DNA from: Oceanobacillus damuensis
GTDB taxonomy: Bacteria > Bacillota > Bacilli > Bacillales > Amphibacillaceae
DNA length: 64,000 nucleotides
Direction: 5' to 3'
Assembly (NCBI RefSeq): GCF_001618145.1
Contig: NZ_LQNF01000004.1
Coordinates: 62,001-126,000, forward strand
Of the stretch, positions 1-64,000 are shown piece by piece (positions within the stretch are counted from its first letter, which is position 1; every line of letters begins with the position of its first letter). Both the position numbers and the translations under genes were made by a program. The notes under the pieces were generated by a model. The model had not been told where the DNA came from and made no database searches. It saw only the letters and a list, made by a program, of their open reading frames with translations.

Positions 1-362
1 GGTGCTGTCGGGGCCTGTTTTCGGATCAGAAATGATTCCTTATGCTGATCACTTTCCAGAAAGGCACGTGTTGATCCGATTGCTAAAGCCCAGCCCTTCT
101 CTTCCGCGGCTATCGCGAGGTTTTGATTAATGGTGGTTGCAAGCTCTGATCCACCAGTCATTGAACTGACCAAAAAAGGCGCTTTTAGTTTTTTATCCAA
201 AAAGCTTGTTTCTAGCGTAATATCGTCAAAATTTATTTCCGGTAATGCATTATGTATAAAGTTAATCCCTTCAAGCCCTGTTGATTTATTCACACCTTCA
301 ACGTTACCGGTTAAGCAAAGGCGAATATGCTCGGTTTTTCGCTGATTAATTCCTTTTTCCAT
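1..362 (-). CDS. fni: Type 2 isopentenyl-diphosphate delta-isomerase, N-terminal part (runs off the left edge)
   Basis: The enzyme interconverts isopentenyl and dimethylallyl diphosphate in isoprenoid synthesis; the type 2 family is FMN- and NADPH-dependent and cytoplasmic. About 120 residues are visible. The N-terminus has the family pattern QRKTEHIRLCL, then a segment giving INFIHNALPEI, the SSMTGG loop and the AIGSTRAFLE stretch that belongs to the flavin-binding TIM barrel. ATG at 362 is preceded by GGAGG at good spacing. The remaining two thirds lie outside the window. The assignment rests on motif recognition and is quite secure. Confidence 0.88.
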   Translation of the reverse strand, partial: MEKGINQRKTEHIRLCLTGNVEGVNKSTGLEGINFIHNALPEINFDDITLETSFLDKKLKAPFLVSSMTGGSELATTINQNLAIAAEEKGWALAIGSTRAFLESDQHKESFLIRKQAPTA

Positions 363-531
363 ATGGTGGTACCTCCACTATGTTTAAAATATCGTTACCT
401 TATAGTCTACTTGTTTCGTTTCGGAAATGAAAGAGAGAGCTCTTGTTTATTATGTGTTATATTTAAGTTAATAATTGTGGAGCCTGCAGCTTTTTTTATG
501 TTATATATTGAAAAAAAGGAGGTAATGAATA

Positions 532-1071
532 GTGAAAGCTAAAGCAAAAGCATTTGCGATCAGGGCTCATGAAGGGCAAAAGAGGAAAAATTCAAACGCC
601 CCTTATATCTCCCACCCCATTCGTGTAGCTGAAAGGCTTGAAAATGAAGGATTTAGCGATGAATTGGTCAGCGCTGGGTATCTGCATGATGTCGCAGAGG
701 ATACAGACGTTGAAATAGATGATATAAAAAGGGAATTTGGTCATGATGTTGCGCATATTGTAGCAGCTCATACAGAGGATAAATCAAAGTCCTGGCAGGA
801 GCGAAAACAGCATACAATTGACACGTTAAAAAATGTCGAAAAAGAGATTAAATATTTGATTATAGCAGATAAGCTGGACAATCTGATTGGACTTGAACAG
901 GATATGAAACAGCAAGGGGAAGCCATTTGGAAGAATTTCAATGCCGGATATGATCAGCAATTATGGTACAACCAATCCATCGTAAAAAACATGTATGCTG
1001 GACTAAAGGAAAAAGATATCCCCGACTATTTCAGAGAATATGAGGAAGTTGTGCAGAGAGTATTCGGTTAG
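532..1071 (+). CDS. HD-domain hydrolase of the small (p)ppGpp hydrolase / SpoT-like type
   Basis: A 179-residue single-domain protein resembling the hydrolase half of RelA/SpoT (MESH1/SAH type). Visible metal-site residues are H28 (YISHP), H52-D53 (LHDVAED) and D116-N117 (ADKLDN), in the order expected for HD phosphohydrolases that remove pyrophosphate from (p)ppGpp. There is no synthetase domain. GTG at 532 is chosen because AAGGAGG ends about nine bases upstream; an ATG at 525 is in another frame. It stands alone, divergent from fni. The exact substrate cannot be read from sequence, and other nucleotides are possible. Confidence 0.75.
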   Translation: MKAKAKAFAIRAHEGQKRKNSNAPYISHPIRVAERLENEGFSDELVSAGYLHDVAEDTDVEIDDIKREFGHDVAHIVAAHTEDKSKSWQERKQHTIDTLKNVEKEIKYLIIADKLDNLIGLEQDMKQQGEAIWKNFNAGYDQQLWYNQSIVKNMYAGLKEKDIPDYFREYEEVVQRVFG

Positions 1072-1204
1072 ACTTTTCACTGCGTATTTCGTTCATTGTG
1101 CATGAAGTAATGTACCCTGCTGTATGGGCACCTTGGCTAACCTTTAACATCTGCCGTATGGATGATACTTCTTTCTTAAGTTGACGCACCGTTTTTTATG
1201 TACC

Positions 1205-1681
1205 TTACAGCATTAAATTCATTATGAACTGTTCACCAACAGGTCCCGTTTTTCTCCTGCCTGTATCTTGAAAACCAACTTTTTCATATAATTTCTGTGC
1301 AGCAATATTTTTGTGATTAACAGCTAAAACAATTTCGTTACAATTAGGAAAATCATCTGATACAAACTTCTTGAGTATATCCATAGCTTGTTTTGCATAA
1401 CCTTTTCCCTGTTTCGCGTGGTTTATTGATAACGAGGTTAACAGCATAGCGTTCTGGTTATCTGAGTACTCTTTCACCCGGTCAGTTGAGTGTAATAAAA
1501 AGAAGCCAACAGGTTCGTTATCATTAAGTATAACAATACGATGCTGCCCCTCTGTTACTTCAATAAAATTTATTGGCAAAGAGGTAAACTTTCCTTGTTC
1601 TTCCGGAAGTTGAAAAGAACTTAACAGATCCATGTGCTCATTGGAAAAATGTTTTAACTCTATGGAATCCATTTTTCCCAT
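1205..1681 (-). CDS. GNAT-family N-acetyltransferase
   Basis: A 158-residue protein with the GNAT acetyl-CoA fold. The central strand LLTSLSINHAKQGKGYAKQAMDILKKF holds the QGKGYA pyrophosphate-binding loop (R/Q-x-x-G-x-G/A), followed by EIVLAVNHKNIAAQKLYEKVGF, the usual C-terminal GNAT signature. It presumably transfers an acetyl group to a small-molecule amine or a protein; the substrate is unknown. The start has a strong GAGGAGG eight bases before ATG at 1681. Its downstream neighbour is the convergent HD hydrolase; no operon is evident. Confidence 0.82.
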   Translation of the reverse strand: MGKMDSIELKHFSNEHMDLLSSFQLPEEQGKFTSLPINFIEVTEGQHRIVILNDNEPVGFFLLHSTDRVKEYSDNQNAMLLTSLSINHAKQGKGYAKQAMDILKKFVSDDFPNCNEIVLAVNHKNIAAQKLYEKVGFQDTGRRKTGPVGEQFIMNLML

Positions 1682-1757
1682 TTTCTATTCCTCCTCTGGT
1701 TATTTACTCTTAGCTCTACTGCGTTTTCACCTTATTATGTTAAAGCACCAGCACAGC

Positions 1758-2024
1758 TCAATAATTCAACTGACGTAAATACAAGAGAATTTCGTGCTCA
1801 TTTATTTTTCTGAAATTGTATTTTCGTAGCCTGCTGTCAATTTTCTTTTGTTGCTTATTTCCTTTGCTGAAGAAATTGATAATGTGGAAAAATATCCCCC
1901 CGAATATCCCTGCCCAGCCATTAAACCCAAGTTGAAATGCCATTTCTTCCGTTTCCGTAACTGGCAGTTGTGTCTTTTTTAAAAAGTCGGCTTTAAAGTA
2001 ATCATCTCTCTTTTTCAATTCCAA
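1758..2024 (-). CDS. Small hypothetical protein (88 aa)
   Basis: Not recognised. The product is charged at both ends with a short glycine/phenylalanine-rich hydrophobic stretch in the middle (GFNGWAGIFGGIFFHIINFF), perhaps one membrane-associated segment. The start is TTG at 2024, preceded by AAGGAGG at about seven bases, which is a strong initiation site and the best evidence that the frame is real. The reading direction matches the neighbouring GNAT gene but there is a gap of about 75 bases. No function is proposed. Confidence 0.55.
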   Translation of the reverse strand: MELKKRDDYFKADFLKKTQLPVTETEEMAFQLGFNGWAGIFGGIFFHIINFFSKGNKQQKKIDSRLRKYNFRKINEHEILLYLRQLNY

Positions 2025-2253
2025 TAATACCTCCTTGAAAATTGAAATTTAACATAATCAAATTCTTCAGCAATCTAGTCAATTGTCCAACTCAAGTTTA
2101 ATAATACTTTTTAACTAATCTACTAATTAAATATAAAAAGGTTAAAATAGTTCTTCTCGATCAATCTCACCATTTAGCACAATAATTATTAGAAGTTGCC
2201 TAAACGCTTCTTTCGTTAAGCAATAGATCGTTTAGGGAGGAAATCTTACAATT

Positions 2254-2595
2254 CTATTTCGGAGGTATTGGCTTAAAGAGCGTGCGTAAACCAAAGATTA
2301 AGCAAATAAACGCAACCAAAACAATCATTTTTGGAATGAGTGATAAGAACGCTACTAATTCTCCGTAAGTCATTCCCAGCATTGGGTTTTTCTTATTCTC
2401 AATTAAAATCGTATCAATATAATATCGGATTAAAGGTGGTGCAATCCATGAATAAACTTCGTGAATTATTAAAAGCAGAAAAAAATATACTCCAGGCTTA
2501 AAAGAATGAATTTTACTATTCCAGAGTCCGACTACAAATAATACAAACATTAAAATTGATATCATAATCCCTGCAAATCCGCTAATATAACTCAC
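2254..2595 (-). CDS. Small integral membrane protein (113 aa), unknown function
   Basis: The sequence contains three hydrophobic stretches: roughly residues 5-24 (SGFAGIMISILMFVLFVVGL), 35-52 (VYFFLLLIIHEVYSWI) and 80-105 (LVAFLSLIPKMIVLVAFICLIFGL). A three-pass membrane protein is therefore likely. The start is GTG at 2595 with GGAGGGG about ten bases upstream. It stands alone between the small hypothetical gene and a GNAT pseudogene. No family was recognised. Confidence 0.6.
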   Translation of the reverse strand: MSYISGFAGIMISILMFVLFVVGLWNSKIHSFKPGVYFFLLLIIHEVYSWIAPPLIRYYIDTILIENKKNPMLGMTYGELVAFLSLIPKMIVLVAFICLIFGLRTLFKPIPPK

Positions 2596-2746
2596 CAGAA
2601 AATTACCCCTCCATCATCCTGACGTGAAGTAAAATAACTCCAAAACCATAATAACATAATATTCAAAAACTACAGTGAAAAAATAAATCTTTTAATTATT
2701 ACCTTGTTTAACTATTGCACCCGTTTGTTTAACTAAGAAATTCCTC

Positions 2747-3206
2747 CTAACAAACCTTTTTATAAAAAACAAGGGTTGCATTATCGTTTAACTTCTTGCT
2801 AATCCTGTTCTGGTATAGCCCATCTTTTCATATAAGTAACAATTTCGTTCTTCCTCTAATATTGTAGCTAATTCACTCCTGAGAGAACATTTCTTCAACT
2901 ATAGTTATAGCCTTCTGAGCTATTCCTTTTCCTTAATAATAAGGTAGAATAAACATTGGGCTTATCCATAACTGTACTTCTTCTTTCCAAATAACACAGA
3001 TAGCACCTACAAATTTGTTGTCACCTAATATCTTATAAAAACCACCATTAGGATTATTTATTCTCGTTATCACTCTCTCAATCGTTTCATTTGCAGGATT
3101 GGTTCTATAATCTTTATACTTATCCAGCAGCGACATAAAAGATTTAACTTGAATATCAAAAATACTTTAAGCATCATTATTTGTTGCTTTTTCTAACCTA
3201 CTTCAT
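2747..3206 (-). pseudogene. Decayed GNAT acetyltransferase
   Basis: Pieces of a roughly 150-residue GNAT protein can be followed in three frames: ATNNDA / SIFDIQVKSFMSLLDKYKDY, then the long piece SLLDKYKDYRTNPANETIERVITRINNPNGGFYKILGDNKFVGAICVIWKEE..., then GKGIAQKAITIVEEMF, LATILEEERNCYLYEKMGYTRTG and KLNDNATLVFYKKVC. At least two in-frame stops (TAA where a Lys and a Gln codon are expected) and two or three frameshifts interrupt it. The acetyl-CoA loop (QGKGIAQ) straddles one of the stops. It cannot make a working enzyme as read here. Confidence 0.8.
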
Positions 3207-3388
3207 AGCTTCACCCGCGTACCAATTATTTAACAAAAAATCCAAAAACTTCCTTCTTTAGCTCTTCCCACCACTCCATGTAAAGCCTCGGAAGGAAATT
3301 TGATATTTATTATTTAATGCAGGAGACCTTATGAGAGCGTAAAAAGTAGAAATTAGAATCTTTACATTCAAGTGTAGAAAAAAAACTA

Positions 3389-4003
3389 TCAATCAAGGTT
3401 TTGATTCTTGAAATTCATCGCAATTACTTTATCCGAATAAAAAGATGTTAATTGTTCGCTCATAATACTTGTAGAGAAAATAAAATCCTTTTTAATCCAA
3501 TACTTTATGACACCAACTGTAGCGTGGACTTGAAAGCTAAGAAAGATATCGTACCTTGTTTCCTTAGCATCAGTTTCTCGTTCAATATAAATCTCTTTAC
3601 TAAATAAATTCCATAAAAATAGCTCGAGCCGCTTATATATATCCGGATTATTCTCTATACGATCTAGGGCTTTAAACAACTTTTTATGCTTTTCGATATG
3701 CTCAAATAGGAGCTTATTGGAAGGTATAACCCCATTCAAAAACACCTTGGCCTTATTTCTGTATGGTTTTTTAATAGACTGATGTATGCCTTCGATAGCA
3801 TCTTGGTATAACTCTTCCAAGAGATCGATTTTATCTTGGTAATGGATATAGAAAGTACCTCTATTAAAATCCGCCCGATCGGTAATTTCGCTAATTGTGA
3901 TAGAGTGCACATTATTGTTTTCTAAAATGAGATCTATAAAAGCATTTTTTAGGAACGTCTTTGTTAATTGTTTCTTTCTCATTTGTCGATTTGGATTATT
4001 CAA
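3389..4003 (-). CDS. TetR-family transcriptional regulator
   Basis: A 204-residue protein with an N-terminal TetR DNA-binding domain (residues 9-60: LTKTFLKNAFIDLILENNNVHSITISEITDRADFNRGTFYIHYQDKIDLLEEL), including the helix-turn-helix around ITDRADFNRGTFYIHY. The C-terminal two thirds form the ligand-binding and dimer part; the ligand is unknown. It is divergent from the SDR gene at 4195, with an inverted repeat between them, so it probably represses the SDR genes and itself. The start is probably TTG at 4003, though ATG at 3982 is possible. Confidence 0.86.
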   Translation of the reverse strand: MNNPNRQMRKKQLTKTFLKNAFIDLILENNNVHSITISEITDRADFNRGTFYIHYQDKIDLLEELYQDAIEGIHQSIKKPYRNKAKVFLNGVIPSNKLLFEHIEKHKKLFKALDRIENNPDIYKRLELFLWNLFSKEIYIERETDAKETRYDIFLSFQVHATVGVIKYWIKKDFIFSTSIMSEQLTSFYSDKVIAMNFKNQNLD

Positions 4004-4061
4004 TATAAATCATCCTTTTGTCCCGTTTATCAAGCCTTATAATAAACAAACCTAATCACTT

Positions 4062-4108
4062 TGTTGAGTATTCAACATATTCATTATACCTGCTTATTGA
4101 GTGTTAAG
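4062..4108. promoter_or_regulatory. Candidate TetR operator region
   Basis: TGTTGA-GTAT-TCAACA at 4062-4077 is a perfect 6-4-6 palindrome between the divergent TetR and SDR genes. A related imperfect copy starting TTGAGTGTTAAG lies at 4097-4108. Both sit in the 190-base divergent promoter region, where TetR operators normally lie. Binding is inferred, not shown. Confidence 0.5.
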
Positions 4109-4194
4109 TCGAGAAACTCTATCATATAAATGAAAGCGCTCTTAAAAAATTTAACTTCTTTAAAATACGGAAGGGACATATAGGAGGAATAATA

Positions 4195-4953
4195 ATGGGA
4201 CTATTAGATGGAAAAGTAGCGATTATTACTGGCGGGGCGAAAGGTATGGGGGAATTTCATACAAGAAAGCTTGCTGAAGAAGGTGCAAAAGTTGTAATCG
4301 GAGATCTTGATGCAGAAAATGGAGAAAAAGTAGCAAGAGACATCGGGGAAGATAAGGCTATTTTTGTAGAGTTAGATGTTACAAATCCTATTAGTTGGGA
4401 CACGGTAGTACAAAAGACTAAAGATACATTTGGTACTATTGATATTTTAGTGAATAATGCAGGACTTGCAGGTGCGATAACTGGACTTTTAGATATAGAA
4501 GAAGGCTTGTATAAAAAAATAATTGATATTAATCAGAATGGAATATTTTATGGCATGAGAGCAGTCTTACCTACAATGGTTGAAAATAATAAAGGGTCTA
4601 TTATAAATATCTCTTCACTTGCTGGATTGAGACATGATATTACAGTTAATCCAGCTTATACTGCTTCAAAATTTGCAATCAGAGGTCTTACAAAACAAGC
4701 AGCATATGAATTTGCTGATAAAAATATTAGAATCAATGCTGTTCTTCCAGGAGCAATACTCACGCCAATGGCTGAAGCTGCACTAACTAAAGAACAGATT
4801 GATGACGTGTCTCAAAATCTGCTTCCAATGAAACGTTTCGCAGATCCAAAAGAAGTTTCCGAAGTAGTTGCATTTTTAGCATCTGATAAAGCTAGTTATG
4901 TAAGTGGAGCAGACTATGTAGTTGACGGAGCAAGAGCTACTATAAATAAATAA
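4195..4953 (+). CDS. Short-chain dehydrogenase/reductase (SDR), classical type
   Basis: A 252-residue NAD(P)-dependent oxidoreductase. The Rossmann motif TGGAKGMG (residues 12-19) and an acidic residue at the end of beta-2 (GDLD) suggest NAD preference. NNAG, the catalytic Ser (NISSLAG) and YTASK are all present, as is the C-terminal VSGADYVVDG. The strong AGGAGGAATAATA site fixes ATG at 4195. It is followed 116 bases later by a second SDR of the same orientation. The pair is divergent from TetR, suggesting an inducible hydroxy/keto conversion (sterol-, alcohol- or aromatic-type). The substrate is not readable. Confidence 0.88.
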   Translation: MGLLDGKVAIITGGAKGMGEFHTRKLAEEGAKVVIGDLDAENGEKVARDIGEDKAIFVELDVTNPISWDTVVQKTKDTFGTIDILVNNAGLAGAITGLLDIEEGLYKKIIDINQNGIFYGMRAVLPTMVENNKGSIINISSLAGLRHDITVNPAYTASKFAIRGLTKQAAYEFADKNIRINAVLPGAILTPMAEAALTKEQIDDVSQNLLPMKRFADPKEVSEVVAFLASDKASYVSGADYVVDGARATINK

Positions 4954-5069
4954 TTAACATTATGAATTCGAAAAAAATGTAAATAAGATTTGCTTGGATT
5001 AAAGATGTCTTAAAAGAAAGAGTATATTTTTCTAAACGAATTAGAACTATTTTTCTAGGAGGAAATAGA

Positions 5070-5840
5070 ATGGCTAGATTAGATGGTAAAGTAGCAATCA
5101 TTACAGGTGCTGCAGGTGGAATGGGTTTAACTATGGCCCAAACGTTTGCTGAAGAAGGTGCAAAGGTGGTAGCGGCAGACATACAATTTGAACTTCTACA
5201 AGAAGGAGTAAATGAAATTAATGCTAAGGGCGGGGATGCACTTGCTTTAAAACTAGATGTGTCATCTCCTGCTGAATGGAAAAGTGCTATTGATGAGACT
5301 GTTAAAAAACACGGTAAGATCGATGTGTTAGTAAATAATGCTGCTATTCAGATAGGAAAAAGTGTTAAGGAAGCAACACTAGAAGAGTGGAATAAAGTTT
5401 TGGCAATAAACGCAACTAGTGTATTTCTAGGTATGCAAACTGTTATTCCTAAAATGCAGGAAAACGGTAAGGGATCAATCATTAACATGTCATCAATCGG
5501 TGCCATTGTTGGTGGTGCTCCTGATGGATATGATGTAGCCTACAGTGCTTCTAAAGGTGCTGTTCGGTCGATGACAAAGCATGCTGCAAAAGTACTGGCA
5601 AAAGATAATATTCGTGTGAACTCTGTACATCCAGGTGTAATTAGTACCCCGATGGTAGAAAGCTCGTTGAAAGATAATCCTGAATTGAGAGAAACAATAG
5701 AAGCCAATTTCCCGCTTCCACCGCATCTAGGTGATCCTAAAGACCTTGCATATATGGTGTTGTTTTTAGCATCTGATGAGTCTAAGTTTGCTACGGGAAG
5801 TGAATTTGTAGTAGATGGAGGAGCCACCTCAACAAAGTAA
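5070..5840 (+). CDS. Short-chain dehydrogenase/reductase (SDR), classical type
   Basis: A 256-residue paralogue-like neighbour of the preceding SDR. Motifs: TGAAGGMG cofactor loop (residues 12-19), AADIQ end of beta-2, NNAA in place of the usual NNAG, catalytic Ser in MSSIGA, YSASK, and ATGSEFVVDGGAT at the C-terminus. All catalytic residues are intact. RBS AGGAGG lies eight bases before ATG at 5070. It is followed by a strong hairpin terminator, so the two SDRs likely form one transcription unit. The two proteins share the family fold but are clearly not recent duplicates. Confidence 0.88.
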   Translation: MARLDGKVAIITGAAGGMGLTMAQTFAEEGAKVVAADIQFELLQEGVNEINAKGGDALALKLDVSSPAEWKSAIDETVKKHGKIDVLVNNAAIQIGKSVKEATLEEWNKVLAINATSVFLGMQTVIPKMQENGKGSIINMSSIGAIVGGAPDGYDVAYSASKGAVRSMTKHAAKVLAKDNIRVNSVHPGVISTPMVESSLKDNPELRETIEANFPLPPHLGDPKDLAYMVLFLASDESKFATGSEFVVDGGATSTK

Positions 5841-5924
5841 TTAATTACTAAACTATTAATAATTTGATTTTTTAAAGGCTGTTTTGTATTTTCTTGTTCA
5901 CTTAAGATTAACATTCCAATAAAT

Positions 5925-5980
5925 AAATACATGCGGATGAGGAAAAAGAATTTCTCCTTTCCCGCATGTATTTGGTTTTT
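5925..5980 (+). terminator. Rho-independent terminator after the SDR pair
   Basis: A perfect 12-bp stem (AAATACATGCGG at 5925-5936 with CCGCATGTATTT at 5962-5973) followed by GGTTTTT. The 25-base loop has its own weak GGAAA/TTTCTCC pairing. The rest of the gap up to the next gene holds a second short hairpin, ACCAGC-CTT-GCTGGT at 6006-6020, which on the minus strand is followed by a T-run but serves no visible gene. Confidence 0.8.
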
Positions 5981-6155
5981 AAGACAGGAGATTGATCTAC
6001 AAAAAACCAGCCTTGCTGGTATAATTTAGGTACTTAGTTTTTAAAACAATGCACAAAATCGTCTGAGTAGGCCCCCTTTTAGATGTAATCTAAATCTTCT
6101 ATGCATTTAGTCATTGAATCCTAATCCAACAAAATTATATTTAGGAGGAACAATA

Positions 6156-6878
6156 ATGAGATTTGGAATTATAGGTGCAGGACCAATAGGTACAATTATT
6201 TCTAAAAAATTAGTTAAAAATGGACATAATGTTAAAATTGCAGATGCTCGAGAAATTGAACGTTTAGAAGGAAAAGAGATTGCTGGAACACCTGTGAGTG
6301 TAGAAGATGTAATAACAAATATTGATGTTCTTATAATATCTATCCCTCTTCATGTAATGCCAAGCATTCGCAACATTGTAGAGAAAGCTGGGGAGGAAAT
6401 AATCGTTGTAGACACTTCCAATTATTATCCTTTTAGAGACAATAAAATTGAAGAAATTGAGAACGGAATGGTTGAAAGCGTTTGGGTTTCAAATCAATTA
6501 GGTAGACCTATCATTAAAGCCTTCAGCAATCTATTAGCTTATACTTTAGAAAATAAAGGAACCCCCGAAGGGACTAGTGGTCGCATTGCCATGACAATTG
6601 CTGGTAATGACCTATCAGAAAAACATATAATCATGGACTTAGTAAATGAGCTAGGCTTCGATGCAGTGGATAGTGGCTCTTTAACTGATTCTTGGAGACA
6701 ACAGCCAGGAACTCCTGCATATTGCACAGAACTAACAAAAGAAGAACTAACTAAAGCATTGAATAAGGCAGATACAGAAAAAGCCCCCTTCCTACGGGAC
6801 AAAGTAATAGAGAAGTTTTCAGCTGGATTGTCACATAAAGATATTGTGAATCTAAACAGAGAAACATATAATTCATAA
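6156..6878 (+). CDS. NADP-dependent oxidoreductase of the F420-reductase (NPDX/ProC-like) fold
   Basis: A 240-residue protein starting MRFGIIGAGPIGTIISKKL, a dinucleotide-binding loop of the GxGxxG type. It continues with VLIISIPLHVM and VVDTSNYYPFRD, typical of the coenzyme-F420-dependent NADP oxidoreductase-like family that in bacteria often works without F420. ATG at 6156 is chosen over a 5' in-frame ATG at 6114 because AGGAGG lies just upstream of 6156. It stands alone downstream of the SDR genes and may share their pathway, but the intervening terminator argues for a separate promoter. The substrate is unknown. Confidence 0.75.
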   Translation: MRFGIIGAGPIGTIISKKLVKNGHNVKIADAREIERLEGKEIAGTPVSVEDVITNIDVLIISIPLHVMPSIRNIVEKAGEEIIVVDTSNYYPFRDNKIEEIENGMVESVWVSNQLGRPIIKAFSNLLAYTLENKGTPEGTSGRIAMTIAGNDLSEKHIIMDLVNELGFDAVDSGSLTDSWRQQPGTPAYCTELTKEELTKALNKADTEKAPFLRDKVIEKFSAGLSHKDIVNLNRETYNS

Positions 6879-7122
6879 TTTAGGAATTCCATATTGATTA
6901 TTGCTCTGGTATTTAATTTTAAATCACCATAGAAGACACAGGAAAATTTGGAATCAAAATATTTAGATGTGGTTAACAACTTTTCATCACCGTGAAAAGT
7001 TGTACTCTTGTTACACTAAACTGCCAGTTTAAGTTTATTTTTTTACAAACTCGTATACTCACTAAAACATATTTCATATTAAATTTTAAATTGCCTTACA
7101 ATTATCTCGGGAAATTAATAAC

Positions 7123-7165
7123 AAATAAAGTGCTAAACTCTAGTGATTTAGCACTTTATTTATAA
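7123..7165. terminator. Bidirectional terminator
   Basis: A perfect 15-bp stem (AAATAAAGTGCTAAA at 7123-7137, TTTAGCACTTTATTT at 7147-7161) with a 9-base loop, A-rich before and T-rich after. It lies between the convergent oxidoreductase and tag genes and can serve both. The other bases of this 359-base gap show no further feature. Confidence 0.8.
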
Positions 7166-7237
7166 TGCTTTGTGGGTTCTCTCCCCAATGACTGAACTAC
7201 TTACTTATAAGGTGATATCCTTTACTATAAATGCGCG

Positions 7238-7807
7238 TCAATCTATCTTTTCATGATACAAAAAACATTCCTTTGTATGGTCATTTACCATACCAGTCGC
7301 TTGCATAAATGCATAGCAAATAGTTGGCCCTACAAACTTAAACCCCCGTTTTTTCAAGTCCTTGCTCATTTGTTCAGATTCGGGTGTATTTGCAGGTATA
7401 TCTTTATGTGCAGCCCAATTGTTTTTAATTGGAGAGCCTCCAACAAATTGCCATATATATTGATCAAAGGTTCCGAACTCATCCTGAACTCGTAAGAAAG
7501 CACCCGCATTTGTAATAACTGATTTTATTTTGCTTTTATTTCTGACAATGCCCTCATTATGCTGCAGCTCATCTATTTTATCTTCCTTGTATTCACTAAT
7601 CTTTTTTGGATCGAAATAATCAAATGCCTTTCGGTAATTCTCTCGTCGTTTTAATATGGTAATCCAGCTTAAACCTGCCTGGGCACCTTCCAGTGAAAGC
7701 ATCTCAAATAATTTGTTATCATCATGAATCGGTCTTCCCCACTCATTATCATGATAATTTATATAGACCTTATCAGACGTAACCCATTTACAGCGTTTTT
7801 TCTCCAT
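7238..7807 (-). CDS. tag: DNA-3-methyladenine glycosylase I
   Basis: A 189-residue base-excision repair enzyme that removes 3-methyladenine from alkylated DNA. Family hallmarks: CKWVTSDKVYINYHDNEWGRPIHDD near the N-terminus (the conserved HDxEWG), MLSLEGAQAGLSWITILKRRENYRKAF (substrate pocket), GFKFVGPTICYAFMQATGMVNDHTKECF (HhH-like region). The zinc site is visible as Cys6, His18, and His/Cys in NDHTKEC. It starts one base beyond the stop of the upstream fused GNAT-sulfurtransferase gene, so the two are cotranscribed. AGAGGAG precedes the ATG. Confidence 0.94.
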   Translation of the reverse strand: MEKKRCKWVTSDKVYINYHDNEWGRPIHDDNKLFEMLSLEGAQAGLSWITILKRRENYRKAFDYFDPKKISEYKEDKIDELQHNEGIVRNKSKIKSVITNAGAFLRVQDEFGTFDQYIWQFVGGSPIKNNWAAHKDIPANTPESEQMSKDLKKRGFKFVGPTICYAFMQATGMVNDHTKECFLYHEKID

Positions 7808-7808
7808 T

Positions 7809-9152
7809 CTAGTTCTCCTCTAGTTCCACTTCATTTTCATCATATGAAATCCAGTCACTGAAGCTTCCCGGATACAGCTTCACATTCTTAAACCCAGCCA
7901 TTTTTAATGCAAGGATATTCGGGCAGGCAGAAATACCAGAGCCACAGGAAACGATGATCTCATCTTTTTTGGAAAGATTCGAGAAGTGTTCCTCTAATAC
8001 CTCCCCTTTTTTCCATATACCATCTTCACTGAATACATCTTTCCAAAAGTAATTTTTAGCACCCGGAATATGACCAGCTTTGCTGTATAATGGCTCCCAC
8101 TCTCCCAAGTATCGTTCTCTTGCTCGGGAATCAATTAAAACAGCGTCATTCGTTTCCATCTTTTCCTTAACATCCTGCATCTTTACAAATCTGTCGCCAG
8201 CAATTTCGGCCTTGAATTCTTTTGCTTCTAAGGAAGGAATTTCATCTGTCACTTCATTACCTTCCTCCACCCAGCGATTATATCCACCTTCTAGAATATA
8301 CACATTGTCATGACCGATTGTCTCCAGCAGCCACCATAACCTTGCAGCAAACATTTCATTGCCCTGATCATAAATTACGACTGTCGTTTGATTATCGATT
8401 CCTATATTTCCAATCTTTGCTGTAAACTGTGTCCAGTCGGGAAGCGGATGGCTCCCCCCATGTTTCTCCACCTTTCCGGATAGATCTTTATTCAAATCCA
8501 TATATACGGCTCCAGGTAAATGGTCTTTCAGATACATACGTCTCCCTGCGTCAGGATCATCAAGTTGAAACCTTAAATCTATGATCGCGGTGTTATTCTG
8601 ATTATTTGCCAGTCGATTCTTCAGACGCTGAACACTGATTAGATTTGTCATTTTATCCCTCCATAATTTGCTCATATAATATTCATCTACAAATCTACCA
8701 TTCATGTACAAGGAATCTCTTTTCTTCCCTTCTATTTCAAAACCAGACTTCTTATATAATTTTACACCTGCCAGATTTTCTTCTATCACAGTCAATTCTA
8801 ATCGATGGATCTTCTGTTTAGAAGCCCAATCTTCCATTTTCTTAAACAATTCCGTCCCAACACCTAATCCCCGGTAGTTCTTTCGTATGCCAATGACGAT
8901 GTGGACACTATGCTTATTCTTTCTTGCATTCCCTCCAACAGCAAAAAGATAACCGACTAATCGCCCTTCTCTTTCTGCAAGAAAAGCTGCCGAATTTTCC
9001 TCTTGGGACAGTTTATCAATTATTTTCGATTGGTTTTCCGGCGATAAATCTCTCTCCCCTGCTTCATACAGCATATATGGACTTTCCGACTCCACTTCAT
9101 GGATAAGCAACGCAAGTTCTTCCCCATCCTCCATTACCGCTTCTCTGATCAT
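7809..9152 (-). CDS. GNAT acetyltransferase fused in frame to a two-domain sulfurtransferase
   Basis: One 447-residue open frame. Residues 1-165 are a GNAT domain (RKNYRGLGVGTELF acetyl-CoA loop; LAGVKLYKKSGFEIEG). From residue 167 (MTNLISVQRLKNRL) it is a thiosulfate/3-mercaptopyruvate sulfurtransferase: an N-terminal rhodanese domain (IDLRFQLDDPDAGRRMYLKDHLPGAVYMDL) without catalytic Cys, then a C-terminal domain with the active-site loop CGSGISAC. ATG at 9152 has AGGAGTGG upstream; a GTG at 9173 is less likely. Both halves are usually separate proteins. An internal ATG at 8651 with its own strong ribosome site may give the 280-residue sulfurtransferase alone. Confidence 0.85.
   Translation of the reverse strand: MIREAVMEDGEELALLIHEVESESPYMLYEAGERDLSPENQSKIIDKLSQEENSAAFLAEREGRLVGYLFAVGGNARKNKHSVHIVIGIRKNYRGLGVGTELFKKMEDWASKQKIHRLELTVIEENLAGVKLYKKSGFEIEGKKRDSLYMNGRFVDEYYMSKLWRDKMTNLISVQRLKNRLANNQNNTAIIDLRFQLDDPDAGRRMYLKDHLPGAVYMDLNKDLSGKVEKHGGSHPLPDWTQFTAKIGNIGIDNQTTVVIYDQGNEMFAARLWWLLETIGHDNVYILEGGYNRWVEEGNEVTDEIPSLEAKEFKAEIAGDRFVKMQDVKEKMETNDAVLIDSRARERYLGEWEPLYSKAGHIPGAKNYFWKDVFSEDGIWKKGEVLEEHFSNLSKKDEIIVSCGSGISACPNILALKMAGFKNVKLYPGSFSDWISYDENEVELEEN
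8649..8662 (-). promoter_or_regulatory. Internal ribosome binding site and start of the sulfurtransferase half
   Basis: On the minus strand GGAGGGA (8656-8662) is followed by TAAA and ATG (8651-8649), in frame with the upstream GNAT domain. These bases also encode LWRDKM. The site lies exactly at the domain junction, as if two once-overlapping genes lost the stop between them. It predicts a separate 280-residue product. Confidence 0.7.
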
Positions 9153-9284
9153 TTTCCCACTCCTATTTGGCACTTTAATATACTTTCGACAAAAAGAATC
9201 AGAATCCTTTCCAATTATTTCGTTTTTCGTTATTCATTGTGGTAAAATACTGCTAAATCAAACCTCGTTCGTCGCAGTTGATAG

Positions 9285-9716
9285 AAACTGCGAAGTAAAT
9301 TAAGTTTATTCTTGGAGATAAGTGCGCTTGTCGCCGTCCGAGATCGCTCTGGGCGGATGCTTTCCGCGGGCACGGCCTCAGCCCCGAAGAGAAAACCACT
9401 CTTCTGGTCTTCGGACACGTGCTTTTCCCGCAGGAGTCACCGCCCGCCGCTCACCCGGACTAGTGAAGTTGTGTAATCAGAATTAATCGCTCTTAAGAAT
9501 GGAATTTTTTGCCATAAATCTACAACCAGCTCTGGGAAATACACGGAGACTTCTGCGGGAGCAGAGGCATCGGTGAGACAACGCAGCGCTTTAGCGCAAG
9601 TTGGCTCACCAGCCGCCCGCGAAAAGCGCAGGGTATTTCCCAGAGCGGTAGCCGAAGTTAGTTGCTTCCATTATAAGCTATAAATTTATCGCAAATAGGC
9701 AGTTACTTCGCAGTTT
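9285..9716. repeat. Composite MITE-like repeat, copy 1
   Basis: The unit is bounded by a perfect 14-bp inverted repeat, AAACTGCGAAGTAA (9285-9298) and TTACTTCGCAGTTT (9703-9716). Inside are two GC-rich palindromic blocks. One (about 9320-9460) contains GATGCTTTCCGCGGGCACGG. The other (about 9530-9650) is bounded by CTCTGGGAAATACAC and GTATTTCCCAGAG and is the reverse complement of a block at 17860-17975. No coding frame is supported. The rest of the gap between the fused gene and pepT shows nothing else. Confidence 0.7.
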
Positions 9717-9771
9717 ACACAAAATGCGGCATTAATAATAATTTTCTAAATTTAAAGGGAGCGAAATAACC

Positions 9772-11001
9772 ATGAGAGAAGAACTGATCGAACGCTTTAC
9801 AACGTATGTAAAAATCGATACGCAATCCAACGAAGATTCTCCGTCGACACCTTCAACTCCTGGCCAGCTGGATCTTATCAACGTATTGGCTAAAGAACTG
9901 AAAGAAATCGGCATGGAAGATGTGGAGTCTGATGAAAATGGCTATTTAATGGCCACCCTACCTGCGAATACCGATAGAGAAATTCCTACGATTGGATTCC
10001 TGGCACACGTAGATACTGCAACAGACTTTACCGGGAAAAATGTGAAGCCGCAAATAATCGAAAATTTTGATGGTAATGACCTAACACTGAATAAAGACTT
10101 AGATGTAGTTTTGTCTGCCAAAGCGTTTCCGGAGCTCCCGAGCTATAAAGGGCACACGTTGATAACCACCGACGGAACCACATTGCTCGGGGCCGACAAT
10201 AAAGCTGGTGTCGCGGAAATTATGACTGCCATGAACTATCTGATTCAACACCCTGAGATAAAACATGGCAGAATCCGTGTGGCCTTTACTCCAGATGAGG
10301 AAATCGGACGCGGACCACATAAATTCGATGTCCAGCGCTTTGATGCCAGTTATGCTTATACCATCGATGGTGGACCACTCGGTGAATTACAATACGAAAG
10401 TTTTAATGCGGCAGCGGCGAAGGTAACATTTAAAGGAAACAGCGTTCACCCTGGAATAGCTAAAAATAAAATGGTCAATTCAGGCAAACTGGCTGCCGAA
10501 TTCATCAATAAATTCCCTGCAGAGGAGTCACCGGAACATACAGAACACTATGAAGGCTTTTACCATCTTATTTCCATCAGTGGTGATGTGGAAAAGACAA
10601 CGGTCTATTACATCATCCGTGACCATGATAGGCATAAATTCGAGGAACGGAAAAATACGGTGAAGACATTTGTACAGGAGATGAAAGATGTCTATGGTAA
10701 CGCATCCGCAGAACTGGATATGGCAGACCAATATTACAACATGCGTGAAAAAATTGAACCTGTTAAGGAGATTGTAGAGATTGCCAGTCAGGCCATGAAA
10801 AACTTGGATATCGATCCAATTGTGGAACCTATCCGTGGCGGGACAGACGGATCACAGTTATCCTATATGGGACTGCCGACACCGAATATATTTACAGGTG
10901 GAGAGAATTTCCATGGAAAATTTGAATATATTTCCGTCGATAACATGGAAAAAGCATCTAAAGTAATTGTGGAAATCTGTAAGTTATTTGAAGCAAAATA
11001 A
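9772..11001 (+). CDS. pepT: Peptidase T (tripeptide aminopeptidase)
   Basis: A 409-residue cytoplasmic dizinc aminopeptidase of the M20 family that removes the N-terminal residue of tripeptides. Visible metal and catalytic motifs: [121 protein letters not shown]. Length and order match the family. The start follows AAAGGGAGCGAAATAACC. It is monocistronic; upstream lies the composite repeat. Confidence 0.96.
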
Positions 11002-11079
11002 TTGCTATCTATAATAAGTGAAATTTCAATCAGCGAGGATCTTGTTGCTTGCTGCATGCGGAAAAACCTATATCTAAAT

Positions 11080-12282
11080 TTATGCGGATCTGGATCCACT
11101 CTTTATGTTGATAAAAAAGGAAGCCATTAAACCAATTGCCAATAAGAGGGCAAGGAGCACAAGCGTGGTAAAATAGCTTACAACCTGCATAAACTGTGTA
11201 GCAACTATTGGTCCCAAAGTTGCACCTATAAACAGGATGAAGGTGTAAAAGGATGCAGCAACAGCACGATCCTCACCCCCAAGATTTCCCACGAGTATCA
11301 TAATGGAAGGGAACGTTATCGATATGCCGGCAACAAAGAATATAGTCAACACAGCTATAATAAAAAGGTTCTGTGTGGCTCCTACTGCAATCAAACCAAG
11401 TACACTAAAGAGCATTCCCGTCCGAAATACATGTATGAGTCCAAACTGTCTTATAAAATAACCGGTAAAAGGGGAAATCATCATGCCTATAATACCTACT
11501 GCACGAATAATGAGTATCCCTTTCTCTGATAAATAAAATGGTGAACTACTTAAATACTCTCCAAGAACTGTGTACATACCAATAAACGTTAGAAGCAGCA
11601 TACTAGTAATAAGGTAGGTCAATAATAAATCTTTTGTTGTAAAAATCTGTTTCACCTTTTTAAAATAGTCTTTAACCAACATTTCCCTTTTGCTATTGAT
11701 ACCTTTCGGAAGAAGGAAGTATACGGATAACGAACAACCTAAGTAAATCCCTCCAAAAACAATAAAAACCATTTGCCAATCAAACGTTTGATTAACAATT
11801 CCTGCCAACACCTGACCAAAAATTCCAGCAGTTACGAAACCAAAACTGATAAATCCGATTACTGTAGGTATTTTCATCTCGGGAAACACATCATATACAT
11901 AGGCCAAGGCTGAAGGAGCAAATGTGGCTGCCATAAACCCCTGTAATCCACGCAGTAATAGAAACAATTGAAATGATTCCACCAAACCGATCGCCATCGT
12001 AACAAGTGTCAGGGTACACAGTCCGAATAATATAATCTGTTTTCGGCCCAGCCTGTCTGAAAGTGGTCCAAATAGTAAAAAACCAAGCGCATAAAATACT
12101 GAAAATATACTTGTTGGCCACGCTGCAGCTGTCGGTGTAACTTGATAAATCTTAGAAAAATCACTTGTTAATGGTGTAGTAACGTAGACGCTTGATACAA
12201 TGAATAAAGCACAGCAAAAAAGTAAAATGGTGACAACAAGGTCATTTCGTTTTGTTTGTTGTTTATCTTCTTCTAAAGACAT
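11080..12282 (-). CDS. MFS efflux transporter
   Basis: A 400-residue twelve-helix major facilitator. The loop 2-3 motif GPLSDRLGRKQIILFG (family motif A) is clear, and FAPSALAYVYDVFPEMKIPTVIGF precedes the sixth helix. Domain layout and length fit drug- or sugar-efflux MFS (AraJ/Bcr-like) proteins; the substrate is unknown. ATG at 12282 is preferred to an upstream in-frame ATG because GGGGGGAG lies six bases before it. Convergent with pepT, divergent from the VanY-like gene. Confidence 0.85.
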   Translation of the reverse strand: MSLEEDKQQTKRNDLVVTILLFCCALFIVSSVYVTTPLTSDFSKIYQVTPTAAAWPTSIFSVFYALGFLLFGPLSDRLGRKQIILFGLCTLTLVTMAIGLVESFQLFLLLRGLQGFMAATFAPSALAYVYDVFPEMKIPTVIGFISFGFVTAGIFGQVLAGIVNQTFDWQMVFIVFGGIYLGCSLSVYFLLPKGINSKREMLVKDYFKKVKQIFTTKDLLLTYLITSMLLLTFIGMYTVLGEYLSSSPFYLSEKGILIIRAVGIIGMMISPFTGYFIRQFGLIHVFRTGMLFSVLGLIAVGATQNLFIIAVLTIFFVAGISITFPSIMILVGNLGGEDRAVAASFYTFILFIGATLGPIVATQFMQVVSYFTTLVLLALLLAIGLMASFFINIKSGSRSA

Positions 12283-12509
12283 GTCGACTCCCCCCTTGTT
12301 TCCATGGATATGATAAACAGGGATCATTCATACCGAAGCAGCATCTCTGGTGTTTAAATTTTCTAATGTTTCGGAATGGATTGCATTTCACAACAATACT
12401 ATTATTGTGCATGGATATATGAGAAAATGAATAAATGCTTTACTTCTGCCATTGTCTATAAAATCATAGAATAACTATCATATGGCGGATTTACAAGGAG
12501 AGAGAAACG

Positions 12510-13568
12510 ATGTTCAAGAAGAATAAATTACCTATTATCTTTATGATAGCAACTATATTAACTTTAATGTCTGCATGCTCTATATTTGATCAGACAAAAC
12601 AACCAGAAGAAGCACCTTCTAATACCGACAGTACTCCCCCTGAAAAAGATACAATAGAAGAACCTGGCAATAAACAGGAGGAACAAGCTGTGGACCTTCC
12701 TGCAGATTCCCTGCAGAAGTTGGATAAAGGGGAGCAGGTCCTGCAATTGCAAAACGCATTAAATCATATTGGGTATGAATTGAATGAGAACGGTGAATAT
12801 GATGAAGCAACTACGTGGGCAATTACAGATTTTCAATTACAGCACGATTCCCTGCTTGTATCCGGTCTCTATGATGAGCAAACAAAAATCGCATTGGATG
12901 AAGCAATAGACAATGATGTGGAAGTCGTTGCCGGTGCTGGGTTGCCGCAAACAGCAGAGCCTGCTTTTACAAGTTCTGGTACGGAGGTTATTGCAAATCC
13001 GTATGAACAGCTGGCACTCATAAATAAAGAACATGCTCTGCCGGCAGATTATATACCGGAAGACCTTGTGATACCGAATGTCCCATTCCCATTTTCAGAA
13101 GATACTCCGAAAAAACAAATGCGGGAAGCCGCGGCAAAATCATTGGAAGATTTATTTGCAGCAGCTGAAAAATTCGGTCTTGAGCTATTTGCCATTTCTG
13201 GTTATCGTTCTTTTGATAGACAGGATGCAATTTTCGCATCCAATGCTCTCAAACATGGGGAAGAAGAAGCAAATACATTCAGCGCCCGACCCGGTGAAAG
13301 CGAGCACCAAACTGGACTGAGTATGGATGTGACAAGTCCGGAAGTTGACTTTGAATTAGTGACAGAATTCGAGAATACTAAAGAAGGGCAATGGATTCAG
13401 GAAAATGCAGCTGAATTTGGATTTATCGTCCGCTTCCCAGAAGGAAAAGAGGAAATAACAAAATACATGTATGAACCTTGGCATCTGCGATATGTCGGTG
13501 AAAAGGCCGCAAAGGAAATTACCGCTCAAGGTATCACATTGGAAGAATATTTAGGAGAAACAGAATAG
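12510..13568 (+). CDS. D-alanyl-D-alanine carboxypeptidase (VanY/M15B) lipoprotein with peptidoglycan-binding domain
   Basis: A 352-residue exported protein. Residues 1-23 are a lipoprotein signal ending LTLMSAC with C23 lipidated, followed by an acidic linker. Residues 70-125 form a PG_binding_1 repeat (LQKLDKGEQVLQLQNALNHIGYELNENGEYDEATTWAITDFQ). The C-terminal half is the zinc peptidase: SGYRSF, SARPGESEHQTGLSMDVTS (S-x-H-x(6)-D) and EPWHLRYVG. It should trim the terminal D-Ala from stem peptides outside the membrane. ATG at 12510 follows AAGGAGAGAG. Monogenic, with its own terminator downstream. Confidence 0.92.
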   Translation: MFKKNKLPIIFMIATILTLMSACSIFDQTKQPEEAPSNTDSTPPEKDTIEEPGNKQEEQAVDLPADSLQKLDKGEQVLQLQNALNHIGYELNENGEYDEATTWAITDFQLQHDSLLVSGLYDEQTKIALDEAIDNDVEVVAGAGLPQTAEPAFTSSGTEVIANPYEQLALINKEHALPADYIPEDLVIPNVPFPFSEDTPKKQMREAAAKSLEDLFAAAEKFGLELFAISGYRSFDRQDAIFASNALKHGEEEANTFSARPGESEHQTGLSMDVTSPEVDFELVTEFENTKEGQWIQENAAEFGFIVRFPEGKEEITKYMYEPWHLRYVGEKAAKEITAQGITLEEYLGETE

Positions 13569-13580
13569 AAAACAATTGAT

Positions 13581-13606
13581 CCTGTTCCATACGAGCAGGT
13601 TTTTTT
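13581..13606 (+). terminator. Rho-independent terminator
   Basis: CCTGTTC-CATAC-GAGCAGG (13581-13599, one G-U pair) followed by seven T residues, just after the VanY-like gene. Confidence 0.82.
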
Positions 13607-13756
13607 ATGATTATTTTTATAAAAAAGCGGGTAATCGTCTGTATGTAAAACACAAAAGCGGAAAAGAAAGTTCGTGTCCTACTAAGTTGGGATACGGCAC
13701 AATAGAAGTAAGATTTAACTCTTTTCATACTTTTTGTGGGGAAGCTGGTGTTAAAT

Positions 13757-14290
13757 ATGTTCGGTTTACTCGATTTTTTAAAATTGACAATGTCTATATT
13801 TATTATTTTGCCCATTGTATCTCTCATAAGGGAAATGGGCTATTTGGTTGCAGGGAAATTATTTGGTGTAAAGGAAGCGACCATAACCATTGGTTCAGGT
13901 CCCTATTTCTTTAAGTTCTGGATATTTGAGGTAAGAAGATTTTATTTCATGTACAGCTGGTGTCACTATGAATCCCTGGAAAGAGATTCAAAATTTGCCC
14001 ATATCATCATTTACGCTTCTCCTATTCTTGCCAATTTATTTGTGGCATTATTTATTAATGGTCTATTGGCTAATGACTTGCTTGAATATGAAACATTTTG
14101 GAATCAATTTGTTTTTTATGCCTTTTATTTTTTACTTTTTGATGCCATTCCATTGTACTATCCAGATGGACAGCCAAGCAACGGGAGAGTGGTTTATGAT
14201 TTGATACGGTACGGGAAACGCAGTGACTTTAGGCGAAACGACCCACAGATTAATGCGCAATCAGAAGAGGAAGAGGGAGAGAAAGAATAA
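13757..14290 (+). CDS. Membrane protein resembling an M50 site-2 protease without the HExxH motif
   Basis: About 177 residues with three or four hydrophobic segments. The first segment runs into SLIREMGYLVAGKLFGVKEATITIGSGP, which aligns by eye with the S2P/M50 signature HELGHxLAAKLFGVK, but both zinc histidines are replaced (Arg and Tyr). A C-terminal DAIPLYYPDGQPSNGRVVYDLIRYGK keeps the second M50 feature (xxxP..PDG) and the common QPSNGRxxYDLIR tail. It is probably an inactive member of the family. The start is uncertain: ATG at 13757, or GTG at 13748 or 13736. The HD-domain gene downstream is convergent. Confidence 0.62.
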   Translation: MFGLLDFLKLTMSIFIILPIVSLIREMGYLVAGKLFGVKEATITIGSGPYFFKFWIFEVRRFYFMYSWCHYESLERDSKFAHIIIYASPILANLFVALFINGLLANDLLEYETFWNQFVFYAFYFLLFDAIPLYYPDGQPSNGRVVYDLIRYGKRSDFRRNDPQINAQSEEEEGEKE

Positions 14291-14337
14291 GAAATACCAT
14301 TCGCGTGAATATTTACAGAAAATTGCTGTACGTTGCC

Positions 14338-14865
14338 CTAATAGCGGATTTGCTCAGACAATGCTAGGTCAATCTGTGAATCAAGTGCACGAATCCGCTC
14401 GAGCGCGACATGTTCTTCAATCTCTTTATAATGATGATTTCCGCCGTTTTCTTCGTCGGCTTCATCTGCCATTGTAACAACTTGCTGCAACGGCTTTAAT
14501 TTCAGCTCCCCTTTTGGCAAATAAGAGTCCGTATGAAGTAAAACGGCAACCGCGATTTCCTTTGCCGCCTGACGTTCTTCCCCAATTCGTATAAGCAGCT
14601 TATGTGCTCTGCTTGCACCCTTAATTGCGTGAATATCGTTTTCCTTATAGAGCTGATAATCCCACTCCCCGTCCCGATACCATGTATAGTGGCCAATATC
14701 ATGAAGTAACGCAGCTTTGGTCGCATGGTCCGGGTTCACATCAAAACGTCTGGAAAATATATATGCATATTCCGCTACAGCAATCGCGTGTGCAACACCA
14801 GATCTTTTTAAATATTTCTGTGTAATTGGGTGGGTGAAAACCTGTTCTAATGTGACCTTTCTCAT
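14338..14865 (-). CDS. HD-domain phosphohydrolase
   Basis: A 175-residue predicted metal-dependent phosphohydrolase. The HD residues are H26 (GVAHAIAVAEYA), LLHDIGH at 53-59, an additional His in LLHTDSYLP and an Asp in MADEADEENG. GGGGAGAG precedes ATG at 14865. Monocistronic and convergent with the M50-like gene. The substrate (nucleotide or signalling compound) is unknown. The gap upstream (14866-15085) shows nothing supportable. Confidence 0.78.
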   Translation of the reverse strand: MRKVTLEQVFTHPITQKYLKRSGVAHAIAVAEYAYIFSRRFDVNPDHATKAALLHDIGHYTWYRDGEWDYQLYKENDIHAIKGASRAHKLLIRIGEERQAAKEIAVAVLLHTDSYLPKGELKLKPLQQVVTMADEADEENGGNHHYKEIEEHVALERIRALDSQIDLALSEQIRY

Positions 14866-15085
14866 GTCAACTCTCCCCTTTCCATAAATTGAAATTTTTA
14901 TTTCCGTCCAGTATTCCTGTCTTCCAGATTCATGTTTGATTGAATCTTGCTCTAATCGGTTTGAACTTCCGTTAAGGTAAAATTTAAATGACTATAGCAT
15001 AGTTTTTACATATACACAACAGTTACCTATTTTCAAATTATTTAAACATATGTCTAAATGCAATGCATTGTCTAGATGATTGATT

Positions 15086-15541
15086 TCAAAATGGTTTTAG
15101 AATCATCAGTGCGATGATCACTAGAAATATTCCATTTTCGATTCGTTCAAAAAAGAAAAGCTTGTTTGCAAGTTTCGCATAGCTTTCCGGAATTTCTTCT
15201 CCTTTATGCTCATTCAAAAGTGCTTTGATCAGCCTGGATCTCGGAGCCAGTACAAATGGACCACATGCCAAAGCTATAAGAAACAGAGCCAGGCTCAGCC
15301 AATACCATCCTTGTGTAAAGAGGTATGTATGAAGAACCCCCATCCAAACACCCGTTATGAGCAATAATGTCCCACCCACCATCGTAAAAATATGGAGCCG
15401 GTTACGAATTTTGTAGGCATGTCTAAGCTCTGTCATATTATTGGAATTTTTTACTGTTAAAATCATAACAAACCCTGGACCCATTCCCAGTATTGCAGAA
15501 AATATATGAATAAATAAAAGCAGCTCATAAAACGACACCAT
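15086..15541 (-). CDS. DUF2269-type integral membrane protein
   Basis: A 151-residue four-helix membrane protein: residues 4-28, 48-72 (HIFTMVGGTLLLITGVWMGVL), 78-100 (WYWLSLALFLIALACGPFVLA) and 130-150. The order HIFSAILGMGPGF ... RSRLIKALLNEHKGEEIPESYAKLANKLFFFERIE fits the uncharacterised DUF2269 group of Bacillus membrane proteins. ATG at 15541 has AGGAGGGG upstream. The function is unknown. Confidence 0.65.
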   Translation of the reverse strand: MVSFYELLLFIHIFSAILGMGPGFVMILTVKNSNNMTELRHAYKIRNRLHIFTMVGGTLLLITGVWMGVLHTYLFTQGWYWLSLALFLIALACGPFVLAPRSRLIKALLNEHKGEEIPESYAKLANKLFFFERIENGIFLVIIALMILKPF

Positions 15542-15720
15542 AAACCCCTCCTAAGATTGTTCTATATACCATCATATACATTTTTCAATCGGTCGATTGT
15601 GATAATAATCACTTTAAAGAGGTATTTTTCTAAAGAATAAATGGCATTCGCCAATCCACAAGGCTTGTGGCTGTTGTACTGATACAGATAATCAGCTTTA
15701 TGCTTTCTGTCAAAAAAACG

Positions 15721-15750
15721 AAAAAACAGAACGCTAAGATTCTGTTTTTT
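15721..15750 (-). terminator. Rho-independent terminator of the phosphatase gene
   Basis: AAAAAACAGAA...TTCTGTTTTTT, a stem of about ten pairs with a seven-to-nine-base loop, placed just after the minus-strand phosphoesterase stop. A- and T-runs on both sides would let it work in either direction. Confidence 0.75.
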
Positions 15751-15770
15751 TCACCGAAAAATAATATTTT

Positions 15771-16475
15771 TTAAAAGCCCTCAATTAAATGCTCTGTAAC
15801 TTCACCGGTCTTTGAACAACGATAATAACAGCCCTTTTGTACATCGACTAATGCAAGTGCCGCTGCATTTTCATCGAATGTCCCATTACCTAAATCACAT
15901 TGGATGAATTGCCCCTTGACATGAACTGTATGATACGGATTATGACCACGGTAGATATATTTTCCACCGGTCCATGCTTTCAGAAGTTCTTCATCGATCT
16001 CCAACAGATCTTTTTGATTAACCCAAACAATATCTCGCGGCTGGTTTTCTTTGTCATCTCCAATGTTCACACCGGCATGTGCATAAATTGCGAATTCATC
16101 TTCATAAATAAGTGGAAGTTTTTCCAGCCATGCTGCATACTCCTCGGCAGCATTCCATCCTTTTTCAGATCCAAAAACCTTCTTAAAGCTTCTTATTGTG
16201 TCGTCTCCACCAAATTCCATCCACATCGGAGACAGCTCGTTCATAAACCAAATCATCATTTCTTCGTGATTCCCAGTTAAAATATGTATCCTATCGGGAA
16301 ATTTTTCCGTATGTTCTTTAGCCCATTGCAGCATTTCCGCGCTTTCCGGACCACGGTTAATCATATCTCCACCTATGATCAGCCTGTCACTTACCGGAGC
16401 AAATTTAACATGATTGATTAGTTTTTGAAATGATTTAAAATCCCCATGAATATCACAAATATAAAAGGTTCTCAT
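15771..16475 (-). CDS. Calcineurin-like metallophosphoesterase (PPP-type serine/threonine phosphatase-like)
   Basis: A 234-residue binuclear metal phosphatase. All metal motifs are visible: ICDIHGD (residues 6-12), IGGDMINRGPES (34-45), LTGNHEEMM (66-74), YAHAGVN and a late YRGHNPYH. The arrangement matches bacterial PrpE/PP1-like enzymes acting on phosphoproteins or diadenosine tetraphosphate; which one cannot be decided. ATG at 16475 follows AAAGGAG. Monogenic, with a terminator downstream. Confidence 0.85.
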   Translation of the reverse strand: MRTFYICDIHGDFKSFQKLINHVKFAPVSDRLIIGGDMINRGPESAEMLQWAKEHTEKFPDRIHILTGNHEEMMIWFMNELSPMWMEFGGDDTIRSFKKVFGSEKGWNAAEEYAAWLEKLPLIYEDEFAIYAHAGVNIGDDKENQPRDIVWVNQKDLLEIDEELLKAWTGGKYIYRGHNPYHTVHVKGQFIQCDLGNGTFDENAAALALVDVQKGCYYRCSKTGEVTEHLIEGF

Positions 16476-16697
16476 CGTTTGGCTCCTTTTTCGTATCGCT
16501 TTTTCAATATATAATGAAATGACATCATATTAATCTATCAAAAGTTATGAACTTAGTTTATCCTTGAAAAATCTGCTTGTAAAGTTGTATTAAGAAGCTA
16601 ATTCCTTTACTTAAACAGATTGCATTTTTTAGTTTAATCCTATACAATTTAATTGAAAACTGTTATCAATTAAATTTAGATATAGGGGTATTTAGTT

Positions 16698-17246
16698 ATG
16701 TATAAATCTGAACTGGCAAGAATCATCAGAGAAAGACGTGCAATAAAAAAAGGATATAATGATAAAGAAGTTACAGAAGAAAAGGTTCTTGAAATATTGG
16801 ATGATGCCATCTGGGCTCCAAACCACGGGATGAGACAACCGTGGAGGTTTATATTCGTCGGTGCAGATCAAAAAGCTGCATTCGCCAAAAAGGTGGCGTC
16901 AACTTATCCGGAAGAAAGACAGCAGAACAGGGAAGATTACCTTAACGAACCAAGCGCAATACTGGTGGTCATTATGGAAGAACCTGAACTTCCAAAGCAG
17001 TGGGAAGAAAACTATGGTGCAACTTCATCCATGATACAGAACTTTTGGCTGCTGGCCTGGGAAAAAAATCTCGGTGTCGTGTGGAAAACGAATCCCCACA
17101 TTTATGATCCAAAGGTGAAAGAATTGCTGGATGTCGGCGAAAACGAAAAAATAATCGGATTCCTGCATCTTGGATATTTCGATGAACAACCAGAAGTAAA
17201 AGAAAGAATACCCGTTAAAGAAAAATTTACCTTATTTAAGGCTTAA
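16698..17246 (+). CDS. Nitroreductase-family protein
   Basis: A 182-residue FMN-dependent oxidoreductase of the nitroreductase fold. IIRERRAIKKGYNDKEVTEEKVLEILDDAIWAPNHGMRQPWRFIFV is the FMN phosphate and isoalloxazine region. GATSSMIQNFWLLAWEKNLGVVWKTNP and a C-terminal KIIGFLHLGY complete the fold. It reduces nitro groups or quinones with NAD(P)H; the substrate is not assigned. AGGGGTA precedes ATG at 16698. Confidence 0.85.
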   Translation: MYKSELARIIRERRAIKKGYNDKEVTEEKVLEILDDAIWAPNHGMRQPWRFIFVGADQKAAFAKKVASTYPEERQQNREDYLNEPSAILVVIMEEPELPKQWEENYGATSSMIQNFWLLAWEKNLGVVWKTNPHIYDPKVKELLDVGENEKIIGFLHLGYFDEQPEVKERIPVKEKFTLFKA

Positions 17247-17253
17247 ATAATAA

Positions 17254-17290
17254 ATGGGCGGCCGGGAAATCTAGCCACCCATATTATTTT
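17254..17290. terminator. Bidirectional terminator
   Basis: ATGGGCGGC (17254-17262) with GCCACCCAT (17274-17282) between convergent genes. The stem is better on the minus strand, where the one mismatch becomes a G-U pair. The plus strand continues ATTATTTT. Confidence 0.6.
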
Positions 17291-17481
17291 CCCCGCCTTT
17301 TCTTGGCTTCGATATACTCTTCTTCCGTAATTTCCCCTTTTTCCATTCTTTCTTTCATTATGGTTAGAGAGTCTCTACCATCTGCCGGTCTCTTTCTAGA
17401 CCTGAATTTACTTAAAATAACAATCAGAACGATTAGAATAACAAGTGACAGAACCAATCTGACAATTAACTCTACTGGCAT
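17284..17481 (-). CDS. Small membrane protein with SHOCT domain
   Basis: A 65-residue protein: an N-terminal membrane helix (residues 3-25, ELIVRLVLSLVILIVLIVIL), a basic stop-transfer segment, and a C-terminal SHOCT motif (LTIMKERMEKGEITEEEYIEAKKRRG). SHOCT modules are thought to mediate oligomerisation. GAGGTGATG precedes ATG at 17481. The role is unknown. The stretch 17482-17785 after it shows no gene. Confidence 0.75.
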   Translation of the reverse strand: MPVELIVRLVLSLVILIVLIVILSKFRSRKRPADGRDSLTIMKERMEKGEITEEEYIEAKKRRGK

Positions 17482-17785
17482 TTACATCACCTCATAGATT
17501 AATATTCCCGCTTCTGACTACTTTAATCTCCATTGGAAATCTGTTTCTACTTTTAATGCTGTTTCTTCCAAATAGGGCGATCAGCTGTTAAAGCAGCAGA
17601 CTCCTCAACCTCCATACAGCCGGATGGTAAAAATCAAATAATTACTCAACTCATACGTCAACAAAATAAGTTCAAACATTTAACAGGGCTAAGCTTAAAA
17701 CGTCTTCTAACACCCCCCTTGCTAATTTGTTAAAGATAAAGCTGTTTTCCAATATTTAATGCATTATAAACCTCGCATTTTGTGT

Positions 17786-18307
17786 AAACTGCGTCTTAAC
17801 TTCTATTTACGATAAATCTGTAGCTGATAATGGAAGCAAGTACTTCGGCAACCGCTCTGGGAAATACACTGCGCTTTTCGCGGGCGGCTGGTGAGCCAAC
17901 TTGCGCTAAAGCGCTGCGTTGTCTCACCGATGCCTCTGCTCCCGCCGAAGTCTCCGTGTATTTCCCAGAGCTGGTTAGAGGATTGATGCAAATTACTATC
18001 CTTGAATTAGCTAATGCTTACGGAAGAAGTTATGACGTTTATTGGAAATATTCCTGATGCACTGGAAGTAAATCAATTGTATTGATCTTTCTTGTGCAGA
18101 ATTTTTTTGTGAAAACTCCATATCAGCAGCCCGTATACACGTAGACTCCAGCGGGAGGAAAGGCATAGGTGAGACACTGAAATGCGCTAGCATGAAGGGG
18201 CTCACCAGCCGCCCGCGGAAAGCGGAGTGTATACGGGCTGCGGTTGCCGGAGTAACATGCTTCCATTACCAGGTTAGAGACTCAACATAGATGTTACTTG
18301 GCACTTT
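17786..18307. repeat. Composite MITE-like repeat, copy 2
   Basis: The left end AAACTGCG (17786) and right end GTTACTTGGCACTTT (to 18307) are imperfect inverted ends. Inside, a palindromic block (about 17860-17975) is the reverse complement of one in copy 1, and a second block (about 18140-18245) is nearly identical to 41390-41500 in copy 3. The 150-base spacer between blocks is also recognisably shared with copy 3. It lies directly upstream of the trp promoter. Open frames inside it are GC-rich artefacts of the palindromes. Confidence 0.7.
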
Positions 18308-18403
18308 ACCTCAACTACGATAATAAAAGCGACAAAATAAACGAAAAGAGCTTTGGAGTTTAGCTGATAGAATAAGTTGTCGGAATTATTTTTTAAAAAC
18401 ACC

Positions 18404-18432
18404 TTGACATTCATTCCTGCATATTCTAATAT
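18404..18432 (+). promoter_or_regulatory. Sigma-A-type promoter of the trp operon
   Basis: TTGACA at 18404-18409, 17-base spacer, TAATAT at 18427-18432. Transcription should start near 18439, just before the first T-box leader. Confidence 0.8.
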
Positions 18433-18438
18433 TGTATT

Positions 18439-18720
18439 CAATAACTTAATCGATCCAGGCTATGATGAAGATTAGTAGTTTATCAGGACACTAAAGAGAG
18501 CTGGTGGTGCTGCAAACCAGTGTGACCCCAATAAATGAATGGACTTCTGAGCTACCAAACCGAACCATGTAATTAATGCAGTAGGCTTTGGCGAACAGGT
18601 CTCATCGTTATACGAGACGAATATTGAGCGTTCAGCTTGATATTGCTAAAGTGAGCTGTTTTCAGCTAATAAAGGTGGTACCACGGTCCCTCGTCCTTTT
18701 CGGATGTGGGGCCTTTTTGT
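18439..18720 (+). ncRNA. T-box leader 1, tryptophan-specific
   Basis: The leader has a Stem I with GAGAGCTGGTGGTGCTGCAAACCAG, a specifier-loop TGG codon at 18540-18542, the conserved T-box AAAGGTGGTACCACGG (18671-18686), and a terminator stem GGTCCC/GGGGCC with a T-run ending about 18718. Uncharged tRNA-Trp would pair with the specifier and the T-box bulge and allow readthrough. A second complete leader follows before trpE. Confidence 0.93.
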
Positions 18721-18744
18721 ATTCCCGTAAAAGAATTAATAATA

Positions 18745-19047
18745 AATCGTTGAGTAAGAATAGTAAGCAATTGGAAAGTGTTACAGAGAGCTGGTGTTGG
18801 TGGGAACCAGTACACGGATAATTGTTGAATGGCCTTATGAGAGGTTTCCTTAACAAGCCTGAAGATGCTTAAGTAGGGAAGCACGGGTTTCCACCGTTAT
18901 AAGGAATAGATATAAGGATTAATCTTTGCACATGATACAATCCCGTATCTGAAAGATGAAAAGCGTATGCTTTTCAAGTGAGGTGGCACCGCGGTCACAT
19001 ACGTCCTCTTTAAACACAATTAAATTGTGTTTAAAGAGGACTTTTTT
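18745..19047 (+). ncRNA. T-box leader 2, tryptophan-specific
   Basis: A second complete T-box: GAGAGCTGGTGTTGG...GGGAACCAG Stem I, specifier TGG at 18830-18832, and the T-box motif around AGGTGGCACCGCGG (18981-18994). It ends in a very strong terminator: an 18-bp perfect stem (19003-19020 with 19024-19041), three-base loop and six T residues. In series with leader 1 it should give a steep two-stage response to uncharged tRNA-Trp. Confidence 0.93.
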
Positions 19048-19074
19048 GTTTTTAAAATGAAAGGTGTGAACTAC

Positions 19075-20484
19075 ATGGCAACAACAAATAAACCATACAG
19101 TTTTAAAAAAGTGGATGCTCAAGCGTTAACCCCTATCCAAGTACTCAAAAATTTAAACGGGAGAAAAAAGTTCTTGCTGGAAAGCACGTTTCAGCATGAA
19201 CAGAAAGGAAAATATTCCTTTCTCGGCATGAATCCCTATGAGGAGATTATCGGTCATGATAGCCAAACAACCATCATAAATCACCAAACGCAAAGTGAAG
19301 AAATAAAAGAAATAAATGCTCTCCATCTACTTCAGCACCATTTACCAATAATCGAAACCGATCTGCCTCTCCCCTTTTTCGGAGGAGCGGTGGGCTATAT
19401 CGGCTACGATTCCATTCGTCAATTTGAGAATATTGGAAGCCCGTTACCAGACGATCTTGATATGCCGGATATTCATTTCATGATCTATAAAGATGTGATT
19501 GTTTTCGACCATACCAATAACAGCATATATTTAATAGCCATCAATGTAGATGATCAACCTGAAGAAGTACTGAACGCTAGAACAGAGGGATTGAAAGAAG
19601 TGTTACTGGTCGGTGATCATCCTGACGATACTGATTTCGAAAGCATCCAATTTGAACCGGAAACAACAGTGGAAGGCTTTAAAGAAAAAGTAAAAATAGC
19701 CAAGGAGCATATAAAGCAAGGTGATATTTTCCAGGTCGTGCTGTCCCAGCGAATGACTGCAAAGACGAATGGGCACCCTAGTTTCCCTTTTTCTTTTTAT
19801 CAAAAGCTGCGAAAAGCAAATCCCTCCCCTTATATGTTTTATATTGATTTCGAGGATCACCTTATTCTTGGTGCCTCCCCGGAGAGTTTAGTTCAAACTA
19901 CAGGGAGAGAAATTGTTACGAATCCAATCGCCGGAACAAGGCCCCGAGGCAAGAACAACGTGGAAGATGAAGCACTTATGAAAGAACTGCTATCGGACGA
20001 GAAGGAAATTGCGGAACATCGAATGCTCGTTGACCTTAGCAGAAATGACTTGGGGCGCGTATGTGAGAGCAGCAGCATAACCATTCCAACCTACATGAAA
20101 GTGGAAAAATACCAGCATGTTATGCATATCGTTTCGGAAGTCAAAGGGAAAATGAAGCAAAATTTATCAGGCATCGATGCATTGATATCATGTCTTCCTG
20201 CAGGAACCGTATCAGGTGCACCTAAAATCAGGGCAATGCAAATTATTAATGATCTGGAAGAAAAAAAGCGCGGTGCATATGGCGGCGGTATTGGCTATAT
20301 CAATTTCAACCATGATCTGAACATCGCCCTTACAATAAGATCCCTGGTCATAAAAAATAATATTGCCCACTTGCAGGCTGGTGCTGGAATCGTTTTTGAT
20401 TCTGTCCCTGAAAATGAATATAAGGAAACATTGAATAAAGCCAAATCGCTTATGGAGGTGCAGGAACTTGATGCTATTAATTGA
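19075..20484 (+). CDS. trpE: Anthranilate synthase component I
   Basis: A 469-residue chorismate-utilising enzyme that makes anthranilate from chorismate with ammonia supplied by TrpG. The feedback-binding motif LLEST is near residue 37. The C-terminal catalytic domain shows [81 protein letters not shown] and [18 protein letters not shown] at 19075 with AAAGGTG is taken as the start; an in-frame upstream ATG at 19027 lies inside the T-box terminator and would put translation over the attenuator. First gene of the operon; it overlaps trpG by 14 bases. Confidence 0.97.
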
Positions 20485-21070
20485 TAACTATGACTCGTTC
20501 ACTTATAACCTTTACCAATACTTTACCGAGCACGATGTAGAAGTAATGGTGGTAAGAAATGACAAAATCACTCTACAGGAGATTGAACAATTGAATCCGG
20601 AGGCAATCATTATCTCTCCTGGACCAGGACTACCCGATAAAGCTGGAATTTGTATCGAAACGGTTCAGCACTTTTATCAATCCCTCCCGATATTGGGAAT
20701 TTGTCTTGGACATCAGGTGATTGGAGAGGCTCTTGGAGGCAAAGTCAGACCAGCGAAGCAAATCAAGCATGGAAAAACTTCTCTTGTTGAACATAATGAC
20801 TCTGGAACTTTCCAATACTTGCAGAATCCTGCAGAAGTCATGCGTTACCATTCTTTCGTTATTGAACATGACACATTGCCTGATGATTTGGAAGTTGTTG
20901 CATATTCCATCGACGACGATGAGATCATGGCTGTCAAGCACCGAAAATATCCATTGTATGGGCTCCAGTTCCATCCTGAATCAATTGGTACAGTATCCGG
21001 CAAACAAATCATACAGAATTTCTTATCCGATATCAGAAAGGGGATTTCAAGCAATGAAACAGTATCTTAA
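20471..21070 (+). CDS. trpG: Anthranilate/aminodeoxychorismate synthase glutamine amidotransferase component
   Basis: A 199-residue class I glutamine amidotransferase that supplies ammonia to TrpE. The catalytic triad is visible: nucleophile Cys in PILGICLGHQVIGEALGG, and the His-Glu pair in LYGLQFHPESIGT. The N-terminal [13 protein letters not shown] and oxyanion IISPGPGLPDKAGI are typical. GGAGG at 20454-20458 fits ATG at 20471 or the adjacent TTG at 20468. Placement between trpE and trpD means an operon-dedicated amidotransferase; it may also serve folate synthesis if no separate pabA exists. It overlaps trpD by 17 bases. Confidence 0.96.
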   Translation: MLLIDNYDSFTYNLYQYFTEHDVEVMVVRNDKITLQEIEQLNPEAIIISPGPGLPDKAGICIETVQHFYQSLPILGICLGHQVIGEALGGKVRPAKQIKHGKTSLVEHNDSGTFQYLQNPAEVMRYHSFVIEHDTLPDDLEVVAYSIDDDEIMAVKHRKYPLYGLQFHPESIGTVSGKQIIQNFLSDIRKGISSNETVS

Positions 21071-22079
21071 AAAGGTAATCCATGGCGGAAATTTAACGGT
21101 GGAGGAAATGAGGGAAGCAGCCAACTACTGCTTTACAGATGAAGTTACCGAATCTGAAATCGCTGCGCTGCTTACTGCGCTGCAGGCAAAGGGAGAAACA
21201 GCAGATGAGATTGCAGGGCTTGTGGATGTCATCCGCGGAAAATCCTCTTTCCATACGAGTCCTATACCGGATGCAATCGATAACTGCGGTACAGGTGGAG
21301 ATCAATCTTACAGCTTTAATATCAGCACTACTTCTGCATTTGTCATGGCCGGAGCTGGCCTAACCGTTGCCAAGCATGGTAACCGGAGCATCTCCAGTAA
21401 AACCGGCAGTGCAGATGTGCTTGAGCATTTAGGTGTTTCCCTTTCTTTTAAGAAAGAACATGTAGAAGAAATACTACTCGAGAATAAAATCGCCTTTCTA
21501 TTCGCACCGCACGTACATGAAGCATTGAAGCCTTTTACAATCGTAAGGAAAAATCTCGGATTACCTACCATTTTTAACGCCATCGGCCCGCTGACAAACC
21601 CGATTGAACTGGATACACAATTAGTTGGTGTATACCGTAAAGAAATGCTTCCAATGATTGCAGAAGCATTGAATAAACTGGGAAGACGCCGTGCTGTAGT
21701 TGTTACCGGTGCGGGTTCCATGGATGAAGCTTCACTCGCAGGAGAGAATCACCTGATCATCCTGGAAAACGGGAAGCTCCATCCTATCACCTTAACCCCG
21801 GAAGAGGTCGGGCTGCCAGTATATACATTGGAGCAAATCCGTGGGGGCGATCCGAAAGAAAATGCCGAAATCCTTCTTTCTGTTCTAAAGGGAAAACAAG
21901 GCGCCTATTTCGATACTGTATTGTTGAATGCTGGACTTGGTATCTTCACAAACGGCAAGGCCGCTTCCATCAAGGAAGGGATTGAGCTGGCACGAGAAAG
22001 CATCCTCTCCGGTGCAGCATTAGAGAGATTAGAACGTCTGGTTGACTATAGCAGCAAAATTCCAAGCGAGGTGTATTAA
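21054..22079 (+). CDS. trpD: Anthranilate phosphoribosyltransferase
   Basis: A 341-residue enzyme joining anthranilate and PRPP. Motifs: DNCGTGGDQSYSFNISTTSAFVMAGAGLTVAKHGNRSISSKTGSADVLEHLGV (PRPP and substrate site), PTIFNAIGPLTNP, and VTGAGSMDEASL. ATG at 21054 with AAAGGGG upstream gives the family's N-terminus MKQYLKKVIHGGNLTVEEM; the frame stays open further upstream inside trpG, but that part encodes nothing family-like. Tightly packed within the trp operon. Confidence 0.97.
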   Translation: MKQYLKKVIHGGNLTVEEMREAANYCFTDEVTESEIAALLTALQAKGETADEIAGLVDVIRGKSSFHTSPIPDAIDNCGTGGDQSYSFNISTTSAFVMAGAGLTVAKHGNRSISSKTGSADVLEHLGVSLSFKKEHVEEILLENKIAFLFAPHVHEALKPFTIVRKNLGLPTIFNAIGPLTNPIELDTQLVGVYRKEMLPMIAEALNKLGRRRAVVVTGAGSMDEASLAGENHLIILENGKLHPITLTPEEVGLPVYTLEQIRGGDPKENAEILLSVLKGKQGAYFDTVLLNAGLGIFTNGKAASIKEGIELARESILSGAALERLERLVDYSSKIPSEVY

Positions 22080-22865
22080 ATGACAATCCTAGATAAAATT
22101 TTAACTGAAAAGGCATATGAAATTGTTCAATTAATCAATGTTCCATTATTAAAAGGAAATGAGAAATCCGTTCCAACACTGAAAAGCACTGTTGCTTCTT
22201 CTTCCAATATGAGCATTATTGCTGAAATCAAACGCTCCTCCCCTTCCAAAGGAGCGATCGATATGGATGTCGATCCTGTTAAGCAGGCAAAGCAATATGA
22301 GGAATCAGGGGCCGCAGCCATATCTGTATTGACTGACAAATCCTTCTTTAATGGTTCCCTGAAAGATTTGCAAGCTGTCAGAAGGGCAGTTAATCTTCCA
22401 ATTTTATGTAAGGACTTTATTATCGACTCGATTCAGATAGATCACGCCAAGGCTGCGGGTGCCAATATTATTCTGCTTATCGTTGCTGCACTTTCCGATG
22501 AACAATTTAAAAAACTCTATCACTATGCAACAGAGCTGGATTTGGAAGTTATCATCGAAGTTCATAATGAAGAGGAAATGACGCGAGCTCTGGAAGTGAA
22601 CCCAGAAATCATCGGAATCAATAATCGTAACTTAAAGACATTTGAAGTTGATCTGCAGACAACCGAGAAGCTTGCCGCTATGGTCAAAAATCCCGAAACC
22701 ATTCTGATCAGCGAAAGTGGAATGAAGACAAATCAAGATGTGCAACAGGCTGCAAATGCAGGCGCAGCTGCTGTCCTTGTTGGCGAAACGCTGATGCGTG
22801 CGGAAAATGTGGAACAAACCTTTCAACAATTTCAAATAAAGTTACCTGTGAAGGGGGCAAAATAA
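22080..22865 (+). CDS. trpC: Indole-3-glycerol phosphate synthase
   Basis: A 261-residue TIM-barrel enzyme that closes the indole ring from CdRP. The signature IIAEIKRSSPSKGAI, the SVLTDKSFFNGSLKDLQAVR segment, LCKDFIIDSIQIDHAKAAGANIILLIVAAL, IIGINNRNLKTFEVDL, ILISESGM and AAAVLVGETLM are all in order. Catalytic Lys and Glu residues of the family are present. It starts on the base after the trpD stop, so translational coupling is likely. Confidence 0.97.
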   Translation: MTILDKILTEKAYEIVQLINVPLLKGNEKSVPTLKSTVASSSNMSIIAEIKRSSPSKGAIDMDVDPVKQAKQYEESGAAAISVLTDKSFFNGSLKDLQAVRRAVNLPILCKDFIIDSIQIDHAKAAGANIILLIVAALSDEQFKKLYHYATELDLEVIIEVHNEEEMTRALEVNPEIIGINNRNLKTFEVDLQTTEKLAAMVKNPETILISESGMKTNQDVQQAANAGAAAVLVGETLMRAENVEQTFQQFQIKLPVKGAK

Positions 22866-23486
22866 ATGCTAGTGAAGATTTGTGGAATAACAACTCAGGA
22901 AGCCGCTGATACTGCAGTCGAAGCTGGTGCAGATTTTATAGGATTCCTCTTTGCAGAAAGCAAGCGCAAAATTGCACCAGAAGATGCAGCTGCAATTGCC
23001 GCATCCATTCCCGCTTCCGTTAAGAAGGTCGGCGTCTTCGTCAATGAAAGCCTTGAAAATATGAAACACACAGCAGAGATTGTGGGACTTGATGTGATTC
23101 AATTACACGGAGATGAACCTTCCGAAGTAGCTGAGCAATTGCCATATGAAATTATCAAAGCATTTCCTGCTACGGAGAAAGCTCTTCAAAACCTGAAAAA
23201 ATATCCATGCAATTACTGTTTGTTGGATACCCCAAGCAAAAAGAGCCGCGGTGGCAATGGAATTGCATTTGATTGGAGTTTATTGGATACGCTCCATTTG
23301 GACAGAAGTAAAATTATACTTGCCGGTGGACTGACGCCTGAAAATGTCAAAGATGGGATTAGTAAAGTGGCTCCCGCGGGTGTCGATGTTTCAAGTGGAG
23401 TTGAAACGGACGGAAAAAAAGACATAAACAAAATTAATCGGTTTATCGCAAATGCGAAGCACACAAGGAAGGATGATGTTTCATGA
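22866..23486 (+). CDS. trpF: Phosphoribosylanthranilate isomerase
   Basis: A 206-residue TIM-barrel isomerase. The start [35 protein letters not shown] holds the catalytic Cys (KICG). [20 protein letters not shown] with the catalytic Asp, and [11 protein letters not shown] and [14 protein letters not shown] form the phosphate site. AAGGGGG precedes ATG; the gene overlaps trpB by four bases. Confidence 0.96.
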
Positions 23487-24682
23487 CAGCTTATACGATG
23501 CCAGACAAGAGCGGAAAATATGGAGATTTTGGAGGAAGATTTGTTCCCGAACTACTCATGCCCGCAGTACTCGAGCTTGAAGAAGCATACGAAGCAGCAA
23601 TAAAGGATCCCGGCTTCATTAATGATTTAAACTATTATTTAAAGCAATATATCGGACGTGAAACACCATTGTACTTCGCAGAACAAATGACGAAAAGTCT
23701 TGGCGGGGCTCAAGTTTACTTGAAACGGGAGGACCTGAATCATACAGGGGCACATAAAATCAATAACACTATCGGCCAAGCACTGCTAACGGTTCGGATG
23801 GGCAAGAAAAAAGTTGTTGCAGAAACAGGTGCAGGTCAGCATGGTGTTGCTACAGCAACCGTCTGTGCACTGCTCGGTCTTGAATGTATCGTCTTTATGG
23901 GTGAAGAGGATATTCGCCGTCAAAAACTGAATGTCTTCCGGATGGAACTATTGGGAGCTGAAGTTAAAAGTGTCTCCCAAGGCAGTGGCACACTGAAAGA
24001 TGCAGTCAATGAAGCATTACGTTACTGGGTCAATCATGTCGAGGACACACATTATATTATCGGTTCTGTTGTAGGGCCACATCCTTTCCCAAAAATCGTT
24101 CGCGATCTGCAGTCCGTCATTGGCTCTGAAACAAGAAGACAAATTGTTGACCAGAGCGGAAAACTTCCAGAAGCTGTTATTGCCTGTGTTGGTGGCGGAA
24201 GTAATGCAATGGGAATGTTTTATCCATTTATAGAAGATACGGACGTCAAATTATTTGGAGTGGAAGCTGGTGGAGCAGGCATTGAAACAAACCAGCATGC
24301 CGCCACATTAACCGGAGGAAATGTTGGTGTATTACATGGTACATTAACCTATCTGCTGCAGGATCACGACGGGCAAATTGAAGAGGCCTTCTCTATCTCG
24401 GCAGGACTGGACTACCCTGGTGTCGGTCCGGAGCATAGCCATCTCCACGAAGCGAATCGTGTTACCTATACATCGATTACGGACGATGAGGCCCTTGAAG
24501 CTTTTCAATTTTTATCAAGAAAAGAAGGAATTATCCCTGCATTGGAAAGCTCCCATGCAGTGGCATACGCCATGAAGCTGGCAAAGGAGATGTCACCCGA
24601 GGAAACAATTGTCATCTGTCTTTCAGGGCGCGGAGATAAAGATGTAGAACAAGTGAAAGAACGGATTGGAGGGAAACTATAA
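23483..24682 (+). CDS. trpB: Tryptophan synthase beta subunit
   Basis: A 399-residue PLP enzyme condensing indole with serine in the alpha2-beta2 complex. It has [18 protein letters not shown], the PLP lysine in [62 protein letters not shown] (phosphate cup), and [19 protein letters not shown]. This is the canonical TrpB1 form. It overlaps trpA by the TAATG junction. Confidence 0.98.
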
Positions 24683-25473
24683 TGGGCAAAGCGATGCTGG
24701 AAGAAACGTTGCAGGAAAAAATAAAGTCCGGTGAAAATATATTTGTCCCTTACATTATGGCAGGTGATGGCGGACTCGATATTCTGGAGGAAAGAATTAA
24801 TTTCTTACAGGAATGCGGCGCATCGGCAATAGAGGTGGGTATCCCCTTCTCAGATCCGGTTGCAGATGGTCCAATCATTCAGGAAGCCGGTATTCGTGCC
24901 TTGGACAATGGCACTACTTTAGCAAAGGTATTAGAGACATTACAAGCATTCAAAGCAAACCGCACCATCCCAATTATTGTAATGACATATTTAAATCCTG
25001 TCTTCGTTTATGGGGTTGATAGATTTGCAAAGGACTGTACAAATGCAGGTGTCGACGGTGTTATTATACCTGACTTGCCAATGGAGGAAGAGCACATCAT
25101 TTCCCAGCCATTAAGTAATCATGAAATAGCATTTGTAAGGCTTGCCGCAATGACAAGTCCAAAACAACGTTTAACAGAACTGGCAAAAAGATCGGAAGGC
25201 TTCCTGTATGCAGTAGCTGTTAATGGTACAACTGGTGCCCGTACTTCTCATGATGATAAAGTGCAATCCTATCTGAAAGAACTTAAAGAGCATGCTGAAG
25301 TTCCTGTCTTAGCAGGATTCGGTGTATCAACTACGGAACAGGCGCATGCACTCAGTAATCATTGCGATGGGGTAATTGTAGGAAGTAAAATTGTCCAGCT
25401 TTTACATGAAGGGCGTTTACAGGAAATCCACCGTTTAATTGAAGGCAGTATATTAGCCGAAGTCAGCAGTTAA
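24682..25473 (+). CDS. trpA: Tryptophan synthase alpha subunit
   Basis: A 263-residue TIM-barrel lyase that releases indole from indoleglycerol phosphate. The catalytic Glu lies in SAIEVGIPFSDPVADGPIIQEAGIRALDNG (both signature residues Glu and Asp visible). PIIVMTYLNPVFVYG, DGVIIPDLPMEEE, and VLAGFGVSTTEQ with CDGVIVGSKIVQLL complete it. Last gene of trpEGDCFBA. No convincing terminator follows before the next promoter at 25538. Confidence 0.97.
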   Translation: MGKAMLEETLQEKIKSGENIFVPYIMAGDGGLDILEERINFLQECGASAIEVGIPFSDPVADGPIIQEAGIRALDNGTTLAKVLETLQAFKANRTIPIIVMTYLNPVFVYGVDRFAKDCTNAGVDGVIIPDLPMEEEHIISQPLSNHEIAFVRLAAMTSPKQRLTELAKRSEGFLYAVAVNGTTGARTSHDDKVQSYLKELKEHAEVPVLAGFGVSTTEQAHALSNHCDGVIVGSKIVQLLHEGRLQEIHRLIEGSILAEVSS

Positions 25474-25537
25474 GCGTACTGAGCACATTGATATGCTGTT
25501 AAATAAATAATATTTTTCGTTAATTATCACACTTATC

Positions 25538-25566
25538 TTTACATTTCAAACAATTGGAAGTAAGAT
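25538..25566 (+). promoter_or_regulatory. Promoter upstream of the TPP riboswitch
   Basis: TTTACA (25538-25543), 17-base spacer, TAAGAT (25561-25566); the start is predicted near 25573, about 20 bases before the riboswitch. Confidence 0.6.
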
Positions 25567-25592
25567 TAAATAGTAAACAATTTAAAAAATAA

Positions 25593-25686
25593 GCACTAGG
25601 GGAGCTGTTAAGCTGAGAAACACTACATTTTAGTGTTGACCCTTTGGACCTGAAATGGATAATACTATCGTAGGGAATGTGCAGTC
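25593..25686 (+). ncRNA. TPP (THI-box) riboswitch
   Basis: The conserved cores are present in order: AGGGGAGCTG, GCTGAGA, ACCCTTTGGACCTGA, TGGATAATACTATCGTAGGGA. P1 would form from GCAC (25593-25596) and GTGC (25679-25682). The 3' strand of P1 overlaps TGCAGTC (25680-25686), which can pair with GACTGCA in the downstream terminator stem. Ligand binding should therefore free the terminator and turn the genes off. Confidence 0.93.
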
Positions 25687-25716
25687 AATGTGTATATTTT
25701 TGATTTTCACTTCACC

Positions 25717-25753
25717 AAAAGACTGCAGTCTTCTAAATTCTGCAGTCTTTTTT
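25717..25753 (+). terminator. Riboswitch-controlled attenuator in front of lipM
   Basis: A perfect 12-bp stem AAAAGACTGCAG (25717-25728) / CTGCAGTCTTTT (25740-25751) with T-run, 36 bases before the lipM start. The alternative pairing with 25680-25686 makes it the expression platform of the TPP riboswitch. Confidence 0.88.
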
Positions 25754-25788
25754 AGTGAATAAATGCAATTCAAATGGAGGTGAATAGG

Positions 25789-26640
25789 TTGAGAAGACAA
25801 TGGGCTTTTATTGATACTGGTTTCAATGATGCCGCAATCAATATGGCATTTGATGAATGTCTGATCAATTGGCAGAGTGAAGGGAAAATCCCGCCCACTC
25901 TAAGATTCTATGGATGGAAGGAACCGAGTTTATCTATCGGATACTTTCAAAAGGTGGAGAAGAAAATAGACTTCGAGGCGCTGCAGAACCATAACTGTCA
26001 GTTTGTCCGCCGCTTGACTGGTGGCAGTGCTGTACTGCATGATAACGAACTGACATACAGTTTGGTTATTTCGGAAAATGATCCTGACATTCCTTTAACG
26101 GTGCAGGAAGCGTACTATGTTCTATCAAAAGGTGTGCTGGAAGGGTACAAAAATTTAGGCATTCCCGCAGAGTATGCGATTGTCGAAAAGCGGGCTGATA
26201 AAGAACGAACACCTATATGCTTTGAAAAACCTGCTTTTTACGAAATGGTGGTGGACGGGAAAAAGCTGTCCGGCAATGCCCAAACCAGAAAAAAAGGTGT
26301 ATTGCTGCAGCATGGGTCCCTTCCAATCAGCATGGACACCACGATGTTATTTGATTTATTCCAGTTCCCTTCCGAAAAAATGAGGGAAAGAAAACGAACT
26401 TCCTTTTCAAAGAAAGCGATTACAATGGACCAGCTTACTACTAAAAAGCACAATTACGAAACGCTGACGAAGGCTTTTGAAGACGGCTTCAAGAGAGGAC
26501 TGGATATCGAGCTCCATCCTTTGGAATTATCAAAAGATGATTGGGATGAAGTGAAGGCATTAGCGAAAGCAAAATATGAATCGGATGCATGGAATATAAA
26601 CCAAAACAAGGAGCGTGCTATCGTTGACAAAACAGGCTGA
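25789..26640 (+). CDS. lipM: Octanoyltransferase LipM (lipoate protein ligase-like fold)
   Basis: A 283-residue protein of the biotin/lipoate ligase family. [37 protein letters not shown] and [28 protein letters not shown] are family motifs. The cysteine at about residue 144 ([12 protein letters not shown]) corresponds to the catalytic Cys of LipM, which moves octanoyl from ACP to GcvH, rather than an ATP-dependent ligase. The start is TTG at 25789 with GGAGGTG eight bases upstream; the ATG at 25774 overlaps that Shine-Dalgarno. It overlaps lipA by 17 bases. It is controlled by the preceding TPP riboswitch. Confidence 0.88.
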
Positions 26641-27568
26641 ACACATTCGTAAACCGGAATGGTTAAAAACAAAAATTACTACAAATGATTCGTACAAAAA
26701 ACTAAAGCATCTCATGCGTGACAAGCGACTGAATACAGTTTGTGAAGAAGCAAAATGTCCAAATATCTATGAGTGCTGGAGTGAACGAAAAACCGCTACA
26801 TTTATGATACTAGGTGATACTTGTACACGCGGATGCAGGTTCTGTGCGGTCAAAACTGGTCTTCCGAACGAACTCGACTGGGGAGAACCAAAGCGTGTTG
26901 CTGACTCAGTTGAAATTATGGGACTAAAACATGTTGTAGTGACTGCAGTTGCCCGTGATGATTTAGCTGACGGCGGAGCAGCAGTTTTTGCCAATACAGT
27001 ACGGGCCATTCGTGCCCAACGCCCAGGCTGCACCATAGAAATCCTTCCATCGGATATGAAAGGTGATTATGAAAGTTTACATACACTGATGGACAGTGAG
27101 CCAGATATCTTCAATCATAATATTGAGACGGTTCGTCGATTGACAAAACGTGTCCGGGCAATCGCAAAATATGACAGGTCGCTGCAGCTTCTTAAGCGTG
27201 TAAAAGAAATTGCACCGAAAATTCCTACAAAGTCAAGTATCATGTTGGGGCTCGGCGAAACAAAAGAGGAAATCCTGGAAACGATGGACGATCTATTGGC
27301 ACATGATGTCGATATTATAACGATCGGTCAATATCTGCAACCAACGAAAAAGCATTTAAATGTGGAACGTTACTATCATCCGGATGAATTCGAAGAGTTA
27401 AAAAGAATTGCTTTGGAAAAAGGTTTTTCCCATTGTGAATCAGGTCCACTTGTACGCTCGTCCTATCATGCAGATGAGCAGGTCAGCCAATCTTCTGCCC
27501 AAAAAAGAATTGACTATATGAAGGGTGTCGAGTCACAAGAGGATAAAGAAGTTAATTTTAAATTTTAA
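26624..27568 (+). CDS. lipA: Lipoyl synthase (radical SAM)
   Basis: A 314-residue enzyme inserting two sulfurs into protein-bound octanoyl groups. The auxiliary cluster CxxxxCxxxxxC is in [16 protein letters not shown]; the radical SAM CxxxCxxC is in [13 protein letters not shown]; the C-terminal auxiliary Ser is in [13 protein letters not shown]. Other typical stretches: [65 protein letters not shown] at 26624 fits the AAGGAG at 26608-26613; GTG at 26615 is too close. It forms an operon with lipM, giving an endogenous lipoylation route for 2-oxoacid dehydrogenases and glycine cleavage. Confidence 0.96.
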
Positions 27569-27589
27569 CTTAAGCTTTCCAATTTTCAC

Positions 27590-27620
27590 GGATCCAAGCA
27601 ACCTGCTTGGGTCCTTTTCT
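27590..27620 (+). terminator. Rho-independent terminator after lipA
   Basis: GGATCCAAGC-AACCT-GCTTGGGTCC (one G-U) followed by TTTTCTT. The following 320 bases up to 27944 hold no supportable gene. Confidence 0.8.
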
Positions 27621-27944
27621 TCCATTATGGGTTTATTCAAAACCGGGTGATTCAGCTCGTTTTCTGGAAATAATGGATTATTTAACCTGCATTACACACG
27701 ACCAATATTACCGGGCAAGCATTTCTTTTATTTATTATCGAAAAAAAGAGGAGAAGTCAATGCTAGTCGGCTTCCCCTTATCATGGGTTGTTGGACTAAA
27801 TCTATGACTAATCTTGTCTAGATTTATACTTTATGTATATGTATCAGCAAGATGTCTTGTCTCGTCACTTTAACTACTGTAAACGACCATTTTTTTAAAG
27901 TCAGCAAAAAATCCTTAAGCAATCTGCACTTAAGGACCCTGAAG

Positions 27945-28160
27945 TTATTGATCATCCTCTTTATTTTTAAACTTCCGTTCACTTTGTGAATCGTCTTTCG
28001 TTTTTGTTTTCTTCTTTTCATCTTTCATTTCAATCTTTAAGTCTTCCATAGGAATATCATCTGCAAACTTTTGATTTTCAAACTTATCAAGATTTGTCCT
28101 ATCTTCCTCATTCCATTTTGTGTTTTCTTTGTTTGGTGATTGTTTATCCTGATTACTCAT
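27945..28160 (-). CDS. Small highly charged protein (71 aa)
   Basis: Not recognised. It is almost entirely hydrophilic (MSNQDKQSPNKEN...KKKTKTKDDSQSERKFKNKEDDQ), rich in Lys, Asp, Glu, Asn and Gln, with no hydrophobic core, so probably disordered. ATG at 28160 has GAGGTG upstream; three extra N-terminal residues are possible. It is divergent from the thioredoxin-like gene. Such proteins are common in sporulating Bacillaceae, but no role is assigned. Confidence 0.5.
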   Translation of the reverse strand: MSNQDKQSPNKENTKWNEEDRTNLDKFENQKFADDIPMEDLKIEMKDEKKKTKTKDDSQSERKFKNKEDDQ

Positions 28161-28288
28161 TACGTTCACCTCAATTGTCTTGTTTTAGTTCCTTTATCCT
28201 TTCTGATCAAGTTATAAACATCATTTATGATTAAGGTGCCCTTTCTTGTTATACTGGAAAGGTAGACATATCGCCTCGGAGGTAAAAA

Positions 28289-28624
28289 ATGAGGGAATTT
28301 AAAGAACTATCATCCATTCAATCAGTGGATGATTTTATCAAAGCAAATAAACTATCCTTTCTCTATATTTCCAGACCGAATTGCAGTGTGTGCCATGGAT
28401 TGTTGCCACAAGTTCAAGCATTAATGGAAAAATACCCCAAAATCAAACTGGGACATATCGATGCTGAAGCCGTAGAAGAAGTAGCTGGGCGCTTCTCCAT
28501 TTTCACCGTCCCTGTTTTATTGCTTTTTGTGGAAGGGAAAGAATATGTACGTGAAGCACGGATGGTGCATATGGATCTGTTTGAAGAGAAAATAAAGAAG
28601 ATATATGAAAATGTGGTTGGATAA
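28289..28624 (+). CDS. Thioredoxin-family protein
   Basis: A 111-residue thioredoxin-fold protein. The redox motif is CSVC (residues 32-35, RPNCSVCHGLLPQ) rather than CGPC. The cis-proline is in FTVPVLLLFVEGKEY. No signal peptide, so cytoplasmic. The length and CxxC variant resemble small Bacillus thioredoxin-like proteins of unknown partner. GGAGG precedes ATG. Its stop codon lies inside the downstream terminator hairpin. Confidence 0.82.
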   Translation: MREFKELSSIQSVDDFIKANKLSFLYISRPNCSVCHGLLPQVQALMEKYPKIKLGHIDAEAVEEVAGRFSIFTVPVLLLFVEGKEYVREARMVHMDLFEEKIKKIYENVVG

Positions 28625-28641
28625 TAGGCATCCAACCACAT
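28611..28641 (+). terminator. Terminator hairpin overlapping the thioredoxin stop codon
   Basis: ATGTGGTTGGAT / ATCCAACCACAT, a 12-bp perfect stem. There is no long T-run, so efficiency is uncertain. Confidence 0.55.
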
Positions 28642-28882
28642 ACATTATTTCACTTCTATACCTCACGTCTAATAGCTTTTAATAACATAAATCTGGATTG
28701 CTCTTTTTGCAGGGCTAATTCCAGATACAATCGTAACAAACAAACGGCTTTTCAACAGATATCAGAACGATCGTTACCGGAAAGAAAGAGAATTGAAGTC
28801 CATCCGGAAAGTTCTTCTTAAAAGCCATCTCTATAATAAGAGAGAATCCTAAGTTTACTAAATAACTCGTAACGTATGCCCC

Positions 28883-30094
28883 TTACTCTATCTCTGTGCC
28901 ACGAATATATAGCTCATAGTCCATTTGTTCTGTACGAGGGTTTTCCATTTTTATGAAGCCTTCATACAATGTTTCTCCTGTTTTCAAATCCAGTATCAAA
29001 ATAGTTGCTTTCGTTCTCATATTCATATAAGAACTTGTAATATATAATTTGTCGTTCTTTATGTTGAAAACCAATTCAGATACTGGACTTTGAATTGAAA
29101 ACGATTGTTTTGCTTCAATTCTTTCTGTATCAAAATCATAGATGAGTATTTCTGGTTTTCCGTCTGCCTCTTGTGCAAAGTAAATCTTTTCATCACTTAC
29201 AAAGACAGCATTGGCACTATCCCGGATCTCCTCAGGCAAATTCAGCACTTCCCGCTCATTCGTTTCCAAATTATATACTATAAAATCCTTCTCTGTGGGC
29301 TCAAGATATGATTCCCACTCATTTATCTTTACTTCCTCAAAAGTTTCGTATTCAAATAACACATTACGATTACTATCTAAATTCCCATTGGCATTTTCCT
29401 TCCTTATCTCCAGGAAACTATTATCGTTTATTTCCTCAGATTTTAAAATGACTTCATCTCCAACGATCTCCTCTGTATCTATATTTATACTGTACACATG
29501 GATTTCGACGCTTCCTGCCCGCCCCTTGGAATTATGTGTAATAAGCTTCATCTCACCACCAACAATGTAGACACCTTCCATGGAAACAAAATTATAACTT
29601 TCCCTTTCTGGTAAAGGTAATTCAAAAGATGTATTCTTGTCGGAATCCTTGTCTAAAACGCTAATATCAAATGAAAAATCACTTGGCTTGTACCTATTGT
29701 TTAACGTTTCCATACTTAAATCAGCGTATGCCACTTTACTCTGATCCTCAAAAAACAAACGGGGTGACCCGGTTTTACCCCTCATAAAATGACGGTAATC
29801 CTCTTGCAATCGCTTTATCTCAGCGTTCGCATAAGAACCCTCCAATTGCTCTAAAAAGGAACCCTCACTTACATATTCCGCTCCATTTTCAGTAATCGTT
29901 ACATTATCATATATCATCCCATTCCGATAATTAGCCAGCAGGGAAAGTTGCTCTACTTCTTCTTGATTGCCGCTTACTGTTTCAATAACAAATTCCGGAT
30001 AATTACTTGCTGCCATACTGGATTGTATGTAAAACGTTCCAATTACAAGAACGATAATCAGTACAATAGAAATTAACTTCCAATAGCGTTTCAT
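28883..30094 (-). CDS. Membrane-anchored extracytoplasmic protein of the ABC operon, unknown function
   Basis: A 403-residue protein. Residues 7-25 are a signal anchor (LISIVLIIVLVIGTFYIQ); the rest is hydrophilic and beta-rich with repeats such as NLETNEREVLNLPEEIRDSANAVFVSDEKIYFAQEADGKPEILIYDFDTERIEAKQSF and KNDKLYITSSYMNMRTKATILILDLKTGETLYEGF, suggestive of a beta-propeller. No family was recognised. It is the last gene of an operon (ten bases after the permease), so it probably acts on the outer face of the membrane with the ABC transporter. GGGGGATT precedes the ATG. Confidence 0.72.
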   Translation of the reverse strand: MKRYWKLISIVLIIVLVIGTFYIQSSMAASNYPEFVIETVSGNQEEVEQLSLLANYRNGMIYDNVTITENGAEYVSEGSFLEQLEGSYANAEIKRLQEDYRHFMRGKTGSPRLFFEDQSKVAYADLSMETLNNRYKPSDFSFDISVLDKDSDKNTSFELPLPERESYNFVSMEGVYIVGGEMKLITHNSKGRAGSVEIHVYSINIDTEEIVGDEVILKSEEINDNSFLEIRKENANGNLDSNRNVLFEYETFEEVKINEWESYLEPTEKDFIVYNLETNEREVLNLPEEIRDSANAVFVSDEKIYFAQEADGKPEILIYDFDTERIEAKQSFSIQSPVSELVFNIKNDKLYITSSYMNMRTKATILILDLKTGETLYEGFIKMENPRTEQMDYELYIRGTEIE

Positions 30095-30104
30095 TTTAAT
30101 CCCC

Positions 30105-30941
30105 CTACCATATCCTTATTTTTTTATTCAACAGATAATTGCTCATCCATATCGACCCTGCAATTACAGTGAGACCTGTAATCATTTGGAGCACTAATAG
30201 CTCAATCGGATAAAAAAATTCATATAGAATCGTAGCTTGCAGCAATACAGGCGCGAAAAACAGCAGCAATGCCAGCACACCATATATTATCCCAAACAAG
30301 ATTCCCTTCCATCGATAGCTCCGCTCAAATAAAATAGCTGTAAACACAACAAATACTGCCATAAAACCAATTCCATAATGGATGATAAATTGGACGATTG
30401 TATTCGGAAACAGGATAGCAAAATAGTGGAAGATTCCGGTAATTTCACGGATGGACATATCTATTCTAAAATCGAATGGCACTATCCATTGTAAAATCCA
30501 AGCCTCAACAGGAAGCAATAATAATTGTAATGCGATCAATCCAAGCACCATCAGGAATACAGTTGTTGCTTTTGCAAAGTAAATATTAATACGGGCCGTT
30601 GGCAACATGAACAACCGGTATACAAACGTGTTCTTACCGAGCCAATCCCTGTACCAGATAAAAAAAACATAAATAATCAGTGATACAATACAAAGAGCAA
30701 TCGGTCCTAAAAACCATAACGTTTGTATGATTTCATAAAGAGATATCGGTCCATACTGATTTATAAATTCACTGCTTGACATTGAACCACCTTGGATTTG
30801 GTCGTTGGCCATATTAAGGTACTGATTAGATTTCACGATGACACCGATAATTTGCGAAATAATCGTTATCCCGATTAGTACAAGGTAAATTTTTAAGAAA
30901 CGGTTGAACTCAAAGTTAACGAGTTTAAAATACCTGTTCAT
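30105..30941 (-). CDS. ABC transporter permease (YtrC/D-like)
   Basis: A 278-residue membrane protein with about six helices: near residues 16-38, 75-95, 110-135, 165-190, 195-230 and 240-265. It has no binding-protein motif. The position behind a GntR regulator and an ATPase matches YtrA-type operons, in which the permease works with the ATPase in export or cell-envelope stress response. Its start overlaps the ATPase stop by four bases. The substrate is unknown. Confidence 0.75.
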   Translation of the reverse strand: MNRYFKLVNFEFNRFLKIYLVLIGITIISQIIGVIVKSNQYLNMANDQIQGGSMSSSEFINQYGPISLYEIIQTLWFLGPIALCIVSLIIYVFFIWYRDWLGKNTFVYRLFMLPTARINIYFAKATTVFLMVLGLIALQLLLLPVEAWILQWIVPFDFRIDMSIREITGIFHYFAILFPNTIVQFIIHYGIGFMAVFVVFTAILFERSYRWKGILFGIIYGVLALLLFFAPVLLQATILYEFFYPIELLVLQMITGLTVIAGSIWMSNYLLNKKIRIW

Positions 30942-31627
30942 CCCTGATACACCTCTCTCATCATATCAACTACAGATTTCCCTTCATTTTCACGGATCTC
31001 TTCTGTATTGAACTCTTTAGAAACGATACCGTTATTCAGCAGTACGGCCTTATCGATTAGATGCTCGATATCATTAATTTCATGTGTTGTAATAAGAACT
31101 CCTCGGTCTTCAACGAGATGGCTTGAGAAGACATCGGCGATTTGTTCGCGACTGAAAATATCGATTCCGGAAAAAGGCTCATCCATCAACAGGAAATCAA
31201 CATCCATTGCAAGTCCAAGCATGAGATTTACTTTTGCTGTATTTCCTTTGGACAATTCGGAAAGACGATTGTCTTCTCTCAACTTAAAAAATTGAAGTAT
31301 CTCATCTGCCCGTTTTTGATTCCAGCAATCATAGAAATCAGCCATGAATTGCATTGTCTCTGATATTTTCATTTGGGGAAGCATCGTTATTGCATCTGGA
31401 ATGAAGGTAATCTTTTCATAGCTGTGCTTATGGATTTTTTCTCCATTTATCAATATTTCTCCACCATTTATCGGTGTCAGTGCCATAATCGCATTCATTA
31501 TCGTCGTTTTACCAACTCCATTGATTCCAATCAGACAGGTAATCTGTCCCTTCTCAGCAGTAAACGAAACACCATTCAATACTGTTTTGCGTCCAAACTT
31601 CTTCGTTAGTTCTTTAACTTCGATCAT
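30938..31627 (-). CDS. ABC transporter ATP-binding protein (YtrB-like)
   Basis: A 229-residue ATPase with Walker A GINGVGKTT (residues 32-40), the signature loop in the degenerate form LSKGNTAKVNLMLGLA, Walker B FLLMDEPFSGID and the switch His in ITTHEIND. ATG at 31627 with AAGGGGGGATAG is the start; a longer frame begins upstream inside the regulator. It overlaps the GntR gene by 14 bases. The half-size subunit presumably dimerises and drives the permease encoded next. Confidence 0.88.
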   Translation of the reverse strand: MIEVKELTKKFGRKTVLNGVSFTAEKGQITCLIGINGVGKTTIMNAIMALTPINGGEILINGEKIHKHSYEKITFIPDAITMLPQMKISETMQFMADFYDCWNQKRADEILQFFKLREDNRLSELSKGNTAKVNLMLGLAMDVDFLLMDEPFSGIDIFSREQIADVFSSHLVEDRGVLITTHEINDIEHLIDKAVLLNNGIVSKEFNTEEIRENEGKSVVDMMREVYQG

Positions 31628-32015
31628 TGCTATCCCCCCTTGTATTTCTTTCAATCTCTGTATACTTCTCTTTAATCAATCCTACCAAGTCATCGACAGG
31701 AATGTTGATAGGCCTTATTGATGTAATAAAAGCATCCACTGCCTGGATAATAAGTTCCTCACGGACGGTTCCAATTACTTTTCCATCTTTCGTAATCCTG
31801 CTTGGGTTATTTCCCTCGGTAAATATCAAACCCTGTTCCTCCATTTCCTTGTATGCCCGCTGTGCGGTATTTGGATTGATTTTTAACTGATTCGCCAATT
31901 CCCTTCTGGATGGAATTTCCTGACCAGGCTCATAATTGCCTGCAGCGATCTGTTCCTTAAAATGGCGGACAACCTGCACATACACAGGCTCTCTTTTATT
32001 TAAATTAACTTTCAT
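31614..32015 (-). CDS. GntR-family regulator, YtrA subfamily
   Basis: A 133-residue short GntR protein: a winged helix-turn-helix (YVQVVRHFKEQIAAGNYEPGQEIPSRRELANQLKINPNTAQRAYKEMEEQGLIFTEGN) and a short C-terminal dimer segment without an effector domain, the YtrA pattern. It leads the ABC operon and faces three tandem palindromes upstream, so autorepression of the operon is likely. AGGAGCG precedes ATG. Confidence 0.9.
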   Translation of the reverse strand: MKVNLNKREPVYVQVVRHFKEQIAAGNYEPGQEIPSRRELANQLKINPNTAQRAYKEMEEQGLIFTEGNNPSRITKDGKVIGTVREELIIQAVDAFITSIRPINIPVDDLVGLIKEKYTEIERNTRGDSNDRS

Positions 32016-32053
32016 GGCACACGCTCCTATATTTTCCTAAGACATAACCATTT

Positions 32054-32142
32054 GTGTATTATATACTTAATACACCAAACATATAAGAGTGTATTAAACG
32101 CGTAATACGCTCCATCTGATATGTATTATGCAGTTAATACAC
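32054..32142. promoter_or_regulatory. Three tandem GntR (YtrA-type) operator palindromes
   Basis: GTGTATTA-n6-TAATACAC occurs perfectly at 32054-32075, as GTGTATTA-n6-TAATACGC at 32089-32110, and as ATGTATTA-n6-TAATACAC at 32121-32142. Centres are about 35 and 32 bases apart, i.e. roughly three helical turns, so bound dimers would lie on the same face. They sit 40-130 bases upstream of the GntR start. Confidence 0.8.
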
Positions 32143-32331
32143 CTTAAAGTCAATAGAATTTCAAGAAATATATAATTCGACAATATATTTCCCGGGAAAT
32201 GAAAATAATACAGTAATCCGACAAATTCACCAATAATCACCAGTTACCGGTTTATTTATGGAGGACCCTTACCTTTCCATATGTTAAAATGGACAAACAG
32301 AACTATATATAGAAAGGAAATAAAATCATCT

Positions 32332-33093
32332 ATGAAACTTGTATCCTGGAATGTAAACGGAATCCGAGCTTGTGTAAAAAAGGGATTTCTTGATTATTTT
32401 CACGAAATCGATGCAGATATTTTCTGTATTCAGGAATCGAAATTACAAAAAGGGCAAATTGATATGGACCTCGATGGATATCACCAATGCTGGAACTATG
32501 CCCAAAAGAAAGGTTATTCAGGTACAGCAGTGTTTACGAAGAAGAAACCGCTCAGTGTGAAATACGGATTAGGACAGGAGGATTTCCAGGAAGAAGGAAG
32601 GATCATTACACTGGAGTTTGACGAATATTTCCTTGTTAATGTATATACACCAAACTCCAAAAGAGACTTAACGAGATTGGAATACCGCCTGGAATGGGAG
32701 GATGAATTATATACTTATCTAAGAGAATTGGATGCTGTAAAACCAGTCATCTACTGCGGGGATCTGAATGTTGCCCATCAAGAGATAGATTTGAAAAATC
32801 ACAAAACAAATCATGGTAACTCCGGGTTTACGACTGAAGAAAGAGGTAAAATGACTCGTTTGCTGGACTCAGGATTTGTGGACAGCCTCAGGCATTTTTA
32901 TCCTGATAAAGAAGGGATTTATTCCTGGTGGTCCTATATGAAAACAATACGTGAGCGAAATATCGGGTGGAGGATTGACTATTTCATCGTATCAGAGAGA
33001 CTGGTACCTTTCTTAAAGGATTCCCAGGTACACTCACTCGTTATGGGAAGTGATCATTGTCCGATCGTGCTTGAAATGGAAGAGATGGAGTAG
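32332..33093 (+). CDS. exoA: Exodeoxyribonuclease III / AP endonuclease
   Basis: A 253-residue metal-dependent repair nuclease that cleaves abasic sites and degrades 3' ends. Motifs: MKLVSWNVNGIRA, DIFCIQESKLQ (metal-binding Glu), VYTPNSKRDLTRLEYRLEWE, VIYCGDLNVAHQEIDL (catalytic Asp/Asn), SWWSYMKTIRERNIGWRIDYF and GSDHCPI (catalytic His). ATG at 32332 matches the family N-terminus; 17 upstream in-frame residues are not family-like. Monogenic, divergent from the GntR operon. Confidence 0.94.
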   Translation: MKLVSWNVNGIRACVKKGFLDYFHEIDADIFCIQESKLQKGQIDMDLDGYHQCWNYAQKKGYSGTAVFTKKKPLSVKYGLGQEDFQEEGRIITLEFDEYFLVNVYTPNSKRDLTRLEYRLEWEDELYTYLRELDAVKPVIYCGDLNVAHQEIDLKNHKTNHGNSGFTTEERGKMTRLLDSGFVDSLRHFYPDKEGIYSWWSYMKTIRERNIGWRIDYFIVSERLVPFLKDSQVHSLVMGSDHCPIVLEMEEME

Positions 33094-33138
33094 TCAGCAC
33101 CCCTATCTTTTTATAATTCTCTAGACAATCATGAACAA

Positions 33139-33383
33139 AAGCGCAAGCGCCCGTTAAGGGACCTACGGACTGCGCCCCGCACTATGGGGTGGTTCGACTT
33201 GTCGAACATTCCTACGTAGGAGATAAAGGAAACACGACGAACGGAGAGAGTCGATGTTGACTTTCACCACAAGGGTATAAGTGCGACTAAGCCCTCTGGC
33301 AAAGCCAGTCGGCAAGTCTTCTTTATCGTACGGAGGCGAAGGAAGTCTCGCTAGTCCCTGGGCGTTGGAGCTGGACGTGGCTG
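33139..33383. repeat. Putative dispersed intergenic repeat, GC-rich
   Basis: A GC-rich block (begins AGCGCAAGCGCCCGTTAAGG, ends near GGAGCTGGACGTGGC) between exoA and a terminator, with no coding potential. Its start AGCGCAAGCGCCC and end GGGCGTTGGAGCT are imperfect inverted repeats. From memory this sequence type recurs in intergenic regions of Bacillaceae; only one copy is in this window. Confidence 0.45.
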
Positions 33384-33437
33384 TTTATGTGTAAAAGTTA
33401 ATTGCTGCCAAAATTTATACTTTCTTATTTTATGAAT

Positions 33438-33465
33438 AAAGCCGGGCGAATGCCCGGCTTTTCTT
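33438..33465. terminator. Rho-independent terminator
   Basis: AAAGCCGGGC-GAAT-GCCCGGCTTTT, a perfect stem with A- and T-runs, between convergent exoA and MBL-fold genes. Confidence 0.88.
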
Positions 33466-33515
33466 AAGAAGTAAAAATCTCTCCTTACTATATTTCTTCG
33501 AGTATATTTTCTAAA

Positions 33516-34463
33516 CTAATGCTTCAATTTCTTGAAGTAGTCAATAATCCCTAAAGAACCTACCTGTAAGTCAAGATTAATGAGAATATATACTTCGTGG
33601 TCATCATCTATCCCTTTTTCCCTGAGATGCAACCGAATTCTTTCAAGCAAACGCTGGGAAACAGTATCATATCCTCTGCCTTCTATCACGGCTTGCTCTC
33701 CAACCTCCATAAAGACTTCAAGCCAGCCAGATACCTGGTTCAGGGCCTGGTCCGGATTTTCCGTCATTCCAAAATGACCGTAATAGATTCGGTCTAGGTT
33801 TTTCTTGCGGAAACGATCAATGGATGTTTCCATATCATTTGGATTGAAATGGTTTGGAGAGGTGGAAGGTAATATTAAATCCACCCCATCTGGCACGAGC
33901 TGTTCATAGCGGACCCCTGCAGTATCACCAGTGAACATCCCATTACTTACAGGGTCATAAATTCCCAAGTGATGTTTAGCATGCCCAGGTGTATCCCAAA
34001 ATTCAAGAATACAATTCTGACCAATTTCCAATGTATCTCCTTCCCCTTTGATCAGTAACCGATCCTCGGCAATCGGCAAAATCGGGTCGAATAGCTCAGA
34101 GAAGCTTTCACCATATACCGCTCTTGCACCTGCTGCCAGTTTTTTCGGATCAACCAGATGTCTTTTACCTCTAGGATGAACTATAATCTCAGCATTCGGG
34201 CACTCCCTGATTAACAGTCCGGCCCCGCCAGCATGGTCTAAATGTATATGGGTAAGGATAATATACTTAACCTCATCTAATGAATGCCCAAGGTCAGATA
34301 AGCCAGCCTTGATATATTTAATCGATGGACTTGGACCAGTCTCTATCAATGTCAGATTGTCTTCTTTAATCACATAGGTTCCGGTCCGATTTGATACATC
34401 AAGATCAAATCCATCGATTAAATGTATCCGGCTGTCCAATCGAATGGGGTCTTTTTTACGCAT
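33516..34463 (-). CDS. MBL-fold metallo-hydrolase
   Basis: A 315-residue beta-lactamase-fold hydrolase. The metal motif HIHLDHAGG (residues 72-80) is followed by the third His in DTPGHAKHHLGIY, an Asp in FTGDTAGVRYE and a final His in YYGHFGM. The order is complete for a dinuclear site. Beyond the metal fold there is a C-terminal helical extension (about residues 240-315). The substrate is unknown; glyoxalase II-like or lactonase-like chemistry is possible. GGGAGG precedes the ATG. Confidence 0.85.
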   Translation of the reverse strand: MRKKDPIRLDSRIHLIDGFDLDVSNRTGTYVIKEDNLTLIETGPSPSIKYIKAGLSDLGHSLDEVKYIILTHIHLDHAGGAGLLIRECPNAEIIVHPRGKRHLVDPKKLAAGARAVYGESFSELFDPILPIAEDRLLIKGEGDTLEIGQNCILEFWDTPGHAKHHLGIYDPVSNGMFTGDTAGVRYEQLVPDGVDLILPSTSPNHFNPNDMETSIDRFRKKNLDRIYYGHFGMTENPDQALNQVSGWLEVFMEVGEQAVIEGRGYDTVSQRLLERIRLHLREKGIDDDHEVYILINLDLQVGSLGIIDYFKKLKH

Positions 34464-34591
34464 TTTTTAACCTCCCATTTTTCGAAATAGTTAAACTTAT
34501 TATAAATACATCATAGCATAATTTAAAACAGCCAATCATAATATTTTTGGAAAACCATTAGTAATGGAATAAGTTAATGCGAATAAAATAA

Positions 34592-35947
34592 TTAGAAAAC
34601 CAGATTGCCAACAATCCATGGTGCTGCATACAGAACCATAAACTGTATGCCGTAATTTACGCCCCATCTATGTAAAACTCCGGCGACCAAACCAATCAGG
34701 ATAACCCCACCGATATTGATCAAACCTGCATCCATGTATGCCAGCATGATAACCAATGCCAAAAATACGCCAAGCAATGCTTCATGAGGTATATACTTAA
34801 AGACGAAAGTACATATTTGCTGCGAGTATTTCACGGTTACAAAATAAGTCAAACTAATTGCTATCACCGCACCAATAACAGTAGCAACAATAAAATCACC
34901 CATCGAAAGAATATGGTGAAGATTATGATCTTCCGTAAATACAGGAGGTGCATTAAACAGCGCCATTCCTGGTCCTAATGCGGTTGGTGATAATGGAGCA
35001 CCAATAGCGATTAAAGGAATTAATATACCCGAAATATAGGCTGCATTCGTCACCCCATCCATGCTGGAAATTGCTCTGGTCGCTTTTTTAATAGGGTCCT
35101 TAATTCTGCTGGAGATCACCTCTCCAAGGAAAATTGTCATTCCCGCCGGACTCATAAAGAATGTAAATACTCCGAGTACTGATGAGAAAGCAGCGGATCC
35201 TGTCTCTTTTTTGTCCAAAATTTTAAATGGGTTTGGAAACCCCTTCACCTTTTCTTGCTGTTTTAAAACAATATCGTTTGTTGTCCTTCTTGGCAGATTA
35301 CTTCGAATTTCTTTATTCAGTAATTCTAGCAATTTCAGTATAATAGGTCCTACTGTAATACCAAGGAAAAAGGAGGTAAACACGGTTGTATCTTCCGGAA
35401 CGGCTCCTGTCCCCCAATACAGATGGCGCAATCCTTGAATAAGCAATGCAAATGGAACGATGGAAAGCAGTGCCAGCCATCTGTTTTTCGTCATGAGCGC
35501 CAAGAATACCGCTCCGCCAAAAAATATTTCATTCGAGTACTTTGAAATGGTTTCACCAAAAGGGATTAGTAAATTTGCAAGAAATAAACTGAGAGGTACA
35601 GCTATAAGCGTTCCAATTACTGATCCTGATGCCATTTTTCGAATACTGACATCAGGCAAACCCCGGTTTTTCAGAACCATGGCATGCTCGACCATCGGAG
35701 CAGATAAAACTCCCCCAGGAATACCTGCAATGGCAACTGGTATTGAATCGGTCAATTTCTTTGCTACAATAGACGATATAAAAAAAGCCAAAACTGAAAT
35801 AGGCTGCAGCCCAGATAACACCAGGATTAGTGTGACGGGCATTAGCACTGCTGTCTCATCGGTTCCTGGCGCTATACCAATTATCGTATATAGTACCGCA
35901 CCAAAGATGGAGATTGCTATTAATTCCATTATTAATGATAAATCCAT
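34592..35947 (-). CDS. TctA-family membrane carrier
   Basis: A 451-residue polytopic protein of the tripartite tricarboxylate transporter TctA type, with about twelve helices. The signature regions are IIGIAPGTDETAVLMPVTLILVLSGLQPISVLAFFISS and IPVAIAGIPGGVLSAPMVEHAMVLKNRG, which carry the duplicated glycine/proline-rich motif. No substrate-binding TctC gene is adjacent. The neighbouring 89-residue membrane protein takes the place of TctB. Its start overlaps the end of that gene's downstream region by only a few bases, so they form a two-gene operon. The substrate is unknown. Confidence 0.8.
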   Translation of the reverse strand: MDLSLIMELIAISIFGAVLYTIIGIAPGTDETAVLMPVTLILVLSGLQPISVLAFFISSIVAKKLTDSIPVAIAGIPGGVLSAPMVEHAMVLKNRGLPDVSIRKMASGSVIGTLIAVPLSLFLANLLIPFGETISKYSNEIFFGGAVFLALMTKNRWLALLSIVPFALLIQGLRHLYWGTGAVPEDTTVFTSFFLGITVGPIILKLLELLNKEIRSNLPRRTTNDIVLKQQEKVKGFPNPFKILDKKETGSAAFSSVLGVFTFFMSPAGMTIFLGEVISSRIKDPIKKATRAISSMDGVTNAAYISGILIPLIAIGAPLSPTALGPGMALFNAPPVFTEDHNLHHILSMGDFIVATVIGAVIAISLTYFVTVKYSQQICTFVFKYIPHEALLGVFLALVIMLAYMDAGLINIGGVILIGLVAGVLHRWGVNYGIQFMVLYAAPWIVGNLVF

Positions 35948-35950
35948 TTT

Positions 35951-36220
35951 CTATTTCTCCTCATCTTCAAATCTAAGTGTTCGTTTTGGCTTGATGATCA
36001 TACTGCTGACCAGAAAGCCAATTACTACCCCAACCAATCCATACAGCAATGGTTTCTGCGGATCATCCGGAGCAATTAAATATCCTCCCATTGCAGCGCT
36101 TGCACAAATAAGTATGCTTAAGAGTAAATCTTTAATATTGACAACATCTTCCCAAACTTCGATATTATTGCCCCGCTCTATATTTTCGCTATCTTTGTTT
36201 ATAGTACTTTTCTCATCCAT
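35951..36220 (-). CDS. Small membrane protein paired with a TctA-type carrier (89 aa)
   Basis: A charged N-terminal 25 residues, then two membrane helices (about 31-48, LLLSILICASAAMGGYLI, and 56-75, LLYGLVGVVIGFLVSSMII), ending in RTLRFEDEEK. It is much smaller than normal TctB proteins, which have four helices. Its stop is three bases before the TctA-like start. It is likely the small subunit of that carrier by position; no family was recognised. Confidence 0.6.
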   Translation of the reverse strand: MDEKSTINKDSENIERGNNIEVWEDVVNIKDLLLSILICASAAMGGYLIAPDDPQKPLLYGLVGVVIGFLVSSMIIKPKRTLRFEDEEK

Positions 36221-36381
36221 GACAGGACTCCTTCATTGAGGTATTTTAGCTGTTTAATGTTAAAATTATAACGTTTTTTAGTAGGAAGGGCAAAAAGTAT
36301 AAAGCTGCCATTAAATTTATGTTGAATAACTTATGTCGTTTCGTAAAAAATATCAGTGACTAATTAAAGGAGGTTATGATA

Positions 36382-36999
36382 TTGCTTAACGAACAACCGC
36401 AAAACCAAAACCAGCAGAGTTCTGCCCAAATGGCTGCTCAAGAGAGCCATGGCGGACATGAAATGTTTGATGCACATGAAGCACTTTCTGGACTTGTGGG
36501 AAGCATCGAACAAACGTTGCTTTATGAACCGCATATACAAGATCCTGAATTGAAAACAATGCTTCAGAAACATAAAGCATATATGTCCCAAACGTATAAT
36601 ACAGTAGTAGAGACGTTAAAAACAGGCAAGGAACCAACAGTAAAAACACAAACCTACAATATGGCACAAAGCAACAATGTACTTTATGGAATGAAGCCAA
36701 CCCAACCGAAGACACCTGCCCAATCAGTTAACGAGCTGAATGATCAAAGTATCTCAGGATTTATGATGGGTAACTTAAAATCATCTGCATCCGCTTTTAC
36801 AATGACTGCATTGGAAACAACAAACCCTGTGTTGAGAAGAGTGTTCGCTGACAGCGTACCACATATTATCGAGATGGCTTATGAGGTCTTTTTATACCAA
36901 AATAAACATCAGTATTATCAGGTGCCACAATTAAAGCCAGAGGATATGCAAACCTATATGAACAGCTTCTCACCTATCCAAAATACAATGCCGCATTAG
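36382..36999 (+). CDS. CotF-family spore coat protein
   Basis: A 205-residue protein with a Gln/Asn-rich N-terminus and His-Gly stretch (ESHGGHEMFDAHEALSGLVGSIEQTLLYEPHIQDPELKTMLQKH), and the C-terminal coat domain with two ferritin-like helices (SAFTMTALETTNPVLRRVFADSVPHIIEMAYEVFLYQNKHQYYQVPQL). This matches the CotF/YhcQ group of spore coat proteins. TTG at 36382 is the start: AAAGGAGG ends eight bases upstream, while ATG at 36376 is only two bases away. Monogenic, with a terminator. It is the clearest sign of an endospore former. Confidence 0.85.
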   Translation: MLNEQPQNQNQQSSAQMAAQESHGGHEMFDAHEALSGLVGSIEQTLLYEPHIQDPELKTMLQKHKAYMSQTYNTVVETLKTGKEPTVKTQTYNMAQSNNVLYGMKPTQPKTPAQSVNELNDQSISGFMMGNLKSSASAFTMTALETTNPVLRRVFADSVPHIIEMAYEVFLYQNKHQYYQVPQLKPEDMQTYMNSFSPIQNTMPH

Positions 37000-37013
37000 G
37001 CCAATAAAGATGG

Positions 37014-37050
37014 GCTCTCAAATCTTTTTATTGATTTGAGAGCTTTCTTA
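37014..37050 (+). terminator. Rho-independent terminator after the coat gene
   Basis: GCTCTCAAATC / GATTTGAGAGC (37014-37024, 37033-37043) followed by TTTCTTA. Confidence 0.8.
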
Positions 37051-37128
37051 TTTTCTAAAAAATATATGAATCCTTCTTTTGACCTTCAACGTAATAATTA
37101 TGTATTAAAGAAGAAGGGAAGTATAGGA

Positions 37129-37923
37129 ATGAATAACCACGAAATCGACTACAAGCTATACGGTGACGACATGCAATTTGTAGAGGTTGAGCTTGACCCC
37201 CAGGAGACGGTTATCGCTGAGGCAGGAAGTTTAATGATGATGGATGAACACATTCGTATGGAAACAATATTTGGTGACGGATCAGATAACCAAAATGGAT
37301 TCATCGGAAAATTAATTGGTGCCGGAAAAAGAGTGATAACCGGGGAAAGTTTATTTATTACCACCTTCACTAATGATGGTATCGGTAAAAAACATGTCTC
37401 ATTTGCTTCCCCATACCCGGGAAAAATTATACCAATGGATTTAAGTGAAATAGAAGGCAAGTTAATTTGTCAAAAGGACGCCTTCCTTGCTGCAGCAAAA
37501 GGGGTGTCAGTTGGTATCGAATTTCAGAAAAGAATAGGGACGGGATTTTTCGGTGGTGAGGGTTTCATTATGCAAAAGCTGGAGGGCGACGGAATGGCCT
37601 TCATTCATGCGGGAGGGACAATTCACCATAAAGTATTGGAAGCCGGTGAGGCGCTTAAAGTGGATACTGGATGTCTCGTGGCAATGACTGGAAATGTCGA
37701 CTATAACATCGAATATATAGGTGGGATCAAGACCGCATTATTTGGTGGTGAAGGCTTATTTTTCGCTACTTTAAAAGGACCAGGGACCGTTTGGATTCAA
37801 TCTCTCCCATTCAGCAGGCTTGCAAGCAGAATTTTTGCTGCAGCACCGGAACGTGGCGGATCAAAAGGTGAAGGAAGTATAGCTGGTGGTTTATTCGATA
37901 TTTTGGGAGGCGACCGAAAGTAA
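37129..37923 (+). CDS. AIM24/TIGR00266-family protein
   Basis: A 264-residue all-beta cytoplasmic protein of the AIM24 group: IDYKLYGDDMQFVEVELDPQETVIAEAGSLMMMD at the start, LIGAGKRVITGESLFITTFTN, GFFGGEGFIMQKLEGDGMAFIHAGG and LFGGEGLFFATLKGPGTVWIQSLPFSRLA. The two GGEG loops are characteristic. The biochemical role is unknown; the yeast relative is mitochondrial. ATG at 37129 with AAGGGAAG upstream is chosen over a longer frame that runs into the terminator of the preceding gene. Confidence 0.85.
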   Translation: MNNHEIDYKLYGDDMQFVEVELDPQETVIAEAGSLMMMDEHIRMETIFGDGSDNQNGFIGKLIGAGKRVITGESLFITTFTNDGIGKKHVSFASPYPGKIIPMDLSEIEGKLICQKDAFLAAAKGVSVGIEFQKRIGTGFFGGEGFIMQKLEGDGMAFIHAGGTIHHKVLEAGEALKVDTGCLVAMTGNVDYNIEYIGGIKTALFGGEGLFFATLKGPGTVWIQSLPFSRLASRIFAAAPERGGSKGEGSIAGGLFDILGGDRK

Positions 37924-37997
37924 AATCTTTACATGCAATAAAGAGGATTAGTTGAACATACTAACCATGAAACCCTTCTGAAAAAGAGGTGATTAAC

Positions 37998-38168
37998 ATG
38001 GGTAGAGATGATCATAACAAGAGAAAAAACAATTTTTTGGCGCAAACTCCAAAAAATCAAAAAAGTGACGGTATCGATGTCGAATTCTCAGAAGAATTTG
38101 CTGATGCCGAGGATAAGGAAGCACAGGCAAGAAGTCGGGCTGCAGACAAACGTGCACATAAAAGATAG
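37998..38168 (+). CDS. YfhD-family small protein (56 aa)
   Basis: ATG at 37998 follows AGAGGTG and encodes MGRDDHNKRKNNFLAQTPK and a conserved tail DVEFSEEFADAEDKEAQARSRAADKRAHKR. This matches the YfhD small proteins of Bacillus, which are linked with sporulation but of unknown activity. It is basic and acidic in blocks, probably disordered. A longer open frame overlapping it in another phase has no such similarity. Confidence 0.75.
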   Translation: MGRDDHNKRKNNFLAQTPKNQKSDGIDVEFSEEFADAEDKEAQARSRAADKRAHKR

Positions 38169-38288
38169 TTCAATAAGATGCGATTCATTCCGTGGAAGGA
38201 TTGAATCGCATTCTTTAATTAAATATTGGTATCTCGATTAACAATATTGTACATTAAGGGTAATCTAACATTAAAGGGTGAATAATCA

Positions 38289-38744
38289 ATGAGCAAGAAA
38301 AATGTTGATGATTATTTGACAGAAGGTTTATATGGAACACGTTTGCCTAAGGAACAAGAACGGATTCAATTTCTTGGTACGCTCAGAGAACGAGTTGTCC
38401 TCGCCCTTACGATCGGACAAGTTATGACCGATTCCGGAATCAGAAAATTGGAAGAAGCAATAAAAGAAAACCCCGAGGCCAGATTGCTTATTAACGGGCA
38501 TGTTGCCTATCGGTTTTTGAAGGCAGAAAAAGCGCTGGCAAACAAATACAATATCCCTTACACGACTGTCACCAACAATGAGAAAGATACCGATATTGGG
38601 GCAGTTCTAACTTATGAGCATGCTATCGATAAAGAAATTATCTTTATTGAGGATGAACAACCGAATAAGGGACAAGAAACAACCCCAGAACAGGATCATC
38701 AGCCTACCTTTTTAAACAGGGTTAAAAAATGGTTTGGATCATAA
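38289..38744 (+). CDS. YueI-family (DUF1694) protein
   Basis: A 151-residue cytoplasmic protein: DDYLTEGLYGTRLPKEQERIQFLGTLRERVVLALTIGQVM, followed by LEEAIKENPEARLLINGHVAYRFLKAEKALANKYNIPYTTV and a TDIGAVLTYEHAIDKEIIFIED core. This is the DUF1694 fold related to ribosomal L7Ae-like proteins. A charged C-terminal tail ends FLNRVKKWFG. The function is unknown. Confidence 0.8.
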   Translation: MSKKNVDDYLTEGLYGTRLPKEQERIQFLGTLRERVVLALTIGQVMTDSGIRKLEEAIKENPEARLLINGHVAYRFLKAEKALANKYNIPYTTVTNNEKDTDIGAVLTYEHAIDKEIIFIEDEQPNKGQETTPEQDHQPTFLNRVKKWFGS

Positions 38745-38745
38745 T

Positions 38746-38790
38746 CAGGTCTTCCTCCTCTATCATCAAGAGAAGGAAGATTTTTTCTTG
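38746..38790 (+). terminator. Likely terminator after yueI-like gene
   Basis: TCTTCCTCCTCT...AGAGAAGGAAGA hairpin followed by TTTTTTC; one asymmetric internal mismatch. Confidence 0.65.
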
Positions 38791-38858
38791 TCGTATAAGT
38801 TGAAAATATATCATAATGCCTCAGATTTTTTGGAATACTAAACGTGGAGGTGTTTATC

Positions 38859-39104
38859 ATGACTCAACCTTATCGATGTCCCAATTGCAAAACAAATCGC
38901 TCTCGGTTTAATATCATTGAACAAGTTGCCAAGCCGGTAAAACTCAATGCTCAAACCGGTGAAATGATTAATGAATATACAAATGAAAATGTGGAAGTTT
39001 TTCATCATCTCTATAAGGGTCCAAAATACAAAATTCAATGTGCTTCCTGTGGTCTTGTAGAGGATGAGCATACTTTTATACGTTTTGCAGAATTCAATGG
39101 TTAG
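38859..39104 (+). CDS. Small zinc-ribbon protein (81 aa)
   Basis: ATG at 38859 has GGAGGTG upstream. Two CxxC knuckles ([12 protein letters not shown] at residues 7-18 and [10 protein letters not shown] near residue 66) frame a beta-rich middle ([27 protein letters not shown]), the layout of a zinc ribbon. Similar small proteins are widespread in Bacillus but of unknown function. Five extra N-terminal residues are possible from ATG at 38844. Confidence 0.7.
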
Positions 39105-39232
39105 GGGTGCTACTTCATTTCCAGAAGATTCCCGCAATCGATAAATGCTTATATATATTCCCACAGCATCTTAATCGAAATCTGTCCTCCCCTCTGTTAC
39201 ACTGAATATATCAAATTTATGGAGGGATCTGC

Positions 39233-39757
39233 ATGCGACTGCAAGATAAAAAGGTTATTGCACTTGTTGAAAATGACTTTGAAGATCTGGAACTATGGTA
39301 TCCGATTTTACGTCTTCAGGAAGAAGGTGCACAAGTCGATTTAGTAGGAAACGAAGCAAATAAGAAATACATCGGAAAATATGGGGTTCCCGCCGAATCA
39401 GCATATGCATTCAAGGATATCAATGCAGCGGATTATGATGCAATACTGGTTCCAGGGGGATGGGCACCGGACAAACTGAGACGTTATCCTGAAGTAATTG
39501 AATTTATCCGTTCCATGGATGAAGCGAAGAAGCCAATCGGACAAATTTGCCACGCAGGCTGGGTACTTATCTCTGCGGACATTTTACAGGGGAAAAAGGT
39601 AACAAGTACACCAGGCATAAAAGATGATATGACCAATGCCGGTGCAACTTGGAGCGATGAAGCGGTTGTAGTTGACGGCCATATTGTATCAAGCCGCCGC
39701 CCACCAGATCTCCCGCCTTATATGAAAGCTTTTGCTGATAAGCTTGCAAACGAATAG
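39233..39757 (+). CDS. DJ-1/PfpI-family protein (general stress protein 18-like)
   Basis: A 174-residue class I amidotransferase-like protein. The nucleophile elbow is QICHAGWVL (Cys near residue 107), with Glu in ENDFEDLELWYP and the GGWAPDKLRR loop typical of the YfkM/PfpI subgroup. It is annotated in relatives as a general stress protein or deglycase. GGAGGG precedes ATG at 39233. It is 22 bases upstream of the CvfC-like gene and probably cotranscribed with it. Confidence 0.86.
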   Translation: MRLQDKKVIALVENDFEDLELWYPILRLQEEGAQVDLVGNEANKKYIGKYGVPAESAYAFKDINAADYDAILVPGGWAPDKLRRYPEVIEFIRSMDEAKKPIGQICHAGWVLISADILQGKKVTSTPGIKDDMTNAGATWSDEAVVVDGHIVSSRRPPDLPPYMKAFADKLANE

Positions 39758-39779
39758 ATGAGGTACGGAGGGAGAGACG

Positions 39780-40925
39780 ATGAAAATTGTATCGATTGAA
39801 CCAACACCAAGTCCGCATTCCATGAAAATAAACTTGAATGAGGAATTGCCTGCTGGTGAGACCTATAATTTTAACGAGAAGGATGACCTGGAAAATGCAC
39901 CAATGTATGTAAAACAGCTTTTTTCTATTGAGGGGGTCAAAAATATATATCGGGTTGTTGATTTCATTGCACTAGCCCGGAATCCGAAGACCCCATGGGA
40001 AGAACTGTTACCAAAGGTTCGTGAAGTCTTGGGTACAGAAGAGGATACGCAAGACCAGACAGCAGCAGTTAACCACCAGCCAGATGACTCGTTTGGTGAG
40101 GTTAAAGTATTCGTGCAGATGTTTCGCGGAATACCGATGCAGGTCAAATTGGATGATGGCACGGAAGAAAAGCGCTTTGGTCTCCCTGAACAATTTACAA
40201 ATGCTGCTATGGAAGCTTCCCCTTCCTCCCCCAATGTGATTATGGACAGGAAATGGGTGGAGCAGCATCCAAGGTATGGCTCGATGGAGGAAATTGGCTC
40301 CGATGTGATTGAGGAATTATCTGCAAGCTATGATAAAGAACGATTAAACAATCTGGTTAAAATGGCATTTGAGCAACCTGGAGAAACAAATGAAGACAAA
40401 GCAACTGACGGTAGGAGCAGTATTTCACTGGAAACTCTCGACCATCCTGATTGGAAAGTACGCTACGCAGCCCTTGACCGGCTAGATCCCGATTTTAGCG
40501 ATTTACCATTGCTTGACAAAGCATTAGACGATGAAAAATCATCCATCAGAAGGCTGGCAACTGCCTATCTGGGGATGATTGAAGAGTCTGAAGTCCTTCC
40601 TTATTTATATAAAGCATTAAAAGATAAGGCAGTAAATGTCAGACGAACTGCTGGCGATTGTATTTCCGATCTAGGATTTAAAGAAGCGATGCCACAGATG
40701 ATTGAATCGTTGTCTGACTCCAGCCGTATCGTACGATGGAGAGCAGCTATGTTTTTATTTGAAGCAGGTGATGAAACAGCAATTCCGGCATTGGAGGCTG
40801 CAGCTGACGATCCGGAATTCGAGGTTCGGATGCAGATAAAGCTTGCTTTGGAACGAATTAAAGGTGGAGAAGAAGCAAAAGGTTCAGTCTGGCACCAGAT
40901 GACACAGGCCACAAACAGAAGCTGA
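39780..40925 (+). CDS. cvfC: CvfC/YpgR-family protein with Nfu_N and HEAT repeats
   Basis: A 381-residue protein. Residues 1-85 form an Nfu_N-like scaffold domain (MKIVSIEPTPSPHSMKINLNEELPAGETYNF...YVKQLFSIEGVKNIYRVVDFIALARNP). Residues 105-200 are the conserved virulence factor domain, and residues 215-365 contain four to five HEAT-type repeats (DHPDWKVRYAALDRL, SSIRRLATAYLGMI, VNVRRTAGDCISDLG, RIVRWRAAMFLFEAG, FEVRMQIKLALERI). Staphylococcal CvfC affects virulence gene expression. GGAGGG precedes ATG. The terminator overlaps the stop. Confidence 0.85.
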   Translation: MKIVSIEPTPSPHSMKINLNEELPAGETYNFNEKDDLENAPMYVKQLFSIEGVKNIYRVVDFIALARNPKTPWEELLPKVREVLGTEEDTQDQTAAVNHQPDDSFGEVKVFVQMFRGIPMQVKLDDGTEEKRFGLPEQFTNAAMEASPSSPNVIMDRKWVEQHPRYGSMEEIGSDVIEELSASYDKERLNNLVKMAFEQPGETNEDKATDGRSSISLETLDHPDWKVRYAALDRLDPDFSDLPLLDKALDDEKSSIRRLATAYLGMIEESEVLPYLYKALKDKAVNVRRTAGDCISDLGFKEAMPQMIESLSDSSRIVRWRAAMFLFEAGDETAIPALEAAADDPEFEVRMQIKLALERIKGGEEAKGSVWHQMTQATNRS

Positions 40926-40955
40926 TTGAGTTTGAACTCATATCAGCTTTCTTTA
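40919..40955 (+). terminator. Rho-independent terminator overlapping the cvfC stop
   Basis: AAGCTGAT-TGAGTT...AACTCA-ATCAGCTT with one bulged T, followed by TCTTT. Confidence 0.72.
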
Positions 40956-41020
40956 TGGGACTAACCTTCATTTTTCCCATATGACCGTTTTCTAGTATGT
41001 TGTTATTGCATACTCTATGT

Positions 41021-41558
41021 AAAGTGCGAACTAAAATAGTGAGCTTCGGCTACCGCTCGGGGAAATACACTGCGCTTTTCGCGGGCGGCTGGTGAGGCCA
41101 ACTGGCGCTAAAGCGCTACGTTGTCTCACCGATGCCTCTCTTCCCGCAGAACAAGGAATGCTTCGACAGCGTTACATCGCACGTAGAAAATGCGGACGCA
41201 TTTTCAAGGAGTCTCCGTGTATTTCCCCGAGCTGGATAGAAGATTGCTGGCATTTACTGTACTTTCAACAGCTAATGATGACTGAGAAATCTCTTGTTAG
41301 AAAAATACCTAATGCACTGAAAGTAAATGAAATGTATTGATCTTTCTTGCGTAGAATTCTTGTAAAAACTCCATATCAGCAGCCCGTATACACGTAGACT
41401 CCAGCGGGCGGAAAGGCATAGGTGAGACACTGAAATGCGCTAGCATGAAGGGGCTCACCAGCCGCCCGCGGAAAGCGAAGTGTATACGCTGCGGTTGCCG
41501 AAGTAAATTACTTCCATTACCAGGTTAGAGACTCAACATTGATGTTACTTCGCATTTT
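41021..41558. repeat. Composite MITE-like repeat, copy 3, with a nested insertion
   Basis: Left end AAAGTGCGAA (41021), right end GTTACTTCGCATTTT (to 41558). It has the same two palindromic blocks and spacer as copy 2, in the same orientation; the second block (about 41390-41500) differs from copy 2 at only a few positions. About 58 bases (around 41150-41207), starting ACAAGGAATGCTTCGACAGC, are inserted in the first block and absent from copies 1 and 2. Confidence 0.7.
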
Positions 41559-41651
41559 ATATCAACTCTGATGATAATAAGGCATTCAAACTTACGAAAA
41601 GAGGAAAATGCAAAAGGAACCATTTCAATTAAGAAATGATTCCTTTCCTCA

Positions 41652-43100
41652 TTATTTCCCTGCTATTGCAGCAATGCTTTTCTGAGAAGCCAAACTAAAT
41701 CCAACATATGCAACAAATGCCAATGTGATCGACGTTACTACAGAATGCATACCAAATGGCTGCGGATAAAAGTATTCAAAAAGTACATAACTGGAAACAC
41801 CAGTGAGCATCGATGCAATTGCCCCGTGTTTATTACCCTTACTCCAATAAAGACCCATCACGATTGGCCAGATAAATGCCGATTCAAGTCCTCCCATTGA
41901 AAATAGGTTCAGCCAAATGATCAAGTCTGGTGGATTCAGTGACATGACAATGACTACTACTCCCAGTATTCCTGTAATCCACATACTCAGGCCCCTTACC
42001 CGGCTTTCTCCGGCTTCAGGCTCGATGTAATTTAGATAGATATCCTTCACAATGGTCGAGCTGACCAATAACAGCAGTGAATTTACAGTTGTCATGATGG
42101 CTGCCATCGGTGCAGCAAGTATGATTCCCGCAAGCCAGTTCGGCAGTACCTGCTGGGCAACGAGCGGCATCACCGTATCCCCGACCTCTACACCAGGCAT
42201 TACGGGCCTTGCAAAAACACCAATCAGATGCATGTTCAGCATAATGAAACCGACAACAATGGTACTTATAATAATCCCTTTATGCATGGATTTGGAGTTT
42301 TTATATGACATTGCCCTGACAGCTATTTGAGGAAGTGCCACCACGCCTACACCAACCAGCACCCAGAAGGATGAAACATAACTTGGAGTCAAGTCGCCGT
42401 TTGCTCCAAACGGTGTAATCAAATTGGGATTTTCAGCTGCAAGGTCAGCAATGATAGATGGTATACCACCACCAGCGATAATAACAGCAACCAATAATAT
42501 TAAAGTACCGAACAACATTACAATCCCCTGAAGTGTATCCGTCAAAGCTACAGCTCGGAATCCTCCGATAACAACATACACGAGTACAGATATTGAAAAA
42601 ATAAATAAAGATGATATATAGGAAAAACCTGTTAATGACTCTATCAAACGGCCGCCACCAATCCATTGAGCGGACATTGCCGAAAAAAGAAATAATAGAA
42701 TACTAGCAGCAGACAAAATCACAACCCATTTTGACTGATAGCGTTCCTTCAAAAAATCAACAATGGTAACAGCTTTGTATTTACGAGTGACAATAGCAAA
42801 CTTCTTTCCCAAAATCATTAACACAAAATAGCCCGTTGCCAATTGGGACATCGATAACAATACCCATCCAAGCCCCTGATTATAGGCGGTACCAGGACCG
42901 CTCAAAAAACTGCTGGCACTTCCATAGGTGGTTACCATCGTCATCGCAAGTACAAATCCACCTAAGCTTCTTCCACCCAGGAAATATTCATGCAGGAAGG
43001 AGTTCGTCGCTTTAACATACCTACCAGCCCATATTCCAACTGCAAAAATAATGATCAAAAATAGTAATAACGGTAAAATCGCTTGCCAATTCATACCCAT
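41652..43100 (-). CDS. panF: Sodium/pantothenate symporter
   Basis: A 482-residue sodium:solute symporter with about thirteen helices. EYFLGGRSLGGFVLAMTMVTTYGSASSFLSGPGTAYNQGLGWVLLSMSQL is the SSS sodium-site signature. WIGGGRLIESLTGFSYISSLFIFSISVLVYVVIGGFRAVALTDTLQGIVM and LAAPMAAIMTTVNSLLLLVSSTIVKDIYL complete it. PanF identity is supported by overall pattern and by the adjacent YhdT partner, the same pair as yhdT-panF of enterobacteria. It imports pantothenate for CoA synthesis. It follows the yhdT-like gene on the same strand; the downstream stop is near the repeat. Confidence 0.87.
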   Translation of the reverse strand: MGMNWQAILPLLLFLIIIFAVGIWAGRYVKATNSFLHEYFLGGRSLGGFVLAMTMVTTYGSASSFLSGPGTAYNQGLGWVLLSMSQLATGYFVLMILGKKFAIVTRKYKAVTIVDFLKERYQSKWVVILSAASILLFLFSAMSAQWIGGGRLIESLTGFSYISSLFIFSISVLVYVVIGGFRAVALTDTLQGIVMLFGTLILLVAVIIAGGGIPSIIADLAAENPNLITPFGANGDLTPSYVSSFWVLVGVGVVALPQIAVRAMSYKNSKSMHKGIIISTIVVGFIMLNMHLIGVFARPVMPGVEVGDTVMPLVAQQVLPNWLAGIILAAPMAAIMTTVNSLLLLVSSTIVKDIYLNYIEPEAGESRVRGLSMWITGILGVVVIVMSLNPPDLIIWLNLFSMGGLESAFIWPIVMGLYWSKGNKHGAIASMLTGVSSYVLFEYFYPQPFGMHSVVTSITLAFVAYVGFSLASQKSIAAIAGK

Positions 43101-43379
43101 TTAATTCTCCTCATCTTCTAATAGCATATCAGTAAAAAATAACTTCATTACAATAGAAATCAAGACAACCATAACGATAAAGCCTAAGACACAACTGTAA
43201 AAAAACCAAGCCGGCAATCCAAATATATAGGAATATTCGGATATATCCCTACTGCCTAATCCATATGCAAATCCATACCACCAGACAAAATTAAAAAGTA
43301 CTAATCCTACTCCGATGAGTGCTTCTCTGTTCGCTATTTTAAATCGGTAATCATCCTGATTTATGTCATGCTTATTCAT
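43101..43379 (-). CDS. YhdT-family small membrane protein
   Basis: A 92-residue protein with two hydrophobic segments (residues 22-42 in ANREALIGVGLVLFNFVWWYGFAYGLG, and 58-82). It ends LLEDEEN directly adjoining panF. This is the DUF997/YhdT family, nearly always linked to panF. ATG at 43379 has GGGGGAGG upstream; a longer frame to 43469 is not supported. It is likely a small partner of the symporter. Confidence 0.82.
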   Translation of the reverse strand: MNKHDINQDDYRFKIANREALIGVGLVLFNFVWWYGFAYGLGSRDISEYSYIFGLPAWFFYSCVLGFIVMVVLISIVMKLFFTDMLLEDEEN

Positions 43380-43528
43380 ACAAAACCTCCCCCATCCACA
43401 AAAATTCGTTATGTACTTCCTTTGTCGTATAGTTCCAATATAGTGTAATTTAGTTATAAATGTAAACAAGTATATAAAGAGTGGGAGTCAACTAAAATGC
43501 ATTGAGTATGATGCCTTGATTAACTCTC

Positions 43529-44017
43529 TTGGATCTACGAGACTTGCATCATGCTCTGGAAATTAGAGCTGAGGATTGGGAAATAATTATAAATCTAAAT
43601 TTAACAGCGGTATTTAAAATGTCTAAAGTAGCTGGGGAAATTATGAAAAAACAAGGATTTGGGAAAATCATTAATGTTTCTTCTGTAGCAGGTCATACAG
43701 CCTTAAATACTAGGGTCGCTTATGGTGCTACAAAAGCAGCGGTAATTCAAATGACCAAGAATCTAGCTCTCGAATGGGCCAAGTACAATATTCACGTTAA
43801 TGCCATCGGACCATGGTACGTATCTACATCTTTAACTGAAAAATATTTAAAGGATGAGGAATACTTGAAATCAATTTTAGATCGTACCCCCTTAAGACGT
43901 ATTGGAAAACTAGAGGAAGTTGTTGGCCCTACTGTATTTCTTTGCTCAGAGACATCCAACTATGTCACAGGACAAACCATTCTAGTAGATGACGGTATGA
44001 CGATATATGGTTTTTAA
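43529..44017 (+). pseudogene. SDR fragment lacking its N-terminal half
   Basis: 162 residues of a short-chain dehydrogenase beginning within the region after NNAG (HHALEIRAEDWEIIINLNLTAVFKMSKVAGEIM). Ser (NVSSVAG) and YGATK and the C-terminal VTGQTILVDDG remain, but the whole Rossmann nucleotide site of about 90 residues is missing. Upstream sequence directly joins the yhdT promoter region. The only candidate start is TTG at 43529 without a ribosome site. Probably non-functional. It marks the left edge of the degraded island. Confidence 0.8.
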
Positions 44018-44059
44018 TCCAATTATTAAGTAACAATATATGTATAGGAGGACTATTTA

Positions 44060-44671
44060 GTGAGTAGATTAGAAGGGAAAAAAGCCCTAATTACTGGAGC
44101 TGCTAAGGGGCAAGGGGAAGCAATGGCAAGGGTATTATTGAAACATGGGGCCATAGTAATATTAGAAGATCTAAGTGAAAAAGGGAAGGAAACTGCCGAA
44201 AAGCTTGTTGATGAAGAAGGAGGAATAGCAAGTTTTATACAAATGAATGTTTCTAGGGCGGATGACTGGAAAAAAACGATTGTTTATATATAGAGAGAGT
44301 ATGGAAGATTAGATATTTTAGTAAATAATGCTGGAACTCCAGGAAGAAAGCCTATTCAAGAGTTAAATGAAAATGAGTGGGATGAAATTATTGATGTAAA
44401 TGCTAAAAGTGTTTTTCTAGGAATGAAGTTTTCTATCAATCTTTTGAAAGATAGTAAGAGTGGGTCTATAGTAAATAATTCATCGATTTGGGCGTTAGTG
44501 GGAAGTGGGGCCGCAGCATCATACCATGCTCGAAAGGAGCCGTTAGAATGCTAACAAAGACGGCAGCCGTCGAATTTGCTCCGTTGGGAGTAAGAGTTAA
44601 TTGTATCCATCCTGGGATTGTGAGAACTCCAATGACTGAAGAACTGTTAGCTAATCCAAACGAAAGAAGTA
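44060..44671 (+). pseudogene. Disrupted SDR gene
   Basis: It begins well (AGGAGG, GTG at 44060, SRLEGKKALITGAAKGQGEAMARVLLKHGAIVILED) but an in-frame TAG at 44291-44293 interrupts it where a Glu codon is expected (VYI*REYGRLDILVNNAG). A one-base deletion near 44530, within the YHASK motif, shifts the rest (SKGAVRMLTKTAAVEFAPLGVRVNCIHPGIVRTPMTEELLANPNE). The C-terminal 60 residues are lost, replaced by a flavin-reductase fragment that starts at 44672. Confidence 0.85.
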
Positions 44672-45144
44672 ATGGCAAACTATCCAACTGGGGTTACAAT
44701 TTTGACTACGATTGATCAAGAAGGGAACCCGTTGGTTTAACAGTGAACTCTTTTGCATCCGTTTCTATAAATCCATTATTAATACTCTGGTCTATAGATC
44801 ACAGGGTATCCTCCCTAGATGCCTTTGTTAACGGAGAGAAATTTGCTGTTCATATTTTGTCTGGAGATCAAAAACAACTTTGTAATTTATTCTCAACAAA
44901 AAGGGCGGATCGTTTTAGTATGTCTAAGTGGGAATATTCCAATCTTCAGTTACCTATCTTAGACGGAGCATATGCCGTATTGGAATGCCAAACTACCAAA
45001 AAATAGTAGTAGGAGATCATACTATTTTAATCGGGGGGGGGGGTATTAAATATTAAGAAGAACTAAAAAGATCCTATGCTTTATTATAGACGGAATTTAG
45101 GATATGTTCCAGCAGAGTTTTATCCTTATCAAGAATCGAAGTAA
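44672..45144 (+). pseudogene. Decayed flavin reductase, spliced to the SDR remnant
   Basis: MANYPTGVTILTTIDQEGNP, then (after a one-base shift near 44730) VGLTVNSFASVSINPLLILWSIDHRVSSLDAFVNGEKFAVHILSGDQKQLCNLFSTKRADRFSMSKW, then VVGDHTILIGG and DPMLYYRRNLGYVPAEFYPYQE in other frames. This is the FMN reductase domain of two-component monooxygenases (HpaC-like). An 11-G run at 45033-45043 lies in it and may be a slippage site. The N-terminus is missing. The rest, to the IS element, holds nothing. Confidence 0.82.
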
Positions 45145-45267
45145 TCTAAAAAAGGGTGATTAAAATTTTTTTGTAATCTACATATACTTTACAAATTTTA
45201 CTACCAAAGATCGGTTTTCAAACAAGATCAGTGTGACCGTCAAGTAAAAAGACACAATTTATGCTCA

Positions 45268-46032
45268 TTAATTTGAAACACTTTCTTGCCCAAATATGGT
45301 CGATCTATGTTTCATTCGATAACTATCTTCATTTAAATGAATGATTTCAACTCGATGTAAAATTCTATCTAATATCGCTGTTGTAATTGCTTGGTCACCT
45401 AATAATTCTCCCCATTCTTTAGGTGCTTTATTTGATGTTAAAATGATGGATGATTGATTATATAAATCATTGATCAAATGAAAAAACATATTAGCTTCTT
45501 GTTGATTCATTGCCATGAACATCAAATCATCAATAATGACTAAATCTGCATCTCGTATTCTTTTCATTCTTGTCTGAGATTTACGAGTGATTTCCTCTGT
45601 TTTTAATACATGAACAAGGTCTCCGATGGTAGTAAAGATAACCTTATATCCTTGATTTAATGCTTCTATGCCCAGGCCGACTGAAATATGGGTTTTACCA
45701 CTGCCTGGCGGCCCTAATAGAATGATATTGTGTAACTGTTCTATCCACGTTAAATCTTTCAATCTGTTTAACTGTTTGGTGCTTAATGATTTCTGTTCCT
45801 TTAAGTTAAATTCATCTAATGTTTTGTGAAAAGGAAAGGTAGCCCATTTAAAACGCTTCTCCAATTGCTTTTCTTCTCTTCGAATCTGTTCGTATTTTGC
45901 TACATCTAAGAGGAACTGAGTAAAGGACGAATCCTTTTGCTCAGCTTCTCTAATTAATGTTGGAAGGTGATTTGCTGTTTCTGTTAAACGTAATGTCTTC
46001 ATTAATTCTTGTAATTGATTTAGCTGCATCAT
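45268..46032 (-). CDS. istB: IS21-family ATP-binding helper protein IstB
   Basis: A 254-residue AAA+ ATPase. Walker A GPPGSGKTH and Walker B LVIIDDLMF are clear, with sensor residues in ILTSNKAPKEWGELLGD and the HRVEIIHLNEDSYRMK tail. IstB binds DNA and stimulates the transposase at target selection. It overlaps istA by four bases, as usual for the family. The start MMQLNQLQELM may use either of the two initial Met codons. Confidence 0.95.
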   Translation of the reverse strand: MMQLNQLQELMKTLRLTETANHLPTLIREAEQKDSSFTQFLLDVAKYEQIRREEKQLEKRFKWATFPFHKTLDEFNLKEQKSLSTKQLNRLKDLTWIEQLHNIILLGPPGSGKTHISVGLGIEALNQGYKVIFTTIGDLVHVLKTEEITRKSQTRMKRIRDADLVIIDDLMFMAMNQQEANMFFHLINDLYNQSSIILTSNKAPKEWGELLGDQAITTAILDRILHRVEIIHLNEDSYRMKHRSTIFGQESVSN

Positions 46033-47597
46033 ATTGGTTCACCTTCCAATATTGCAGTATAGGCATCCACTTCTCTTTTTTGAGCCTCCGTCTCCATCAC
46101 CCAGCCAGAAACTCCTTTAATTTGTGTTACATTCTCAGCGGTATCATTCACTGTGTCTTCAACTTGTCGGTGTCGTTTTAAATAAGAAACGACATCGCTA
46201 AAATCTGTTGCACCATAAAGGCTCCTTTTTATACACTCATTCAATGCTGCCGATAGAATTTCCCTGTTATTTACTTTTGTCTCTTTTAATATCATTTGGA
46301 GCTGATCCCTAACATATCGAGGATATTTTCCTTTTACTGTTTGTAAATAATCATAAGCTATCTCACTGTCATCAAATTGTTGGGCAACTGTACCCATGAA
46401 TACATCAATACCTTTTGTTCTATCTCGACTATGATTTCTATCTTTAATCAACAAACCCTTCCCGTCAGGGATGTTATGTTTTGCGACGATTTCACCTGTT
46501 TCAGGGATATAGATAATTAATTCCTTTTCTTCGGTTGCCTTTATGCAGACAATTTCATGTTTGCCAAACGTCCCCAATGGAAGGGAATAACGATTAGATA
46601 AATAACGAATAGTATTGTCCTTATGGACACATCTTGATATACTATTTTCATAGTTATATTTTATATCTAGATTTTTGGTGACTGGTCGTAAGTGTTGTCT
46701 TTCCAGGGAAAACACATCGACCGGTCTCTTTTTTGTTGTATTATGTATTTTATAGTTGCCAGTTCTATTGAGCCATTCCCAACCTTGTTCGTTCCAAGAA
46801 TCAATGTTATAAAAAACTCGATGTTTAGCGAAGTTATGTTTAATAAAACCAACTACATTTTCAATTTTTCCTTTACTCTCTGGATCCGCCTTACGGCAAA
46901 CCCGAAGGGTTAGGTTCCTAGATTCTTTATATTGTTGAAATTCTTGCGTTAAAATTAAATCCCCACCATTCTCACTGACAACTATTAAACTATCTTGGTC
47001 ATATACTAATTCACTTGGAATCCCCCCAAACCACCTAAATGCATTTTCATGTGCTTTTATGACGTCTTGGGTAGTAAATGGTCTATCTAACCATTCTTTA
47101 TACTTGTATCTTGAATTAGATAACACAAAAGCTATAAAGTTTAATTTTACTTCCTTATTATCGACTGCCTTCTGTTTGGTATGACCAAAATCAACTTGTA
47201 TTTGCTCACCCATAGGTGAATCAGGTATAGCTTCGTATATTCGTGGTGAAGTTTCTTTCTTTATTTTATATTCCTCTCGAAGCTCTCTAACATAGGAGCG
47301 AACCGTACTTTCACCTACTTTTAAATCTTCATACTTCTCTTTTAACCAGTCTTCTACTTGTGCAGCTGACATATCTGGATGCTCTCTCAACCAGGATAAA
47401 ATTAGTTCTTTATAAGGATCTAATTTCTTACTTCTCGACTGAAGAGAATCTACCCACTCAGACATATCCGAAGGTTTCCTTTTTAGATAACGATGAACGG
47501 TTGATCTTGAGATTCCTAGTTTTTCTGCAACCTTCGTCTTACTAAAACCTTTTTTAATTAACTGATGTATTTCCATATACATTTCCCACTTATCCAC
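46029..47597 (-). CDS. istA: IS21-family transposase IstA
   Basis: A 522-residue DDE transposase. The N-terminal helix-turn-helix FSKTKVAEKLGISRSTVHRYLKR is followed by a second HTH. Catalytic residues: Asp in IQVDFGHTK, Asp in LVYDQDSLIV, Glu in KADPESKGKIENVVGFIK. The C-terminal half is a Mu-like beta-barrel. Length and order match the family and no stop or shift is visible. The start is ATG at 47597. Confidence 0.95.
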   Translation of the reverse strand: MDKWEMYMEIHQLIKKGFSKTKVAEKLGISRSTVHRYLKRKPSDMSEWVDSLQSRSKKLDPYKELILSWLREHPDMSAAQVEDWLKEKYEDLKVGESTVRSYVRELREEYKIKKETSPRIYEAIPDSPMGEQIQVDFGHTKQKAVDNKEVKLNFIAFVLSNSRYKYKEWLDRPFTTQDVIKAHENAFRWFGGIPSELVYDQDSLIVVSENGGDLILTQEFQQYKESRNLTLRVCRKADPESKGKIENVVGFIKHNFAKHRVFYNIDSWNEQGWEWLNRTGNYKIHNTTKKRPVDVFSLERQHLRPVTKNLDIKYNYENSISRCVHKDNTIRYLSNRYSLPLGTFGKHEIVCIKATEEKELIIYIPETGEIVAKHNIPDGKGLLIKDRNHSRDRTKGIDVFMGTVAQQFDDSEIAYDYLQTVKGKYPRYVRDQLQMILKETKVNNREILSAALNECIKRSLYGATDFSDVVSYLKRHRQVEDTVNDTAENVTQIKGVSGWVMETEAQKREVDAYTAILEGEPI

Positions 47598-47867
47598 CTT
47601 TTGCTACCTCCACTGATGTATGTTTTACATATAAACATTTTACAATGAAAGGTACTTAATTTTTATTAGTATATTTGGTAAATAAGTGTTTCTTTTTATC
47701 TAGCAAAAACTGTCTATTCTAGTTTAGCAGTCACAATCAGAATGTTATTTATAAGTGCTCAACACATAAGATATATTTTCCGACTGTTTTAATTAATTTT
47801 ATTATTACGATATGTATAAATAAGAACCCAAAAAGGTGAAAAAACACCTCAAAAGCCACTTTCACTT

Positions 47868-47985
47868 CCTTGACACTTTTTTAATGTATTTCTTCCGTTT
47901 CTTCCCTCATAAATTATCATTATTTTAATTCTTTTATGAAAAAAGTGTCAAGGAATATTAATTCCCAGACACTTTTTGTTTTCTT
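47868..47985. repeat. Cluster of inverted GTGTCAAGGAA motifs downstream of the IS element
   Basis: TTCCTTGACACTTTTTT (about 47870-47886) is the exact inverse of AAAAAAGTGTCAAGGAA (about 47938-47954), and ATTCCCAGACACTTTTT follows at about 47966. The last two form a hairpin with T-rich tail. The rest of the gap 47741-48239 holds no supportable gene; fragments of coding-like sequence are too short to name. Confidence 0.55.
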
Positions 47986-48239
47986 AGTCAAACATGCTCC
48001 TTTTTTCTTAAATCGTCTAAAATTATTATAATTTGTTTTCTCATGAGGCATGTTACTATTATGTGTTAGGAGAGTAGTTTTCCTGCTTTCATAATCCTAA
48101 TTCTCTTTCAAATCCGAACAATAGCGGTTTCAATTTTATTTTTAGAAGAAGAATCTGTTGACTTAATGATATCCAATTTTTTCGTCGTACGTATAAAATG
48201 AAGTTCTAGGCAATCGGCATGACTCCTGTAATCTGCTTG

Positions 48240-49622
48240 TTATTTATAGAGAAATATAAATACTAGATATAAAAGAAGCGGTAAAATAAAAGCAGATAAA
48301 AGAATGTATACTGAATTAATCTTCACTATATTGATTGGAGAAACACCAGTTAAATTAGATGTCATTAATGTAATAGCCGAGAATGGTGATATATTATATC
48401 CTAGACCCATAGATATTAATAATATAACAGCCATATAAATTGAATTTACTCCAAATAGTTCAGGTGATAATGAACTTCCTAATCCAATAGCAACAATAAC
48501 TGGATGAATTCCACAAAAACTTAATAACATAGTAAAAAACACCAAAATTATCGACATAATATAAATTGATCCAAAAGAGATATTGATAATAATATCAGCA
48601 ATTGAATGACCAACATCGGTATTTGAAAGAGCAACTCCAAAATAGCCAGCACTTATAAATATAATAATTTCATTTTTCGATTGATCAAATGAATTTAAAA
48701 TTAATTTCCGTACATGTTTCATATAGGTTTTAAATACTTTAATTGATATTGACCATATAATAGGTAATATCATAGAAACGATCGAGACGCTGTTTAACAT
48801 ATTAATAGGAAGGTAATAATCCAATAAGAAACTGATTATTAACAATACCGCTGTCCAAATTAACAAATAAATAACTTTATTACTAGCTGATTTATCAGTA
48901 ATAGTATTCGAATTATTCACTCTTTCATTCTCTATATCATCTACAAAATTTAATTGTTTTAAAAAAAATAAGCTGATTAAAAGATAACTGACCGCAATTA
49001 AAATTGTAATCCAACCAATATCTAACCAAGATAATTCATATATACTCAGCACTAATCCTACCCCTACATAATACGGAGACCAAAATGCAACTGCCGCTGA
49101 AGATCTCATTAGAGTTAATGCTAATTTCTTCTTTTTAAATGAATTAAAACTTTCTTCTGCAATTTTATTAACTATTGGCATAGAGCCAATATTGAATATT
49201 ATCGACAAACAATTTGATAAAAATCCCGATAATATATAGGGTAAGTTTTTTAATTTATTTGTTTGATTCAATAACTGTTGTTTAATTGCTTGTAAGTAAC
49301 CACCAACTGAAATTATAGTACTTAAAAAAGGAACAGCCAAAAATAAAGCAATAATATTTACGTTATTACCGAATCCATAAATGAATTCTGATAATGGTAA
49401 TTTGTTGTAAATAAAAATCAAAGTACCTGCAAATAAAAGTAAAAACACTATAATCTTATTTGACTTAGTAGTGAAAAAATAAGCAAAAATCAACAAAATA
49501 AATGCAAATGAACTAATAATTAAGTACAGCTGTTTAGAATACCAAAAAAGCTCAATAATATATAAAATAATAGTTATAAAATATAATACGCCTAATATTT
49601 TTCTTATACTAAAATTACTCAT
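48240..49622 (-). CDS. Polytopic permease of ion-transporter type, unknown substrate
   Basis: 460 residues with about twelve hydrophobic segments. Two equivalent halves seem to carry re-entrant-like loops: NIIALFLAVPFLSTIISVGGYLQA with NIGSMPIVNKI, and GLGYNISPFSAITLMTSNLTGVSPINIVKIN near the C-terminus. It resembles the IT-superfamily of anion or dicarboxylate carriers, but no specific family is claimed. ATG at 49622 is chosen over GTG at 49634. It stands alone in the catabolic island, divergent from the LysR gene, so it may import a related acid. The codons are very AT-rich. Confidence 0.65.
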   Translation of the reverse strand: MSNFSIRKILGVLYFITIILYIIELFWYSKQLYLIISSFAFILLIFAYFFTTKSNKIIVFLLLFAGTLIFIYNKLPLSEFIYGFGNNVNIIALFLAVPFLSTIISVGGYLQAIKQQLLNQTNKLKNLPYILSGFLSNCLSIIFNIGSMPIVNKIAEESFNSFKKKKLALTLMRSSAAVAFWSPYYVGVGLVLSIYELSWLDIGWITILIAVSYLLISLFFLKQLNFVDDIENERVNNSNTITDKSASNKVIYLLIWTAVLLIISFLLDYYLPINMLNSVSIVSMILPIIWSISIKVFKTYMKHVRKLILNSFDQSKNEIIIFISAGYFGVALSNTDVGHSIADIIINISFGSIYIMSIILVFFTMLLSFCGIHPVIVAIGLGSSLSPELFGVNSIYMAVILLISMGLGYNISPFSAITLMTSNLTGVSPINIVKINSVYILLSAFILPLLLYLVFIFLYK

Positions 49623-50190
49623 TGGTACATTCACCTCTCAATTAATTGTATTTGGCATTTGAAAATGGCAATCGGTATTATAAATATGGAAGTATAAATA
49701 TCTATCCAAGGTAACTTGACATGGAGCCTCTATAGTAAAGCTGAAAGGCAATAAGGCAAAGGTTGGTCTTGTGGCAATTCAGTTCCTCCCATCACCGCTT
49801 CTCCATATAAAGTTGTATTTATGCTGGATTTCAAAAGTTACATTTATTAAATGCCATTAACACAATAATCTACTAGATGTAAGAAAAATAATATTCCTAT
49901 TACATAAAATAATTAGTTGACCAACGATAATATTTAGGCCCAATAATCAGTCCATATAGGCGATACTCGCTGTTACTGAAAAAATACCCCTGGTTCTTAG
50001 CTAGTAATAAAAGTATTAAACAGTAAAATTATAAACTTTTTTATAATCTGATATTTCAAAATATACCTTGATTGATTTTAGAGTTTGAAATATAATAATT
50101 ATTAATATCATATTTGATAAATTGGTTTTATATAAATTTCATCAATGTTAAGACTCTAAATTTATATATTAATAAAAAAGGATGATATAA
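49623..50190. other. Long AT-rich intergenic region between permease and LysR gene
   Basis: 568 bases with no complete gene. On the minus strand a short stretch (about 49715-49830) reads as coding-like (YGEAVMGGTELPQDQPLPYC), possibly a gene remnant, but too short to identify. It presumably contains the promoters of both divergent genes. Confidence 0.4.
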
Positions 50191-51138
50191 ATGCGAATTG
50201 AACAATTACAACGTCTTGTTGAGATTGCCGATACAGGTTCTATTTCTAACGCTGCTGAGAAACTTTATACATCACAACCAAACATTAGTCAATCAATTGC
50301 TAATTTAGAAAAAGAGTTAAATGTTAAGATATTTGTTAGAACTCGACTTGGGTCAATTCCTACTGAAACTGGTAAATTAGTCATTAAAAAAGCGAGAGCA
50401 ATAGTAAATCAAATAAAAGATCTACAAAATATTGAACATGATTATCGATTAACTGGTACCTTAACAATTGTCTCCATACCAACTTTTGTTTTAACTATTT
50501 TACCAAAAACACTTAACGTTTTTAAAAAAAGGTATCCAGATGTAGAAATAACAGTCTTAGAAGATGGAACAAAACATGCAATCGATGCAATTCGAAATGA
50601 TAAGGCTGATCTTGCTCTAGCATCTTTAAGCTATTTAAAAGATGAAGAACCAGGACTTAATTTTGATCCATTATTCACAAATAAAACTATTGCATATGTA
50701 GGTAGTGATTTTCCACTTGTTCATCAAAAAAGTATAACTTTAGAAGAGGCTATACAATTTCCACTAGTTATTTTTAATAAAAATTATTCTTCAAACTACA
50801 TAATAAGAAATTTAATTGAAAGATTTGGTGAACCTAATATATTATTTTCCTCTGGTAATTCAGAAACCATGAAAAAGATAATAGCGGAAAGTAATGCTAT
50901 TGGTTTTTATGCTGAAATATCTTGTAAAACTGATCCTTATGTTTTAAGCAGAAAAATATTCCCAATTCCTATAAAGGATGATGATATTACTTTGTATTCA
51001 AAACATGGTATTTTTACCAAAAAAGATATTTACTTATCAACTTTGGCTAGAAAATTTATGGATGAATTGCGTATTCAATCAATGGATTTTAAATTACTGT
51101 ACAATTTACCAAATTATTCATTTAAAGAACATAAATAG
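50191..51138 (+). CDS. LysR-family transcriptional regulator
   Basis: A 315-residue regulator: N-terminal winged helix (QLQRLVEIADTGSISNAAEKLYTSQPNISQSIANLEKELNVKIFVRTRLGSIPTETGKL) and a C-terminal periplasmic-binding-fold effector domain from about residue 90 (LTGTLTIVSIPTFVLTILPKTLNVFKKRYPDVEITVLEDGT). It is the only regulator near the TctCBA and CoA genes and is divergent from the permease. An inducer derived from the imported acid is plausible. ATG at 50191 has AAAGGATG upstream. Confidence 0.88.
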   Translation: MRIEQLQRLVEIADTGSISNAAEKLYTSQPNISQSIANLEKELNVKIFVRTRLGSIPTETGKLVIKKARAIVNQIKDLQNIEHDYRLTGTLTIVSIPTFVLTILPKTLNVFKKRYPDVEITVLEDGTKHAIDAIRNDKADLALASLSYLKDEEPGLNFDPLFTNKTIAYVGSDFPLVHQKSITLEEAIQFPLVIFNKNYSSNYIIRNLIERFGEPNILFSSGNSETMKKIIAESNAIGFYAEISCKTDPYVLSRKIFPIPIKDDDITLYSKHGIFTKKDIYLSTLARKFMDELRIQSMDFKLLYNLPNYSFKEHK

Positions 51139-51581
51139 TTAAATTCCATTATAGTATTACTATTAATAATGCTATCAATCTTATCTTTAATAACTCTCTT
51201 AATGAATTTCTTTCCAACTCAAATTTTATGAATATTTCATTCAATATTTTAAATTAATGGGTTTTCATCTATTAAGAAACTTGATCAGAATTCCAAATAA
51301 TATATACCCATTTGTATGGCCTGGCTCTTGTAAGATTTCATATTGATATTCTCCCAAGAAAAGATTCTACAAAGTTTAATATTTTCGCATGATGTCTTTT
51401 ACTATATTTGCGTCTCCTAGTTCGTTCATTTGATTTACTGACGACTACGTTATCCCACTAATTATATAATCCATGTTCTATTTTAAAAGCAATCTCGAAA
51501 TCTTTTTAACAAATAACAATTTTTATAATTTAACCGAAAGTATTAAATTCTTACACATTGAATACCTAAGTTTTAGTTTCA
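51139..51581. other. AT-rich intergenic region without a clear gene
   Basis: 443 bases between convergent LysR and tctA genes, with no long frame. The minus-strand words EILQEPGHTNGYILFGI around 51290-51345 resemble a metallo-hydrolase loop, suggesting a possible remnant; support is weak. No clear terminator was found. Confidence 0.35.
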
Positions 51582-53069
51582 TTACGATTCTCCAGCTTCT
51601 TTTTTCTTCTTAAATATATTCCAAATTGAAAACAAAATAATTAATACGATAATAATAAATAAAATTAGTGAGTAGGTTCTTGTAAAGAAAATATCGTAGC
51701 TTCCACCAGATAACATCAAACTTCGTCTTAGATTTTCCTCAATAATACCGCTTAAAATAAATGCTAAAATAAACGAAGCAATAGAATAATTAAATTTATA
51801 TAATATAAAGGTAATTAAACCTATTATAAGAGCCAACCACAAGTCAAAATAGGCATTGCGTTCAACATATACTCCGATTAAAGAAAATACTAATACCATT
51901 GATATTAATACTGGATTACTTACGGTTAATAACCTAGAAAACCAAGAGGTAACAAACTTACCCATAACTAGCATGAAAATAGTAGTTAGAATAAATCCAT
52001 ACATTATTCCATAAGCTATATCTGGATTTGATGTAAATAATTTAGGTCCTGGCTGTAAACCGTGAATTATAAATGCTCCTAAAATAATGGCAGTAGCTGG
52101 TGATCCTGGAATACCTAAAGACAATAATGGAATAAGCGCTCCCCCAACTGTCGCATTATTAGCGGACTCAGGAGCAACAATCCCATCAGGATTTCCCTTT
52201 CCAAAAGTTTTTGGATTCTTTGTTCTTGATTTAGCAATACTATATGCAAACCAGGATGAAGGTCCTGCACCCATTCCTGGAAACATGCCAACGATTGATC
52301 CTACAATCGAACCTATACCAATAGGTTCAATCACTTTTTTAAACTCTTTCGTTGTTAATTTGACTTTTAACCCTTTTTTATCTGTTACATATTTCTTATT
52401 TAAATCTTTACTGATGATATCAAAAACTTCCGAAAAGGCAAACATCCCTACTAATAAGGCTATTAACCCAATACCTTCCATCAATTCAATTCGACCTAAA
52501 GTGAACCTTGATTCCCCAGTAAACATGTCCATACCAACTGTACCAGCCATCAATCCTAAGATACCTGAAATAAAACTCTTATTTATATCCTTAGTGCTTA
52601 AAGCGCTTACTCCTATCAAACCTAATACACCAATCATAAAATATTCTGGCGCAGAGATTTTTAGCGCAAAATTCACAAGTGGTACAGAGAGTAAAATAAG
52701 AAGTAATGCAGATACTACGCCACCAATGAATGAAGCATATAGTGAATAAGCTAATGCTTTCCCTGGTGAACTGTTTTTAGCTAATGCATTCCCGTCAATT
52801 GCAGTAACTAATGAGGCTGGATGACCCGGTATCCCAATCACAATTGCTGAGATAGAGCCTCCATATTCCGCACATTGATATGTAGCCAATAACATTAAAA
52901 TTGCTGCTAGAGGTTCCATAGTGTAGGTTAAAGGTAACATTAAAACGATAGCTAGTACAGCACCTAAACCAGGGATTGCTCCAATAATCATACCTGCAAA
53001 ACTACCTATTAATAATGCTATTAAAACATCAATACTAAAGAGACTCGAAAAATCAAATGCTAGTTCCAT
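51582..53069 (-). CDS. tctA: Tripartite tricarboxylate transporter large membrane subunit TctA
   Basis: A 495-residue carrier with about eleven helices. Family motifs are duplicated: MIGAIPGLGAVLAIVLMLPLTYTMEPLAAILMLLATYQCAEYGGSISAIVIGIPGHPASLVTAIDGNALAKNSSPGKALAYSLYASFIGG, and IVGMFPGMGAGPSSWFAYSIAKSRTKNP with GVIVAPESANNATVGGALIPLLSLGIPGSPATAI. It transports tricarboxylates or other organic acids driven by ion gradient with TctB and TctC. It is last of the tctCBA order on the minus strand, fourteen bases after tctB. Confidence 0.94.
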   Translation of the reverse strand: MELAFDFSSLFSIDVLIALLIGSFAGMIIGAIPGLGAVLAIVLMLPLTYTMEPLAAILMLLATYQCAEYGGSISAIVIGIPGHPASLVTAIDGNALAKNSSPGKALAYSLYASFIGGVVSALLLILLSVPLVNFALKISAPEYFMIGVLGLIGVSALSTKDINKSFISGILGLMAGTVGMDMFTGESRFTLGRIELMEGIGLIALLVGMFAFSEVFDIISKDLNKKYVTDKKGLKVKLTTKEFKKVIEPIGIGSIVGSIVGMFPGMGAGPSSWFAYSIAKSRTKNPKTFGKGNPDGIVAPESANNATVGGALIPLLSLGIPGSPATAIILGAFIIHGLQPGPKLFTSNPDIAYGIMYGFILTTIFMLVMGKFVTSWFSRLLTVSNPVLISMVLVFSLIGVYVERNAYFDLWLALIIGLITFILYKFNYSIASFILAFILSGIIEENLRRSLMLSGGSYDIFFTRTYSLILFIIIVLIILFSIWNIFKKKKEAGES

Positions 53070-53083
53070 TTATCTCACCTACT

Positions 53084-53530
53084 TTACAGTCTAAAGTTTA
53101 AAATTAAGTCAAATACCCCATATATTATTACTGTAATAAATAATGAAGTAACGGCATTCTTAATTAATAATTTAGCTTTTTTATTTGGCAATCTATACAT
53201 CGTTATTAATATAAAAACAAATAAAAATGTATTAATATAAAAATAGCCAAAGTACCCCCAACTTGCTATAAAAATGATAATAAACAATGTGGTTAAACCA
53301 ATTAATTTTAGATTTTCAATATTTATCTTTTCAGAATTACCTCTAATTGTTTGGATAAGGCTAATTAAACATAAAATAATAAGAACGATAACTAATAATT
53401 TCGGAAAATATGCAGCACTTAAAGTGGTATCATCATGGCTACCCTTTAATTTTCCTGCAGAATTCCAATACACCAACCCGAAAATCATTATAAAAATTAA
53501 AGTAATGCTATTTGCAATTTTTGAATTCAT
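53084..53530 (-). CDS. tctB: Tripartite tricarboxylate transporter small membrane subunit TctB
   Basis: A 148-residue protein with four hydrophobic segments (about 7-25, 42-62, 82-115 and 125-142), typical of TctB. ATG at 53530 follows GGGGGAG; an upstream in-frame GTG adds six residues. It lies between tctC and tctA; the interval from tctC contains a hairpin that may make tctC more abundant than the membrane subunits. Confidence 0.82.
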   Translation of the reverse strand: MNSKIANSITLIFIMIFGLVYWNSAGKLKGSHDDTTLSAAYFPKLLVIVLIILCLISLIQTIRGNSEKINIENLKLIGLTTLFIIIFIASWGYFGYFYINTFLFVFILITMYRLPNKKAKLLIKNAVTSLFITVIIYGVFDLILNFRL

Positions 53531-53562
53531 CAAACTCCCCCACACCAAACAAATGTACTTTT

Positions 53563-53602
53563 TAAATTATAGAGTAACCCCATAGGATTACTCTATAATT
53601 TT
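53563..53602 (-). terminator. Intercistronic hairpin between tctC and tctB
   Basis: AAATTATAGAGTAA (53564-53577) pairs with TTACTCTATAATTT (53588-53601), a 14-bp perfect stem just after the tctC stop, with an A-rich plus and T-rich minus side. Probably a partial terminator or mRNA stabiliser. Confidence 0.6.
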
Positions 53603-53610
53603 TAACTTTT

Positions 53611-54609
53611 TTAGTCAGCCATGCCAATTTCCTTCAAGATTTTTCCGTTAATATCATAGCGCTGTTTGATAACATCTCGGAATTCATCTGCACCTGCATA
53701 ATAAGGTGGTAAACCTTGTTCAATTAATTTCTCCTTAACCTCTGAATCTTCAAGAACTTGTTTAAAAGCATCATGAATAATTTGTAATCTCTTTTCAGGG
53801 ATATCAGGGGGACCAACTAAGCCAATCCAAGGCGTATTACCAACATCAATTCCTTCTTCTTTTAAAGTTGTTGCTTCATACAGATTACTAGGCTCTGAAC
53901 CTGTGTCTACTAAAATTCGATTTAATTCTGGATCCACTTGATAAGGATTTCCTATTGTCCCGCCTACTTCCCCAGAAAGTAGAGCTTGCATAGAAGGACC
54001 ACCACCATCATAAGGAATACCCACAATATCAATATCTACAGCTGCTGCTAGTTCTTCCATCGCCAAGTGACCAATTGTACCATTCCCAGAATGTGCATAC
54101 TTGAATTTACCTGGGTTTTCTTTTACATATTCTAGCCACTCTTGGAAATTTTCCCAAGGTGCATCTTCTCTTATAATTAAAAGTTGAGGTGAAGCAACTA
54201 GTCTTATAATTTCTTCAAAACTATCCATTTCATATTGTAATTCATCAGTATGTGTTTTAATTGCTAACCCTGTTTCCATTGTAATACCCAATGTATATCC
54301 ATCAGGCTCAGCATTGTATACTTGTGTTAACCCTACAGTTGATGAACCGCCAGGTTTATTTTCTACAATAACATTTGGATTATTAGGTAAATAATTACTT
54401 ACTCCTTCTGCGATAATTCTTGTTGAGGTGTCAGTACTACCACCCGGAGCGTATGGAACTATTAATGTGATCGTATCAGTTGGAAAATCATCTTGAATAG
54501 CTTCTTCATTATCAGATGATGTATCGTTTACTTCTGTATTACCTTCAGCAGAGCCACAGCCTACTAACACAAGTGATACAATGAATAATAAAAGTAAATA
54601 TTTCTTCAT
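53611..54609 (-). CDS. tctC: TctC-type substrate-binding lipoprotein
   Basis: A 332-residue lipoprotein. Signal peptide MKKYLLLLFIVSLVLVGC with Cys18 as the lipid anchor, then an acidic linker. The Bug/TctC fold follows: DTITLIVPYAPGGSTDTSTRIIAEGVSNYLPNNPNVIVENKPGGSSTVG, where the PGGSTD and KPGG loops hold the carboxylate. PYDGGGPSMQALLSGEVGGTIG and the late ETTLKEEGIDVGN-type region complete it. It binds the organic acid and delivers it to TctAB. AGGAGG precedes ATG at 54609. Confidence 0.92.
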   Translation of the reverse strand: MKKYLLLLFIVSLVLVGCGSAEGNTEVNDTSSDNEEAIQDDFPTDTITLIVPYAPGGSTDTSTRIIAEGVSNYLPNNPNVIVENKPGGSSTVGLTQVYNAEPDGYTLGITMETGLAIKTHTDELQYEMDSFEEIIRLVASPQLLIIREDAPWENFQEWLEYVKENPGKFKYAHSGNGTIGHLAMEELAAAVDIDIVGIPYDGGGPSMQALLSGEVGGTIGNPYQVDPELNRILVDTGSEPSNLYEATTLKEEGIDVGNTPWIGLVGPPDIPEKRLQIIHDAFKQVLEDSEVKEKLIEQGLPPYYAGADEFRDVIKQRYDINGKILKEIGMAD

Positions 54610-54797
54610 AAATTTGCCTCCTAGTAATGAAAGTAATTTAAAGCCGTCAAACAGCTTTATAACCTATCGATTAACACCTAAATACTCTTCTAGTATATTA
54701 AAAATGAGATTTTTTATTATTCCCCCTTTCAAGGATTGTTCTGTCAAGCTAGATATCTACATAATAGATAGATAGATTAAATTATTAATAGTAGAAA

Positions 54798-55556
54798 CTA
54801 TTCTTTCGCCAAAACTTTTGAAGTAAATGGAACCAGCTCTTGGTTAATACATTGTTCAATCATTATATAGCTATCTATTGAATTAGGATTTTCAGTTATC
54901 AAAAAGGACTCTTTCCATTTTCTAACAGCATAGACTCCTTTATCAGAAATTGTTTTTGCGTATTCTAAAGCTTTATCGTACAATTCATCCTCTGGTACAA
55001 TTTCCTCTATTCCACCATATCGATATACTTCTTCTGCATAAATTCTTTTTCCGGTCAAAGCCATTGTTCTAATTTTCTGTGGTGGAAATATTCGACTGAT
55101 CCCTTTAGCGCCTCCTACTAAACCTACATCAATCTCAGGAAGAGCAAAAAATGCTTTATCAGAAGCAATAATAATATCAGAACTTGCAGCAAATACCGCT
55201 CCTACTCCGACTGCTGCACCATTAACAGCACATATAACTGGAACTAAACAATTATAAAACTCTGAAATTGTTTTCCTTAAAATTGAACGTCTAATGGACG
55301 CTTGTTTCAAATTATCGGAATCTAAGCGTTTTGTATCAGCACCGGCAGAGAACAATCTAACATCTGATTTCAACATCATTACTCCAATACTTTCATTGGA
55401 ATTAACATAGTTGATAATTGACATAAGCTCAATATAGCTCTCTTTAATAAAAGCATTTATTGGTGGGCGATTTATTGTTACTATCAATATCTTGTTATCA
55501 TTTTCAAAACTAACTTTAAAATATTTCAGTTCATTTAAAAAATTTTCTTTTAACAT
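54798..55556 (-). CDS. Enoyl-CoA hydratase/isomerase family protein
   Basis: A 252-residue crotonase. It has VTINRPPINAF, the first oxyanion-hole segment RLFSAGADTKRLD, and the second AVNGAAVGVGAVFAASSDIIIASDKAFFALPEIDVGLVGGAKGISRIFP. One of the two catalytic Glu positions (PEIDVGLVGG) is retained; the other (GxGxE loop) has Ala-Val (GVGAVFA), so a hydratase with full activity is uncertain, and isomerase or lyase activity is possible. It follows the CoA-transferase gene by sixteen bases. Confidence 0.88.
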   Translation of the reverse strand: MLKENFLNELKYFKVSFENDNKILIVTINRPPINAFIKESYIELMSIINYVNSNESIGVMMLKSDVRLFSAGADTKRLDSDNLKQASIRRSILRKTISEFYNCLVPVICAVNGAAVGVGAVFAASSDIIIASDKAFFALPEIDVGLVGGAKGISRIFPPQKIRTMALTGKRIYAEEVYRYGGIEEIVPEDELYDKALEYAKTISDKGVYAVRKWKESFLITENPNSIDSYIMIEQCINQELVPFTSKVLAKE

Positions 55557-55571
55557 CTAAATTTCCTCTTT

Positions 55572-56762
55572 TCAATAATTTTCATTCACAACATTCTGAC
55601 TCTTTAGTTTGTCAATATCTTCTTTAAAATATCCTAATTCATTCAAAATTTCTTTTGTGTCCTCACCTATAAAGGGCGGCCTTCTTATATTCCCGTTATT
55701 TTCACTATTTAGAAACTTGGCTACAATACCTGGAACTTTAATTTTGCGATTATTAATTTCCATATCAACTAACATATCACGACTTTTTAAGTGTTCATCT
55801 TCTAGTACATCCTCTATAGTAAAGACCTTTCCACATGGAATTCTTTTTTGTTCTAATAAATTAATTATTTCTTCAGTTGATTTCTCTATTGTCCACTTTG
55901 TAATTTCCTCCTCTAAAAAGTCATAATGTTCAAGCCTTCCATCTACATGTGAATATGGAGAATCTTCACTAGACCATTTACTATGCCCTACTATTTTTGT
56001 AAAATCCTTCCACATTTCCTTTGACAGTGGTGCAATATAGATATATCCATCTTTGCTTTTAAAAGTAGTAGAAAAAACATTTCTACTTCTATTACCTGAA
56101 CGATGTGGGCTGATATTATAAACTGATGGAAGTGATAAATTTTCGGCTAGCAAAGTCACCATCGAATCCATCATACTTATATCGACAAGTTCCCCTTTAC
56201 CATTTAATCTGCTTGAATTTATAGCTACCAAACCTCCAATTGCACCATGTAGTCCTGAGAGAAAATCAGCAATAAACAATCCTGCTTTCATTGGTGGGCC
56301 ATCTTTTTCTCCTGTTAAATGGGAAATCCCACTCATTGCTTGAATGATTCCATCAAAAGCTTTATCTTCCTTTTTCTGTCCATATAATCCAAATCCTGTG
56401 ATATGAACCATACTAATTTTTTTGTTTATTTTTGAAATAGTTTCAAAATCTATACCTAACTTCTTAGGAACACCTCCTGAGTAATTTGTGACTAACAAAT
56501 CAGCGGATTTTATAAGCTTATGTATTATCTTTTTCCCTTCTTCTGATTTTAAATCCAATGCTAGTCCACGCTTATTTCTATTCATCGTGGCAAAGTAAAT
56601 ACTGAAATCATCATACATTGGCCAAGCATTTCTTGTGGATTCTCCATCTAACGGCTCTACTTTTATCACTTCCGCACCATAATCTGCAAGAGTTTGGCAA
56701 CAATATGGTCCAGCGATATAGTGAGTGAAATCTAATACCCTCGTTCCAGAAAGCGGTTTCAT
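55572..56762 (-). CDS. Class III CoA-transferase (CaiB/BaiF)
   Basis: A 396-residue enzyme. The N-terminal MKPLSGTRVLDFTHYIAGPYCCQTLADYGAEVIKVEPLDGESTR, the catalytic Asp region GLFIADFLSGLHGAIGGLVA and the LDLKSEEGKKIIHKLIKSADLLVTNYSGGVPKKLGIDFE stretch define the formyl-CoA/carnitine transferase group. It should activate an acid by moving CoA from a donor acyl-CoA, which fits the TctCBA uptake system next to it. AGGAGAG precedes the ATG. It heads a cluster with the hydratase gene. Confidence 0.92.
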   Translation of the reverse strand: MKPLSGTRVLDFTHYIAGPYCCQTLADYGAEVIKVEPLDGESTRNAWPMYDDFSIYFATMNRNKRGLALDLKSEEGKKIIHKLIKSADLLVTNYSGGVPKKLGIDFETISKINKKISMVHITGFGLYGQKKEDKAFDGIIQAMSGISHLTGEKDGPPMKAGLFIADFLSGLHGAIGGLVAINSSRLNGKGELVDISMMDSMVTLLAENLSLPSVYNISPHRSGNRSRNVFSTTFKSKDGYIYIAPLSKEMWKDFTKIVGHSKWSSEDSPYSHVDGRLEHYDFLEEEITKWTIEKSTEEIINLLEQKRIPCGKVFTIEDVLEDEHLKSRDMLVDMEINNRKIKVPGIVAKFLNSENNGNIRRPPFIGEDTKEILNELGYFKEDIDKLKSQNVVNENY

Positions 56763-57359
56763 TTAAATCTCTCCTTTTTTCCTTAATATAAAATTATTTT
56801 ATATTATTTAAAATAATAACATAATATAAAATAATGTAAAATCATTTTTTTTTATATATATATAAGTATTATTTATGTTACTTGACTTTTTTAGTAAAAA
56901 TATTAATACAAGACATTAAACGAGGGCTACACTAACGGGAATATCAACCATCTCTTAGGTATTCATGTGATAGGAAACCCACCCAATTTCCGCAAGATAT
57001 CCTATATAGAAGTTAAACAAACTTCTTGACATAGCCGTTGTGTTTTGATTTAAATTAGAGTTGAGTTTAATTAAATACTTTAAATTATGACTATTCAAAT
57101 TAGACATAATTGTATTTATATACAAAAAACAAGGTATTTATAAACTCGAAACAACATCAAAGTTGGGATCAGTGTCCAATTATATAGGGGGGCATGCATA
57201 TTTAGCTTATTTGATTAGTAGAGAAACGTGGGGAAAAATATTTAGTGATGAAGAAGTACAAAAGATTTTAGGGGCGATGTTTTTTATTATTATTGAAGTA
57301 CTAATTAAACGATTCACTATAAGCTTTCAACTTATGAAAACAATAAGGAGGATTTAATT
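56763..57359. other. AT-rich divergent intergenic region
   Basis: 597 bases, very AT-rich (runs such as TTTTTTTTATATATATATA near 56845). It holds the promoters of the CoA-transferase (minus) and OsmC (plus) genes. A short frame ending about 57357 has no ribosome site or recognisable product. Otherwise nothing is seen. Confidence 0.5.
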
Positions 57360-57914
57360 ATGAGAACTGAACTGTTAAATGGAATTGATGTTAATGGTCT
57401 GCAAAATTACAAAAACAATATTAGTGAAAATGATGAAGATGCTATGATTGATTATAAGGTAAATTTGGAATGGCTCGGGGGGACAAAATCTAGAGTCACT
57501 ACTAAGGGAATTACCCTTGGTAACCAAGAACTATCTAGAGATTTTTCATTCGAAATTGATGAACCAAATCAATTACTTGGAAAAGATTCAAAGCCTACAC
57601 CTCAAGAATATTTATTAGGAGGATTGGGTGCATGTATGTTAGTTGGTTATACAGTTGGTGCATCAGTGAAAGGAATTAAACTTGAAAAATTAGAGATAAA
57701 TATTGAAGGAGGTTTAGACTTAAGGGGCTTTTTAGAAGTTAACCCTAATTCACCTATTGGAATGACAGATATAAAATATAACATAGTAGTAAAAGGTAAT
57801 GGTAGTGAAAAAGATTTCCAGGAAATTCATAAAAAAGTAGTTGAGACATCACCAAATAGAGCAACGTTAGCAAACCCTGTAAATATTCGTTCTGAACTGA
57901 TTGTAGAAAAATAA
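57360..57914 (+). CDS. OsmC-family protein
   Basis: A 184-residue peroxiredoxin-like protein. EWLGGTKSRVTTKG and PTPQEYLLGGLGACMLVGYTVGASVKGIKLEKLEINIEGGLDLRGFL contain the first Cys (GACM). The usual second Cys region near the C-terminus (KKVVETSPNRATLANPVNI) has Ser where a Cys is commonly found, so peroxide activity may be lost; the YhfA/OsmC-like group also has such members. GGAGG precedes ATG. Its role in the CoA island is unknown. Confidence 0.8.
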   Translation: MRTELLNGIDVNGLQNYKNNISENDEDAMIDYKVNLEWLGGTKSRVTTKGITLGNQELSRDFSFEIDEPNQLLGKDSKPTPQEYLLGGLGACMLVGYTVGASVKGIKLEKLEINIEGGLDLRGFLEVNPNSPIGMTDIKYNIVVKGNGSEKDFQEIHKKVVETSPNRATLANPVNIRSELIVEK

Positions 57915-58009
57915 TTTATCAAAATTATCTTTTGTTTGAGAATAAAATTATATAAATGTAAAAAGAGCCTCTTGATTGAATCAGAAATTAAGGGTTTTTA
58001 TCAACTGTG

Positions 58010-58054
58010 GAGGCTATCTCAAAACCCAATCCCTAGGTGATAGCCTCTTATTTT
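58010..58054 (+). terminator. Rho-independent terminator after the OsmC gene
   Basis: GAGGCTATC (58010-58018 area) pairs with GATAGCCTC (58039-58047), followed by TTATTTT. Other parts of the gap up to 58257 show no gene. Confidence 0.72.
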
Positions 58055-58257
58055 AACATATATGAAAATAAAAAATGCTCTAATTGAATGATTAAGTACC
58101 ATCAAAAATTACCAATAAAGCTATTTTATTATAATTATTTTTTATGATTAACAGGGATCAACTATACTTATCAAAAGATTTGGAAATTAAAATCCCAGAG
58201 GAATATGTATATCTTATCCTAATTCATCGATTAAAAACTACTTAAGGAGGTTAAAAC

Positions 58258-59109
58258 ATCAAACAAATAACAGTTATTGGGGCGGGAGTTATGGGAAAAG
58301 GAATCGCTTATACTGGGGCGGTTTCAGGTTATAAAGTTTACTTGAACGATATAAACGATGAAGTATTAGAGAGCTCCCAAAATGATATTAATATGATGTT
58401 AGATTCAAGTTTTAGAAAAGGTTTTTTGAAAGAAGATCAATACGAGACAGCAAAAATGAATCTATTCTATCAGTCTAACTTAAAAGTAGCATCCAAAAAT
58501 GCAGATCTTGTAATTGAAGCTGTACTTGAAAGAATGGATTTGAAGATAGATATTTTTAAGAGATTAGATAAAATATGTGGGAAAGATACTATTTTTGCAA
58601 CAAACACATCAACAATGAGTCCAACAGAAATTGGTGCACAAACATCTCGACCTGATAAAGTAGTTGCTATGCATTTTTTCAATCCTGTTCATAAGATGAA
58701 GTTAATCGAAATTATTCGTGGGTTAGAGACAACAGATGAAACAGTTGCCATTATAAAGGAATTTACAATAAAAATGAAAAAAGAGGCAGTTGAAGTAAAT
58801 GAATTCCCGGGATTTGTGACATCTAGAATGAATTGTTTGATAGGAAATGAAGCGATGAATATGCTTATGGAAGGAGTGGCGAGTGCTGAAGATATTGATA
58901 AAGCAATGAATTTGGGGTTAAACCATCCAATGGGCCCCCTTGAACTTGCTGATTTGGTTGGATTAGATACGCGTTTACGAAATATGGAGTATTTGTATAA
59001 AACGTTAGGGGAAAAATATCGCCCTTGCCCACTATTAGTTAAATATGTAAAGGCTGGTCGATTTGGGAAGAAAAGCGGCAGGGGATTTTATGAATATACA
59101 GAAGACTAG
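58258..59109 (+). CDS. 3-hydroxyacyl-CoA (3-hydroxybutyryl-CoA) dehydrogenase with a non-standard start
   Basis: The complete frame gives IKQITVIGAGVMGKGIAYTGAVSGYKVYLNDIN, with the NAD loop GAGVMG. It continues with TNTSTMSPTEIGAQTSRPDKVVAMHFFNPVHKMKLIEIIRG (catalytic His and Asn), VNEFPGFVTSRM and LNHPMGPLELADLVGLDT. AAGGAGG ends seven bases before an ATC at 58258 where ATG is expected; the first ATG, 58291, cuts off the Rossmann loop. So expression depends on ATC initiation, or the start is mutated. 283 residues otherwise intact. It oxidises 3-hydroxyacyl-CoA in beta-oxidation. Confidence 0.8.
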   Translation: MKQITVIGAGVMGKGIAYTGAVSGYKVYLNDINDEVLESSQNDINMMLDSSFRKGFLKEDQYETAKMNLFYQSNLKVASKNADLVIEAVLERMDLKIDIFKRLDKICGKDTIFATNTSTMSPTEIGAQTSRPDKVVAMHFFNPVHKMKLIEIIRGLETTDETVAIIKEFTIKMKKEAVEVNEFPGFVTSRMNCLIGNEAMNMLMEGVASAEDIDKAMNLGLNHPMGPLELADLVGLDTRLRNMEYLYKTLGEKYRPCPLLVKYVKAGRFGKKSGRGFYEYTED

Positions 59110-59625
59110 CTTTTGAGATATTTTTTAATGGAGAAATAAAAGATCATTTATTGGCTTCATTGAACCGACCTAAGAGAAACTCACTTGATGCAAATAGGCT
59201 TCAGTAAATCGATGCAGCCTTCACTGAAGCAGAGGGATTGAAAAACGTAACTGTCGATCACTTGCTGAAATTGTTATCCGGGAAGTAATAAATATGTTAA
59301 ATATTAATGTTACAGTTGATGAAGCTATTATAGAGCGGGCAAAGCAAAGTGCGGATACTTCGAATTTGGCTAGGCTTACTGCGTTACGCGCAGCCTACCT
59401 GAGTATATAATTCACTGTCAACGTGGTTCAGGCTTACAGGCAATTAACAATTTAGATATACAGATTAAATTGGGGTTATCGGATATTATTGTTACAGGTA
59501 GTTCTGAAAATATGAGTACTGCACCATATTACATCCTAAATTCCCGTTATGGTCTACATGCAGGAAACAGGCTTTTACTTGAGCCAAATACAGAAAGTCA
59601 GCCAGATTCAGCCTATAGATAACTA
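59110..59625 (+). pseudogene. Fused remnants of an enoyl-CoA hydratase and a thiolase
   Basis: Shortly after the dehydrogenase, NGEIKDHLLASLNRPKRNSLDANRLQ, a stop, IDAAFTEAEG is a crotonase N-terminus. It runs into LKNVTVDHL of a thiolase, then EIVIREVINMLNINVTVDEAIIERAKQSADTSNLARLTALRA, then CQRGSGLQAINN with IKLGLSDIIVTGSSENMSTAPYYILNSRYGLHAGNRLLLEPNTESQP, in shifting frames. In the thiolase active-site loop the nucleophilic Cys is replaced by Arg. All remaining C-terminal parts are missing. Two genes seem to have been joined by deletion and then decayed. Confidence 0.82.
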
Positions 59626-59767
59626 TGGACACCTCTCGGTCATCATCACCGATGTAGTTTCTGGAAACGTCAGCTCCATCCTCCGGTGAACGAATCACAT
59701 TCACCTGGTTCAATTCTGCCTCTTTAACAACTTGCTTGATTTTTACTATCTCATAGATTTTTTCCAT
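59618..59767 (-). pseudogene. Truncated RadC/JAB-family gene, N-terminal part only
   Basis: ATG at 59767 with AAAGGAAG upstream begins MEKIYEIVKIKQVVKEAELNQVNVIRSPEDGADVSRNYIGDDDREVSIVI, the N-terminus of the RadC-like JAB-domain proteins. After residue 50 similarity stops near 59620, where the opposite-strand thiolase remnant begins. The JAB metal motif, which is C-terminal, is absent. The frame continues for another 45 residues of unrelated sequence. A structured segment lies upstream. Confidence 0.72.
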
Positions 59768-59829
59768 GAAAATCACTTCCTTTCTTTGTTTGAACACCAC
59801 CGAATGTTGGCGAAAACGCAGTGGGAAGG

Positions 59830-59970
59830 GTCGGCTTGATTTTTAGCCGACTTGCAAGAAAAGCATAGGGTTGAACATGCTTTTGGTGAAACACGTAGGA
59901 AACCGGGTGAAACCCAATGACTTAGCTGGATTTGAAAAGCGTATCTTGCTTTTCTAGTCCGGCTTAGCCA
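59830..59970 (-). ncRNA. Hairpin-rich leader upstream of the RadC remnant
   Basis: Consecutive inverted repeats: GTCGGCT/AGCCGAC (59830-59836, 59845-59851), AAAAGCAT/ATGCTTTT (59859-59866, 59877-59884), GGGT-GAA-ACCC (59905-59915), and a long hairpin AGCTGGA...GAAAAGC/GCTTTTC...TCCGGCT (about 59925-59964). Read toward the RadC start they look like a structured RNA or regulatory leader. No known class is assigned; an 80-residue frame across it has no product likeness. Confidence 0.45.
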
Positions 59971-60161
59971 ACTTGGTTTTACCGATTTCCGTTTCCTTTT
60001 CGCACGCCCTTCCACAAGTCATGAGCCAATCATTATACTGAGGAGAACAAAGAAGGAAGAGATACACGCATCTCACTACATAAAAGCATAAGAGACAGCC
60101 TGTTCTTTTTGGAGGGTTCAATGCCCGAAAAAAAAAAAAAAAGAATGCAAAGCAAAATAAA

Positions 60162-60197
60162 AAGCTGTAGTCAATTGGTTTTTATTGGCCACAGCTT
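60162..60197 (-). terminator. Terminator of the acyl-CoA dehydrogenase gene
   Basis: AAGCTGT (60162-60168) and ACAGCTT (60191-60197) with further pairing toward the loop; the minus strand continues TTTTTATTTT. A 14-A run lies just beyond, and CTACTTCA/TGAAGTAG forms another inverted repeat at about 60213-60238. Confidence 0.6.
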
Positions 60198-60288
60198 GAA
60201 TATTTTTGCGCACTACTTCAACGATCTTCTGAAGTAGTCGAGTTCTTGAGGTTCGATGTTGAAACAATCTAATTTACTATATTTTAGC

Positions 60289-61437
60289 TTACTTATATTC
60301 TTTTTCTAACTGAGAAGCAATAATATTTTTCTGAATTTCTGAAGTTCCTTCGTAAATTCGTGTAATCCTCGCATCACGATAAAAGCGTTCAATCGGATAA
60401 TCAGCAATATATCCAATCCCCCCATGGATTTGTACCGCTTTATCGGCCACTCGATTGTAAACTTCTGAGCCAAAGAGCTTTAACATAGCAGCCTCTTTAA
60501 TAAGCTTTTGGCCTTGATCGACCATCCAAGCAACCCGATATGTAAATGATCTTAACGCTTCAATATCCATTGCCATTTCTGCTAGCATATGGGCTACTGC
60601 TTGATGTTTAATGATGGGAACATTAAACTGTACTCTTTCCTTCGCATAATACATAGAAAGATCTAATAGTTTTTGGCATGATCCTAAATTTCTTGCTGCT
60701 AAACCTGCACGTCCATTTGTAAGGATTTTTAATGCATTTACGTATCCTGTACCTTCTTCTCCTAAAAGATTTTCAGCGGGAACTTCACAATCCTCAAAAA
60801 TAATTTCAGCTGAATGGGAACCTCGTAGACCCATTTTCTTCTCCACCGCACCAACATGAAATCCAGGGAAATTCTTTTCGACAATAAAAGAGCTAATCCC
60901 CTTTGGGCCTTTCGAAGGATCAGTAACTGCCATAACTGTAAAAATATCTGCTTCGGTTGCATTCGAGATATAATGCTTGGTCCCGTTTAAAATATATTTA
61001 TCGCCTTTTTTGACTGCTGTTGTCTTCAAATTGGTTGCATTGGAGCCAGCTTCCGGTTCAGTTAAAGCAAAGGCACCAATATTATTCCCTGCAGCCATAT
61101 CTGGTAAATATTTTTTCCTTTGTTTTTCGTTTCCCATTTCCACTATTCCAACTGTTCCAATCCCTGTATGAGCTCCGATTAATGTAGTAAAGCCGTTATG
61201 CGTAGCTCCTATTTCTTCATACAGGGCACATTTCCCAACCATGCCAATTCCAAGACCACCATATTCTTCAGGGATACTTAAACCAAACAACCCCAATTCC
61301 TTTGACATTTCAACAATGCGTTCTGGAATTTTATCTTCCTCTTCAATCTGCATCGCAACCTGCTCAACTTCATTCTGAACAAAAGACTGAATACTTTTTT
61401 TAAGCATGATTATCTCATCATTTAATTTAAAATCCAT
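60289..61437 (-). CDS. Acyl-CoA dehydrogenase
   Basis: A 382-residue FAD enzyme introducing the alpha-beta double bond. It has FALTEPEAGSNATNLKTTAVKKGDKYILNGTKHYISNATEADIFTVMA (flavin and substrate sites), NLLGEEGTGYVNAL, the middle GRAGLAARNLGSCQKLLDLSMYYAKERVQFNVPI, and C-terminal VQIHGGIGYIADYPIERFYRDARITRIYEGTSEIQKNIIA with the catalytic Glu (YEGTSE). ATG at 61437 with GGGAGACAGG is preferred over ATG at 61461. It supplies the first oxidation step of the island's beta-oxidation-like route. Confidence 0.94.
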   Translation of the reverse strand: MDFKLNDEIIMLKKSIQSFVQNEVEQVAMQIEEEDKIPERIVEMSKELGLFGLSIPEEYGGLGIGMVGKCALYEEIGATHNGFTTLIGAHTGIGTVGIVEMGNEKQRKKYLPDMAAGNNIGAFALTEPEAGSNATNLKTTAVKKGDKYILNGTKHYISNATEADIFTVMAVTDPSKGPKGISSFIVEKNFPGFHVGAVEKKMGLRGSHSAEIIFEDCEVPAENLLGEEGTGYVNALKILTNGRAGLAARNLGSCQKLLDLSMYYAKERVQFNVPIIKHQAVAHMLAEMAMDIEALRSFTYRVAWMVDQGQKLIKEAAMLKLFGSEVYNRVADKAVQIHGGIGYIADYPIERFYRDARITRIYEGTSEIQKNIIASQLEKEYK

Positions 61438-61647
61438 GATTTCCTGTCTCCCTTTAAACATTTAATAAAAAACAAAACATAGAAAAGAAATAGGCCCCTA
61501 TCTAGATCAAATATTTTCTAAAACTATTATCAAGTTCTTGATATATATATATCATAAAACGTATAGGGACCTTCATTTTATTAAACGTTTGTTATCATAT
61601 AAGATATTCCTCCAATATAATTACTAAAAATTGCACTTTACAATAAC

Positions 61648-62412
61648 TTAGGATTTCGGACCTCCCGCCACATAAATTATTTGGCCATTAATAAAAGATG
61701 ATTTCTCATCAGCAAAAAAAGAAACCGCATTTGAGACGTCAGAGGGTTTTCCACTTCGTCCAACAGGGATATTTACAATCCTAGATTCTACAAATTTATC
61801 AAATGAGACACCGATTCTCTCTGCAGTTTCCTTAGTCATTTCTGTTTCAATAAATCCAGGTGCAACGGAATTTGTGGTTATTCCATATTTCCCTAATTCT
61901 ATTGCGAGAGTTTTTGTAAAACCTTGTATTCCTGCCTTCGCAGTTGCATAATTTGATTGACCACGATTACCAAGTGCTGACGTTGATGATATGTTAATAA
62001 TTCGTCCATATTTTTGTTTTACCATATACTTTTGGGCTGCACGTGAAGTGTTAAACGTTCCCTTTAGGTGTACATCTATGACCTGCTGCCAATCATTTTC
62101 TGTCATTTTAAATAAAAGATTATCACGAATAATTCCTGCATTATTAACTAATATATCAATTGAGCCGAACCTCGAATTAACCTCCTTCAACGCTTTTTTC
62201 ACTTCTTCGTAGTTTACAATATTTGCTTCCTTAGTATAAATTTGATATCCCTTTTCCTTAAACTCTATTGATAATTCCTGTAATCCATCTTCATTAATAT
62301 CAATAATAGCTACTCTAGCTCCTTCTTCCGCAAAAGTTTCGGCGATGTCTTTTCCTATACCACGACTACCACCAGTAATGAACGCTACTTTGCCAACAAA
62401 TCTTCCCGTCAT
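61648..62412 (-). CDS. SDR, 3-oxoacyl reductase / 3-hydroxyacyl-CoA dehydrogenase type
   Basis: A 254-residue FabG-like enzyme: TGGSRGIG cofactor loop (residues 14-21), acidic IIDIN, NNAG (DILVNNAGI), catalytic Ser in NISSTSALG, YATAKAG, and VAPGFIETEMT. The C-terminal GQIIYVAGGPKS is slightly atypical. Acetoacetyl-CoA reductase or a 2-oxo/3-hydroxyacyl-CoA dehydrogenase of the island is likely. GGAGGG precedes ATG. The next gene upstream is the thioesterase, separated by a hairpin. Confidence 0.88.
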   Translation of the reverse strand: MTGRFVGKVAFITGGSRGIGKDIAETFAEEGARVAIIDINEDGLQELSIEFKEKGYQIYTKEANIVNYEEVKKALKEVNSRFGSIDILVNNAGIIRDNLLFKMTENDWQQVIDVHLKGTFNTSRAAQKYMVKQKYGRIINISSTSALGNRGQSNYATAKAGIQGFTKTLAIELGKYGITTNSVAPGFIETEMTKETAERIGVSFDKFVESRIVNIPVGRSGKPSDVSNAVSFFADEKSSFINGQIIYVAGGPKS

Positions 62413-62436
62413 ATGAAATCCCTCCTAATAACAATA

Positions 62437-62488
62437 GGGTTTTTTAGATTACTAGGGTGTGAACCGTTAGTTATTCTAAAAAAACCCC
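62437..62488 (-). terminator. Hairpin between thioesterase and SDR genes
   Basis: GGGTTTTTTAGA (62437-62448) with TCTAAAAAAACCC (about 62475-62487), one unpaired A; flanking AATAACAA/TTGTTAT may extend it. Likely terminator or attenuator of the upstream thioesterase. Confidence 0.6.
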
Positions 62489-62511
62489 ATATGTTTTGTG
62501 TTGTTATAAAA

Positions 62512-62934
62512 TCAGTTGACCTTAAAAGTCCCTGTACTATAAGCAATAAGTTCCTTTAATTCGTTGTAGATATGACCTTCTAAAAAGCAAGTACTTTTTC
62601 CAACATCAATTACTTTGGATTTAGAATATAACGGCTCATCTATACCAGGCTTTAAAAATTGAATATTGAATTGGATAGTTATAGGTGTACCCTTTAATAT
62701 AGTCTTAGCCGTCATTCCCATTGTCGTATCTAATAGTGCTGCAAGAATTCCTCCATGTATTGTACCTTTTATATTATTAAATTCCTCTCTAGTTGGTAAT
62801 TTTAATGACACTGACCCTTTATCAATTGATTGAACTTTAAAATCCATCAGTTTCCAATGAGGCCCTTTTTCGTATTCATTTATTACTTCAGCTATTTCAA
62901 TGGGTAAATCAGATTTATTATAGAGATCCAACAT
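62512..62934 (-). CDS. PaaI-type hotdog thioesterase
   Basis: A 140-residue hotdog-fold protein. GTIHGGILAALLDTTMGMTAK is the PaaI signature (HGG, Asp/Thr catalytic region). IQFNIQFLKPG and STCFLEGHIYNELKELIAYSTGTFKV are the rest of the fold. It hydrolyses CoA thioesters, perhaps releasing CoA from blocked intermediates of the adjacent pathway. GGGGAATTA precedes ATG. It follows the thiolase by 21 bases. Confidence 0.86.
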   Translation of the reverse strand: MLDLYNKSDLPIEIAEVINEYEKGPHWKLMDFKVQSIDKGSVSLKLPTREEFNNIKGTIHGGILAALLDTTMGMTAKTILKGTPITIQFNIQFLKPGIDEPLYSKSKVIDVGKSTCFLEGHIYNELKELIAYSTGTFKVN

Positions 62935-62955
62935 TAATTCCCCTTACCTTACCCT

Positions 62956-64000
62956 CTAATATTTTTTTACAACTGTAGCGATTCCTTGACCAACTCCTAT
63001 ACACATGGTTGCCAAGCCGTATTCTGCATCTTGCTTTTTCATTTCATATAGAAGCGTGGTCAAAATCCTTGCTCCACTTGCACCTAATGGATGACCAAAA
63101 GCTATTGACCCACCATTTACATTTACCTTTTCTATGTCCAAAGCCAATTCCTTGATACACGCTAGTGATTGTGCTGCAAAGGCTTCGTTCAATTCAATTA
63201 AATCTAAATCTCCAACTTTAATACCCGCTCTTTCTATAGCCTTTCTTGTAGCTGGAATAGGTCCAGTCCCCATTATAGAAGGATCAACTCCTGCAACAGC
63301 AAAGGACTCTATAGAAGCAATAGGGGTTAAGCCCAGATCTTTTGCCTTTTTTTCACTCATGATTAACAGAGCTGCTGCGCCATCATTTACTCCAGCTGCA
63401 TTACCTGCAGTTACTGTACCACCCTCATAAACTGACTTTAGTGAATTCAATTTTTCTAAAGTGGTTTGAGGACGTGGATGTTCGTCTTGGTTGACAATAA
63501 TTTCTTCTTTCTTATTAGATATAGTTACTGAAACAATTTCATCCTTCAATCTTCCTGTTTCCATTGCCTTTTTCGCCTTTTGCTGACTGTTAAAGGCAAA
63601 TTCATTCTGGCTTTCACGCGAGATGTTAAATTTTTTTGCCACATTATCAGCAGTTTCTATCATGGAATATGGATAGTGCATTTCTGCTAAATTCTTATTG
63701 ATAAACCTCCAGCCAATTGTTGTATCATAGGTTTCAACCGTTCTTTGGAACGGTTTTGTCTGCTTAGATGTTACGAAAGGAGCTCTAGTCATACTTTCTG
63801 TGCCGCCAGCAATAAAAATATCCCCTTCTCCACACATAATGGCTTTAGCTGCTTGATTTACGGCTTCAAGGCTAGATCCACATAAACGATTGACCGTAAC
63901 CCCCCCTGCAGATATTGGGACTCCAGCCAAAAGTGAAGCCATTCTTGCCACATTTCGATTATCTTCACCTGCTTGGTTTGCACAACCTATATAGATATCT
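62956..64000 (-). CDS. Thiolase (acetyl-CoA acyltransferase), N-terminus beyond the right edge
   Basis: About 348 residues of a thiolase, open to the right edge (DIYIGCANQAGEDNRNVARMASLLAGVP). Nucleophile Cys in VNRLCGSSLEAV, the GGTESMTRAP loop, His in NGGSIAFGHPLGASGAR, the second Cys in ATMCIGVGQG. The ELNEAFAAQSLA segment is typical. Intact, unlike the remnant at 59.4 kb. It performs the last, thiolytic step of the CoA pathway. The reading frame continues past 64000, so the ATG seen at 63951 is internal. Confidence 0.93.
   Translation of the reverse strand, partial: DIYIGCANQAGEDNRNVARMASLLAGVPISAGGVTVNRLCGSSLEAVNQAAKAIMCGEGDIFIAGGTESMTRAPFVTSKQTKPFQRTVETYDTTIGWRFINKNLAEMHYPYSMIETADNVAKKFNISRESQNEFAFNSQQKAKKAMETGRLKDEIVSVTISNKKEEIIVNQDEHPRPQTTLEKLNSLKSVYEGGTVTAGNAAGVNDGAAALLIMSEKKAKDLGLTPIASIESFAVAGVDPSIMGTGPIPATRKAIERAGIKVGDLDLIELNEAFAAQSLACIKELALDIEKVNVNGGSIAFGHPLGASGARILTTLLYEMKKQDAEYGLATMCIGVGQGIATVVKKY

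Follow-up and report, generated by a model that had tools for sequence, protein, structure and literature searches.

A predicted TPP-sensing attenuator of the lipoate biosynthesis genes lipM-lipA in Oceanobacillus damuensis and its kinship with the ykoF riboswitch

The sequence and comparative data suggest that the lipoate biosynthesis operon lipM-lipA of Oceanobacillus damuensis would be repressed by a TPP-sensing transcription attenuator that probably derives from a ykoF operon, appears to have spread between genera as a cassette together with the two genes and may serve as a gauge of outside vitamin supply; we give this combined reading a probability of about 0.85. In the proposed mechanism for the leader, which lies in the 64,000-nucleotide stretch of DNA analyzed here (the window), (i) RNA polymerase would start near position 25573 and make the aptamer, (ii) with TPP bound, P1 would hold its 3' strand GTGC, TGCAGTC would be kept from GACTGCA, the terminator would form and transcription would end 36 bases before lipM, and (iii) when TPP is scarce, TGCAGTC would pair with the terminator's 5' arm, leaving lipM-lipA to be transcribed.

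All elements of the leader are on the + strand. The aptamer (THI element, RF00059) at 25588-25694, behind trpA (24682-25473), was recovered at full length by a covariance search of the window against Rfam (cmscan, model positions 1-105, 72.4 bits with a gathering threshold of 54.3, E 2.6e-12), which bears out the complete TPP aptamer that the earlier note had recognized before lipM. The 5' strand of P1, GCAC (25593-25596), pairs with the 3' strand GTGC (25679-25682), as placed by the Rfam alignment and checked pair by pair. The antiterminator consists of TGCAGTC (25680-25686) and GACTGCA (25721-25727), which form seven pairs, all Watson-Crick, and its 5' strand shares positions 25680-25682 with P1, making the platform exclusive with P1; the earlier note had drawn this arrangement at the same positions, correctly. 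GACTGCA is part of the 5' arm of an intrinsic terminator (25717-25753) with a 12-bp stem, AAAAGACTGCAG (25717-25728) and CTGCAGTCTTTT (25740-25751), a loop of 11 bases and a T-run at 25748-25753; it is aligned in eight members of the genus and was not listed by a simple terminator scan because the loop limit of that scan is 8. As to the promoter that the earlier note gave the switch, a consensus scan finds a promoter-like site, TTTACA-17-TAAGAT, at 25538-25566, which is weak taken alone. Over the 40 family loci with a switch (see below), the best site 5' of the aptamer scores on average 8.7 out of 12 as compared to 7.9 in shuffles, none of 100 of which attained the observed mean, and in 23 of the 40 that site has TTTACA for its first hexamer.

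The leader folds with a z-score of -3.72 relative to shuffles. In fold computations on the window, the antiterminator has a probability of 0.56 before the 3' arm of the terminator is made and of approximately 0 once it is complete. At equilibrium the terminator wins with or without P1 and, therefore, the ligand must act kinetically, during transcription, a behavior often seen in riboswitches of this kind. The platform is also conserved. Scanning within 130 bases identified a terminator in 59 of 66 lipM and ykoF switches; among the remaining seven, five look terminator-like by eye (G018, G012, G045 and the ykoF switches of G011 and G035). In the 59 switches, the duplex between the 3' region of P1 and the 5' arm of the terminator has a mean energy of -12.0 kcal/mol with its own partner, -11.1 kcal/mol when partners are swapped (of 5000 permutations, one gave a value as low as that of the own partners) and -5.3 kcal/mol with shuffled arms.

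For both genes of the operon, the likely start differs from that of the listed reading frame. lipM (25789-26640, +), which encodes an octanoyltransferase with the LplA-B catalytic fold (PF21948, 145.9 bits), most likely starts at the TTG at 25789, 36 bases past the T-run and behind the ribosome-binding site GGAGGTGA (25776-25783, +, read from the sequence); the listed frame begins at an ATG at 25774, i.e. ahead of this site. The claim of a classical terminator 36 bases before lipM holds if this TTG is the start. lipA (26624-27568, +), encoding lipoyl synthase (TIGR00510, 400.8 bits, cut-off 310.25), likely starts at a TTG that overlaps the end of lipM, with the listed frame beginning at a GTG at 26615; it is the single lipA match in the genome and is located behind the switch. 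The genome contains three LplA-type genes. LplJ matches TIGR00545 with 470.7 bits. The name LipL rests on a best model score of 354 bits, below the cut-off of 400, and also on the location of the gene beside what we take, from its translation, to be pta. The third protein, that of the window, matches PF21948 and reaches the cut-off of no NCBIfam model; its length is close to that of LipL and shorter than that of LplJ, and its CFE cysteine is C144 counted from the TTG. Given that LipL and LplJ are encoded elsewhere, we assign it by exclusion as LipM, the predicted octanoyltransferase from ACP to GcvH. LplJ belongs to the lipoate enzyme set of Bacillus subtilis, in which lipM and lipA are unlinked. 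The enzymes of the B. subtilis LipM/LipL/LipA relay (PMC10332631) are encoded here as well; the difference is that here lipM-lipA form an operon behind a riboswitch.

Eight TPP elements are present in the genome. The other seven precede, by names read from the reading frames, ykoF, thiE-thiO, a short-chain reductase gene, tenA, a thiW-like gene followed by tenA, a ylmB-like gene and thiT. At the window locus no thiamine gene lies between the switch and lipM, as the earlier note had stated for this genome. Two other leaders deserve mention: tandem T-box leaders precede the trp genes of the window (18453-18701 and 18741-19011), and at L003 (G000:C1:150835-150935) and at L227 (G018) a FabG-like reductase gene, with a gene that reads as a flavin-dependent monooxygenase behind it, lies downstream of a TPP riboswitch.

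A comparison of relatives, which the earlier note had proposed, shows that riboswitch-lipM synteny is conserved in 40 of 97 loci of the family, in 15 genera. Within the genus (28 genomes), TPP elements are present in all 28, and lipM and lipA are found in the same 17. Both genes are missing from 11 of 28 genomes at E <= 1e-20 and the operon is, therefore, dispensable in the genus; these 11 genomes keep LplJ, a gene content that implies lipoate auxotrophy. Upstream of lipM on the same strand, 12 of the 17 genus loci (including that of G012) have a TPP element at the level of Rfam; one more, in G020, is degenerate, scoring 40 bits with a model, R1, made from 19 such elements within the genus, and was missed by Rfam, and in the remaining four neither scan detected an element. 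In the family, lipM was found in 99 of 159 genomes at E <= 1e-45, and the loci analyzed comprise the 17 of the genus and 80 of 82 outside it (G135 and G136 were left out). lipA directly follows lipM on the same strand in all 97. A same-strand TPP element precedes lipM in the 40 loci mentioned, one of them degenerate; 13 of these loci belong to the genus and the other 27 are spread over 14 further genera. The element is absent upstream of lipM in 57 of the 97, including the four of the genus. Seventeen of the 27 elements from outside the genus were submitted to Rfam and all 17 score above gathering, as do 3 of 3 from the order. That 40 of 97 loci share the element argues that the leader is more than chance. 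The distance from switch to lipM exceeds 250 bases in 12 of the 40 loci, and some of these long spacers hold repeat-like DNA, with possible room for another promoter.

Beyond the family, lipM was found in 374 of 397 genomes of the order, from which a non-random sample was taken (the 29 best-scoring new loci plus nine family members already covered, with 336 of the 374 genomes outside it). In this sample, 3 of 29 loci from other families (two families) carry a clear TPP element, one further locus has a weak possible remnant (18.7 bits), and the thirtieth source, L034, has no TPP element. Two side observations from these searches concern neighboring RNAs: G014 has tandem TPP riboswitches approximately 100 bases apart (G014:C1:2000418-2000732), with similar pairs in G013, G021, G022 and G024, and in G010 a Bacillaceae-1 RNA (RF01690; L025, 1295-1362) is located between the TPP switch and lipM.

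The closest kin of the lipM switch is that of ykoF. In the family, the ykoF TPP riboswitch (RF00059) shares with it the aptamer group, a GTG(C/T)(A/G)GTC-like antiterminator and the GACTGCA terminator arm, and differs in what it controls, i.e. thiamine or precursor binding and uptake rather than lipoate synthesis. Thirty ykoF loci were scanned, of which 24 gave a TPP match and six gave none and are absent from the aptamer tree; with the match of G088 counted under lipM, 23 ykoF aptamers entered the tree. In this tree (92 rows and 108 columns, hence weak inside), one branch with support 92/91 separates 40 of 43 lipM aptamers and all 23 ykoF aptamers from 29 other rows. A clade that unites all 43 lipM aptamers can be rejected (p = 0.0061), whereas one restricted to the 40 core lipM aptamers (p = 0.072) and one of all 66 lipM and ykoF aptamers (p = 0.085) cannot. 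The three lipM aptamers outside the branch, those of G012, G045 and G322, stand apart from the ykoF type and their terminators differ as well; in the gene tree G012 and G045 fall among loci lacking a switch, and G322 neighbors a locus whose switch is of the ykoF type. These three switches are perhaps separate captures, with the aptamer of G045 forming a long branch. In G012, a reductase gene (NF006393) lies between the switch and lipM-lipA; the FabG-like reductase at L003 and L227 is its homologue, and that of L003 likewise matches NF006393.

Several loci have the appearance of intermediates. In G088, the order is TPP-ykoF-lipM-lipA with overlapping reading frames (ykoF, PF07615, 179.6 bits), and a second, more distant ykoF is found elsewhere in that genome. 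In G104, lipM-lipA follow ykoF and two further genes, one ATPase-like and one CbiQ-type, the latter ending approximately 30-40 bases before lipM, with no switch of its own before lipM within the 2 kb fetched. In G147 and G155, ykoF and ATPase-like and CbiQ-like genes are followed by TPP-lipM-lipA (the CbiQ model was run on G104 and G147 only). Based on the ykoF-type aptamer and these intermediate operons, we suggest that the switch was probably captured from a ykoF operon. In this scenario, lipM-lipA would probably have joined an operon for thiamine-precursor binding and uptake before standing alone, the order of steps being our reconstruction, and later would have spread as a cassette. The link of the switch to lipoate would thus be derived, yet kept and spread. 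ykoF is more common in genomes with a lipM switch (28/40 versus 16/57, p = 7e-5, kinship ignored), as expected from a ykoF origin.

The cassette occupies different neighborhoods, in which gene names were read from translations and clusters. It sits after trpA in O. damuensis and seven other members of the genus, between ileS and lspA in G014 and G009, beside a symporter-like gene in G007 and G010, and at other sites too. The idea that the switch belongs to the trp operon was rejected, given that the TPP-lipM-lipA unit occurs at other sites, as was a plasmid-borne cassette, four plasmid records showing partial similarity only (37-42% of the query). In a tree of LipM and LipA (126 rows, quick method), a switch is present in 42 of 66 rows of one clade and in 1 of 60 of the other (G012); the trait changes 12 times, nine of these forced by strongly supported branches, versus 35.9 times in shuffles. 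Members of the genus fall in five places of this tree, and G007 and G010 group with the genus g38, inside which they fall in the aptamer tree with lower support. From these trees, the cassette appears to have moved between genera together with its switch.

The earlier note had offered as an alternative that a thiamine gene was lost from this very site. The spacers between switch and lipM of the 40 family loci were searched by tblastn with a reductase protein and two YkoF proteins (E up to 1), which turned up the intact ykoF of G088, the reductase gene of G012 and, in G151, a weak match to YkoF (17 residues, of which nine consecutive ones are identical to the end of YkoF, E 0.14). When the search was widened to 24 YkoF proteins and an E limit of 5, the G151 match came up again with other weak ones, and shuffled spacers gave E-values as low (best values of three rounds 0.006, 0.089 and 0.13). 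The G151 match is a possible decayed remnant of ykoF, no better than these controls; a start resembling one behind a ribosome site was noted beside it (L104). Among the matches listed in the wider search there is no YkoF remnant in the window, and the loss of a thiamine gene at this very site was rejected, the spacer tblastn listing none there. What survives of this alternative is the kinship with ykoF and a probable past in a ykoF operon. Among relatives, a thiamine gene right after the switch (the earlier note had named a thiamine transporter gene at this place as an observation that would refute it) was encountered once, as the thiamine-binding ykoF that precedes lipM-lipA in G088, and no intact thiamine gene was found between switch and lipM in the other 39 of 40 family loci. 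Given that the switch is kept with lipM-lipA and that these 39 loci have no such gene in between, direct control of lipM-lipA by TPP, as the earlier note proposed, is strongly favored by the comparison across genera and unrelated neighborhoods.

The shared ancestry with the ykoF switch also fits an explanation in which lipM-lipA were inserted behind ykoF and the control works, serves no purpose and persists by inheritance. TPP-ykoF-lipM-lipA in G088, the CbiQ-type gene of the ykoF cluster just before the switch-less lipM of G104, and ykoF with transporter genes followed by TPP-lipM-lipA in G147 and G155 are in line with it, as are the nine-residue match to the end of YkoF in G151, at the level of shuffled controls, and the degeneration of the element in one member of the genus and perhaps in one locus outside it. 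However, the switch has persisted in cassettes that moved to unrelated sites or, apparently, from one genus to another, and the unlike aptamers of G012, G045 and G322, with their places in the gene tree, suggest separate gains, although the data do not reject a clade joining them with the ykoF aptamers (p = 0.085). We consider purposeless inheritance unlikely.

It is more doubtful still that lipM-lipA are expressed mainly from another promoter or by read-through, so that TPP has a small effect in this genome. For the stretch from trpA to the aptamer the simple scan shows no terminator, making read-through from trp possible, and the spacers are long in several relatives; against this, the gap between terminator and lipM is just 36 bases including the ribosome site, read-through would meet the terminator too, and the aptamer and the antiterminator/terminator pairing are preserved. 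Least probable, to the point of being nearly dismissed, is a switch of opposite sign, in which TPP would activate lipM-lipA so that lipoate keeps pace with the TPP enzymes at work. Its appeal is one of biochemical logic, 2-oxoacid dehydrogenases requiring both TPP and lipoate. The bases shared by P1 and antiterminator mean that a P1 stabilized by the ligand favors the terminator, and ykoF, which is related to uptake and for which repression by TPP is expected, lies behind the same platform.

Returning to repression by TPP, its physiological sense may lie in vitamin supply. thiC is found in 14 of 159 family genomes and in 0 of 28 members of the genus, and LplJ in 158 of 159 family genomes. By gene content, members of the genus would depend on outside pyrimidine or thiamine and could take up lipoate. 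With thiC absent and LplJ near universal, TPP may report the outside vitamin supply: in times of plenty the cell would salvage lipoate, and in scarcity it would make it. thiC is not significantly rarer in genomes with the switch (2/40 versus 11/57, p = 0.067, kinship ignored). The link is unlikely to reflect a competition of LipA with ThiC over SAM or iron-sulphur clusters, the genus having no thiC.

A 2013 survey of TPP regulons describes the TPP riboswitch as its most ubiquitous RNA motif and sorts the targets into two categories, one for thiamin biosynthesis and one for the transport of thiamin or a precursor (PMC3766115). The switch described here shares with those regulons the riboswitch class and the expected repression by TPP; it differs in its targets, lipM and lipA falling outside both categories and no word beginning with 'lipo-' occurring in the main text of the survey (PMC3766115). 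That lipoate genes are not usual TPP-riboswitch targets had been remarked in the earlier note. A 2022 review counts lipoic acid among the near-universal coenzymes lacking a validated riboswitch class (PMC10043782). A literature search that covered few subscription journals and no supplements found no publication in which lipoate genes are connected with a TPP riboswitch.

The lack of a riboswitch class for lipoate may be made up here by a borrowed sensor that ties lipoate synthesis to how much of a different vitamin's cofactor is present, and thiamine in the medium is predicted to shut off lipoate synthesis. The case also illustrates, in likely steps, how a riboswitch can pass from one target pathway to another. 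Whether, throughout a large clade of Bacillus relatives, TPP gauges outside vitamins for another cofactor by means of a switch captured repeatedly (from ykoF, and in G012, G045 and G322) and spread between genera as a cassette is a broader proposal to which we assign even odds. The arrangement, shared by many related bacteria, suggests that in these organisms the making of one vitamin is set by the supply of another.
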